A stretch of 40,587 bases of DNA from Agromyces humi (GTDB lineage: Bacteria; Actinomycetota; Actinomycetes; Actinomycetales; Microbacteriaceae). The stretch spans positions 1 through 40,587 of the forward strand of contig NZ_WJSP02000007.1 of assembly GCF_009720255.1 (NCBI RefSeq). The letters are read 5' to 3'. Under the pieces are notes generated by a model that was given only the letters and a program-made list of their open reading frames with translations, had not been told where the DNA came from and searched no databases. Position numbers and translations under genes: made by a program. This document shows positions 1-40,587 of this stretch, piece after piece (position 1 is the stretch's first letter; each line of letters opens with the position of its first letter).

Positions 1-1
1 G

Positions 2-667
2 CTGCTGCACCTCATCGCGGGCGTCGAGCGAGCGGATGCCGGCACGGCGCGCCTCGGCGACCGTGACCTCGCCGCGCTGCGTCGTCGCGATCGCGCCAGG
101 GTCATCGCCCTCGCCGAACAGGAGGTGGCGGATGCTCCGGGGCTGCGCGTCGCGGAGGTCGTCGCGCTCGGTCGTACGCCGTACCTCGGCGCGTTCGCGG
201 GCCCGGGTGAACTCGACCGCGGCGTCGTGCGGCGCTGCCTCGAGGACACCGGCCTGGTCGAGCTCGCCGACCGCTCGTACGACACCCTGTCGGGCGGCGA
301 GCGCCAGCGCGTCAACCTCGCCCGGGCGCTCGCGCAGGAGCCCGAGCTGCTGCTGCTCGACGAGCCGACGAACCACCTCGACGTGCGGGCACAGTTGACC
401 ATGCTCGGCCTGCTGCGCGAACTCGCCGGCGGAGGGTTGACGGTGCTCGCCGCCCTGCACGACCTCTCGCTCGCGGCCGGATACGCCGACCACGTGATCG
501 TGCTCGCCGCCGGCCGCGTGGTCGCCGCGGGCGCACCTCGCGACGTGCTCACGCCCGGACTGATCCGGGAGGTGTGGGGCGTCGAGGCGCACGTGCTGGA
601 GCATCCGACCACCGGAAGGCCGCTGATCGCGTACTCGGAGGTGTCGGAGGCTCGGGCCGAGGTGTGA
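2..667 (+). CDS. ABC transporter ATP-binding protein, FecE/iron-siderophore type (5' end outside window)
   Basis: C-terminal 221 residues of an ABC ATPase that energises an importer at the inner face of the membrane. The frame is open from base 2, so the Walker A region lies off the left edge. Visible in order: the signature [15 protein letters not shown], Walker [13 protein letters not shown], and the switch histidine in AALHDLSLA. The tail ([23 protein letters not shown]) has the style of FecE/BtuD/HmuV-type ATPases of iron-siderophore, heme or cobalamin importers. Permease and binding-protein partners would be expected to the left, outside the window. The substrate cannot be decided from this fragment. 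Family call secure, iron specificity moderate. Confidence 0.85.
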
Positions 668-731
668 GTGCTTGAGCGATTGAGTGCTTGCGTGCTTGAG
701 TGCTTGAGTGCTTGCGTGCTTGTGTGCTTGC
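668..731. repeat. 8-bp tandem repeat, eight units
   Basis: Eight consecutive octamers of the form GTGCTTGN begin directly after the stop codon of the ABC ATPase. Units at 684, 692, 700, 708, 716 and 724 differ only in the last base (A, C or T). The unit at 676 is diverged (GCGATTGA). No other simple-sequence tract of this kind was seen in the window. It lies between a real gene end and a pseudogene. Confidence 0.9.
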
Positions 732-784
732 ACGTGCCGGCACGATCGGAGTAGCTTCGCGAAAGCAGTTGCAGAACGCAAGGG

Positions 785-1021
785 GTCGCCGGCGTCTACG
801 TCTTCGGCGGCGGCATCGACGAGGCTGTCCCACCGGTCATGGTCGATGGCGACGGCATAGTGACCGAGGGCACCTACCCGCAGACCACGCGACTCGAGGG
901 CGGCTACACCGTGCTGGAGGTGCCCTCTCGGGACGCCGCACTGGAGTGGGCCGCGAAGATCGCGGTGGCGTGCCGGTGCGCGCAGGAGGTGCGCGAGTTC
1001 CAGTACGACCCGGCCAGCTGA
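785..1021 (+). pseudogene. YCII-domain (DGPF family) protein, 5'-truncated remnant
   Basis: The frame reads VAGVYVFGGGIDEAV, continues through TYPQTTRLEGGYTVLE and DAALEWAAKIA, and ends CAQEVREFQYDPAS. This matches the C-terminal two thirds of actinobacterial YCII/DGPF-domain proteins, which are small ferredoxin-like proteins of about 110-120 residues related to YciI. About 78 residues remain. The frame stays open upstream only to a TAG at 752-754 and contains no ATG, GTG or TTG before the conserved block; the only in-frame ATG (839) sits in mid-domain. The 5' part appears replaced by the octamer repeat and unrelated sequence. A truncated gene is more likely than a functional 60-residue protein. 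Confidence 0.7.
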
Positions 1022-1050
1022 AGGCGCGGCTGGCTGTCGGTGGAGCGGCC

Positions 1051-1062
1051 TAGGCTCGCGAC
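1051..1062 (+). promoter_or_regulatory. Probable -10 element of a leaderless promoter
   Basis: TAGGCT at 1051-1056 is followed six bases later by the GTG start at 1063. The spacing puts transcription start at or next to the start codon, a common actinobacterial leaderless arrangement. No convincing -35 box was seen. Confidence 0.4.
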
Positions 1063-1452
1063 GTGGCCACCCTCGACGACCTGCGCCGCACCGCCGCCGG
1101 CCTGCCCGGCAGTGAGGAGCGCGCGACGACCGGCGGTGCCGCCTGGTTCGTGCGCGGCAAGCTGTACGCGTGGGAGTGCCATCCGTGGCCGAGCATCCCG
1201 CCCGACATGCGCGAGATCATCGCGGCCGAGCTCGTCGTCGGGGTGAAGGTCGCCGACCCGATCGACGCCCTGGCCCTCGTCCAGATGGCACCCGACGTGT
1301 TCCTCCGCACGACGACGCCTTGGGGTGAGCCGAAGGTCGCCTTCCGCATGGCGCACATCGACGACGACCACCTCGCCGAGCTCGTGACCGACGCATGGCG
1401 CGTGCAGGCGCCGAAGTACCTGCGGCGCGAGCTCGACTCCCTGGGCGGGTAG
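1063..1452 (+). CDS. MmcQ/YjbR (DUF419) family protein
   Basis: 129 residues, beginning at GTG 1063. The pattern of an N-terminal helix, then GGAAWFVRGKLYAWE, a strand with VVGVKVAD, and a C-terminal WGEPKVAFRMAHID followed by a helix with TDAWRVQAPKYLRREL fits the YjbR/MmcQ-like fold, whose members have a CyaY-like double-wing shape. The length matches the family (about 110-130). Members are often annotated as DNA-binding, but the cellular role is not established. It is transcribed alone, with the leaderless-type -10 immediately upstream. Family call good, function unknown. Confidence 0.8.
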   Translation: MATLDDLRRTAAGLPGSEERATTGGAAWFVRGKLYAWECHPWPSIPPDMREIIAAELVVGVKVADPIDALALVQMAPDVFLRTTTPWGEPKVAFRMAHIDDDHLAELVTDAWRVQAPKYLRRELDSLGG

Positions 1453-1733
1453 TGCGTTCAGCGCCCCTTGACCGGGCATCATCGCGGGCGGGTCTTGCGG
1501 GAATCACGGCAGTGCCGAGTGGTCGGGAATCCGCTCCAGCTCAGCGCGTGCCTGTCGAGTGGGTCTGGCGCTGGATGGTCCGGTACACGGTCGGTCATCG
1601 GGCGCCGTTCGCGTGTCGCGAGCGCATTTCCGGAATTGCGCCGACCGCCATCGACTGGCGAGCGTGGTCATTATCATCGGAGGGATTCCATCGACAGAAG
1701 ACGGTTCCCGGGCGCGCCATCGGCAGGCACGTT

Positions 1734-2180
1734 ATGGAGGACGAAGCCGACCGACACAAAGTTCAGGAACAGGTTCCAGTGGCCGATGCCCAGCCTCCGA
1801 TTGTGATTTACGGCGATGGTCTCTGCGAGGTTTACCTCACCGTCGCCGCAGCTTGCCAGGCTCTAGAAGCAGTAGACGTGAACGATGGTCTGTACGAGGC
1901 GTTCGACTGCACGGGACGCGCCCTCCTACTCGTGACGAAGCAACACGCAGTCTCGATAGACGTGCCGCCGAACTCGGCCGCTGAGCCTGCCGCGTTGGCG
2001 CGGCGACTGAGGGACTACATACAAGTCGTAGGCGCTGATCGCGTGGGAATTGCAGATCTGGTCGACGCCTCACTGTCGGTCATGCTTGACGCGCTGCTGA
2101 GCTTTCAGCGTCGCAAGGCGCGGAAATCGTCTTTGTACGGCAGGTTGGGATGTAGCCGCATAAGCGACCCCGAACGATGA
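1734..2180 (+). CDS. Hypothetical protein, lower GC, unrecognised
   Basis: 148 residues from ATG 1734, not recognised. The middle has strand-rich segments (PPIVIYGDGLCEVYLTV, ALLLVTKQHAVSIDV) followed by predicted helices and a basic tail (FQRRKARKSS). No signal peptide or membrane segment was seen. Codon use differs from neighbours, with many A/T third positions (gat, gtt, cta, gaa, aca), suggesting recent acquisition. The preceding 1453-1733 holds no convincing gene. A TATCAT hexamer at 1672-1677 and a GGAGGGA at about 1679 could be promoter and ribosome-site elements, but the latter is too far from this ATG, so the true start is uncertain. The same frame stays open upstream to 1395 without protein-like composition. 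Confidence 0.5.
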   Translation: MEDEADRHKVQEQVPVADAQPPIVIYGDGLCEVYLTVAAACQALEAVDVNDGLYEAFDCTGRALLLVTKQHAVSIDVPPNSAAEPAALARRLRDYIQVVGADRVGIADLVDASLSVMLDALLSFQRRKARKSSLYGRLGCSRISDPER

Positions 2181-2325
2181 CCCGTCCGATCTGCGGAAGT
2201 CCGAGAGCGGATCCCTCACCGCGGCCGGGTTGCCACCGCTGACGCGCTTGCGTCTCCGCTCTCCCGGGTCGGGGAGTGCCGCTAGATTCATGGGTGGTGT
2301 GATCGTGCGAACTAGGGGAGCTCGT

Positions 2326-3639
2326 ATGTCGGTTTTGTCGGGTGATCTGCGGACACTGAGTCGTGAGGCGTACATCTACTTGTACCCGCTGGTAACGATG
2401 GAGGTGGGTCGTCAGCAGGCAACGAACCTCGCGGCGGACGCGCGGCCGGGATTCGGACCGGCCAACGAGTTCCACCATCTGCGGACCTTCCCGCCGGCGG
2501 ACTATCGCGCCGTGGTGCGGCCGAACTTCGACACGCTGTACGCCAACGCCTGGCTCGACCTGACCGAGGGGCCGGTGCTGCTCCGGGCCCCGGATACCGA
2601 CGACCGCTATTACATGCTGCCGATGCTGGACATGTGGACGGACGTCTTCGCGACGGTCGGGAAGCGCACGACCGGGACCGGCGCGCAAGACCACGTGATC
2701 GTCGGCCCCGGATATTCGGGCGATCTCCCCGAGGGCGTCCCGGTCATCAACGCCCCCACCCCGTTCGTGTGGATCATCGGGCGTATCCAGACCAACGGTC
2801 CCGCCGATTACGCCGCGGTCGCCGCGATCCAGGATGGACTGTCCATCACCCCGCTGACCCCGCGCCCCGCCCGCGAGATCGACCCCGACGTCGACACGGA
2901 CACCGAAGCCTTGACGATCGTCAACCGCATGAACGCCGTGGAGTTCTTCCAGTACGCCGCCACCGCACTGCAGTCGATCCCACCGCACCCCACCGACTTC
3001 TCGATCCTCGCTCGAATCGCGAGGCTCGGGATCGTGCCGGGAGACCCCTTCGACCCCACGGGGTTCTCCGCGGAGGAACTCGCCGGGATCGAGGCGGGCG
3101 CGAAGGACGCGCTCACGCAACTGATCGCAGCGGTTCCAACGCTTGGTACCGAGACAAACGGATGGACGAACTTCTCCGACACCATCGGCGTCTACGGCAA
3201 CGACTACCTCAGCCGCGCCGGCATCACCCTCGCCGGGCTCGGAGCGAACCCGCGCGAGGACGCGATCTACCCGCTGCTGGTGCGCGACGCCGACGGAGAC
3301 CCCATCGTGGGCGACACCGACTACGTCCTTCACTTCGACGCCGATCAACTCCCTCCTGCCGCCGCGTTCTGGTCGGTGACGATGTACGACCAAGAAGGCT
3401 TCCAGACCGCCAACGAGCTCGACCGGTTCGCCATCGGCGATCGCGACCCCCTTCGCTACAATCCCGACGGCTCCCTCGACCTCTACATCCAACACACCAA
3501 CCCCGGGCCGGACAGGGAGTCGAACTGGCTGCCGTCACCACAGGGACCACTCGGCATCAACATGCGCCTGTACGCCCCCTTGTCCGAAGCCCTCGACGGG
3601 CGATGGCACCCACCCGCCGTGATCAAGGCGGCCGCATAA
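2326..3639 (+). CDS. DUF1254 / DUF1214 domain protein
   Basis: 437 residues from ATG 2326, chosen because AGGGGAG at 2314-2320 lies five bases upstream. The N-terminal domain (about 10-150) shows the DUF1254 pattern: EAYIYLYPLVTME, NEFHHLRTFPPADYRAVVRPN, DTLYANAWLDL and YYMLPMLDMWTDVF. The C-terminal domain (about 310-430) shows the DUF1214 pattern: FWSVTMYDQEGF, DRFAIGDRDPL and DGSLDLYIQH. Such two-domain proteins are widespread and usually of unknown function. Many relatives have a signal peptide but none is visible here, suggesting a cytoplasmic protein. It stands alone, with about 190 bp before the peptidase gene. Family call strong, role unknown. Confidence 0.9.
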   Translation: MSVLSGDLRTLSREAYIYLYPLVTMEVGRQQATNLAADARPGFGPANEFHHLRTFPPADYRAVVRPNFDTLYANAWLDLTEGPVLLRAPDTDDRYYMLPMLDMWTDVFATVGKRTTGTGAQDHVIVGPGYSGDLPEGVPVINAPTPFVWIIGRIQTNGPADYAAVAAIQDGLSITPLTPRPAREIDPDVDTDTEALTIVNRMNAVEFFQYAATALQSIPPHPTDFSILARIARLGIVPGDPFDPTGFSAEELAGIEAGAKDALTQLIAAVPTLGTETNGWTNFSDTIGVYGNDYLSRAGITLAGLGANPREDAIYPLLVRDADGDPIVGDTDYVLHFDADQLPPAAAFWSVTMYDQEGFQTANELDRFAIGDRDPLRYNPDGSLDLYIQHTNPGPDRESNWLPSPQGPLGINMRLYAPLSEALDGRWHPPAVIKAAA

Positions 3640-3830
3640 CGATCCGCGTGTGCGAGTCGACTGCCGCGCTGGCGGCTCTTGCGCACTGCCGGGAGCCGTC
3701 ACCGGTCGTCCCCACCAGGGGCAACAGTGAACAAACGGAGGACTCGCTTTCCCCGGCCGCAGGTCGAGTCTCTCGCTGCGTAACCTAGCCCTTGCGGGTC
3801 TCCGGCCCGCAATTGACGAGGGAGTCACCG

Positions 3831-4652
3831 ATGGCCACGATCCACGACACGATGGATTACGGGTACGACCCCACCGTGCCTGAACCCGGCCCGGTGAGTG
3901 TGCCGCCGGCCGTGGGCGTGCTCCCGCCCAGCGCAATGGTGAACGCCGCCTTCCTGCCGCCCGTGGGTAAACAGGACACGCCGAGTTGCTTTGTCTGGTC
4001 TTCAACCTACGGCCTCACCACGTTCGCCGCGGCGCAGGCAGGGCTGATCACCGATCCCCAATCCAGCGCGCAGCAAGCGAGTCCCTACTACACGTATGTC
4101 AGGATGCTGGGGCAGTTCGACACCCCTGTCGACACGTGCACCGGCGGCCAGATCATCGCCTGCCTGAAATTCCTAGATAGCAACGGCGGCACACCGTCGA
4201 TGCAGGCGGCTCCCGAGCCCCCTCCCGGTTCCAGCGCCTGCGCCGCAGTCTGGACGGCATACGGAACTGCGCAACTCTCCCCCGATACGAACTTTCAGCC
4301 GACCGCGTGGTCGAATGTCAGTGTGTTCGGCGAGACCGGGCTGAACAACATCCGCAACATCATCTCGCAGGGGTTCGCGCTCGCCTACGGCACTCGGCTC
4401 TACACCGACTTCGCCAAGTACGACGGCACGCCCAACCCGTATGTCGGCAACGGCATCATCGCGACAAAGCCAAACGGCAAACTGGTCGGGCACTGCATGT
4501 TGATCATCGGCTATGACGACACGACACAGGCGGTGCTGATCCAGAACAGCTTCGGTTCCGACTGGGGAAGCGACGGATATGTCTGGATGGCCTACCAGAC
4601 GTTTCAGGCGCTCGCGCAAGGCACCGCCGTCTACGTCATAGCGATTCAATAG
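3831..4652 (+). CDS. Papain-like (C1A) cysteine peptidase
   Basis: 273 residues from ATG 3831, preceded by GAGGGA. The papain catalytic set is recognisable: Gln48 and Cys53 in GKQDTPSCFVWSSTY (compare the family's Q-x-x-x-S-C-x-x-x-W/S block), His221 in GHCMLIIGYDD, and Asn239 in IQNSFGSDWGSDGY. It should therefore cleave peptide bonds through a thiolate-imidazolium pair. There is no obvious signal peptide; residues 1-45 are Pro-rich and may act as a short propeptide or linker. C1A enzymes are common in eukaryotes but uncommon and little studied in high-GC Gram-positives. It is convergent with the methyltransferase. An inhibitor gene was not identified. Fold call strong, substrate unknown. 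Confidence 0.88.
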   Translation: MATIHDTMDYGYDPTVPEPGPVSVPPAVGVLPPSAMVNAAFLPPVGKQDTPSCFVWSSTYGLTTFAAAQAGLITDPQSSAQQASPYYTYVRMLGQFDTPVDTCTGGQIIACLKFLDSNGGTPSMQAAPEPPPGSSACAAVWTAYGTAQLSPDTNFQPTAWSNVSVFGETGLNNIRNIISQGFALAYGTRLYTDFAKYDGTPNPYVGNGIIATKPNGKLVGHCMLIIGYDDTTQAVLIQNSFGSDWGSDGYVWMAYQTFQALAQGTAVYVIAIQ

Positions 4653-4763
4653 CTCCGCGAACCGATCGCCGATCCCGCTTATCGACTTCAACCCGGGCTA
4701 GTCCGATGAGCGCTCAGTTAGCGGACGGCCGCAAGCGGATCCGGTAGCGGCTGGTTGAGACGG

Positions 4764-5369
4764 CTATTGGATTTCAGCCCGTCGGGCGACGAGGGCGGCC
4801 TGCGGTCGTTGGCCAGCGGTCTTCCTGACGTGCGATTCGAGAACGTCGAAACCAGCCGCCTGGAATTCCGCGGTGAGTGCCTCGACGGGCCACCGGTACG
4901 CCGGGATGACGGCGTGGTTGAACTGCTCGACGACAGGGCCCTCGAAGAATCCCACCAGCAGCGCGCCTCCTGGCTCGAGTGCGCGATGGAACTCGACCAG
5001 CGGCACCCGGATCGTTTCCGGCCCATGATGGATGAGGGAGTACCAAGAGAGAACTCCACCGAAGGCCGCCGTGCCGCAGTTGAGGCTTTCGAGGGTGCCG
5101 ACCTCGAAACGCACGTCCGGATACTCCTGTCGGGCACGCTCAATGAACTCGGGCACCTGATCCACACCGCGGGCATCGAGCCCGAGGCCAACGAGGAAGT
5201 TCGTCCATTGGCCGGGGCCGCAGCCGGCATCCATCACCTGGCCTTTGATCCCGCCCGCCCACGTCGCAACGAGCTGACGATCTGAGGGATGCACCGCGCT
5301 CATCGTTCCGAAGAGGTCGATGTACTCCTGCGCCCTCCGGGAGTATGCCTCGCTGACGGCGCTGATCAC
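4764..5369 (-). CDS. Class I SAM-dependent methyltransferase
   Basis: 201 residues if started at GTG 5369. The open frame extends to 5513, but that part (poly-Ser/Pro) is not protein-like. Motif I VMDAGCGPGQW (about 46-56) binds S-adenosylmethionine, followed by the acidic strand end ARGVDQVPEFIERAR, a motif-IV-like segment (GVLSWYSLIHH) and the family-typical ALEPGGALLVGFFEG. It belongs with the Methyltransf_11/25-type small-molecule methyltransferases; the acceptor is unknown. The divergent neighbour is the DUF389 gene, 185 bp away. The start is uncertain because no strong ribosome site precedes the GTG. Confidence 0.82.
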   Translation of the reverse strand: MISAVSEAYSRRAQEYIDLFGTMSAVHPSDRQLVATWAGGIKGQVMDAGCGPGQWTNFLVGLGLDARGVDQVPEFIERARQEYPDVRFEVGTLESLNCGTAAFGGVLSWYSLIHHGPETIRVPLVEFHRALEPGGALLVGFFEGPVVEQFNHAVIPAYRWPVEALTAEFQAAGFDVLESHVRKTAGQRPQAALVARRAEIQ

Positions 5370-5554
5370 ATGCAGGAGTCTAGGGACTACGTGCGATGAA
5401 GAAGTCGATGCGGAGCTCGAGTTGTCGCTCGTCGGAGGTGGTGTTGATTGCGGGCAGCAATGCACCAGCGCCCGTTGTTGCCCCGACGGTGAGTCGCACG
5501 CCGCCCGACCCATATCGTGTGACGTGGTGTGAGTGAAGAAGCGAGGAAGACGTC

Positions 5555-6532
5555 ATGTTGAACGTTCGAGTCACGGCGCCGCACGCGCTGGCTGAAACAC
5601 TGCGGGCTCAGCTGGCCGCCGACCCGACCGTCAGCAATGTCACGCTCGTGCCCGCAGCTTCCTCCGATGCCGGCGGTGACCTCCTGTTCTTCGAGATGGC
5701 TCGCGAGAACGCCAACAACGTCATGCGCATGCTGCGTCACTCGGGCGTTCCCGGTGTGGGGTCGATCGTCGTCAGCGAGACGATGGCCGTCGTCTCGGAT
5801 GCGGCGGATGCGGCAGAGCGGTCGGCTCCGGGGCATCCGGCGGATGGAGTCCTCTGGGCGCAGCTCGCCGATCGCTCGCGAGAGGATGCCCGCCCATCAT
5901 GGAGCTTCTTCGCCTTCCTGCTCCTCGCGACCTTCATTGCCGGCATCGGCCGGCTTCTCGACCAGCCGATCCTCATCATCGGCGCGATGGTGGTCGGGCC
6001 GGAGTTCGCCCCAGTCGCCGCGATCTGCTACGCGATCGTGCGACGCAAGCCGAAGGTCGCGGGCATGGCCGCCACGACGCTCCTCGGGGGGTTCGCTTTG
6101 TGCGCGCTGATCGCCTGGGCGGTCTGGGCGGTGCTGTACGCGCTCGGCGTCATCACATTCATTCAGGCGACGACCGGCCCACTCACCGAGTTCATCATCT
6201 CGCCCGATGCCTGGTCGTTCGTCATCGCCCTGCTGGCCGGTGTGGCAGGTGTGCTCTCGCTCAGCACGTCGAAGTCGTCAGCACTCGTCGGAGTCTTCAT
6301 TTCGATCACGACGGTTCCTGCAGTCGGCACGATCGGCTTGACCCTGGCGGTCGGCGCGTGGGATGAGGCGTGGTCGGCGCTCGTGCAGCTCTGCATCAAC
6401 CTCGCCGGCCTCATCTTGGCGGGAACGGCAACCCTCTTCGTGCAACTGCAGCTCGGCCGACGGATCGGGCGACGCACCACGCAACGTCCTGACGCGTCAG
6501 GGCCTACTGGACGGGCTCCGCGGGTGGGATGA
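5555..6532 (+). CDS. DUF389 family integral membrane protein
   Basis: 325 residues from ATG 5555, with a GAGGAAG ribosome site nine bases upstream. The N-terminal 90 residues form a soluble, ferredoxin-like ligand-binding-type segment ([19 protein letters not shown]). They are followed by about six membrane segments (about 112-305) containing the DUF389 hallmarks [25 protein letters not shown] and [21 protein letters not shown]. The biochemical role of the family is unknown. It opens the potassium gene block: its stop lies in an ATGA with a possible start of the APC permease, so the pair is probably co-transcribed and translationally linked. A role in ion homeostasis is inference from position only. 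Confidence 0.88.
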
Positions 6533-6570
6533 TCAATCGTCCGTCGTTCGGGGCGGCTCGGAGGAGTGCA

Positions 6571-8550
6571 ATGCGTGACTGGTCGCAGTTCGAGTTCCCG
6601 GCAAGCGTGCCGGGACCGCACGCACATCGTCCGGAGAATCCGTTCACTCGATGGTTCCTCGAGCACACCGTTCAGCCGGCCGGTCCCGAAGTACAGGAGT
6701 CGACCGTCGAGCAGCATTCCTGGTGGAAGGTGATGTGCCTCACGGGCGTCGACTACTTCTCCACACTCTCCTACCTGCCCGCCATCGCGATCGTGGCCGC
6801 GGGAGCGGTGTCGCCGATCGCCACACTTCTCATCGTGGCCCTCACCCTGCTCGGGATGCTTCCCATGTATCGCCAGGTCGCAAAGGAGAGTCCGCACGGC
6901 CAAGGGTCGGTGGCCATGCTCGAACGGCTGCTTCCATTCTGGCGAGGCAAGATCGTCGTCCTCGTGCTGCTCGGCTTCGTCGCCACGTCGTGGATCATCA
7001 CCATCACGCTCTCCTCGGCGGATGCAACGGTGCACCTCATCGAGAACCCGCTCGTGCCCGAGGCGCTCAACGGTCAGGCCGTGGCCATCACGATCGTCTT
7101 CCTGCTGGTGCTCGGTGGCGTCTTCCTCCTCGGATTCACCGAAGCCGTGAACGTCGCCATCCCGCTCGTCGCCGTCTTCCTCGGCCTGAACGCCATCGTG
7201 ATCGCGACGGGCCTGATCGAGATCTTCAACCACCCGGTCACCATCACGGACTGGTGGGGCGCCCTCGCCCAAGGCGGCGGAGGCTTCACCGACATCATCA
7301 TCCCCGCCATCCTGGCCTTCCCACTGCTCGTGCTCGGCCTCTCCGGCTTCGAGACGGGCGTCAGCATGATGCCGCTCGTCGCCTCCCAGGGCACGAGCCC
7401 CGAAGAGCGGCTGGCCTCGAGGATCCGGAACACGAAGAAGCTGCTCACCGCAGCGGCCGTGATCATGAGCGTCTTCCTGATCACCAGCAGTCTCGTCACC
7501 ACCCTGCTGATCCCGGCGGACCAGTTCGAACCCGGCGGTCAGGCGAACGGCCGCGCACTCGCCTACCTCGCCCACGAATTCTTCGGCGACGCATTCGGGA
7601 CGGCCTACGACATCAGCAGCATCCTCATCCTCTGGTTCGCAGGGGCATCGGCGATGGCCGGCCTGATCAACATCGTCCCCCGCTACCTCCCCACCTACGG
7701 CATGGCCCCCGACTGGAGTCGCGCCGTCCGCCCCGTCGTACTCGTCTACACCGGGATCAGCATCGCCATCACCATCGCTTTCCAGGCCGACGTCGACGCC
7801 CAGGCGGGAGCCTACGCCACCGGCATCCTGGCCATGATGGTCTCAGCATCCGTGGCAGTGCTCATCTCCGCGATCCGTCGCCGACGAGCCCCGGCGATCA
7901 CGGGATTCGCAGTGCTGACCGTGGTGCTCGGGTACGCGCTCGTCGACAACATCATCGAGAAGCCCGACGGACTCGCGATCTCGGCCATGTTCATCCTCGG
8001 CATCGTCGTCGTGTCCATCGTGTCGCGGGTGACGCGCACGACCGAGATCCGCGCCGAACGGATCGAGTTCGACGAGACCGCCCGCCGCTTCATCGGCGAA
8101 TCGTTGCTGCACGATGGGCGCCTGAACATCGTCGCGAATCGTCCTGATGTCGGGGACGCCGCGGAGTACGAACAGAAGGAGCGCGCCCAGCGCCGGCTCA
8201 ATCCGGTACCCGGTCGTGCCGACGTCCTGTTCCTCGAGATCCATGTCGTGGACCCGTCCGAGTTCCGCGAGGTGCTCCACGTGCGCGGCGTCGACGTGCA
8301 CGGCCACCGCGTGCTCCGTGCGGACAGCCCTGCCGCGCCGAATGCCATCGCCGCCATCCTGGTCGCGATGCGGGATGCCGCGGGCGTCCGTCCGCACGCC
8401 TACTTCGAGTGGTCCGAGGGGAACCCGCTCCTGCACATGGTCCGCTACATCCTGCTCGGGCGAGGTGACACCGCCCCGGTGGTCCGCGAGATCCTCCGCG
8501 AGGTCGAGAAGGACCCGGCCGAGCGGCCCACCATCCACGTCGGCGGCTGA
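6571..8550 (+). CDS. APC-superfamily permease, KimA-like probable potassium transporter
   Basis: 659 residues from ATG 6571, which has GGAGGAG four bases away; an in-frame ATG at 6529 overlaps the upstream stop and is the alternative start. About 12 membrane segments lie between residues 45 and 500: the first helix carries [21 protein letters not shown], and a later one [19 protein letters not shown]-terminal cytoplasmic region of about 150 residues follows ([15 protein letters not shown]). The architecture (APC core plus soluble tail) resembles the K+ importer KimA. Its position directly before kdp supports K+ import, although databases often label such proteins amino-acid permeases. Substrate is inference. 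Confidence 0.75.
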
Positions 8551-8561
8551 ACCCGGGTCCT

Positions 8562-8575
8562 TCGGGGCGCCCCGA
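8562..8575 (+). terminator. GC palindrome after the permease, possible weak terminator
   Basis: TCGGGGCGCCCCGA at 8562-8575 is a perfect 14-base palindrome 11 bases after the permease stop. It lacks a T-run, so termination is only a possibility; partial read-through into kdp is equally plausible. Confidence 0.35.
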
Positions 8576-8655
8576 GGCGACCGCGTTCGCAATCCGTTCG
8601 GATCACCAGCGCGGCCGTTAGGGAACCGTGAGGATCGGCACGGTCGCCTACAGGC

Positions 8656-8694
8656 GGGTGTTGCATCGGATGCGCAGCCGAGCGCTGCACGCCC
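8656..8694 (+). promoter_or_regulatory. Stable hairpin in the leader of the kdp operon
   Basis: The 5' arm at 8656-8665 (GGGTGTTGCA) pairs with 8686-8694 (TGCACGCCC), nine pairs with one bulged T. Inside it TCGG at 8666-8669 pairs with CCGA at 8678-8681. The structure ends 43 bases before the first small kdp reading frame and has no following T-run, so it is more likely a 5'-leader element than a terminator. I tried to fit a c-di-AMP (ydaO) riboswitch and could not. Confidence 0.4.
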
Positions 8695-8737
8695 ACCGCG
8701 ATCGCGGCCGGCGGCCGTCGCATTCCGTGGAGTCCTC

Positions 8738-8821
8738 GTGCTCGATCTGATCTACGTCATCGCGGTCATCGCGGTGTTCGTTGTCATCGCCCTCATCGCG
8801 AAGGGGGTCGAGAAGCTGTGA
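8738..8821 (+). CDS. 27-residue single-pass membrane peptide at the head of the kdp operon
   Basis: GTG 8738 with GGAG five bases upstream (8729-8732) encodes 27 residues: a hydrophobic helix (DLIYVIAVIAVFVVIALIA) and a charged end KGVEKL. Its stop TGA (8819-8821) shares bases with the kdpF start GTG (8818-8820) in a GTGA overlap, so translation of the two is almost certainly coupled. It is not KdpF itself, which follows as a separate frame. The position argues for a small regulatory or stabilising subunit of the Kdp pump. No function is assigned. The ribosome site, exact overlap and membrane profile make it a credible gene despite its size. Confidence 0.7.
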   Translation: MLDLIYVIAVIAVFVVIALIAKGVEKL

Positions 8822-8907
8822 TCGTCTTCTCGGTGCTCACCGCCGCATTGGGCGTCGCCGCCGTGGCGTACCTCGTGTACGCCCTCGTCAAGCCTGAGCG
8901 GTTCTAG
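8818..8907 (+). CDS. kdpF: Potassium-transporting ATPase subunit F
   Basis: 29-residue membrane peptide with one helix (VLTAALGVAAVAYLVYAL) and the family end LVYALVKPERF, equivalent to the LVYAL..E.F end of known KdpF peptides. KdpF stabilises the KdpFABC complex at the interface of KdpA and KdpB. It starts with GTG inside the stop of the preceding 27-codon frame and ends one base before the ATG of kdpA, so the three are translated as a unit. Too short for routine gene callers, but the family match and operon position are clear. Confidence 0.92.
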   Translation: MIVFSVLTAALGVAAVAYLVYALVKPERF

Positions 8908-10581
8908 ATGGGCGTGCTGCTCGCCGTCCTGCAGACGGCCACCCTCGTCCTGATCCTCGCGCTCGCCTACCGTCCGCTCGGCGATTACATGGCACGCCTC
9001 TACACCTCGACGGAGGACTGGCGGGTCGAGCGCGGGCTCTACCGTCTCGTCGGCGTCGACCCGCGAGCGGAGCAGTCGTGGACGGCGTACCTGCGCGGCG
9101 TCCTGGCATTCTCGCTCATCGGCGTGCTCATCGTCTATGTCCTCCAACGAGCCCAGGCGGTGCTTCCCTACTCGCTCGGCTTCCCCGCGGTGCCCGAAGG
9201 CCTGTCGTTCAACACCGCCGCCTCGTTCGTCACGAACACGAACTGGCAGTCGTACTCACCCGACGTCACGATGGGATACACCGTGCAGCTCGCCGGGCTC
9301 GCCGTGCAGAACTTCGTGTCGGCAGCGGTCGGCATCGCCGTCGCCATCGCAGTGGTGCGCGGATTCGCACGCACGAAGTCGGGCACGATCGGCAACTTCT
9401 GGGTCGACCTGTTCCGCGGTGCCTTCCGCCTGCTGCTGCCGCTCTCGATCGTCGCCGCGATCATCCTGATCATCGGTGGCGTCGTGCAGAACTTCAACGG
9501 CTTCACCGAGGTGTCGACGCTTGCGGGCAACACCCAGAACCTGCCCGGCGGGCCGGTCGCGTCGCAGGAAGCCATCAAGGAGCTCGGCACGAACGGAGGC
9601 GGATTCTTCAACGCCAATTCCGCGCATCCGTTCGAGAACCCCTCTGGGTGGACGAACCTCGTCGAGATCGCGCTCATGCTCGCCATCCCGTTCACGCTCC
9701 CGCGCACGTTCGGCCGGATGGTCGGCAGCAACCGGCAGGGCTATGCGATCCTCGCCACCATGGCGACGCTGTTCGTGGTCTCGCTCGTGACGATCAGCGC
9801 CCTCGAGCTGAACGGCGCGGGCACCGCGCCCGAGCTGGCCGGCGGCGCCATGGAGGGCAAGGAGCAGCGCTATGGCATCCTCGGCTCGACACTGTTCGCC
9901 TCGGCGTCGACGCTCACGTCGACCGGCGCCGTGAACTCGATGCACGACTCGTACACCGCCCTCGGCGGCATGATGCCGATGCTCAACATGATGCTCGGCG
10001 AGGTCGCGCCCGGCGGCACCGGCTCCGGCCTCTACGGCATGCTCGTGCTCGCCGTGATCGCCGTGTTCATCGCGGGGCTCCTGGTGGGCCGCACCCCCGA
10101 GTACCTCGGCAAGAAGATCGGTCCGCGCGAGATCAAGCTCGCGAGCCTCTACATCCTCGTCACCCCGATGCTCGTGCTGGCCGGCACCGCCCTCAGCTTC
10201 GCGATCCCCGGGGTCCGAGAGGACGTCGAGACGACCTCGATCTGGAACCCCGGGGTGCACGGCATGTCCGAGGTGCTCTACGCCTTCACGTCGGCGGCGA
10301 ACAACAACGGCTCCGCCTTCGCGGGGCTCACGGCGAACACGCCGTGGCTCAACACGGCGCTCGGCGTGGCCATGCTGCTCGGCCGGTTCATCCCGATCGT
10401 GCTCGTGCTCGCCCTCGCCGGCAGCCTCGCCGCACAGGACCGGGTGCCCGCGACCGCGGGAACCCTGCCCACCTCCCGGCCGCAGTTCGTCGGCCTCCTC
10501 GTGGGAGTGACGATCATCGTGACCGCGCTCACCTACTTCCCCGTTCTCACGCTGGGTCCCCTGGCGGAAGGGCTGATCTGA
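8908..10581 (+). CDS. kdpA: Potassium-transporting ATPase subunit A (channel-like K+-binding subunit)
   Basis: 557 residues, the normal KdpA length. It forms the K+ pathway, descended from K+-channel/SKT folds. Filter-region signatures of the four repeats are visible: [58 protein letters not shown] and [15 protein letters not shown]. About ten hydrophobic helices span the sequence. The start abuts the kdpF stop without a gap, and kdpB begins three bases after its stop, as in classical kdpFABC operons. No truncation or missing filter residue was noticed. Confidence 0.97.
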
Positions 10582-10584
10582 TCC

Positions 10585-12744
10585 ATGTCCACCATCTCCG
10601 AAATGACCGGCCACACCCGGCGGCCGATGGGCTCCCCGTCGAAGCGTCCCGTGGGCGCCTTCGGCTCGACCCAGCTGTTCCGGGCGCTGCCCGGCGCGCT
10701 CCGCAAGCTCGACCCGCGACAGATGTGGCACAACCCCGTCATGTTCATCGTCGAGGTCGGGGCGGCGCTCACCACGGTGATCGCGATCGCCGAGCCGTTC
10801 CTCGGTGCACCGAGTACCTCTGGCGGCACCGCGGTGCCGGCGTCCTTCACCTGGGCGATCGCCGTCTGGCTGTGGCTCACGGTGGTCTTCGCGAACCTTG
10901 CGGAATCCGTGGCCGAAGGGCGCGGCAAGGCGCAGGCCGACACCCTGCGGCGAACCCGCACGTCGACCGTCGCGCACCTGGTCACGCGGTACGACGAGGT
11001 GACGGATGCCGCGGCCGAGCGCACGCCGATCACCGACGTCTCCTCGGGCGACCTCCGACTCGGCGACCTCGTCGTCGTGTCGGCGGGCGAGCCCATCCCC
11101 GGCGACGGCGACATCGTCTGGGGCATCGCCTCGGTGGACGAATCGGCGATCACCGGCGAGTCCGCTCCGGTCGTGCGTGAGTCGGGCGGCGACCGTTCCG
11201 CGGTCACCGGCGGCACGAGGGTGCTGTCGGACCGCATCGTGGTGCGCATCACGTCGAAGCCCGGCGAGACGTTCGTCGATCGCATGATCTCACTCGTCGA
11301 GGGTGCGTCGCGCCGGAAGACGCCGAACGAGATCGCCCTGAACATCTTGCTGGCGAGCCTGTCGATCATCTTCGTGATCGTCGCGCTCACGCTGAATCCC
11401 ATTGCGTCCTACGCTGCCGCGCCGGCGTCGATCCCGGTGCTCATCGCCCTGCTCGTCTGCCTCATCCCCACGACGATCGGCGCCCTCCTCTCAGCGATCG
11501 GCATCGCCGGCATGGACCGGCTCGTGCAGCGCAACGTGCTCTCCATGTCCGGGCGCGCCGTCGAGGCCGCCGGCGACGTGACCACCCTGCTCCTCGACAA
11601 GACGGGCACCATCACCCACGGCAATCGCCAGGCGAGCGACTTCGTCCCGATGCCCGGTGTCGACGACGCCGAGCTCGAACGCGCCGCGGCCCTCGCCTCG
11701 CTCGCCGACCCGACGCCCGAGGGCTCGTCGATCGTTGCGCTCGCGGCCGACCGCGGCATCCGCTTCGACGAGGCGCCCGCCGGCGAAGTCGTGCCGTTCA
11801 CGGCGCAGACGCGGATGTCGGGACTCAATCTCGCCGACGGTTCGATCGTGCGCAAGGGCGCCGGCTCGGCCGTGATGGCCTGGGTCGAGCTGGACGGCCC
11901 CATCTCCTCGAGCGAGCGCGAGGAGCTCGACCGGCGCGTCGGTACGATCTCGGTCAGCGGCGGCACGCCGCTCGTCGTCGCCGAGCGGAACGTTCACGGC
12001 CCGGCTCGGGTCCTCGGCGTCGTGCACCTGAAGGACATCGTCAAGGACGGCCTGCCCGAGCGGTTCTCGGAACTCCGCGCCATGGGCATCCGCACGGTCA
12101 TGATCACCGGCGACAACCCGCTCACCGCCAAGGCCATCGCGGCCGAGGCCGGCGTCGACGACTACCTCGCCGAGGCGACGCCCGAGGACAAGATCGCGCT
12201 GATCCGCAGGGAGCAGGCCGGCGGCAACCTCGTGGCGATGACCGGCGACGGCACGAACGATGCGCCGGCCCTCGCCCAGGCGGATGTCGGCGTGGCGATG
12301 AACTCGGGCACGTCGGCCGCGAAGGAGGCCGGCAACATGGTCGACCTCGACTCCGACCCCACGAAGCTCATCGAGATCGTCGCCATCGGCAAGCAGCTGC
12401 TCATCACGCGCGGCGCCCTCACCACGTTCTCGATCGCCAATGACGTGGCCAAGTACTTCGCGATCATCCCGGCGATGTTCGCCGGCGTGTTCCCTGGCCT
12501 CGGAGTGCTCAATGTCATGCAGCTGAGCTCACCGTCATCGGCGGTGCTCTCGGCGATCGTCTTCAACGCGATCATCATCGTGATCCTCATCCCGCTCGCC
12601 CTGCGCGGCGTCAGGTACCGCCCGCTCGGCGCCTCCGCGATGCTCAACCGGAACCTGTTGATCTACGGCCTCGGCGGCATCATCGCGCCCTTCATCGGCA
12701 TCAAGCTGATCGACCTCGTCATCGGCCTCATCCCCGGGTTCTGA
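10585..12744 (+). CDS. kdpB: Potassium-transporting P-type ATPase subunit B
   Basis: 719-residue P1A-type ATPase that hydrolyses ATP to drive K+ uptake through KdpA. Signatures in order: actuator-domain TGES at about 190-193 (its Ser is the inhibitory phosphorylation site known in E. coli), membrane [15 protein letters not shown] near 292-306, phosphoacceptor Asp338 in [13 protein letters not shown], nucleotide-domain segment with [21 protein letters not shown], and the hinge [16 protein letters not shown] from about 554. All catalytic residues are present. The N-terminal 25 residues, rich in Pro, Arg and Ser, extend somewhat beyond minimal KdpB. The gene starts three bases after kdpA. Confidence 0.97.
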
Positions 12745-12770
12745 CCCGCGCTGAAAGGAACGGATACGAC

Positions 12771-13376
12771 ATGAGTACGACTCGCACGACGGCCCGCACC
12801 CACTGGGTGGCGATCCGCGCGATGCTGCTCTTCACCCTCGTGCTGGGCATCGGCTACACGGCGCTCATCACGGCCATCGGGCAGGTCGCCATGCCGGCGC
12901 AGGCGAACGGCTCGGTGGTGACCGTGGACGGCCGGGTCGTGGGTTCGACGCTCATCGGCCAGTCGTTCGCGAACGCCGACGGCGACCCGTTGCCTGAGTG
13001 GTTCCAGCCCCGCCCCTCCGCCGCCGGCGACGGGTACGACGCCGGCGCCTCAAGCGGGAGCAACCTCGGACCGGAGAACGCGGACCTCGTCGCCGCGATC
13101 GAGGAACGCCGAGCCCAGGTCGCCGCCTTCAACGACGTGCCCGAGGCCGACATCCCCGCCGACGCAGTGACGGCATCCGGCTCCGGACTGGACCCTCATA
13201 TCAGTCCCGCGTACGCCCGGCTCCAAGCGGCCCGCGTCGCCGAGGCGAGGGGACTGCCGGCATCCGAGGTGCTGGGGCTCGTGGAGTCTAGGATTCAGGC
13301 ACGGGACCTCGGGTACCTGGGCGAACCCACCGTGAACGTGCTGCAACTGAATCTCGCCCTCGCGGAACTCGGCTAG
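12771..13376 (+). CDS. kdpC: Potassium-transporting ATPase subunit C
   Basis: 201 residues: one N-terminal membrane helix (about 16-37) followed by an extracytoplasmic domain with the family blocks GSTLIGQSFANADG, PEWFQPRPSAAGDGYDA, SSGSNLGPENADL and GSGLDPHISPAYA. KdpC is the single-pass subunit associated with KdpA in the pump. AAAGGAA eight bases ahead of the ATG is the ribosome site. The gene lies 26 bp after kdpB and 10 bp before kdpD, so it belongs to the same transcript. The length is standard. Confidence 0.95.
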   Translation: MSTTRTTARTHWVAIRAMLLFTLVLGIGYTALITAIGQVAMPAQANGSVVTVDGRVVGSTLIGQSFANADGDPLPEWFQPRPSAAGDGYDAGASSGSNLGPENADLVAAIEERRAQVAAFNDVPEADIPADAVTASGSGLDPHISPAYARLQAARVAEARGLPASEVLGLVESRIQARDLGYLGEPTVNVLQLNLALAELG

Positions 13377-13386
13377 GAGCAGGCGG

Positions 13387-15870
13387 ATGAGACGGGGGCG
13401 GCTGCGCGTGCTCCTCGGCGCCGCCCCCGGCGTCGGGAAGACCTACACGATGCTCGAAGAGGGCAAGCGTCTTCACGAGGAAGGCCGCGACGTCGTCGCC
13501 GCGTTCATCGAGACGCACGGCCGAGCCGCTACCGCCGCCATGGTCGAGGGGCTCGAATCGGTCCCACGTCGCCACGAGGAGCACCGCGGCCTCGGCCTGG
13601 AGGAACTGGACGTGGACGCCGTCCTCGCCAGGAAGCCCGAGATCGCCCTCGTCGACGAACTCGCCCACACCAACGCGCCCGGCTCGCGGCATCCGAAGCG
13701 CTGGCAGGACGTCGAGGACCTGCTCGCCGCCGGCATCGACGTCATCTCGACCGTGAACACCCAGCACATCGAGTCGCTCGGCGATGTCGTGCACGAGATC
13801 ACGGGGGCGCAGCAGCGAGAGACCATCCCCGATTCGGTCCTCCGCTCCGCCGACCAGATCGAGGTGATCGACCTCGCACCGCAGGCGCTGCGCGACCGGC
13901 TCGCGAACGGACTCGTGTACCCCGCCGAACGCGTCGATGCCGCCCTGTCGAACTACTTCCGCCTCGGCAACCTGACGGCGCTTCGTGAGCTCACGCTGCT
14001 CTGGCTCGCGGACGAAGTGGAACAGGCGCTGAAGGCCTACCGTGCCGAGCACGGCATCACCGGCAAATGGGAGTCGAGAGAGCGGGTGGTCGTCGCCCTG
14101 ACTGGCGGAGCCGAAGGTGAGACCCTGCTCCGACGTGGAGCGCGGATCGCCGCCCGCAGCTCCGGCGGCGAACTGCTCGCCGTGCACGTGACCACCCCTG
14201 ACGGCCTCCGCGCCCGCGACCCCGAAGCCCTGGCCCGCCAGCGCACGCTCGTCGAGCAGCTCGGCGGCACCTTCCACCAGGTCGTCGGCGAGGACGTGCC
14301 CCGTGCACTCGTGGACTTCGCCAAGGCATCGGATGCCACGCAGCTGGTGATCGGCGTCAGCCGTCGCTCCCGTCTGTCCGCCGCATTCACCGGTCCGGGC
14401 ATCGGCGCCACCGTGATCCGCGAATCGGGCGACATCGACGTGCACATCGTGACGCACGCGGCCGCGGGCTCCGCGGTCTCGCTCCCCCGCCTCGGCGGTG
14501 CCCTCAGTCGCGGGAGGCTCGTCGCCGGGTTCGCGATCGCGATCGTCCTGGGCCCGCTGCTCAGTCAGGTCCTCACGACCTTCCACACGGAGTCGTCGAT
14601 CACCAGCGACGTGCTCGCCTACCAGCTGCTCGTCATCGTCGTGGCCTTGGTCGGCGGCATCTGGCCGGCACTGTTCGCGGCGATCCTCTCGGGCCTCACC
14701 CTCAACTTCCTCTTCATCGAGCCGCTCTACACCCTCACCATCGCCGAGCCGCGCCAGCTACTCGCCCTCGTCTTCTACGTCGCGAACGCCCTCCTCGTGA
14801 GCTACGTCGTCGACCAGGCCGCACGGCGCACCCGCGAGGCCCGCCGCGCCACCGCCGAGTCGCAGCTGCTCGCGGCCATGTCGGGCAGCGTGCTCCGCGG
14901 TGAGGACGCCCTGCAGGCGATGGTGACCCGCACGCGCGAGGCGTTCGGCCTCACAGGGGTCCGCCTTCTCGTCGACGGCGAAACCCGCGTGGCCGACGGT
15001 GAGCCGACCCGCGACGACCGCATCACGGACATCAGGATCGGCGCTCGAGGCGTGCTCGAACTGCACGGGCCTGACCTCGAGGCATCCGAGCGACGTCTGC
15101 TGCACGTGATCGCGACGCAGCTCGATGCCGCGATCGAGCACGGTGCGCTCGCGAGCGCCGCCGAGGCGGCCGATGATCTCGCCGCGACGGACCGGGTGCG
15201 CTCGGCCCTGTTGGCCGCCGTCGGCCATGACCTGCGCCGCCCGCTCACCTCGGCGTCAGCCGCGGTCAGCGCGCTTCGGTCGCCCGAGGTGACGCTACGA
15301 CGGGAGGAGCGCGATGAACTCCTGGACACCGCAGCCGAGAGCCTCGATGCACTCGCCGACCTCGTCACCGACCTGCTCGACGTCAGCCGGGTGCAGGCAG
15401 GGGCGCTCGCGGTCTCGCTCGCACCCACCGAACTCGCGGACGTCGTCCTTCCCGCTCTCGATGAGCTCGCGCTCGGACCCGCCGAGGTGGAGCTGGGGCT
15501 GGCCGACGACGTCAGGCCCGTCCTCGCAGACGCTGGGCTGCTCCAGCGGGTCGTCGTGAACCTGCTCGCGAATGCGGTTCACCATTCCCCCGCGGGTGAA
15601 CGGGTACTGATCGGGGCCAGCACCTTCCTCGGTCGTACCGAGCTGCGCGTCGTGGACCGCGGACCGGGAATCCCGGCCGAGCGCCGCGACGACATGTTCA
15701 TGCCGTTCCAGCGGCTCGGCGACACCGACAACGAAACGGGCCTGGGCCTCGGCCTCGCGCTCTCGAAGGGGTTCGTCGAGGGGATGAACGGCACACTGGA
15801 CGTCGAAGACACGCCGGGTGGCGGCCTCACCATGGTCGTCACCCTCCCCACTGCGGAGACGTCAGCATGA
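13387..15870 (+). CDS. kdpD: Osmosensitive K+ channel sensor histidine kinase KdpD
   Basis: 827 residues. The N-terminal KdpD domain has the P-loop GAAPGVGKTY (11-20) and the LVDELAHTNAPGSRHPKRWQDVEDLL block. A USP-like domain follows (about 225-350; VVVALTGG, VIGVSRRSRLS), then four membrane helices (about 375-475), a GAF-like segment, the phospho-acceptor His614 in GHDLRRPLTS, and the ATPase boxes NLLANAVHHSP, DRGPGIP and GLGLGLALS. It senses K+ limitation and phosphorylates KdpE. Compared with E. coli KdpD (894 residues), the start is short and the last domains compact, but all modules are present. Its TGA overlaps the kdpE ATG, giving coupled translation. Confidence 0.96.
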   Translation: MRRGRLRVLLGAAPGVGKTYTMLEEGKRLHEEGRDVVAAFIETHGRAATAAMVEGLESVPRRHEEHRGLGLEELDVDAVLARKPEIALVDELAHTNAPGSRHPKRWQDVEDLLAAGIDVISTVNTQHIESLGDVVHEITGAQQRETIPDSVLRSADQIEVIDLAPQALRDRLANGLVYPAERVDAALSNYFRLGNLTALRELTLLWLADEVEQALKAYRAEHGITGKWESRERVVVALTGGAEGETLLRRGARIAARSSGGELLAVHVTTPDGLRARDPEALARQRTLVEQLGGTFHQVVGEDVPRALVDFAKASDATQLVIGVSRRSRLSAAFTGPGIGATVIRESGDIDVHIVTHAAAGSAVSLPRLGGALSRGRLVAGFAIAIVLGPLLSQVLTTFHTESSITSDVLAYQLLVIVVALVGGIWPALFAAILSGLTLNFLFIEPLYTLTIAEPRQLLALVFYVANALLVSYVVDQAARRTREARRATAESQLLAAMSGSVLRGEDALQAMVTRTREAFGLTGVRLLVDGETRVADGEPTRDDRITDIRIGARGVLELHGPDLEASERRLLHVIATQLDAAIEHGALASAAEAADDLAATDRVRSALLAAVGHDLRRPLTSASAAVSALRSPEVTLRREERDELLDTAAESLDALADLVTDLLDVSRVQAGALAVSLAPTELADVVLPALDELALGPAEVELGLADDVRPVLADAGLLQRVVVNLLANAVHHSPAGERVLIGASTFLGRTELRVVDRGPGIPAERRDDMFMPFQRLGDTDNETGLGLGLALSKGFVEGMNGTLDVEDTPGGGLTMVVTLPTAETSA

Positions 15871-16559
15871 GGATCCTCGTCGCCGACGACGACGCCCAGC
15901 TGCAGCGCGCGCTGCGCATCACCCTCGCCTCACGCGGGTACGACGTGGTCGCCGCCCACGACGGCGCACAGGCGATCGAACTCGCTGCGAGCTCTCATCC
16001 CGACCTCGTGCTCCTCGACCTCGGGATGCCGCAGGTCGACGGCATGGATGTGATCCGGGCGGTGCGCGCCTGGTCCAACGTGCCGATCGTCGTCCTCTCG
16101 GGACGCACGGACTCCGCCGAGAAGGTCGAAGCACTCGACGCCGGCGCCGACGACTACGTCACCAAGCCGTTCGCCATGGACGAGCTCCTCGCGCGCATCA
16201 GGGCGCGCGCCCGCGCGGTGGAGGGAGGGGACGCGGATGCCGCGACGGTTGCCATCGGCGATCTCGTCGTTGACCTGGCAGCGAAGACGATCCGGTCGAG
16301 TGCCCGCGACGGCGAGCCCTCGGTCTCCGTTCACCTGACGCCCACGGAATGGCGACTGCTCGAGCTCTTCCTGAAGAACCCCGGCAAGCTCCTCACCCGC
16401 CAGATGCTGCTCGGGGAGGTGTGGGGGCCCTACCACGCCAACGACGCGGGATATCTCCGACTCTACGTCGCACAGCTGCGGCGCAAGCTCGAGCCCACGC
16501 CATCCGAACCGCGGCACTTCATGACTGCGCCCGGGATGGGCTACCGTTTCGAGCCGTGA
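15867..16559 (+). CDS. kdpE: KDP operon response regulator KdpE
   Basis: 230-residue OmpR-type regulator. The receiver domain has the acidic pocket ADDDAQ (7-9), phospho-acceptor Asp51 in LVLLDLGMPQVDG, and Lys100 in YVTKPFAMDELLARI. The C-terminal winged helix contains LTPTEWRLLELFLKNPGKLLTRQMLL and the GYLRLYVAQLRRKLEP and GMGYRF blocks. Phosphorylated KdpE would activate the upstream kdpFABC genes; I could not define its binding site. The gene overlaps kdpD by four bases (ATGA). It is the last gene of the operon; no clear terminator follows before the convergent HxlR gene. Confidence 0.96.
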   Translation: MRILVADDDAQLQRALRITLASRGYDVVAAHDGAQAIELAASSHPDLVLLDLGMPQVDGMDVIRAVRAWSNVPIVVLSGRTDSAEKVEALDAGADDYVTKPFAMDELLARIRARARAVEGGDADAATVAIGDLVVDLAAKTIRSSARDGEPSVSVHLTPTEWRLLELFLKNPGKLLTRQMLLGEVWGPYHANDAGYLRLYVAQLRRKLEPTPSEPRHFMTAPGMGYRFEP

Positions 16560-16717
16560 TGAGCGGTGTACGGGCAGCGGACCGATACCGGCCGCGTCGG
16601 AGAACCTCCTGACGCCGGCCGCACGAGGTGACGGTTCGAACGGTGGTTCTGGCCTCCGGGGGCTCGGGCGGAATGGTCCCCTGACTGTTCCGCGCCAACG
16701 CGTGGTTCCGCCCCCAC

Positions 16718-16783
16718 CGTCGCCGTCACGCGACCCGCGCGCTGGCGCACCGCCGCGATGCGTCGCCGTCACACGACCGCGCG
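16718..16783. repeat. Imperfect direct repeat (about 24 bp, two copies) at the 3' end of the HxlR gene
   Basis: CGTCGCCGTCAC followed by a GCGAC..GCGCG-type tail occurs at 16718-16741 and again at 16761-16783, differing by one substitution and one base of length. The second copy covers the stop codon of the HxlR gene (16769-16771) and its last codons, so the first copy looks like a duplicated gene end. The rest of 16560-16768 shows no gene and no clear terminator. Confidence 0.6.
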
Positions 16784-17242
16784 TACCCTGGCGCTCAGCC
16801 GGGCGAAGGCGCTCTCCGCGCCTCCGAGGAGCGAACCACCCTCGCGCACGGCCTGCTGCCACGCGTCGAGCACGTCGTGGCGGTCCATCGCCATGACCGC
16901 CTCCCACGGATCGTCCTGCTCAATGGGGACGCCACCCATGCCCCATCGCGCCGCCTCGTACAAGAGCGGGATCGCCGCGATACCGCGCTCCGTCGCCGAG
17001 TAGGTGACCTTGCGGGCATCCGTCTCGCTCGGGGTGCGCACAATGATTCCGCTGCGCTCGAGTCGGGCGAGGCGGTCGGCGAGCACGCTCGGACCGATGC
17101 GCTCCTCGGACCGAAGGAACTCCCCGAAGGTGTGCTTGCCGAGTGTGAGCAGGTCGCGCATGATCAGCAGCGACCAGCTGTCGCCGAAGGTCTCCACGGT
17201 GAAGTTGGTGGGGCAGGTCGACCGACCTTCGGCTCGCTTCAT
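16769..17242 (-). CDS. HxlR-family transcriptional regulator
   Basis: 157 residues from ATG 17242. The winged-helix HxlR pattern is clear: CPTNFTVETFGDSWSLLIMRDLL (DNA-binding entry helix), FGEFLRSEERIGPSVLADRLARLERSGII (recognition helix and wing), and RKVTYSATERGIAAIPLL. The C-terminal third (about 100-157) is longer than in minimal HxlR proteins and helical. It is divergent from the SRPBCC gene, with two near-identical palindromes between them, so it probably represses both itself and its neighbour. HxlR proteins often respond to electrophiles or aldehydes; the signal here is unknown. Confidence 0.9.
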   Translation of the reverse strand: MKRAEGRSTCPTNFTVETFGDSWSLLIMRDLLTLGKHTFGEFLRSEERIGPSVLADRLARLERSGIIVRTPSETDARKVTYSATERGIAAIPLLYEAARWGMGGVPIEQDDPWEAVMAMDRHDVLDAWQQAVREGGSLLGGAESAFARLSARVRAVV

Positions 17243-17262
17243 GCGTCGAGTCTACGGCATTG

Positions 17263-17279
17263 ACTTTGATCATCAAAGT
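17263..17279. promoter_or_regulatory. Palindromic operator 1, probable HxlR site
   Basis: ACTTTGATCATCAAAGT is a perfect 17-base inverted repeat centred on 17271, 21 bases upstream of the HxlR start. It is AT-rich against the local background and nearly identical to a second site 24 bp away. Confidence 0.7.
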
Positions 17280-17287
17280 GACTTACG

Positions 17288-17302
17288 CTTCGATCATCGA
17301 AG
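17288..17302. promoter_or_regulatory. Palindromic operator 2, probable HxlR site
   Basis: CTTCGATCATCGAAG is a perfect 15-base inverted repeat centred on 17295. It differs from the first site only by the symmetric T-to-C and A-to-G change in each arm, which keeps the symmetry. It lies 44 bases before the SRPBCC start codon. Confidence 0.7.
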
Positions 17303-17345
17303 TGAAACGGATGCCGCGGCGGCGGCCTGCAGCGGAGGAGCCACG

Positions 17346-17840
17346 ATGAACGACACGACCCAGCCCGAGACGCACGATCTCGTCGTGAGCCGCGACATCC
17401 CCGCCCCCATCGAGGCGGCCTGGAAGTCGTGGACCGAACCCGACCGCGTGCTTCGGTGGTGGGGCCCGAACGGCTTCACCTGCACGGTCGCCGAGCTCGA
17501 TGTGCGCGTCGGCGGCACGTCCCTCGTGTGCATGAGCGCCCCCGACTGGGGGTTCCCGGCGCTGTACAGCACCTGGGCATACACGCTCGTCGACGCACCG
17601 CACCGCCTCGAGTTCATCCACAACATCGCCGACGAGCACGGCGCCACGATCGACCCCGCGACCGTCGGGGCCGCGGGCATCCCGCGCGACGTGCGGCACG
17701 TCATCACGTTCGAGTCGATCGGCGACGACGCGACTCGACTCACCGTCACCGAACTCGGCTACATCGACCCCGAGCAGCTCGCGCTCTCGAAGAAGGGCCT
17801 CGAGGAGTCCCTCGACAAGCTCGTCGCGACCTACGTGTGA
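17346..17840 (+). CDS. SRPBCC (AHSA1-type) family protein
   Basis: 164 residues from ATG 17346; the open frame upstream of it crosses the operators and is not coding. The START-like Aha1 C-terminal fold is recognised by VVSRDIPAPIEAAWKSWTEPDRVLRWWGPNGFTC, the strand pair around LDVRVGGTSLVCM, and TFESIGDDATRLTVTELGY near the end. The family forms a hydrophobic cavity for small ligands and is often paired with HxlR or ArsR regulators, as here. The gene is probably controlled by the divergent HxlR protein through the two palindromes. Ligand unknown. Confidence 0.88.
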   Translation: MNDTTQPETHDLVVSRDIPAPIEAAWKSWTEPDRVLRWWGPNGFTCTVAELDVRVGGTSLVCMSAPDWGFPALYSTWAYTLVDAPHRLEFIHNIADEHGATIDPATVGAAGIPRDVRHVITFESIGDDATRLTVTELGYIDPEQLALSKKGLEESLDKLVATYV

Positions 17841-17897
17841 GCCCAGCCGTTCGGGCAGTTCCGTCCATGGGATGCGAGATGCGACATGTCGGATCCG

Positions 17898-18479
17898 TCA
17901 ATGGCGCACCGAATAGCACAGGTGAAGCACCCGGTTGCCCTGAACCACTACGTCTGGGTCTTCCAGCAGGTGCTGCGAGTCGACGGAGCCGAAGTAGCGC
18001 TTGCCAGACCCGAGCACGACGGGTGCGACGTCCATGCGTACCTCGTCGACCAAACCTGCGGCGAGCATTTGGCCACCGACGTCGCCGGCGGCGACTTCGA
18101 CAGTGCGGTCACCCGCGAGTTCCTGCGCCTTGGTCATGGCCGCCTCGATGTCGTGCACGAAGTGAAACGGCGCCTTGGGGTCCCAGCCCTCGGGCGCCGG
18201 CCGGTGTGTCACGACGACGACGTGGTCGATCCCGCTCGGGGGCGTCCCGTCCCAGCCGTCCGTGATGTCGAAGACGTGGCGGCCGGCGATGGTCACCCCG
18301 ATCTGGTCCCAGTACGGCCGGATGTGGTCGTAGGACGCTTGCGACACGTTCAGTACGCCGCTGTCGTCCAACGGCACGTCACCACTGACCAACCATTCGA
18401 ACAGTGGACCGGGGTCGTCGTTCTCAGCCGCAATGAAGCCATCCACCGACACCGACGCATTCATGACCACTTTCCCCAT
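17898..18479 (-). CDS. Dihydrofolate reductase family (RibD C-terminal-like) protein
   Basis: 193 residues from ATG 18479, chosen because GGAGGAAG lies just upstream. Pattern: GKVVMNASVSVDGFIAAENDDPGP (N-terminal strand and loop), SYDHIRPYWDQIGVTIAGRHVFDIT, VVVTHRP, FVHDIEAAMTKAQELAGDRTVEVAAGDVGGQML, and AGLVDEVRMDVAPVVLGSGKRYF. These are typical of the RibD_C/DHFR-like NADPH-dependent reductases of unknown substrate common in actinobacteria, not of FolA. It follows the AraC gene on the same strand after 63 bp and may be co-transcribed with it. A second family member is at 23187. Confidence 0.9.
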   Translation of the reverse strand: MGKVVMNASVSVDGFIAAENDDPGPLFEWLVSGDVPLDDSGVLNVSQASYDHIRPYWDQIGVTIAGRHVFDITDGWDGTPPSGIDHVVVVTHRPAPEGWDPKAPFHFVHDIEAAMTKAQELAGDRTVEVAAGDVGGQMLAAGLVDEVRMDVAPVVLGSGKRYFGSVDSQHLLEDPDVVVQGNRVLHLCYSVRH

Positions 18480-18542
18480 GGCTTCCTCCTCTGTTCCGAG
18501 TCCCAAGTCTCGTGTGTCGTGAGTGGTCGCTCTTGTAAGGAA

Positions 18543-19388
18543 TCAATCGGCTGGCAGCGGCCAGCCTTCCAGCGCGTGGTCGGGATGTTCCCGTATGAAG
18601 CGTTGACGGGCTTCGACATACCGGGTCGGCGTGAGCCCGGTGAACTCCCGGAACTCGTGGACGAAGTGGGCCTGGTCGAAGTAGCCTGCGCGAGCGGCAA
18701 CGTCGCCCCAGTCGACAGGTTCGGCGACGTCGAGCGCCAATACGGTGGCGGTGAATCGGTAGCTGCGCGCCAGCCGCTTCGGAGTGACGCCGATGACCTC
18801 CTTGAACCGCTTCGCCAAGTACGTGCTGCTGGCGCGGGCTGCCACGCCGAGGTCGCTGATCGGCACCGCTCCGCCGGTCTCCGCGATGGCGCCCGCCATG
18901 TGGCGGACGATGTCCAGGCCGTCGATCGGGCGCAGCCGTCGGACCAGTTCCTCCTCGAGCAACATCAGCATTTCGTGTGGTGCGTCCGTGAGGGTCACTC
19001 GGTGCCGCAACTCAGCGATAGCGGGCCGGCCCCAGATCTGCTCCACGGTCGCCGGTCGGTCGCACAGCTCGGCCGCGGGCATCGGAAGGAACGGTGCCAG
19101 CCCCCAGGGCTTGAAGTGGACGCCCACGGACCGGGTCGGGGTCGGGTAGCCGAACTCCCACGCACGGGTGGGCGTGGTGACCACGCAGCCGTCGGCGTAC
19201 TCGGCCGTCTCGATGTCGATGCCTGCACGGATGAGAAACGGTGCGCCGAGGTTGACGATGAGCAACGGCGCGGGCGCCGCCGGCAGCATCAACCGGGAGT
19301 ACGGCGGGGCACCCGCCAAGTAGTAGAGATCGTAGATCAGCCCGTCGAGCGGCGGACCGGGCACCCTCGACACATACTCCACACTCAC
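18543..19388 (-). CDS. AraC-family transcriptional regulator with DUF6597-type N-terminal domain
   Basis: 281 residues from ATG 19388. The N-terminal 150 residues (VSRVPGPPLDGLIYDLYYLAG, LLIVNLGAPFLIRAG, VGVHFKPWGLAPFLPMPAAELCD) match the cupin-like domain of this AraC subgroup. The C-terminal part carries two helix-turn-helix motifs: ISDLGVAARASSTYLAKRFKEVIGVTPKRLAR and WGDVAARAGYFDQAHFVHEFREFTGLTPTRYVE. It likely controls the DHFR-family gene immediately downstream and itself. A hairpin 31-55 bases upstream could be part of its control region. Effector unknown. Confidence 0.9.
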   Translation of the reverse strand: MSVEYVSRVPGPPLDGLIYDLYYLAGAPPYSRLMLPAAPAPLLIVNLGAPFLIRAGIDIETAEYADGCVVTTPTRAWEFGYPTPTRSVGVHFKPWGLAPFLPMPAAELCDRPATVEQIWGRPAIAELRHRVTLTDAPHEMLMLLEEELVRRLRPIDGLDIVRHMAGAIAETGGAVPISDLGVAARASSTYLAKRFKEVIGVTPKRLARSYRFTATVLALDVAEPVDWGDVAARAGYFDQAHFVHEFREFTGLTPTRYVEARQRFIREHPDHALEGWPLPAD

Positions 19389-19418
19389 ATCATCGCCGAC
19401 AGCCCACCTGGCATCACG

Positions 19419-19443
19419 CGCCGCACGACTGAGAAGTGCGGCG
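19419..19443 (-). promoter_or_regulatory. Inverted repeat upstream of the AraC gene
   Basis: CGCCGCAC at 19419-19426 and GTGCGGCG at 19436-19443 form a perfect 8-bp inverted repeat with a 9-base loop, 31 bases upstream of the AraC start. It may be a leader hairpin or an operator; direct evidence is lacking. The remainder of 19389-19629 shows nothing convincing. Confidence 0.35.
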
Positions 19444-19629
19444 GTCGTCCCTCACTCCGCTCGTGGCCGCGTCAGCTTGAACCCGATCTCGGCGTTCCTG
19501 CGGCAGGGACGGTCACGGGGTCCTCGAGGTCTGCTCGCTAGCGGCGGGAGCAGCGCCTTTTGAGTTCAGCGCCGGCCTGTCGAGGCTGGCACGCACTATG
19601 GTCGGCGGCACAGGACGAACACACGGTTC

Positions 19630-19661
19630 CGGATGCCGCGAGCGGCGGCCCGCGGCATCCG
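19630..19661 (-). terminator. Strong hairpin terminator of the ATP-grasp operon
   Basis: CGGATGCCGCG at 19630-19640 pairs perfectly with CGCGGCATCCG at 19651-19661 (11 bp, 10-base loop), directly after the stop codon of the ATP-grasp gene. There is no T-run, as is usual for actinobacterial hairpin terminators. The same arm sequence is used at 39744-39768. Confidence 0.65.
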
Positions 19662-20672
19662 TCAGTCAGCAGCCTCGGATCCCGACCCCACGCGGCGCTC
19701 CAAGGCCTCGATGACGGTCTCGGCGATATCGATGTCGTAGAGCCTCTCGACACTCTGGAACCCGCCGGGACTCTCCGCGTTGATCTCGACCACCTGGCTG
19801 CCGATCACGTCGATGCCCACGAGGAACATCCCATCGGCGACGAGCTTGTCGCCGATCGCCTCGACGATGCTCAGCTCCGCCTCACCGATCTCGAGGGGCA
19901 CCGACCGACCTCCGGTGCTGATGTTCGCCCGCGGGTCGTTGCCGGTGGGCACGCGTCGGAAGGCGGCCGGCCTGCCGTCCCGCTCGAGGATGCGGCCCTC
20001 CAGCAGGAAGATTCGGGCATCGCCGTCCTTGGCTCCCTCGATGAACTCCTGGATGATGGCGTAGCCGTCCTGCAGCACCGCCTCCGTCATCTGCGCCAGG
20101 TTGGTCTCTCCCGGGCCCTCGATCATGAAGACGTTGCGGCCCTTGGCCCCGTACAGCGGTTTGACGACGCAGTGGCCGACCTCCTCGACGAACCGCTCGA
20201 TGGCCTCCGGATCTCGTGTCACCAGCGACCGCGGGCGAACCTGCTCGGGGAACTCCTCCAAGTAGAGCTTGCTGGTCGCTCGATGGAGGGTGTGCGGGTC
20301 GTTCACCACCGTCACACCGCGGTCCGCGAGCATCTTTCCGAACACCACGCCCATCGGGCTGGCCCACGGGCGCTCCTGCAGGTCGTCGATCGACTCGTTG
20401 CGCAGGACGAGCGCATCGAGGTCATCCATGACGATCCGTTCGGCGTCGCGCGCCTTGATCCCCTCCATGAAGCTCGCGAGGGTGTCGTCGCTCTTCCACC
20501 TGGCGGCGCGAGCGGTGGCTGCGAACCGCCCGTCGCTGCTGCCGTGCTCGAGGTCACCGACGCCGACATACCAGGTCTCGTGCCCGCTCCTGGCTGCGGC
20601 CCTGGCGAGTCGCGTGGTCGCGTACTCGTCCACCTCGGTGTCGACGTCGTTGACGAGAAATGCGAGTTTCAT
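19662..20672 (-). CDS. Glutathione-synthetase-like ATP-grasp ligase
   Basis: 336 residues from ATG 20672. The ATP-grasp pattern is close to GshB: KLAFLVNDVDTEVDEYATTRL at the start, VVKPLYGAKGRNVF (169-182, ATP-binding lysine and glycine loop), DARIFLLEGRIL, FRRVPTGNDPRANISTGG (238-255), and VGIDVIGSQVVEINAESPGGF (286-305) with the metal-binding Glu and Asn. It should join a carboxylate to an amine via an acyl phosphate. Actinobacteria generally make mycothiol instead of glutathione, so classical GshB activity is unlikely and the substrate is open. Its ATG overlaps the stop of the DUF1704 gene (ATGA), so the two are translationally coupled. Confidence 0.88.
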   Translation of the reverse strand: MKLAFLVNDVDTEVDEYATTRLARAAARSGHETWYVGVGDLEHGSSDGRFAATARAARWKSDDTLASFMEGIKARDAERIVMDDLDALVLRNESIDDLQERPWASPMGVVFGKMLADRGVTVVNDPHTLHRATSKLYLEEFPEQVRPRSLVTRDPEAIERFVEEVGHCVVKPLYGAKGRNVFMIEGPGETNLAQMTEAVLQDGYAIIQEFIEGAKDGDARIFLLEGRILERDGRPAAFRRVPTGNDPRANISTGGRSVPLEIGEAELSIVEAIGDKLVADGMFLVGIDVIGSQVVEINAESPGGFQSVERLYDIDIAETVIEALERRVGSGSEAAD

Positions 20673-21850
20673 GCTGCCACGTCTCCCTCGTAGAGGTCGG
20701 TGACCGTCGCGCCCGCGCGCAGCCTCTCCAGACGCTCTTGCGCACCGGGCACGTCCAGCCAGCGAGGCCGAACCCACGGCGGGTGGAGCACCTCGCGGTC
20801 GAGCAGGTCCTGCACCAGGGGGATGTGGTCCAACGCGAGCTTGCCGATCAGCAGGACGTCGAGGCGGCTGCCCTCGGCGAGGGCGTCGAGGATGCGCGTG
20901 ATCCCGCGCAGGTAGATCGCGTCCTTCACCCAACCGCCCCCGACGACGACCCGGATGGCGATGGACCACGCGGTCCGTGCCGGTATCCGGTGGTCGGCCC
21001 GCAGCGACTCGAAGATATCCAGGAAACCGGCGCCGTCGAGCATCTTGCCGACCGCGACCACTCGCGCGGCGAGCACGCGCAGCCGTCGCGGGTCCAACCC
21101 GCCGGTCAGGTACTCGGCGAGCACAGCGAGGCCCTCCTGGGTCTCGTCGTAGCCGGGCAGGCCGATGGTCAGCAGGGTCAGTGGCTGCCGCGCGCCGTTC
21201 TGGTAGGTGACCACGTGGGTGCCGACCTCGTGGTGCAGCAACGGCTCGACCCGGTCGGCCCGGAAGGCGGCGGACTCCGGGATGAGCAGGCGGCCGAACG
21301 ACACCATCAACTCGGAGATGTCATCCCGTACCTCGACGCGGACCGGGAAGTCGGGGTATACGGCGCGGTAGCGCTCGAACTCCGCACGGGCCGCGTCGGC
21401 GAACGCCCCGGCCGTGACGGTCTGGGTGCTGGGCGCCTGCGGCGGGATGGTCTCGAGCAGTTCCTCCGCCGCCGAGCCCAGCGGAGCGGCCACGGTTCCG
21501 TAGAGCTGGAGTGACCCGTACAGGAACCGTGACGTGTCGCGGTCCTCCAACGCGGTGATCTGCCGGGCGATCTCGTCCCTCTTCGCCCGGAAGAGCGTGT
21601 GCAGCGCCGGGTCGTCCACGTTCTCGACCTCGAGGTCGTACAGGTCGCGACGCGCGAGGTCGGGGTCGAAGTCCAACGGCCGCAGCCTCAGCGTGGGGGC
21701 AGTGCCGAAGTCACTGCGTTCGAAGTCCGCCCACGCCTCCGCCGCGTTGAGTGGCGTGACGTTGACGAGCAGGTTCACTCGGCGCTCGATCTCGGTGAGC
21801 CGGGCGTCGATGTCGAGTGCGGGCGCCAACTGCTCGGTCGGTGACGACAT
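20669..21850 (-). CDS. DUF1704 / QEGLA-motif putative metallopeptidase (MATCAP-like)
   Basis: 393 residues from ATG 21850. The zinc-site HEVGTH (207-212, form HExxxH) in LLHHEVGTHVVTY is followed by DETQEGLAVLAEYL (235-248), whose Glu is the expected third ligand. Flanking blocks are FLYGSLQLYG, ISELMVSFGRLLIPESAAFR and VVVGGGWVKDAIYLRG. Databases call this family flavohemoglobin expression-modulating QEGLA protein. DUF1704 is homologous to the mammalian MATCAP carboxypeptidase, which removes C-terminal tyrosine from tubulin. A bacterial substrate is not known. The gene is middle in a three-gene operon, coupled to an ATP-grasp ligase and preceded with no spacer by a one-TM protein. Confidence 0.87.
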   Translation of the reverse strand: MSSPTEQLAPALDIDARLTEIERRVNLLVNVTPLNAAEAWADFERSDFGTAPTLRLRPLDFDPDLARRDLYDLEVENVDDPALHTLFRAKRDEIARQITALEDRDTSRFLYGSLQLYGTVAAPLGSAAEELLETIPPQAPSTQTVTAGAFADAARAEFERYRAVYPDFPVRVEVRDDISELMVSFGRLLIPESAAFRADRVEPLLHHEVGTHVVTYQNGARQPLTLLTIGLPGYDETQEGLAVLAEYLTGGLDPRRLRVLAARVVAVGKMLDGAGFLDIFESLRADHRIPARTAWSIAIRVVVGGGWVKDAIYLRGITRILDALAEGSRLDVLLIGKLALDHIPLVQDLLDREVLHPPWVRPRWLDVPGAQERLERLRAGATVTDLYEGDVAA

Positions 21851-22039
21851 CTAGCCGCTCTCAGTCGCGTGCGCGGTCGATTCTCGACTGCTGATACTCG
21901 GATTCTCCGGCAGAGGAGTCATCGCGGTCGCCACCGCGAGCACGAGTATCACGGCGGCCATGAACGCGAGAATCAGGCCGCCGGCCTCTCGATCGGTGAG
22001 GACGTTCGGCGCGTGCGGGCCCTCCGTTGGCTTGGTCAT
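21851..22039 (-). CDS. Small single-pass membrane protein, first gene of the DUF1704/ATP-grasp operon
   Basis: 62 residues from ATG 22039, with GGAGAC about eight bases upstream. Layout: a polar N-terminus (KPTEGPHAPNVLTDREAG), one strong membrane helix (GLILAFMAAVILVLAVATAM, about 20-40) and a short Ser/Thr/Glu-rich tail ending ATESG. Its stop is directly against the ATG of the DUF1704 gene, so it is surely in the same operon. No family is recognised. It could be a membrane anchor or a substrate whose terminus is modified by the ligase and trimmed by the metallopeptidase; that is speculation from position. Confidence 0.7.
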   Translation of the reverse strand: MTKPTEGPHAPNVLTDREAGGLILAFMAAVILVLAVATAMTPLPENPSISSRESTAHATESG

Positions 22040-22090
22040 CTACTTGTCTCCGTTTCGCGTTCGGGTCGCTACCGCGAGGTACGTGCTGCA

Positions 22091-22137
22091 CTGACCCGGG
22101 CCCTTCGGGTCGTGTTCGCGGAGCGGACCCGGGTCAG
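22091..22137 (-). promoter_or_regulatory. Ten-base inverted repeat upstream of the DUF1704/ATP-grasp operon
   Basis: CTGACCCGGG at 22091-22100 and CCCGGGTCAG at 22128-22137 are perfect reverse complements separated by 27 bases. They lie 52-98 bases upstream of the first gene of the operon. The pair could be a split operator or a leader-RNA stem. Nothing else was seen in 22040-22258. Confidence 0.4.
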
Positions 22138-22258
22138 CCAGCAGCCAGGCGCATGTACAGGCACCTGACACCACCGATCTAGCCCGGTCCCGTCGACAGC
22201 CGCCACCCCTTGACATTCGTTCGACATCGCGCAGGCGCTGATCCAGTGCACCCGGAGG

Positions 22259-23044
22259 TCACACGGACGGATCCCAGGCTGCGAGCTCATCGAAGATGCG
22301 ACCGTCGCCTTGGAACTCGAGCGAGTCCAGCGTCGTGCGGCCGTAGAAGAACAGGACCAGGTCACTGGCCGTGCCCCGGGCGGAGGCGTCGGCGGTGTCG
22401 GGGTCCTCGCCCGCAGCGGGCGCGAGGCGGGCGACCTGTGCGCCGTCGCCGGACAGCCGGAGGCGCCAGGAGTGGCCCTCCGCGGCGTGGTAGTCGACGA
22501 TGGCGGGGTCGTGTGGCCAGGCGACCGTCGTCGCGCAGAGGGTGAACTGGCAGTCGTCGAAACCGTCGAGGGCGATCTTCGCGGGTATCGGCTGCGGGGC
22601 ACCCCCGATGAGCTGGACGTCGAAGGTGTGCACCGCGATCTCGTGGAGCTGGCGCCGCGCCCAAGCCCCGGAGGTCTGCGGTGACGGCGAGTCCGCCCAC
22701 CATGTCCAGCAACCGCGATCGGGGCCCGCCTCGCGCAGCACACTCTCGAGGTGCTCGACGGACTCGACCCACCAGGCCAGGAGCGCCTCGCGCTCCCGGG
22801 GCGCACCCGTGTCGCCTCCCCATGCGGACTCCTCCGGCGGACCGTCCGCGGGCCCGGCGGTGACGATGGCGGCTGCCTTGCGCCGCCCCATGCCCACGTG
22901 TTGCACGTGATCGAACAGCGTCCGCGAGGGATGGGTCGGCATCTGAACGTCGAGGCTGGGTGCCGCGGCGACCGCAGCCCGGAACGCGGCCGACCGTTCG
23001 TCGATCAACCGCAGCTGATCAGGGAACGTGAGAATCTCGTGCAT
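22259..23044 (-). CDS. Maleylpyruvate isomerase family, mycothiol-dependent-type enzyme
   Basis: 261 residues from ATG 23044. The N-terminal DinB-like four-helix domain carries the metal-site pattern: His46 or His49 in LFDHVQHVGMGRR, then Glu135 and His139 in RRQLHEIAVHTFDVQL, equivalent to the H/E/H triad of MDMPI proteins. The C-terminal alpha/beta domain (about 165-261) contains WRLRLSGDG and ASDLVLFFYGRTTLDSLEFQGD, typical of MDMPI_C. Members use mycothiol as a cofactor or co-substrate for isomerisation or thiol transfer, consistent with an actinobacterium. The substrate here is not known. Transcribed alone, divergent from the second DHFR-like gene. Confidence 0.88.
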   Translation of the reverse strand: MHEILTFPDQLRLIDERSAAFRAAVAAAPSLDVQMPTHPSRTLFDHVQHVGMGRRKAAAIVTAGPADGPPEESAWGGDTGAPREREALLAWWVESVEHLESVLREAGPDRGCWTWWADSPSPQTSGAWARRQLHEIAVHTFDVQLIGGAPQPIPAKIALDGFDDCQFTLCATTVAWPHDPAIVDYHAAEGHSWRLRLSGDGAQVARLAPAAGEDPDTADASARGTASDLVLFFYGRTTLDSLEFQGDGRIFDELAAWDPSV

Positions 23045-23186
23045 CCCGCCGTTCTACCACCGTGAGATGACTGTCGTTGAGCGACGAGGGTGACTATCGT
23101 CTGCCATGAGCGAGTCAAGCGAGCACAGGCTCCGCCTGACTGGCGGCCCGGTGAAAACGCGCTGCGCGTCAGAGGAGACCTACGCA

Positions 23187-23756
23187 ATGAGACCGCTTCG
23201 ATACTCGATCAACGTGACACTCGACGGCTGCTGCCATCACGAGGCGGGGCTTCCCCCGGACGAGGAGTCCATGCGCTACTGGACCGCGGAGATGGAGCGA
23301 GCCGATGCGTTGCTGTTCGGCCGGGTGACCTACGAAATGATGGAGTCGGCGTGGCGGAAGCCGGCTACGGGCACCTGGCCGGACTGGGTGGACGAGTGGG
23401 AGGTGCCATTCGCCGAGGCGATTGATCGGGCGAAGAAGTACGTCGTGTCGGCCACGCTGGACGGGGTCGATTGGAATGCCGAGCTGGTGCACGGCGGAGT
23501 GGGACAAGCGGTTCAACGACTCAAGCAGGAGCCAGGCGAGGGCCTGTGGGTCGGTGGGGTGACGCTCCCCCTCGCGTTGGCCGACCTGGGACTGATCGAC
23601 GAGTACGAGTTCGTCGTGCAGCCGGTCCTCGCCGGACACGGACCGACGTTGCTCGCCGGCCTGCGTGAGCGCATTCAGCTCGAGCTCATCGATCGCCATG
23701 AATTCCGGTCGGGAGCGGTCGCCCTGCGCTACCGGCCTACGCGAGAAACGTCGTAG
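23187..23756 (+). CDS. Dihydrofolate reductase family (RibD C-terminal-like) protein
   Basis: 189 residues from ATG 23187, preceded by AGAGGAG nine bases away. Blocks: RYSINVTLDGCCHHEAGLPPDEESMRYW, ADALLFGRVTYEMMESAWR, AKKYVVSATLDGVDWN, VGGVTLPLALADLGLIDEYEFVVQPVLAGHGPTLLAG, and ELIDRHEFRSGAVALRY. This is the RibD_C/DHFR-like reductase family, distinct in sequence from the protein at 17898. An in-frame ATG at 23106 exists seven bases after a TATCGT hexamer (23094-23099), suggesting that the transcript begins there and has an 80-base leader; the extra 27 residues are not family-like, so the internal ATG is preferred. Confidence 0.88.
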   Translation: MRPLRYSINVTLDGCCHHEAGLPPDEESMRYWTAEMERADALLFGRVTYEMMESAWRKPATGTWPDWVDEWEVPFAEAIDRAKKYVVSATLDGVDWNAELVHGGVGQAVQRLKQEPGEGLWVGGVTLPLALADLGLIDEYEFVVQPVLAGHGPTLLAGLRERIQLELIDRHEFRSGAVALRYRPTRETS

Positions 23757-23813
23757 CCGCGATCGAACGCATCACTGGCGTGCACGGAAGTCGGCAATGC
23801 AGGATCGATACCC

Positions 23814-24041
23814 TCACGGGCAGACGCGCAACCTTCGTCCATCGAAGCTCACGATGTCGCCGAGCTGCAACTGCCGCCCGCGTCGTCGATCAACCTCGCC
23901 GTTCACGGCCACATATCCGTCGGTGATGGCCGCTTTCACGTCTCCACCGGAGTCGAGGAGTCCAGCGAACTTCAGGAACTGCCCGAGGCGAATGATCTCA
24001 CCGCCGATCGGGACGTCGTCGATCGGCGCCTGGTTCGTCAT
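23814..24041 (-). CDS. S4-domain RNA-binding protein (YbcJ/YaaA-like)
   Basis: 75 residues from ATG 24041. The S4 fold is evident: EIIRLGQFLKFAGLLDSGGDVKAAITDGYVAVNGEVDRRRGRQLQLGDIVSF. It is a single-domain RNA-binding protein of the YbcJ/YaaA type, which associates with structured RNA such as rRNA; the precise target is unknown. The start codon overlaps the end of the upstream membrane-protein gene (stop at 24049-24051), so the two are likely coupled. The length is normal for stand-alone S4 proteins. Confidence 0.88.
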   Translation of the reverse strand: MTNQAPIDDVPIGGEIIRLGQFLKFAGLLDSGGDVKAAITDGYVAVNGEVDRRRGRQLQLGDIVSFDGRRLRVCP

Positions 24042-24048
24042 CCCCGAC

Positions 24049-24318
24049 CTACCAGACGATGCCGCCACCGACCGAGATGCCGGCCCACGTGAGCGCGATG
24101 AAGATCGCGGCGAACACGACGGGCGCGATGCCCTTGCCGCTGCGCGCGAGCCCCTTGAAGAGGGCGATCACGGCGAGGATCGCGGCGACGATCGAGAGCC
24201 CCCCACCGAGGATCAGCCCGATGAACAGCGGGATGGGCATGAGCACGAGGCCGGCCAGCGCGAACCAGAACGCGGCCCAGGCAACCGGATTGGAGGTGCG
24301 TTCGACAGAGGAGGTCAT
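24049..24318 (-). CDS. DUF4190-like small membrane protein
   Basis: 89 residues from ATG 24318. Two to three hydrophobic helices: AAFWFALAGLVLMPIPLFIGLILGG, SIVAAILAVIALFKGL, and PVVFAAIFIALTWAGISVGG. The arrangement of a short polar N-terminus, a first helix with a proline turn, the loop GLARSGKG and a last helix is the common actinobacterial DUF4190-type pattern. No function is known. It is upstream of, and probably co-transcribed with, the S4-domain gene. Confidence 0.75.
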   Translation of the reverse strand: MTSSVERTSNPVAWAAFWFALAGLVLMPIPLFIGLILGGGLSIVAAILAVIALFKGLARSGKGIAPVVFAAIFIALTWAGISVGGGIVW

Positions 24319-24385
24319 GCTTCATTATCTCGTTCCCGCAGCCCACAGCCCCGTCGCACCCACGCTGCTCATCCGGCTGCTTTCG

Positions 24386-24601
24386 CTAGACGCCCGTTTC
24401 GACCCAACTCACCGCGAGGAACGGGCTGTACACGTACACGACCTTGTCGCCCTTGCGGTCGATCTCGATCGTTCCCTTGCCCATGTTCATCGCATTGATG
24501 ATCTGCGCCCGGACACCCTCCCACTCGTGCGCATCCCTGAAGCGGAATTTCGCGTAGTTCGGTGCGATGCTGCCGATATAGAGCGTGACGTCCGTTGCCA
24601 T
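24386..24601 (-). CDS. Hypothetical protein, 71 residues
   Basis: Starts at ATG 24601 (MATDVTLYIGS); the frame further upstream is not protein-like. Composition is that of a small alpha/beta protein, with a strand VTLYIGSIAPNYAKFRF, a helix WEGVRAQIINAMNMG, and strands GTIEIDRKGDKVVYVYSP and FLAVSWVE. It is not recognised. No signal peptide or membrane segment. It ends 67 bp upstream of the membrane-protein gene on the same strand. Codon use fits the neighbours, which supports a real gene. Confidence 0.6.
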   Translation of the reverse strand: MATDVTLYIGSIAPNYAKFRFRDAHEWEGVRAQIINAMNMGKGTIEIDRKGDKVVYVYSPFLAVSWVETGV

Positions 24602-24714
24602 GTGACGCACTCTATCGAGGCCGCCGTGGGCGACATTCACCGCAGAACAACCTCGGAAGCCGTCACCGCTCAGCCCGGATCCCGCCCGTGGGTCGGTGTG
24701 GAAGTGTTGACCAT

Positions 24715-25482
24715 ATGCGTCCGAGCCCGCCGCCCGACACCGCGCTGCAGGCGTTCGGTGTTCGTCACGCCCGACCCATGATGGGCGGGCAAGGCGAGTC
24801 CTGGGGAGCGAACGGTCTGGTGTTCAAACGGCACCGCTCGACGGGGGAGCTCGAGTGGCTCGAGTCACTCCCCGTGACCACCTCCGTGCGTACCGCGAAA
24901 CCTGTTCGATCAGATGACGGTCGCCTCGTCGTCGACGGATGGTCCGCCATGCCCTACCTCGTCGGCGCCCATGCCCCAAGGCGATGGCGAGAGATCGCGC
25001 AAGCAGGACGCTCACTCAGCCGCGAGCTCAACGGGATGGTCGAGCCCGAGTGGATGCGAAGTCGCACCGATCCTTGGGCGGAGGCGGACCGCATGGCGTG
25101 GGATGACGAGGCGCTGCCGAAGAATGCGCCGCGCTGGCTGCAGGCGCTGGCCGATCGACGCACGCCACTCGACCTGCCGCGGCCGCTCATCCATGGCGAC
25201 TTGACCGGCAACGTCCTCTTCGAGCAAGGGCTGCCGCCCGCAGTCATCGACCTCAGCCCGTACTTCCGACCCTCGGAGTACGCGGTCGCCATCATCGTGG
25301 TCGACGCCGTGTGCTTCGAGGGGGCACCTCCCCGCACCCGACGACTGCTCACCGACGACGACGCAGACCAGTTGCTTCTTCGCGCCGTCCTCTTCCGAGC
25401 CCTCACCGACCTCGTGCGCGACCATGCCGTCGCCAAAGGCCCCTACACATCCGCACTCGCCCTGCTCGAGACACAACGGTGA
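24715..25482 (+). CDS. Phosphotransferase-fold protein (aminoglycoside-phosphotransferase/TIGR02569-like)
   Basis: 255 residues from ATG 24715. The kinase-like C-lobe is visible: LPRPLIHGDLTGNVLFEQGLPPAVIDLSPYFRPSEY, where HGDLTGN is the catalytic-loop Brenner motif (D and N present) and VIDLSPYF replaces the usual metal-binding IDW. The N-lobe is short: WGANGLVFKRHRSTGELEWLESL holds a likely ATP-binding Lys. In the TIGR02569-type group the small-molecule substrate is unknown, so no antibiotic-resistance role should be read from the fold. Transcribed alone; convergent with the next gene across 21 bp. Confidence 0.75.
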   Translation: MRPSPPPDTALQAFGVRHARPMMGGQGESWGANGLVFKRHRSTGELEWLESLPVTTSVRTAKPVRSDDGRLVVDGWSAMPYLVGAHAPRRWREIAQAGRSLSRELNGMVEPEWMRSRTDPWAEADRMAWDDEALPKNAPRWLQALADRRTPLDLPRPLIHGDLTGNVLFEQGLPPAVIDLSPYFRPSEYAVAIIVVDAVCFEGAPPRTRRLLTDDDADQLLLRAVLFRALTDLVRDHAVAKGPYTSALALLETQR

Positions 25483-25503
25483 ACGACCCTCGCCCCGAGC
25501 CGA

Positions 25504-26211
25504 CTAGGGCGAGTCGAGGCAGGTGACTTGGGCGACCCAACTGTAGCCGTAGTCCCGGTTGCCGTACACGACCGGCGTGGCCTCGTACGCGATGACATCG
25601 CGGATCTCGATCGTCTCCGTGAAATCCGGAGCGAGGGCGTTCATGTCGTCGCTGAAACCGAGCGCCACCTGCATGGTCTCGCAGTCCGCTTCGGTGAACA
25701 GGGCATTCTGCCAGCACGCGCCGTCGAACTCGGTCGGGCACTGCGCGTCGTATCGGCCGTCGTAGTAGATCTCGAGCGCGGCGAAGAACGCGTAGTTCGT
25801 CTCACCCGACTGGTACCGATCCATCGAGGAGTCCTCGATGGCCTCCTGCGCGGTGGCGGCAGCCTGCGTCACGAGATTCACGGCACCGATCATCCCGAAC
25901 GTGATGAGCGCGAGGAGAGCGACACCACCGGCGACGATGCCGGCGATCGCCCCGCCCGACAGACTCCGCTTGCGCGGCAGTGCGCTCGCGGCATCCGTCG
26001 TCGACGCCGCGCCGGCCCCCTGCAACAGCACATGCCGCGCCGTCGCGAGCGTGCCCGCCCACTGCTCGGCCTCGCGTCGCTGCGTCGCATCCTGATATCG
26101 CGACGGATGCCGCGCCCAATACTCCTCGGAGTAGGCCCGCTCGACGAGCTCGACGGTCAGGGGCGCATCGTGGGGAATGCGCAGCACCTGCCGCGCCGAG
26201 ATCGGATCCAC
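25504..26211 (-). CDS. Membrane-anchored hypothetical protein with J-like N-terminal helices
   Basis: 235 residues if started at GTG 26211 (DPISARQVLRIP); the frame is open to 26268 with non-protein-like composition. Residues 1-65 (ARQVLRIPHDAPLTVELVERAY to TLATARHVLL) resemble a J-domain in helix order but lack the HPD motif. A membrane helix (GGAIAGIVAGGVALLALITFGMIGAVNLV) follows. The C-terminal extracytoplasmic part has four cysteines (CPTEFDGAC, DCETM, TCLDSP) that may form disulfides. Not recognised as a named family. The start is uncertain. Confidence 0.65.
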   Translation of the reverse strand: MDPISARQVLRIPHDAPLTVELVERAYSEEYWARHPSRYQDATQRREAEQWAGTLATARHVLLQGAGAASTTDAASALPRKRSLSGGAIAGIVAGGVALLALITFGMIGAVNLVTQAAATAQEAIEDSSMDRYQSGETNYAFFAALEIYYDGRYDAQCPTEFDGACWQNALFTEADCETMQVALGFSDDMNALAPDFTETIEIRDVIAYEATPVVYGNRDYGYSWVAQVTCLDSP

Positions 26212-26272
26212 AGGCCGATCTTGCCAGAAACGATCGACTCGACCGCACGACGGTCGCCGACCGGGCAAGGGC

Positions 26273-26285
26273 TATGGTCTGACTG
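26273..26285 (+). promoter_or_regulatory. Probable -10 element of a leaderless promoter
   Basis: TATGGT at 26273-26278 is followed seven bases later by the GTG start at 26286, which would put transcription start at the start codon. No clear -35 element. Confidence 0.4.
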
Positions 26286-26810
26286 GTGACCAGAGTCGTT
26301 CTGATGTGCGGGCCAGCGGGTTCAGGAAAGTCGACCGTCGCGAGGCGGCTAGAAGCGCAGGGCATGGTCCGCCTTTCATTCGACCAGGAAGCCTGGCGAC
26401 GCGGGATCCAGGCGATGCCCCTCCCGACCGACGTGCACGAGCAGATCGAGCAAGAGCTCCGTGCTCGCCTCCTCGCGCTCGTCGCGGCCGGCGCAGACGT
26501 GGTGCTCGACTTCTCGTTCTGGTCAAAGCGTGCCCGCCTCGAATATCGGGACTTGCTGCGCCCACTTGGAGTGGTGCCCGTGACGATCTATCTCGCGACG
26601 CCGCGAGCAGTCGCACTGGAACGGATGGAAGCGCGGAGTCAGGAGCACGCCGACGACTACGCGCTTCCCGCAGACGTCGCGGCCGAGTACTTCGACCACT
26701 TCGAGCCTCCGACCGCCGATGAAGGTCCGCTGATCGTCCTCGGTGCGGCGCCGGCGGCTCCCGAGCCGTCGCCGAGCACGCGCTCGCGGAACGTGCGCGT
26801 GGCCGAGTAG
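26286..26810 (+). CDS. P-loop kinase-like AAA-family ATPase
   Basis: 174 residues from GTG 26286. Walker A GPAGSGKST (9-17) is complete. A Walker B-like strand with DVVLDFSFWSKRARLEYRDLL (about 75-96) fits small zeta-toxin/shikimate-kinase-like P-loop phosphotransferases. RAVALERMEARSQEHADDYALP resembles the lid segment, and the C-terminus has FEPPTADEG. Such proteins are frequent in actinobacteria, with some related to aminoglycoside- or nucleoside-type kinases; the acceptor is unknown. No antitoxin gene is adjacent. Apparently leaderless, with a TATGGT -10 just upstream. Confidence 0.82.
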   Translation: MTRVVLMCGPAGSGKSTVARRLEAQGMVRLSFDQEAWRRGIQAMPLPTDVHEQIEQELRARLLALVAAGADVVLDFSFWSKRARLEYRDLLRPLGVVPVTIYLATPRAVALERMEARSQEHADDYALPADVAAEYFDHFEPPTADEGPLIVLGAAPAAPEPSPSTRSRNVRVAE

Positions 26811-26877
26811 GCGGCGGCAAGCCGGAACCAGTCGCCCACCGGGTTCTGGGGAGTCTGATCGGTCGTCGACCGCGATC

Positions 26878-26890
26878 ATTGTTGACCAAT
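26878..26890. promoter_or_regulatory. 13-bp AT-rich palindrome, copy 1
   Basis: ATTGTTGACCAAT; the symmetric core is ATTG...CAAT. A near-identical site begins 23 bp later. The form suggests a dimeric regulator site in the upstream region of the peptidase gene. Confidence 0.5.
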
Positions 26891-26900
26891 TCCGTGCTGG

Positions 26901-26913
26901 ATTGTTGATCAAT
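26901..26913. promoter_or_regulatory. 13-bp AT-rich palindrome, copy 2
   Basis: ATTGTTGATCAAT, differing from copy 1 only at the ninth base (C to T). The 23-bp centre-to-centre spacing (about two helical turns) would place two dimers on one face of the DNA. Confidence 0.5.
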
Positions 26914-26947
26914 CTCCGCAAGCACCGTAGGTTCCTTAGTGACCGCA

Positions 26948-26982
26948 GATATCCCGGAATCCACCGGAGCGGCCGGGATATC
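26948..26982. other. Ten-bp perfect inverted repeat (hairpin 1)
   Basis: GATATCCCGG at 26948-26957 and CCGGGATATC at 26973-26982 with a 15-base loop. It forms the first of two adjacent stems in the 312-bp space between the kinase and peptidase genes. It could terminate the kinase transcript or belong to the leader of the peptidase. Confidence 0.6.
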
Positions 26983-26986
26983 GGTG

Positions 26987-27019
26987 CGCCGTTCGGCCTT
27001 CCCACGAAGCCGAACGGCG
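26987..27019. other. Eleven-bp perfect inverted repeat (hairpin 2)
   Basis: CGCCGTTCGGC at 26987-26997 and GCCGAACGGCG at 27009-27019 with an 11-base loop, four bases after hairpin 1. No T-run follows. The remaining gap to 27122 shows only the ribosome site of the peptidase. Confidence 0.6.
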
Positions 27020-27122
27020 TGAGCGTCCGACGTCCCAGTACTCCATCAGGAGCGCCCATCACCCTCACGGGACAGCGTTGTCTGCAATCGGGAAAGCGCT
27101 ATCCTCGGACGGAAGGACCTCA

Positions 27123-29024
27123 GTGAAATCCAGAATTCTCGCCATCGCAGGCACGGTGGCCATCGCCGCACCGCTGGCACTCGGCACGGCCGGTGCCGCC
27201 AGCGCTGTCCCGACCGACAACCCGGCAGTCACGCTCGTCGACAACGCGACCGCGCCGATCTACGACTACGCCGACGCCATTCGCGAGACGGTATGGGTCA
27301 CCGCGCCCGACCTCGACGGTGACGGAGTCGAGGAGCGGATCGCCACCGACATCATCCGGCCCCACGAACTGGACGGCAACGCGCGGGTCCCGATCATCAT
27401 GGACGCCAGCCCGTACTACCTGAGCTCGGGACGTGGCAACGAGGCCGAGCGCAAGGAGTACGACGCCGACGGCAACCTCGTCAAGTTCCCGCTGTACTAC
27501 GACAACTACTTCGTGCCCCGCGGCTACGCCTATGTCGCCGTCGACATGGCCGGCACCGCCCGTTCGACCGGCTGCACCGACGAGGGCGGCCGCTCCGACA
27601 TCGAGTCGGTCAAGGCAGTCGTCGAGTGGCTGGGCGGCAAGGGCGTCGCGTATGACGCCGCCGGCGCGGTCGTCGACGCAGACTGGAGCAACGGCAAGAC
27701 CGGCATGATCGGCAAGTCCTATGACGGGACGCTCGCCAACGGTGTCGCTGCCACCGGCGTCGACGGCTTGAAGACGATCGTGCCGATCAGCGCGATCAGC
27801 TCGTGGTACGACTACAACCGCTGGCAGGGCGCGGTGAAGTCCAACAACTACCCGAGCAGCCTGTCCCGGTCCGTCGCATCCAATCGGACCATCGCCACCG
27901 ACTGCTCGGCGCGGCTGAACTGGATGAACGCCAACGACGGTGATGAGACCGGTGCCTACACCGACTTCTGGGCCGAGCGCGACTACCGGGAGGGCACCTA
28001 CTACGACGTGTCCCAGGTGAAGGCCAGCGTGTTCATCGTGCACGGACTGCAGGACACCAACGTCAAGACGATGAATGCCTCGAAGTGGTGGGACGACCTC
28101 GGCGAGCAGGGCGTCGTCCGCAAGATGTGGCTCACCCGCCTCGGGCACGTGGACCCCTTCGACTCCGAGCGTTCCCTGTGGGTCGACACCCTCCACCGGT
28201 GGTTCGACCACGAGCTCATGGACATCGACAACGGCATCGACCGTGAGCCCGCCGTGAGCGTGGAGACCGCGCCGAACCAGTGGGAGCAGTCACCGACCTG
28301 GCCGATCTCGTCGGCCCGCACCCAGACGCTGAACCTTCACTCCGACGGCACGCTCATGCTGGGCAGGCAGGACCGCTCCACGGCCAGCTACGTCAACTCC
28401 ACGTCGCTGAGCGAGGCGAACGCGGTCAAGATCGGCGACAACGCCAACCGGCTCCAGTTCCTCACCGGTACGACCAAGCACGACGTCCGGATCTCGGGAA
28501 CGCCGACGCTCGACCTCGACGTCACGCACGGCGCTCCGGTCGGACAGGTGTCGGTCATGCTGGTCGACTACGGCGTGATGGACCGCGTCAGCACCTCCGG
28601 CGACGGCGCCCAGACGCTGGGCACGGAGTCCTGCTGGGGTCCGGCGACCGCAACGGATGACGCCTGCTACTACGACGTCGCCAAGCGCCTCGCGAGCACC
28701 GAACTGCAGGTACTGGCCCGCGGCTGGGCACGCCTGGATGGGGCCGGCAACCACAAGGTCACCGTCGAACTGGCTGCCAACGACGTCGTCGTCCCGGCAG
28801 GTCACCAGCTCGGCCTCGTGATCAGCGGCAGCCGCAACGGCGTCCTCGCGGTCGACACGGCGGCGACGACCTATACGGTCAGCCTCAGCGGTTCGAAGCT
28901 GAACCTTCCCGTCTCGGGTCCGATGGCCGGGTTCGGCCCAGGGCACCTGACCGCGAAGGACACCGAGAACCTGAGTCCGGGAACCCTGGCCAACCTCGAC
29001 GAGACGGTGTGGCCCGGTAACTGA
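27123..29024 (+). CDS. Secreted Xaa-Pro dipeptidyl-peptidase (S15 family)
   Basis: 633 residues from GTG 27123, with GGAAGGA five bases upstream. A Sec signal peptide (VKSRILAIAGTVAIAAPLALG, probable cleavage after ASA28) sends it outside. The alpha/beta-hydrolase domain has Ser199 in MIGKSYDGTL, Asp311 in VHGLQDTNVK and His342 in RLGHVDPF, the S15 catalytic triad. The C-terminal X-Pro-type galactose-binding-like beta domain (about 400-633) contains VTHGAPVGQVSVMLVDYG and QLGLVISGSRNG. It should release Xaa-Pro dipeptides from peptides outside the cell. The length matches secreted actinobacterial members. It has an unusually structured upstream region and a strong hairpin terminator. Confidence 0.93.
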   Translation: MKSRILAIAGTVAIAAPLALGTAGAASAVPTDNPAVTLVDNATAPIYDYADAIRETVWVTAPDLDGDGVEERIATDIIRPHELDGNARVPIIMDASPYYLSSGRGNEAERKEYDADGNLVKFPLYYDNYFVPRGYAYVAVDMAGTARSTGCTDEGGRSDIESVKAVVEWLGGKGVAYDAAGAVVDADWSNGKTGMIGKSYDGTLANGVAATGVDGLKTIVPISAISSWYDYNRWQGAVKSNNYPSSLSRSVASNRTIATDCSARLNWMNANDGDETGAYTDFWAERDYREGTYYDVSQVKASVFIVHGLQDTNVKTMNASKWWDDLGEQGVVRKMWLTRLGHVDPFDSERSLWVDTLHRWFDHELMDIDNGIDREPAVSVETAPNQWEQSPTWPISSARTQTLNLHSDGTLMLGRQDRSTASYVNSTSLSEANAVKIGDNANRLQFLTGTTKHDVRISGTPTLDLDVTHGAPVGQVSVMLVDYGVMDRVSTSGDGAQTLGTESCWGPATATDDACYYDVAKRLASTELQVLARGWARLDGAGNHKVTVELAANDVVVPAGHQLGLVISGSRNGVLAVDTAATTYTVSLSGSKLNLPVSGPMAGFGPGHLTAKDTENLSPGTLANLDETVWPGN

Positions 29025-29079
29025 CGCGCTGCAGGGAGGCGCACGCCGCTCGTCGGCGACCAGGCCCGCTCAGGGAGCT

Positions 29080-29111
29080 CAGCGGCACACGGCCGGTTCC
29101 GTGTGCCGCTG
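29080..29111. terminator. Strong bidirectional hairpin terminator
   Basis: CAGCGGCACACGG at 29080-29092 and CCGTGTGCCGCTG at 29099-29111 are perfect 13-base reverse complements with a six-base loop. It lies between the convergent peptidase and PCD-VOC genes. Confidence 0.8.
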
Positions 29112-29156
29112 GGCTTCGGGGCCGGACCTGCACGCCTCCGTCGAGACGTACGACTG

Positions 29157-29870
29157 CTACGAACCGCTCACGCCCGCAGCGGACACGTCGACGCAGATGA
29201 CTCCCTCGTTGCCGTCCTGATCGGCGATCACCGTGAGGGATGGCGCATCGCTGTCATCGATGACGGTCCCGCCGGCGGCGAGAGCGGCGGCCACGCGTTG
29301 CTCGGCAACCTCGGGCGCCACGTAGACCTCGACGTGGAACCGCTGACGCCGGGCCTCATGGTCATCGGCTTCGCCGAACCACAGGTTCGGCACTCGTCCC
29401 GTGGCGTCGCGGATCTCGTCGCTCGGGGTCCCGCGCCCCTGGGACTCGGCGCTGCCGGTCAGGAGGGCGGCCCACACCGGCGCGATGGTCGCGGAGTGGG
29501 CCGTGTCGAGACCGAACTCGATGTCGCTCACCGAGGCCGGCTCGGCGACGACCTCGTGGTCTGCGGCGATCTCGGTGATCCGTCGCGCGAGGTCGATGTC
29601 CTGCTGGGTCACCCATTCGACGACATGTTCAGCGCCCTCGTCGTCGCGGTAGATGGCGTCATCGCTGACGAGCTTGAGGTCGACGTAGCCATTGCCCATC
29701 GACACCCGCGGGTGATGGCCGAGGGCGTCGCCCGCCTCGCCCACCGCGACGACGAACCGTGCGCCGGTGCCGAAGTCGTCGACCACGTACCGGGCATGAA
29801 GCCCTTGGGCCAGCTTGCGCCAGTCGGTAAGATTTTCCGCGGCGATCTGTTCGCCCTTCAGCATGTCCAT
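29157..29870 (-). CDS. Pterin-carbinolamine-dehydratase-like / VOC (glyoxalase) fusion protein
   Basis: 237 residues from ATG 29870. Residues 1-95 match pterin-4a-carbinolamine dehydratase: WRKLAQGLHARYVVDDF, then the catalytic HHP (52-54) in GDALGHHPRVSMGNGYVDLKLVS and a helix QQDIDLARRITEIA. Residues about 110-237 form a VOC domain (DIEFGLDTAHSATIAPVWAALL, NLWFGEADD, RFHVEVYV, ADQDGNEGVICVDV). Both halves appear intact. Stand-alone PCD recycles pterin cofactor; the fused form is common in actinobacteria but its role is not known. The palindrome AACCATGGTT at 29884-29893 lies just before the start. Confidence 0.88.
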   Translation of the reverse strand: MDMLKGEQIAAENLTDWRKLAQGLHARYVVDDFGTGARFVVAVGEAGDALGHHPRVSMGNGYVDLKLVSDDAIYRDDEGAEHVVEWVTQQDIDLARRITEIAADHEVVAEPASVSDIEFGLDTAHSATIAPVWAALLTGSAESQGRGTPSDEIRDATGRVPNLWFGEADDHEARRQRFHVEVYVAPEVAEQRVAAALAAGGTVIDDSDAPSLTVIADQDGNEGVICVDVSAAGVSGS

Positions 29871-30013
29871 GGACGCGGAGTCTAACCATGGTTCAGCGCA
29901 GCGGCACCCGCGCGGGCATCGGAGTCCACGCCACCGCGGCGGTCATCGGTGCGTTCGTGACGGGCTGACTCGAGCCCGACTCGACGCCGTCGCGAGTCCC
30001 ACGGGAACCGGCG

Positions 30014-30601
30014 TCAGCCGAGCGCCGGTGCGACCGTCGTGCGCATCACGGTCTTGCTCTTGCCGATGTGGCGCTCGAACGTGAATCCGGCCTTCTCGAA
30101 CATGGCCCTCGTGCCGTTGTGAAGGAACGAGGACGACGTCTTCTTGCCGGGGACCAGCTCGTTGGGGAAGGACACGACCTCGCCCCCGCCGGCCTGCGCG
30201 ATCAGCTCGAGCGCTCCATCCAGCGCCTCCCGTGCCACGCCCGACCGGCGGTGGTCTCGGTCGACGAAGAAGCACGTGATGCGCCACGGTGCCGGCTTGG
30301 TCTCGCCCGCGTCGTACTGCTTGCGGTGGTAGATGTTCGGCAGTTCGAGCGGACTGCCGTATTCGCACCACGCGATCGCATCGTCGCCGTCGAAGACGAG
30401 CGCGGCGTGCGCGACGCCCTCCGCGACCAATCGCTGCTTGAACGTGGGCCGGTCGTACTCGTCCTTCACGGTGTGTTCCGTGTCGTCGTGGAAATACGAG
30501 CAGTAGCACCCGCCCCAGACCCCGTTGTGCTTCTGCGCGAGCGCGAGCCAGGCCGGGAAGGTCTCGAGGGTGAGTGGCTTGATCACGTGCGACGTCGTCA
30601 C
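30014..30601 (-). CDS. GNAT-family N-acetyltransferase
   Basis: 195 residues from GTG 30601, favoured because GAGG lies five bases upstream; an in-frame GTG at 30658 would add 19 residues. The acetyl-CoA binding region is ITCFFVDRDHRRSGVAREALDGALELIAQAGG (RRSGVA is the family Q/R-x-x-G-x-A loop), with AALVFDGDDAIAWCEYGSP as the preceding beta strands and FEKAGFTFERHIGKSKTVMRT at the end. The N-terminus with GGCYCSYFHDDTEH is characteristic of a particular uncharacterised actinobacterial subgroup. Acceptor unknown. Divergent from the DUF1992 gene. Confidence 0.87.
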   Translation of the reverse strand: MTTSHVIKPLTLETFPAWLALAQKHNGVWGGCYCSYFHDDTEHTVKDEYDRPTFKQRLVAEGVAHAALVFDGDDAIAWCEYGSPLELPNIYHRKQYDAGETKPAPWRITCFFVDRDHRRSGVAREALDGALELIAQAGGGEVVSFPNELVPGKKTSSSFLHNGTRAMFEKAGFTFERHIGKSKTVMRTTVAPALG

Positions 30602-30825
30602 GTCGACCTCGCCGCTCGGGTCGATCCGAGTGGTCGACCTCGGCGGATCACCCTGCACTCGCGTTCCATGCCGTCATCCTGCCAGCATCACCGGGGGATG
30701 TCACCGCTCTCATCGCGCCCCCGAAGGGCGCCCGGTCATCCGGGCACCACGACCCGATCGCCGGGGCGCAATTCGGCGTCGTATCGTGGAAGACGGGAAA
30801 TCCGACGCCGCGAGGGAGGTCGAGG

Positions 30826-31422
30826 ATGAGCGAGGATCCCCAGCGCGCCGCGTCGCAGTACCGGCTCGATCGACTCGCCCGGGAAGAGGCGATCGCCCGC
30901 GGCGAAGAGCCCGATGTCGCCGACGCGGCATCCGAGTCACCTCGATCGTTCACGCAGGCCGAGCGGTCGGCGTATGTGGAGAACGCGATCCAGCAGGCCA
31001 TCAGGCGCGGCGAGTTCGACAACCTCCCCGGCGCCGGAAAGCCGCTCGAGGGCTTGACCGGGCAGCACGACCCTGACTGGTGGATTCGTCGCAAGATCGA
31101 GCGCGAGCAACTGACCGGATTGGGTCCGCCCGCGCTCACCCTGCGAGTCGAGAGCGCCCAGCTCGAGGCCACCCTCGACCGAATGCACCGCGAATCCGAG
31201 GTGCGCGAGGCAGTCGAGGACTTCAACCGGAGGGTGATCGAGGCGCGCCGCCAGCTGCTCGGCGGCCCGCCCGTCGTGACCCCGACTCGGGATCCCGGCG
31301 ACGAGATCCGTGCATGGCGCGAGCGTCGCGATGCCCGACACCGCGAGAAGACCGCGGAGCGAGAACAACTCGAGCGGCAGCAGAAGACGGCACGACCTCG
31401 GTGGTGGCGCCGTCGCGGCTGA
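30826..31422 (+). CDS. DUF1992 (DnaJ homologue subfamily C28-like) protein
   Basis: 198 residues from ATG 30826, preceded by GAGGGAGG. The DUF1992 block is AYVENAIQQAIRRGEFDNLPGAGKPLEGLTGQHDPDWWIRRKIERE (about 50-94), typical of DNAJC28-like proteins that lack a J-domain in bacteria. The remainder is a charged helical region (EATLDRMHRESEVREAVEDFNRRVIEARR) likely forming a coiled coil, ending in a basic WWRRRG. No membrane segment. TATCGT at 30782-30787 may be the -10 element. Function unknown; family call firm. Confidence 0.9.
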   Translation: MSEDPQRAASQYRLDRLAREEAIARGEEPDVADAASESPRSFTQAERSAYVENAIQQAIRRGEFDNLPGAGKPLEGLTGQHDPDWWIRRKIEREQLTGLGPPALTLRVESAQLEATLDRMHRESEVREAVEDFNRRVIEARRQLLGGPPVVTPTRDPGDEIRAWRERRDARHREKTAEREQLERQQKTARPRWWRRRG

Positions 31423-31505
31423 GGGCGACGGAGACCGGCGCGGGTGGGCTAGCGGCTCGCTTCCGCGCCGTCGTCGTCCCGGCCCCAGCAGACGGACGCC
31501 GAAGC

Positions 31506-31919
31506 TCAGCCCGCGCGAGGGGTGAGCTGCAGGACGGGGATCCGGCGATCGGTCTTCGTGAGGTACTCGCCGAATTGCGGCTCCTCGGCTGCGATGGCGC
31601 TGTAGGCGTCCCGCCACTCGTCGCCCGTGATCTCGGTCGCCGTCACCGGCACGGTCACCACCTCGCCGTCCACGAGCGCTTCGATCTCGAACGACGGGTT
31701 CGCCCGCAGGTTGTGGTACCAGGCAGGGTTCTCCGGCGTGCCACCCTTCGACGCCACCACCCGCCAGCCGTGCTCGTTCCGGAAGCCGACCACTGGGTTC
31801 AGACGCGTCTCGCCGGACTTCGCCCCGATGGAGTGCAGGACGATCAGCTTGGGACCCCAGTAGTTCTCGGTGCCCTTGCTGCTGCGAAATTCTTCGATGA
31901 CGTCGTCATTCCATCCCAT
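31506..31919 (-). CDS. Deazaflavin (F420)-dependent nitroreductase, DDN family
   Basis: 137 residues from ATG 31919. The split beta-barrel DDN pattern is complete: GWNDDVIEEFRSSKG, PKLIVLHSIGAKSGETRLNPVVGF (F420-phosphate region), WRVVASKGGTPENPAWYHNLRANPSFEIEA and VVTVPVTATEITGDEWRDAY. The family uses F420H2 to reduce quinones or nitroaromatics; the best-studied relative is mycobacterial Ddn. The presence of one indicates that the host makes or uses F420. Convergent with the DUF1992 gene; no partner gene seen. Confidence 0.92.
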   Translation of the reverse strand: MGWNDDVIEEFRSSKGTENYWGPKLIVLHSIGAKSGETRLNPVVGFRNEHGWRVVASKGGTPENPAWYHNLRANPSFEIEALVDGEVVTVPVTATEITGDEWRDAYSAIAAEEPQFGEYLTKTDRRIPVLQLTPRAG

Positions 31920-32092
31920 GTGAGCGTCAACGCGGGCGCAGGCTGGAATCTTCCGAGTCCTGCCGACCAGTCGCTGCCGCAGAACGGGCCGCTCACTCGG
32001 TGATCGTGCCGGTGAAGACCTCTCGACCCGAGTCGGGACAGGCCGATCGCCGCGATCGCGACGACCACCCTGGTCATGACCGGATGCCGCCG

Positions 32093-32341
32093 CTACACCT
32101 CTTGGCCGAAGAACGCCGCGATGCGCCGCTGCCAGGCCACGAGGACGCGAGGGGATCGTGCCGACGTGCGGTCTCGCGCCTGGCCGGACCGGCCGCGACC
32201 GGCGACTGCGCCCTGCGCCGCACGGCCGTGACGGGCCTTGCCCTGGTGCCCCGCCGGGCGGTCCTCGTGTTCGGCAACCCCAGCGAGGCGATGGGTCGCC
32301 TGGTGCAGCGTCTCGACGAGCGAGTGGTGGTCAGTCATCAT
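32093..32341 (-). CDS. Short unknown protein divergent from tetR-like gene
   Basis: 82 residues from ATG 32341 (a second ATG follows at 32338), with AGAGGAAG seven bases upstream. It starts MTDHHSLVETLHQATHRLAGVAEHEDR, becomes Gly/Arg/Ala-rich, and ends VLVAWQRRIAAFFGQEV. Not recognised. Third positions are mostly G/C as in real genes here, and the ribosome site is good. The tetO-like operators at 32385-32424 lie 44 bases upstream, so it is probably the regulated target of the divergent repressor. In the classical arrangement that target is an efflux pump or monooxygenase; this frame is far shorter, so it may be a remnant. Confidence 0.5.
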   Translation of the reverse strand: MMTDHHSLVETLHQATHRLAGVAEHEDRPAGHQGKARHGRAAQGAVAGRGRSGQARDRTSARSPRVLVAWQRRIAAFFGQEV

Positions 32342-32384
32342 CGGTCACTTCCTCTTCGTCGCGGTCTCTCACCGATCGATGGCA

Positions 32385-32401
32385 CTCTATCACCGATAGA
32401 G
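32385..32401. promoter_or_regulatory. tetO-like operator 1
   Basis: CTCTATCACCGATAGAG: perfect 7-bp arms around a 3-bp centre, matching the classical tet operator core CTATCA-x-TGATAG in form and nearly in sequence. It lies between the short divergent gene and the repressor gene. Confidence 0.75.
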
Positions 32402-32407
32402 GCATTG

Positions 32408-32424
32408 CTCAATCATTGATAGAG
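32408..32424. promoter_or_regulatory. tetO-like operator 2
   Basis: CTCAATCATTGATAGAG: one mismatch between the arms (CTCAATC against GATAGAG), centre ATT. The centre lies 23 bp from operator 1 and 21 bases upstream of the preferred repressor start, the double-operator arrangement of tet genes. Confidence 0.75.
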
Positions 32425-32444
32425 TGACGCAGGAGGTGGGGCCG

Positions 32445-33077
32445 GTGGCATTGGACAAGCGGCAGATCGTCACCGAGGCGCTCGCCCTGCTCGACGCCGA
32501 CGGCCTCGACGGGGTGACGCTGCGCAAGCTCGCGGCGCGCCTCGGCGTGCAGCAGCCCACCCTGTACTGGCACCTGCCCAACAAGGCGGCCCTGATCACG
32601 GCGATCGCCGACGCCATCCTCGAACACGAGTTCCCCGAGATGACGCCGCCGAAGCCCGAAGAACGCTGGGAGCACTGGCTGACGGGCCTGGCGGAGCGGT
32701 TGCGCCGCGCGCTCCTCGCCCATCCCGACGGCGCTCGGATCATCTCCACGTCGCAGGCGTCCCTGAGGATGGCCGCCATCTCGGAACTCGCGATCAGCAC
32801 CCTGGTCGCCCGTGACGTTCCCCTGCGACAGGCGCGCCTGATCGTCCTGACCGTGGAGCACTTCACCGTCGGCCACGTCCTGGAGGAACAGTCGGGCCCG
32901 GCCACCGCGGGCTCCACCCAGGATTTCGACCTGGAGGCCTTCGCGAACGCCTACCCGACGGTCATCGCCGGCATCGCCGAGTACTTCCAGGACGACCGCA
33001 CGCCCGATGACCTGTTCCGCGACTGCTTGGGCGTGATCATCCGAGGCGCAGCCGTGACGGCCGGCCTGACCTCCTGA
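32445..33077 (+). CDS. TetR-class transcriptional repressor (TetR_C domain)
   Basis: 210 residues from GTG 32445, with AGGAGG eight bases upstream; the frame is open from GTG 32424, but that would overlap operator 2. The HTH DGVTLRKLAARLGVQQPTLYWHLPNKAALITAIADAIL is very close to that of Tn10/pSC101 TetR ([23 protein letters not shown]). The C-terminal core has WEHWLTGLAERLRRALLAHPDGARI and EHFTVGHVLEEQSG, matching the TetR_C drug-binding region. It should bind the two adjacent tetO-like sites and repress itself and the divergent gene. Ligand unknown; no tetracycline pump is adjacent. Confidence 0.9.
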   Translation: MALDKRQIVTEALALLDADGLDGVTLRKLAARLGVQQPTLYWHLPNKAALITAIADAILEHEFPEMTPPKPEERWEHWLTGLAERLRRALLAHPDGARIISTSQASLRMAAISELAISTLVARDVPLRQARLIVLTVEHFTVGHVLEEQSGPATAGSTQDFDLEAFANAYPTVIAGIAEYFQDDRTPDDLFRDCLGVIIRGAAVTAGLTS

Positions 33078-33146
33078 CCGACGCCGGCACCGACGCCGGC
33101 ACGAGCGTCGAGCGGATGCCGCGTGCGCCCCGCACCGACGCACGCG
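33078..33146. terminator. Hairpin terminator and 12-bp tandem repeat between convergent genes
   Basis: CGCGTGCG at 33120-33127 and CGCACGCG at 33139-33146 form a perfect 8-bp stem with an 11-base loop between the TetR and M20 genes. Just after the TetR stop the 12-mer CCGACGCCGGCA is repeated exactly twice (33078-33089 and 33090-33101). Confidence 0.6.
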
Positions 33147-33147
33147 T

Positions 33148-34368
33148 TCAGGCCCGTCCGAGCCACTCCCGGGCTGCCGCGACCAGGGCGACCACGCCCG
33201 CCTCCAGTGTCGGATCGATGAGCGGCGCGAAGTGCGGCGAGTGGTTCGACGGGATGTCGTCGGGCATGCGGCCAGTGGCGAGCGCGTCGCCGAAGAGCGA
33301 GGGATCGGATCCTCCGAGGAACCAGTAGACGAGCGGCACGCCGGCTGCCGACGCCAGGATGCCCACGTCTTCACTGCCCGAGACGACACCGGGATCGAAG
33401 ACGCGATCGTCGCCGAGCGCGGCCCGCAGGGCGGCGGCCGTGCGCTCGGTCGCGGCCGGCTCGTTGACGGTGAGGGGGAACCGCTCGTCGAAGACGATCT
33501 CGGGCTCGCGCGGTGCACCGGATGCCGCGGCCTCCGCCTTCACGATGCGCTCGATCGAGGCCAGCACCTTCGTGCGCACGTGCTCGTCGAAGCTGCGGAC
33601 GCTGAGCCCGAGCGTCGCCTGGGCCGGGATGATGTTGTGCTTCGTGCCGGCGTGGATCTGCCCCACCGTCACCACCGCGGCATCCGTCGCAGCGAGCTCC
33701 CTGGCGACGATGCCCTGCAGCCGCATCGTCGTCGCGGCGGCGAGGTAGACGGGGTCGACCGTCGTCTCGGGCCTGGACCCGTGACCACCGGTGCCGTGCA
33801 GGTGCACCGTCAGCGAGTCGGCCGCGGCCATCGCGACGCCCGCGTGCACGGCCGCGAACCCGGCGGGAAAGGGTCCGACATGCTGGCCGAGCACCACATC
33901 GGGCGTCGGCACGCGACCGTACAGGGCGTCGTCGACCATCGCCTGCGCGCCGCCGCCCCACTCCTCGGCGGGCTGGAACAGGACGACCAGCGTCCCGGTC
34001 CACGAGGCGCGGTCGGCGATGAGCCGTTCGCTCGCGCCGAGCAGGCACGTGACATGCACGTCGTGGCCGCACGCGTGCATGACCGGCACGTCGTGGCCGT
34101 CGGGGTCGGTGCCGCGCGCGATGCTCGCGTACGGCAGGCCGGTCGCCTCGAGCACGGGGAGGCCGTCCATGTCGGCGCGGAGGAGCACGGTCGGTCCGTC
34201 GCCGTTCTCGAGCACGCCGACGACGCCGGTGCGGCCGATGCCTGCGGTCACGTCGAACCCGAACCGGGCGAGCGTCTCGGCGACGACTCCCGCGGTGCGG
34301 TGCTCCTGGAACGACAGCTCGGGATTGGCGTGCAGGTCGCGATAGACCGCGGCGAGATCGAGGCTCAT
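33148..34368 (-). CDS. M20-family amidohydrolase (N-acyl amino acid / hippurate hydrolase type)
   Basis: 406 residues from ATG 34368; an in-frame ATG at 34392 would add eight residues. Metal-binding and catalytic blocks: LLRADMDGLPVLE, MHACGHDVHVTCLL (Cys100, His102), FQPAEEWGGGAQAM (Glu135-Glu136), LGQHVGPFPAG and the late NHSPHFAPLID. The dimerisation domain lies in the middle (GTGGHGSRPETTVDP, GTKHNIIPAQATLG). It resembles IAA-amino-acid/hippurate hydrolases (Peptidase M20D), which remove acyl groups from amino acids in the cytoplasm. The frame is open far upstream on this strand, but that region is antisense and not protein-like. Terminates against the TetR gene. Confidence 0.9.
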   Translation of the reverse strand: MSLDLAAVYRDLHANPELSFQEHRTAGVVAETLARFGFDVTAGIGRTGVVGVLENGDGPTVLLRADMDGLPVLEATGLPYASIARGTDPDGHDVPVMHACGHDVHVTCLLGASERLIADRASWTGTLVVLFQPAEEWGGGAQAMVDDALYGRVPTPDVVLGQHVGPFPAGFAAVHAGVAMAAADSLTVHLHGTGGHGSRPETTVDPVYLAAATTMRLQGIVARELAATDAAVVTVGQIHAGTKHNIIPAQATLGLSVRSFDEHVRTKVLASIERIVKAEAAASGAPREPEIVFDERFPLTVNEPAATERTAAALRAALGDDRVFDPGVVSGSEDVGILASAAGVPLVYWFLGGSDPSLFGDALATGRMPDDIPSNHSPHFAPLIDPTLEAGVVALVAAAREWLGRA

Positions 34369-34560
34369 GTCGGTCAGCCTACGTCGGGCCATTCGCCCGA
34401 CTGCGGCGACCCCCGGTGCGCGCCGGGTGCCGTGCCGAGCACGCCGACGAGGTACGCATGGCGCTGACGGATGAGCCGGCGCAGGTAGGGCACGAGCCGA
34501 TCCTGTCACGCTCGATAGGCTCGCGATGCGGCCGCCGAGCCGAACCGAGACGGGGAGAGC

Positions 34561-35538
34561 ATGATGCAGGACAGCCCGGTCGCCGTGGTGGCGGGCGCGA
34601 GCGGCTTCGTCGGCACCGCACTGGTGCGCGCACTTGCCGACGACGGGTACTCGGTGCGACGTATCGGCCGAACCGGCGACGTCACCTGGGGCGATCCGGT
34701 CGGCATCGCCCGCGCGATCGATGGGTCGGCCGTGCTCGTGAACATGGCCGGCAAGTCGGTGAACTGCCGCTACACCGACTCGAATCGCAACGAGATCCTC
34801 CGGTCGCGGATCGACACGACCCGTGCGCTCCGGGAGGCGGTGCAGGCGGCCGCCGAACCTCCGCACGTGTGGTTCAACGCCTCGACGGCGACCATCTACC
34901 GCCATGCCATGGATCGCCCGAACGATGAGCTCGACGGCGAGCTCGGCGAGGGATTCTCCGTCGACGTCGCCCGCAACTGGGAGCGGGAGTTCTTCGCCGG
35001 AGACCTGCCCCGAACCCGCCGCGTCGCCCTCCGAATGGCGATCGTGCTCGGCGACGGGCCGGCGACGAACACGCTGCTCACCCTCGCGCGCCTCGGCCTC
35101 GGCGGCCCGCAGATCGACGGCTGGTGGTTCGCCCACCGTCGCTACCGCGGCATCGGTCCGACGCCGACCGGCGACGGCACGGCGAGATGGCATCGCACGC
35201 GCGGTCGCCAGAAGTTCAGCTGGGTGCACCTCGACGACGTCATCGGCGCGGTGCGGTTCCTTCGCGACCGCGACGACATCTCGGGCCCGGTGAACATCGC
35301 CGGCCCCAACCCCAGCGACAATCGCACCCTGATGCGCCACCTGCGCGAGCGCGTGGGAGTGCCCGTGGGGCTCCCCGCATGGCGATGGATGCTCGAGCCC
35401 GCGATGTGGGTCCTGCGAACCGAGCCCGAACTGGTGCTCAAGAGCCGGTGGGTGGTCCCGCACACCCTCACCGCCGCCGGGTTCACCTTCCAGCACCCCG
35501 ACCTGCGCGACGCGATCGAGCACGTCGCAGTCCGCTAG
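34561..35538 (+). CDS. TIGR01777 family NAD(P)-binding epimerase (SDR with DUF1731)
   Basis: 325 residues from ATG 34561, with GGGGAGAG just upstream. The SDR-e nucleotide motif AGASGFVGTALVRALADDGYSV (about 11-32) is followed by LVNMAGKSVNCRYTDSNRNEILRSRIDTTRAL, FNASTATIYRHAMDRPNDE and SWVHLDDVIGAVRFL. The C-terminal DUF1731 segment is LRERVGVPVGLPAWRWMLEPAMWVLRTEPELVLKSRWVVP. The classical YxxxK is altered, as in many TIGR01777 members (YRHAM). Substrate unknown. TAGGCT at 34516-34521 may be the promoter -10 element. Confidence 0.9.
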   Translation: MMQDSPVAVVAGASGFVGTALVRALADDGYSVRRIGRTGDVTWGDPVGIARAIDGSAVLVNMAGKSVNCRYTDSNRNEILRSRIDTTRALREAVQAAAEPPHVWFNASTATIYRHAMDRPNDELDGELGEGFSVDVARNWEREFFAGDLPRTRRVALRMAIVLGDGPATNTLLTLARLGLGGPQIDGWWFAHRRYRGIGPTPTGDGTARWHRTRGRQKFSWVHLDDVIGAVRFLRDRDDISGPVNIAGPNPSDNRTLMRHLRERVGVPVGLPAWRWMLEPAMWVLRTEPELVLKSRWVVPHTLTAAGFTFQHPDLRDAIEHVAVR

Positions 35539-35598
35539 CCGGCCGCTGACCGTGCTAGCGTTCTGGCAATCGTGACCGACCAGCCGGAGGTGAGACCC

Positions 35599-35658
35599 AT
35601 GAACGCAGTATCCGTATCGGGTGCTCCCCCGCAGTCCACGATGCCGCGACCCAGGTAG
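35599..35658 (+). CDS. Possible 19-residue leader peptide upstream of the patatin gene
   Basis: ATG 35599 has a very strong ribosome site (GGAGGTGAG, 35587-35595) and encodes MNAVSVSGAPPQSTMPRPR before TAG. TAGCGT at 35556-35561 could be its -10 element. It ends 44 bases before the patatin-like gene, whose own start has a weaker site (GCGAAAGGCG). It could be a leader ORF controlling the next gene or a remnant of one; composition alone does not decide. Confidence 0.35.
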   Translation: MNAVSVSGAPPQSTMPRPR

Positions 35659-35702
35659 TCGCACCGGGAGCGCCGACAGGCACATCGCGAAAGGCGACTC
35701 CC

Positions 35703-36665
35703 ATGGACACCACACCTCCTTCCGACACCACACCCCGTTCGACGTCACCCGACGAGGCGACCGCCGCGACCACTCGGGCGCTGGTGCTCGCCGGTGCCGG
35801 AGCCGCCGGCAATGCCTGGCAGCTCGGCCTCATCGCCGGCCTGTACGAGGCCGGGCTCGATCTCACCGAGGCCGATCTCATCATCGGCACGTCGGCGGGT
35901 TCGACGGTGGCCGCCCAGATCACCAGCGGCATGCGGCCGGCCGAGCTGTACGCCGCCATCCTCGCCGAGCCGCCGCTGCCGCCACGGCCGCCCCGACCAG
36001 AGGCCGACACCTCCGCATCGGACGCGGGACGCCCGGCGCAGCTCTCCGGACCGGGCTACATGAGCTGGTCCGACGAGATCATCGCTGCCGCGACGGATGC
36101 CGCGGACATGCGTCGCCGGATGGGCGCCGCCGCGCTCGAACGGGACACCTCCGGCGGGGCATCCGGTGCTCGATGGCGCGACATCGTCGCGGCTCGGCTC
36201 CCAAGCCACCAGTGGCCGGAACAACGGGTGCTGATCCCGGCACTGGATGCGCAGATGGGGGAACCGGTGGTGTTCGACCGTCACTCGGGGGTCGACCTGG
36301 TGGACGCCGTCGCCGCCAGCACCTCGGCGATGACGCCCTACCCGATCGGCGAGCGCCGGTACCTGAACGGCGGCTATCGACGCAGCTCGAACGCGGACCT
36401 CGCGACCGGCTCGGCACGGGTCGTCGTGCTGGAGCCCTTCGGCGGCAGGTCGCGGACCCCGTTGGAGTGGGGCATGGATCTCGCGACGCAGGTCGGCGAG
36501 CTGCGGGCCGCGGGCAGCCGGGTCGAGACGGTCTTCCCGGATGCCGGGTCAGGCGACGTGTTCAACGCGAATGCGCTGGACCCGTCGACGCGCCTTCCCG
36601 CGGCACGTGGCGGCTACGCGCAGGGCCGGGCGCTCGCCGAGCGACTCAGCGTGTTCTGGCGCTGA
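35703..36665 (+). CDS. Patatin-like phospholipase family protein with altered catalytic dyad
   Basis: 320 residues from ATG 35703. The patatin fold is marked by the glycine-rich oxyanion loop ALVLAGAGAAGNAWQLG (26-42) and the nucleophile Ser64 in IIGTSAGSTVAAQI. The second dyad residue, normally Asp in a DG[GA] motif, is Asn222 in RRYLNGGYRRSSNADLA; the codon is aac (36366-36368). Otherwise the segment is typical of actinobacterial RssA-like patatins. A low-complexity insert (PPLPPRPPRPEADTSAS) follows the catalytic helix. The protein may be a poor hydrolase or a pseudo-enzyme. No signal peptide. It precedes the AraC-GyrI gene tail to tail. Confidence 0.85.
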   Translation: MDTTPPSDTTPRSTSPDEATAATTRALVLAGAGAAGNAWQLGLIAGLYEAGLDLTEADLIIGTSAGSTVAAQITSGMRPAELYAAILAEPPLPPRPPRPEADTSASDAGRPAQLSGPGYMSWSDEIIAAATDAADMRRRMGAAALERDTSGGASGARWRDIVAARLPSHQWPEQRVLIPALDAQMGEPVVFDRHSGVDLVDAVAASTSAMTPYPIGERRYLNGGYRRSSNADLATGSARVVVLEPFGGRSRTPLEWGMDLATQVGELRAAGSRVETVFPDAGSGDVFNANALDPSTRLPAARGGYAQGRALAERLSVFWR

Positions 36666-36689
36666 GCCCCCCGGCGCCCGGCCGGGCCG

Positions 36690-37577
36690 CTACTCCGCGC
36701 GTTCCACCGGCAGCCACAGCTCGCAGGTCGCCGTGCTGAAGTCGGCGGCGCGGTCGCGGATGGCCACCATCGACGGTCCGGGTCGCAGCCGCCACGGGTT
36801 CGAGGGGAACCAGTCGGTGGCGGTCGCTGCCCATGTGGACTGCAGGGCCGCGGGGTAGGGGCCCGAGGTGTGGAACACGGCCCAGGTACCGGCAGGCACG
36901 TCGATCGCATCGAGGTCGTCGGGCACGGGCGTCGTCTCGGTGACCGCGACCCCGTGCAGGTAGGTCAGCTCGCTGCCCTCGGCGTAGTCGGGCTCCACGT
37001 CGGCGCTCACCTGGAGCAGCCCGGCGGGCTCGGTGTCGCCGAGCTCCTTGAGGCGAGCGTGCTCGGTGGCGGGGAGCGATGCGATGTGCGCCTGGATGTG
37101 CGGATTGGCGCCGTGGTGGATGAGCGGCACTCGGGCCGAGTGGCCGACGAGCCGGAACGCCGGTCGTTCGGCGATGCTGGTGTCCATCGTGGTGTTCCCT
37201 TCTACGGTCAGGCGGAACCTGAGCTGCGGTTGCGTTCGAAGGGGACCGCCGTTGCGGCGCACGTCACCAGGACTGACGCCGTGCACCGATCGGAATGCTC
37301 GGTTGAAGGCCTCGGTGGAGCCGTAGCCGTACCGCACTGCGATCCCGAGCAGGTCGCCGTCGCCGAGCACGTCGGCGACGGCGACCGCCATGCGGCGTCG
37401 ACGGATGTACTCCGACACCGGCATGCCGGCGAGCGACGAGAACATCCGCCGGAGGTGGTACTCGGTCGTGCCGTGACGTGACGCCAGCCCGGCGATGTCG
37501 ATCTCCTCGGTGAGGTGGTCCTCGATGAACTCGACGAGCCGGTTGAGCGCTGCGATCACGGTGTCCCCTTTCACCAT
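36690..37577 (-). CDS. AraC-family regulator with GyrI-like ligand-binding domain
   Basis: 295 residues from ATG 37577 (MVKGDTVIAALNRLVEFIEDHL), with an AGGG site upstream. The N-terminal AraC module (about 1-105) has two HTHs: EEIDIAGLASRHGTTEYHLRRMFSSLAGMPVSEYIRRRR and LLGIAVRYGYGSTEAFNRAFRSVHGVSPGDVR. The C-terminal GyrI/effector-binding domain (about 130-295) has RPAFRLVGHSARVPL, DDLDAIDVPAGTWAVFHTSGPYPAALQSTWAATATDWFPSNPW and CELWLPVERAE. This is the Rob/SoxS-GyrI-type drug-responsive architecture. It may control the FAD monooxygenase just upstream on the same strand. Ligand unknown. Confidence 0.92.
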   Translation of the reverse strand: MVKGDTVIAALNRLVEFIEDHLTEEIDIAGLASRHGTTEYHLRRMFSSLAGMPVSEYIRRRRMAVAVADVLGDGDLLGIAVRYGYGSTEAFNRAFRSVHGVSPGDVRRNGGPLRTQPQLRFRLTVEGNTTMDTSIAERPAFRLVGHSARVPLIHHGANPHIQAHIASLPATEHARLKELGDTEPAGLLQVSADVEPDYAEGSELTYLHGVAVTETTPVPDDLDAIDVPAGTWAVFHTSGPYPAALQSTWAATATDWFPSNPWRLRPGPSMVAIRDRAADFSTATCELWLPVERAE

Positions 37578-37636
37578 CAACCCTGCTGGTCGGAGCAGGC
37601 CCGCACCCGACTCTCGCGGTCCGATGCGGTCGGGCC

Positions 37637-39088
37637 TCACTCCCGCCCGAACCAACGCGTGAGCGCAGCGATGAGCGGCTCGCCCGCACCCGGATCCACC
37701 CAGGCCACGTGACCGTCGGGCCGCACGAGCACGGCGGACGGCGGCGCCACCTCCCCCAGCACGGGCAGTTCCCACGGCCCCGAGTACCGCGCGTCCGCGA
37801 CGCGGACCCGGTCGGTCCACGATCCGATGTCGAGCCGCCCCGCCTCGGCGAAGTTCAGCAGCACGGGCTCGGCTCCATGCAGCAGTTCGAAGACCCGGAT
37901 CGGGCCTGCCGCGGTCTCGAGGTCGAGGTCGGGCATCCGTCGTCCCAGCAGCGGATGCCCCTCGCCGAGGTCGTACACGACGTCGAGGCCGTGGATGAGC
38001 CCGGCCACCTCGTTGCGGGCGGGAATCGTCGCCATGACGTCGCCGAGGATGCCGTTCAGGGCGGCGGTGCGCGGATCGTTGCGCTGCAGCACCGTCTGGG
38101 CCATCGACAGGCTGAGGGCCCGTGCGCCCGCCGGGTGCCGCTCCGCGTGATAGGTGTCGAGCAGCGAATCGGGCGAGGTGCCCTGCACGACCCGGGCGAG
38201 CTTCCAGCCGAGGTTCACCGCGTCCTGGATGCCCAGCCCGATGCCCTGTCCCCCGGCGGGATAGTGGATGTGCGCAGCGTCGCCGACGAGCAGCACCCGG
38301 CCGTCGCGATACGTCGCGGCCTGGCGCGTGGCATCCGTGAACCGGGAGATCCAGGTCGGGTCGTGGACGCCGAAGTCCGTGCCGTAGACCGCGACGAGCG
38401 CAGCGCTGAGGTCAGCGAGCGTCGCTTCGCCGATCCCGCCGAGCCGCCGCTCGGTCGTGACCACCCGGTACCTGCGCCCGTCCTCCATCAGGCTGAGCGC
38501 GTGGATTCCCAGTTCGTCCTGGACGAAGCCGGCCGGCGGCTCCTGGGTCACCTCGACCTCCGCGATGAGGTTGCTCCGCGTCGCATCCCAACCCGGGAAC
38601 TCGATGCCGGCCGCCTTGCGGATGACGCTCCGACCGCCGTCGGCGCCGACGACGTAGGCCGCCCGCCGGGTGTCGCCGTCGGCGAACGAGACCTCGGCGC
38701 CGTGTTCGTCCTGCGTGAGGCCCGTCACCTCGCGGCCGCGCTCGACGCGAACGCCGAGCTCCTCGATCCAGTCGGCGAGGATCGGCTCGATCTGGTTCTG
38801 GAACAGCGCGAGGCCATACGGATGCCGCGTGGGGAAGTCGCTGATGTCGAGCACGGAGGTGCCGAACCGCGCGGTCTGGGCCGTGCGTCCCGCCGCGAGG
38901 AACCGGTCGGCGATGCCGCGCTGGTCGAGGATCTCGATCGTGCGCGAGTGGAACCCGCCCGCCCGCGATCCGGCGAGCTCTGCGGTCGTGCGCCGCTCCA
39001 CGACGGACGCCACGACCCCGGCCAACGCCAGCTCCCCCGCGAGCATCATGCCGGCCGGACCGCTGCCGACCACGATCACCTCAGCCAT
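37637..39088 (-). CDS. FAD-dependent aromatic monooxygenase (PheA/RdmE/TetX-like)
   Basis: 483 residues from ATG 39088; an ATG at 39097 is an alternative, as GAGGAGGGG lies directly before it. The dinucleotide fold VIVVGSGPAGMMLAGELALAG, the ERR end of strand two, the VVGADGGRSVIRKAAG (DG) motif and VLLVGDAAHIHYPAGGQGIGLGIQDAVNLGWKLA (GD motif) define class A flavoprotein hydroxylases. The C-terminal thioredoxin-like domain (about 395-483) fits the phenol- and polyketide-hydroxylase subgroup. It likely hydroxylates an aromatic or polyketide substrate with NAD(P)H and O2. The AraC-GyrI gene follows 59 bp downstream on the same strand, suggesting a regulator-enzyme pair. Confidence 0.9.
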   Translation of the reverse strand: MAEVIVVGSGPAGMMLAGELALAGVVASVVERRTTAELAGSRAGGFHSRTIEILDQRGIADRFLAAGRTAQTARFGTSVLDISDFPTRHPYGLALFQNQIEPILADWIEELGVRVERGREVTGLTQDEHGAEVSFADGDTRRAAYVVGADGGRSVIRKAAGIEFPGWDATRSNLIAEVEVTQEPPAGFVQDELGIHALSLMEDGRRYRVVTTERRLGGIGEATLADLSAALVAVYGTDFGVHDPTWISRFTDATRQAATYRDGRVLLVGDAAHIHYPAGGQGIGLGIQDAVNLGWKLARVVQGTSPDSLLDTYHAERHPAGARALSLSMAQTVLQRNDPRTAALNGILGDVMATIPARNEVAGLIHGLDVVYDLGEGHPLLGRRMPDLDLETAAGPIRVFELLHGAEPVLLNFAEAGRLDIGSWTDRVRVADARYSGPWELPVLGEVAPPSAVLVRPDGHVAWVDPGAGEPLIAALTRWFGRE

Positions 39089-39192
39089 GGCAGCCATCCC
39101 CTCCTCGCCCGGTTGAACAGCGTATTGCGGTCGCCCGATTCGGTGGGTGGCGATGGCGGAATTCCGCGGGTGGCCGGGCCCGCGAGCGGGCG

Positions 39193-39204
39193 TAGCCTTG
39201 GTCC
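39193..39204 (+). promoter_or_regulatory. Probable -10 element of a leaderless promoter
   Basis: TAGCCT at 39193-39198 precedes the ATG at 39205 by six bases, placing transcription start at the start codon. No ribosome site is present, supporting a leaderless transcript. Confidence 0.45.
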
Positions 39205-39738
39205 ATGGCTGCTGAGCTGAGCGACGAGCGGCGCGCGCTGCTCGACTGGATCGCCCTCGAGTTCCTGCACAACTCGTGGGCCGGGCGACGGCTCCTGGCC
39301 GTCGAGGGCGCGACCGACGGGCCCGCGGCCCGCTTCGCGGACGACCTCGCCGAACTGTTGCGCGAACGCGGGCAGACGGTGGTGCGGCGGTCGCTCGGCG
39401 ACGTCGACGAGGAGACGCTGCGGCGCGAGACCGTCGAGCCGTTCCGTGCGGGCACGCTGCCCGGCGCCGAGGGGGAGGCGGGCGCCGAGACCGTGCTCGT
39501 CGTCGACGGACGCCGGCTGCTCAACGACGCCGTGCGCGGCATCTGGCACTTCACCGCGTGGACCCTCGTCGGCGACGAGCTGCCCAAGACCGGCGTGAAC
39601 GTGAACGTCGACGTGACCGACGAAGCCGCGCCGAAGCGGTACTTCTACGACTACTGCGCGATCCCGCCGAGCTTCGGCGAGCGGCGGGCCTCGACGCCGA
39701 CGCCTCAGGCGAGCCCGGCCACGCCCGACGGGCGGTAG
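39205..39738 (+). CDS. Uridine-kinase-like P-loop protein with degenerate Walker A
   Basis: 177 residues from ATG 39205. The layout follows small actinobacterial uridine/nucleoside-kinase-like proteins: RRLLAVEGATDGPAARFADDLAELLRERGQTVV is the P-loop strand and helix, ETVLVVDGRRLLNDAVRGIWHFTAWTLV resembles the Walker B region, and TDEAAPKRYFYDYCAIPPS the C-terminal block. At the P-loop (about 35-43) the sequence is GATDGPAAR where GxxGxGKS/T is expected: the Lys and following Ser/Thr are missing. Nucleotide phosphate binding is probably lost or changed. Third-position codon bias is normal, so the gene is maintained. Convergent with the ABC-2 permease. Confidence 0.65.
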   Translation: MAAELSDERRALLDWIALEFLHNSWAGRRLLAVEGATDGPAARFADDLAELLRERGQTVVRRSLGDVDEETLRRETVEPFRAGTLPGAEGEAGAETVLVVDGRRLLNDAVRGIWHFTAWTLVGDELPKTGVNVNVDVTDEAAPKRYFYDYCAIPPSFGERRASTPTPQASPATPDGR

Positions 39739-39743
39739 CGGTG

Positions 39744-39768
39744 CGGATGCCGCAGCACGCGGCATCCG
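39744..39768. terminator. Hairpin terminator between convergent genes
   Basis: CGGATGCCGC at 39744-39753 and GCGGCATCCG at 39759-39768 form a perfect 10-bp stem with loop AGCAC. It occupies almost all of the space between the kinase-like gene and the ABC-2 permease. The arm is the same as in the terminator at 19630-19661. Confidence 0.7.
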
Positions 39769-40587
39769 TCACGACAGGATGTCCTTGGTGAGGAACCGGC
39801 CCGCGGCGAGCGCGCCGAACACGACCACGTAGCCCGCCTGCAGCACGGCGTTGTCGACGAACGAGTCCCACACGGGCGGGTCGCGCAGCAGGTCGCCGAA
39901 GCCGAGCCAGTACTCGGTGAAGAGCCACGGATGCACCCACTCGAGCTGCGGCAGCGCGCCCATGATCTGCGCCACCACCGCGAGGATCGCCGTCGCGGCC
40001 ATGGCGCCGACCGGCACCGTGGTGAGCGTGGAGAGGAACACGCCGATGGCCGACATCCCGAGCAGCGACACCGTGACGTACGCCGCGATCGCGAGGAAGC
40101 GCAGCAGGCCCTCGCCGACGCTCACGCTCGTGCCCGACAGCAGCGTCACCGGGCCGATCGGGAAGAGCACCCAGCCCACGATCGTGCCGACGACGACCAC
40201 GGTGAGCGCCGCGGCGGCGCAGAAGACCGCCGCCACGAGGTACTTCACGACGAGCAGGCGGATGCGTCCGGCCGGCGCGATGAGCAGGTAGCGGAGGGTG
40301 CCGTGGCTGGCCTCGCCCGCGATCGCGTCGCCCGCCACGACTCCGATCGTGAGCGGCAGGAACAGCGGGGTCGCCACGATGACCGCGACCATGCCCACGA
40401 AGAGCCCGTTCTCGGTGACCTGTCCGAGGAACGCCGGACCGCGCCCGGCCGGCGCGTCGCCCGCGATCCGGATCGCGACGCCGATGAGCACCGGGATGAG
40501 CGCCAGCGCGCCGAGCAGCGCCCACGTGCGGCGACGGCGGAACAGCGTGAGCAGCTCGGAGCCGAAGAGGCCGATCGAGCCGCCGGG
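39769..40587 (-). CDS. ABC-2 type transporter permease (start outside window)
   Basis: The frame is open to the right edge, giving 272 residues of a membrane protein whose N-terminus lies beyond 40587. It begins here with FGSELLTLFRRRRTWALLGALALIPVLIGVAIRI, the typical cytoplasmic entry and first helix of ABC-2 permeases. The marker DAIAGEASHGTLRYLLIAPAGRIRLLVVKYLV follows. Four further helices include VVVVGTIVGWVLFPIG, VTVSLLGMSAIGVFLSTL and the last LQAGYVVVFGALAAGRF. It would pair with an ABC ATPase gene to the right. Exported substrate unknown. Confidence 0.9.
   Translation of the reverse strand, partial: PGGSIGLFGSELLTLFRRRRTWALLGALALIPVLIGVAIRIAGDAPAGRGPAFLGQVTENGLFVGMVAVIVATPLFLPLTIGVVAGDAIAGEASHGTLRYLLIAPAGRIRLLVVKYLVAAVFCAAAALTVVVVGTIVGWVLFPIGPVTLLSGTSVSVGEGLLRFLAIAAYVTVSLLGMSAIGVFLSTLTTVPVGAMAATAILAVVAQIMGALPQLEWVHPWLFTEYWLGFGDLLRDPPVWDSFVDNAVLQAGYVVVFGALAAGRFLTKDILS

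Follow-up and report, generated by a model that had tools for sequence, protein, structure and literature searches.

A MATCAP-type metallopeptidase and an ATP-grasp ligase form a conserved, co-inherited gene pair in Agromyces and distant bacteria

The window analyzed here is a 40,587-nt stretch of DNA from Agromyces humi (contig NZ_WJSP02000007.1), and the locus of interest consists of three genes on its minus strand that encode, in order, a 62-residue protein with one transmembrane (TM) stretch (21851..22039), a 393-residue metallopeptidase of the MATCAP/DUF1704 (TIGR02421-like) type (20669..21850) and a 336-residue ATP-grasp ligase of the GshB/RimK type (19662..20672). The 62-residue ORF has an ATG start with GGAG upstream and ends in a TAG stop, directly after which lies the ATG of the peptidase gene (21851 to 21850), and an ATGA overlap joins the peptidase ORF (21850-20669) to that of the ligase (20672-19662). 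The coordinates, start codons and overlap show the three genes to be real and bear out an earlier note on this DNA, which described three genes that abut or overlap, with HEVGTH and QEGLA motifs in one protein (residues 207-212 and 238-242 of the peptidase) and ATP-grasp motifs in the other. A 4-nt overlap between peptidase and ligase genes is present in 34 of 42 distinct pairs (32 ATGA and 2 GTGA) and the two genes are on one strand in all 42, and hence their coupling exceeds what is expected by chance.

The peptidase, a short form without an N-terminal extension, matches the MATCAP family PF08014 at 317.7 bits (1.3e-94), far over the Pfam gathering cut-off of 27 bits. Residues H207, E208, H212 and E239, which represent the HExxxH motif and, as predicted third metal ligand, the Glu of the EG motif, are invariant in all 50 aligned relatives, and as judged from this alignment the active-site residues are intact. 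MATCAP was recognized only recently as a tubulin-trimming enzyme. According to the available part of PMC10499314, MATCAP/TMCP enzymes strip C-terminal residues from tubulin tails and also remove polyglutamylation. Human MATCAP (7z5g) is the best PDB match of the peptidase structure model (pLDDT 93.9; E 9.3e-8, TM 0.59/0.69), which agrees with the earlier claim of DUF1704-MATCAP homology, and the likeness of the modeled fold is real but distant. The bacterial protein and human MATCAP/TMCP1 (PF08014, tubulin tyrosine carboxypeptidase) share the HExxxH motif together with the Glu of a (Q/E)EG motif, the predicted fold and a profile match (E 1.1e-19), but when aligned by structure the two are 20% identical, the paired bacterial form adjoins an ATP-grasp ligase and its substrate is presumably not tubulin. 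The profile TIGR02421, whose provisional name is 'flavohemoglobin expression-modulating QEGLA motif protein', spans nearly the whole peptidase at 313 bits but its curated cut-off is 338.65. Neither a mechanism behind that name nor a substrate or activity of any bacterial MATCAP member was found in the literature searched, and the sole match there to 'QEGLA motif' or 'flavohemoglobin expression-modulating' was PMC10308900.

The ligase matches GSH-S_ATP (PF02955) at 151.5 bits (2.1e-44) and RimK (PF08443) at 57.1 bits, and the top PDB matches of its structure model (pLDDT 87.9) are GshB and then RimK, with ArgX and LysX, which act with the carrier LysW, further down the list. Thirteen ATP-grasp core residues (R91, N124, K135, K171, Q208, D218, R220, R240, R248, N250, D288, E296, and N298), which we take to be those of the nucleotide and metal site, are common to the ligase, E. 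coli GshB and RimK and are present in 42/42 family ligases. On this evidence the active-site residues are intact and the protein is a predicted ATP-grasp peptide ligase in the general sense. Its scores fall under the cut-offs of the glutathione synthase profiles TIGR01380 (190.5 vs. 299.05 bits) and NF003573 (197 vs. 272 bits). The best family is NF009110/PRK12458, named 'glutathione synthetase', with a full-length match of 336.9 bits, but the ligases of both the window and Kribbella (337.8 bits) lie below its cut-off of 408 and there is no sign of glutathione as the product. Of five relatives scored on NF009110, four have 413-470 bits, those that pass being from Mesorhizobium, Photobacterium, one Acidobacteria genome and one actinobacterial genome. 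RimK, the ribosomal protein S6-glutamate ligase, shares with the window ligase the ATP-grasp core together with G304 of the SPGG end, and both RimK and LysX/ArgX are fold matches of the model, but the ligase is under the cut-offs of both families (82.5 vs. 143.4 bits for RimK family TIGR00768).

The evidence that peptidase and ligase belong together comes from several genome sets. They are adjacent in all 11 of the Agromyces genomes that have PF08014 (37 were examined) and in 30/30 loci from named genomes, reaching as far as an Acidobacteria metagenome-assembled genome; both sets were found through the peptidase alone, and five of the 30 loci are repeats whose peptidases are identical to those of the Agromyces set. 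The 30/30 count also leans toward the paired clade, since the genome-contig scan finds close relatives only. The ligase occurs, at 87-100% identity, in exactly the 11 Agromyces genomes that contain the peptidase, and the other 26 have background ligase matches of 19-36 bits (22 genomes) or none (4), although these are related genomes and not 37 independent events. The protein distance matrices of peptidase and ligase correlate at r = 0.98, a value that was reached in none of 2000 permutations. The pair is also kept in 35/35 plasmid records with listed matches for both enzymes, a count drawn from 40 peptidase matches and 20 of 30 further ones, and from 39 of the 60 ligase matches listed in a search in which 177 records matched, with one more ligase place from a separate search. 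No ligase was among the matches listed for 19 of the 54 plasmid peptidase records, and of these 19 Photobacterium is in fact paired and one Pseudoalteromonas (L054) is unpaired. In Photobacterium the order is changed, with the ligase first and then a fused amidohydrolase-peptidase, and for Vibrio vulnificus a table in the available part of PMC3091676 has COG3930 VV2_1203 followed by glutathione synthetase VV2_1204. These comparisons show a conserved, co-inherited pair that would be the real functional unit of the locus, and we hold the ligase-peptidase partnership, as proposed in the earlier note, with high confidence. In the literature searched no report was found of DUF1704 together with ATP-grasp, and the available part of one paper on amidoligases with ATP-grasp contained nothing on the pair. 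A 2009 survey of ATP-grasp gene neighborhoods reportedly may cover the link, and we do not claim the association as unpublished.

The pairing is not universal. In an even draw, PF08014 was found in 8/245 actinobacterial genomes other than Agromyces, of which three have the ligase nearby and five are unpaired, where unpaired means no ligase match in a stretch of 8-12.7 kb (the peptidase is near one end in L068 and L069). In Acidobacteria with PF08014, two of three genomes are paired and one is unpaired. These are fairer draws than 30/30, although two of the three paired actinobacteria are also among the named-genome loci and one of the two paired Acidobacteria is the genome of locus L042. A Vibrio plasmid contains a fused amidohydrolase-peptidase with no ligase within about 4 kb, and together with the unpaired genomes this means that the peptidase is evidently able to work without the ligase. 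In the phylogenetic tree, in which long branches were flagged, a single branch of modest support (86/48) divides the paired from the unpaired peptidases, and a Cellulomonas copy nests inside Agromyces. A phage origin was rejected, the lone match among 50,697 phage records being of the unpaired type and in a record marked UNVERIFIED.

The 62-residue protein has a single hydrophobic stretch (residues 22-40) and no family match above cut-off in profile searches. The earlier note had proposed it as part of the system and perhaps as the target on whose C-terminus both enzymes act. Here the gene does adjoin the pair and is preceded by a plausible ribosome site, and a shortened remnant of the ORF is at the same place in locus L004 (by eye, in the alignment). 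Yet none of the 10 other Agromyces pairs has a match to it alongside, nor do the 30 named-genome loci (five of which repeat the Agromyces set) contain one, and among the loci examined the intact gene adjoins the pair in the window only. Of the 59 other Agromyces genomes, 9 have weak relatives, which are away from the pair in all seven genomes checked. The protein has a total of two Lys or Arg residues before the TM stretch and one after, which hints, as a weak argument, that its C-terminus would be outside and away from ATP. Co-occurrence in relatives, the test set by the earlier note, held for the peptidase and ligase but failed for the trio; the small protein was rejected as a component of the unit and looks like a bystander, and we give next to no credence to its being the shared target.

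The pair does have a third enzyme beside it in some relatives. An N-formylglutamate-amidohydrolase-like enzyme is encoded next to the pair in Rhizobia, two Acidobacteria and one actinobacterium. This partner was outside the view of the earlier note. The rhizobial FGase/QEGLA/glutathione-synthetase cluster has the same order as the pair in the window and proteins about 41% (peptidase) and 42% (ligase) identical, but differs in its extra amidohydrolase gene and in a 240-residue N-terminal extension on the peptidase; the match of the peptidase extension against the amidohydrolase is based on 6 and 7 sequences. The amidohydrolase family PF05013 is in none of the 11 pair-bearing Agromyces genomes, with a weak match in 2 of the 26 others, and the three-gene FGase-QEGLA-ligase cassette, with PF05013 as gene or domain, is not present in the 11. 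Searches of the literature for an N-formylglutamate amidohydrolase and ATP-grasp operon, and for gshB2 in meliloti, found none. A small peptide, carrier or RiPP precursor adjoining the pair was rejected: among 603 ORFs of 18-130 residues within 900 bases, the best recurs in 3/42 loci, all of them Agromyces, which is unlike RimK and LysX/ArgX. A LysW-type conserved small carrier gene does not accompany the ligase, although a carrier could be encoded elsewhere. A further conserved neighbor across genera was likewise rejected, with a maximum of 5/30 loci in a count that excludes alternative-frame ORFs overlapping the pair, which were set aside by position.

We propose that the pair is a co-inherited module that makes and breaks one peptide bond on the same molecule, a reading to which we assign a probability of about 0.5. 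The ATP-grasp enzyme would use ATP to activate the carboxylate of a peptide-like acceptor and add an amino acid, the MATCAP-type carboxypeptidase would take a C-terminal residue off that molecule or one directly related to it, and the two would thereby form and cleave a single kind of peptide bond. Where all three enzymes are present, the amidohydrolase-like one would hydrolyze another amide in this molecule, a third activity that seems to have been lost from the Agromyces version. The N-termini have, by eye, no hydrophobic signal sequence, and so the work of the pair is presumably cytoplasmic. A point against such a module is that two enzymes synthesizing and hydrolyzing one bond would run a futile cycle if they were not regulated.

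The strongest rival is a linear pathway of a small soluble peptide in which the ligase makes a bond and the peptidase, with the amidohydrolase where present, acts in another step, either later or in salvage, such as carrier release or the degradation of an N-acyl peptide solute. The appearance of ArgX/LysX with their carrier LysW among the lower fold matches of the ligase is consistent with this, and the amidohydrolase-like enzyme of the cassette fits an amino acid or peptide that is N-acylated. In the available part of PMC10308900, a P. damselae QEGLA gene differs 27.5-fold between the salinities compared, with the higher level apparently at 1% NaCl, as would be expected of an osmolyte-clearing enzyme. 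The neighborhoods offer no candidate carrier or precursor ORF in more than 3/42 loci and no other gene in more than 5/30, and the amidohydrolase family is missing from pair-bearing Agromyces, and we consider a linear pathway possible but rather unlikely. A two-gene mobile cassette held by joint transfer only, without shared chemistry, would account for the patchy occurrence of PF08014, the placement of the Cellulomonas copy and the varied surroundings. The association nevertheless survives reordering and gene fusion and spans three phyla, and the lock-step divergence and 4-nt overlap favor joint function, which makes this explanation very improbable.

The database names themselves suggest an ordinary glutathione synthetase for the ligase and, for the peptidase, an accessory role in glutathione metabolism. 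In addition to its best family and its best solved relative, E. coli GshB, this is favored by the Photobacterium ligase, which passes NF003573 (277.2 vs. 272 bits), and by PRK12458 being counted as GshB in the available part of a lactic acid bacteria review (PMC3462692). The earlier note had argued against glutathione from the use of mycothiol by actinobacteria, an argument that is invalid for Agromyces and was dropped for this genus, since MshC is over cut-off in 0/11 pair-bearing genomes, each of which has two matches at the level of the GCS2 family. In a second genome set MshC is present in seven of 10, all seven with the pair (G309 apparently is G031 of the first set, with identical places, and G004 lacks the pair), and from the difference between the two sets it follows that the pair does not track the thiol. 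The pair is also absent from 26/37 Agromyces, the window ligase is under all three curated cut-offs and the family-invariant residues E13, T19, R146, and G303-G304 differ from GshB, and a glutathione role is in our view improbable.

A further possibility is that the two enzymes form a bacterial writer-eraser system that places amino-acid tags on, and removes them from, the C-terminus of a cellular protein, in parallel to the eukaryotic tubulin code. The ATP-grasp enzyme would write, the MATCAP-type enzyme, a relative of the tubulin-code eraser, would erase, and the amidohydrolase-like enzyme would, where all three occur, be a second eraser. This we regard as speculative and, on present evidence, distinctly unlikely. 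The ligase gene overlaps that of the peptidase, is inherited along with it and is never without it in the 37 Agromyces genomes, and therefore the substrate of the ligase should reveal that of the peptidase. The pair revises the picture given in databases by the names 'glutathione synthetase' and 'flavohemoglobin expression-modulating protein', and if the writer-eraser view were true, animal MATCAP would be derived from a bacterial tag-remover that already opposed an ATP-grasp ligase.

We found the three genes on the minus strand where the earlier note had placed them: the ORF for the 62-aa one-TM protein (22039-21851) abuts a 393-aa ORF (21850-20669), the end of which shares an ATGA with a 336-aa ORF (20672-19662). 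The 393-aa protein matches the MATCAP family PF08014 at 317.7 bits and falls under the NCBIfam cut-off for naming as a QEGLA equivalog, and the product of the 336-aa ORF is an ATP-grasp enzyme of GshB/RimK type that falls under the NCBIfam cut-offs for naming as glutathione synthase. Comparison with relatives shows that the peptidase and ligase are a co-inherited pair whose active sites are intact. PF08014 is present in 11 of 37 Agromyces genomes (window included), with the ligase directly after the peptidase in all 11, and a ligase of 87-100% identity is found in exactly these 11 of the 37 genomes searched; the 26 genomes that lack PF08014 contain either a weak background ATP-grasp match (19-36 bits, 22 genomes) or none (4 genomes). 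The ligase also adjoins the peptidase in 30/30 named-genome loci retrieved by peptidase sequence alone, which come from Agromyces, Cellulomonas, Kribbella, Nocardioides, Terrabacter, Intrasporangium, Actinoplanes, several MAGs and one Acidobacteria MAG, five of the loci having peptidases identical to some from the 37-genome survey. With alternative-frame ORFs overlapping the pair by position set aside, no other gene of at least 60 aa near the pair occurs in more than 5 of the 30 loci.

Removal of 7 duplicates left 42 distinct pairs, which were selected for having both genes and are adjacent by construction, while the 11/11 and 30/30 counts were not so selected. Both genes are on the same strand in all 42, they overlap by 4 nt (ATGA/GTGA) in 34, and the pairwise protein distances of peptidase and ligase correlate at 0.98, with none of 2000 permutations as high. 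The pair of Cellulomonas sp. Leaf395 (positions 8001-10174 of fetched stretch L013; 96% identity to the window) is nested inside Agromyces in the peptidase tree, which suggests a recent transfer.

The earlier note had proposed that the three genes might form a tag-on/tag-off system with the 62-aa protein perhaps as target. The neighborhood counts support the coupling of peptidase and ligase, but the intact 62-aa gene is found beside the window pair only; none of the 30 loci or of the 10 further Agromyces pairs has it. In one relative (L004, upstream of 2637, minus strand) the region just before the peptidase gene, read by eye from the alignment, contains a leader that can be aligned and a truncated 62-aa ORF. 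Nine of the 59 other Agromyces genomes contain weak relatives of the protein, which lie away from the pair in the 7 of these 9 that were checked by fetched stretch or position. Within 900 bases of the pair, no small ORF (18-130 aa) recurs at more than 3 of 42 loci, all of them Agromyces.

The peptidase metal-site residues are kept in 50/50 aligned proteins, paired and unpaired, and the peptidase model (pLDDT 93.9) has human MATCAP as its top structure match (E 9.3e-8, TM 0.59/0.69), followed by a Pyrococcus carboxypeptidase that is not significant (E 0.35). ATP-grasp enzymes of the ligase's group form amide bonds. The ligase model (pLDDT 87.9) matches, in order, GshB, RimK with S6 substrate and PsnB, and lower down ArgX with LysW. 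The ATP-grasp core of the paired ligases is also that of E. coli GshB and RimK, but E13, T19 and R146 are invariant in the paired ligases and particular to them, and G303-G304 replaces the T-C of GshB, the second glycine being common to RimK. Because of the common core and these residues, we expect the ligase to be active and to have a substrate pocket that probably does not just copy that of GshB.

Relatives without a ligase match in the stretch examined also exist. In an evenly drawn set of 246 actinobacterial genomes that includes the window, PF08014 is present in 8 others, 3 paired and 5 unpaired, and it is present in 3 of 99 Acidobacteria genomes, 2 paired and 1 unpaired; no ligase was found in the stretches examined for Pseudoalteromonas, for a Vibrio plasmid with a fused amidohydrolase-peptidase, or for a Pseudomonas phage record marked UNVERIFIED. 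The latter, named Pseudomonas phage Y1 (L056:3440-4645), encodes a MATCAP protein with the top PF08014 score seen, 449.8 bits. The 8 unpaired proteins used in the tree fall across one branch from the paired ones, with modest support (86/48) and long branches flagged.

A three-gene form is found on annotated rhizobial plasmids, in the order N-formylglutamate amidohydrolase, 617-628-aa QEGLA protein and 'glutathione synthetase', the third gene of S. meliloti ml21 being absent from the annotation table and detected by sequence, and also in two Acidobacteria genomes and one actinobacterial genome. In Photobacterium sp. GJ3 the ligase gene leads, and a single 655-aa fusion protein (L055:5137-7101) contains both the amidohydrolase and the MATCAP domain; Vibrio sp. 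HDW18 (L080) also has this fusion, with no ligase in the stretch examined. The fused query is covered to at least 80% by 109 of 127 matching plasmid records, and peptidase and ligase are neighbors in all 35 plasmid records having rows for both. A V. vulnificus specific-gene table lists COG3930 VV2_1203 and then glutathione synthetase VV2_1204 (PMC3091676). All seven aligned amidohydrolases have H154 and E241, and the six rows that reach the position of the first His have that residue too.

The long QEGLA proteins carry an N-terminal extension (L052:5284-6000, L051:5257-6000, L053:5281-6000, L058:643-1500, L059:2593-3309 and L071:5731-6447) that has no Pfam match in the three scanned (L052, L058 and L071). 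Its 240 aa match the amidohydrolase profile (probability 95%, E 1.8e-8, 171 columns, 12% identity) and not the ligase profile (probability 0.7%), and we infer that it may be a decayed amidohydrolase copy. In the peptidase tree the two-gene form makes up an actinobacterial clade with support of 99/98, and a single loss of amidohydrolase and extension in this clade would be consistent with the data; PF05013 is found in 0/11 pair-bearing Agromyces genomes.

A glutathione role had been considered unlikely on the grounds that Actinobacteria use mycothiol, an argument that does not apply to Agromyces, as MshC is over cut-off in none of the 11 pair-bearing genomes (the window's and 10 others). These species may lack mycothiol synthesis, and each of the 11 genomes has two GCS2-family matches. 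In a second set of 10 genomes, 9 with the pair, MshC is over cut-off in 7, the exceptions being two Agromyces (one apparently a repeat from the 11-genome set) and one MAG; the Cellulomonas sp. Leaf395 genome, unlike the Agromyces genomes tested, also has MshC over cut-off. From 0/11 in one set and 7/10 in the other, the distribution of the pair therefore does not track the thiol.

Amide-bond formation by ATP-grasp enzymes of the ligase's group is described in PMC4431377, and PMC10499314 describes MATCAP/TMCP enzymes that strip C-terminal residues and polyglutamate from tubulin. We propose that the ligase would make, and the peptidase would break, bonds of one molecule. The relation to MATCAP leans toward a protein tail as this substrate. 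The N-formylglutamate-amidohydrolase-like third partner and the salinity response of one QEGLA gene, the direction of which is deduced from another row in that list (PMC10308900), lean toward a small N-acyl peptide.
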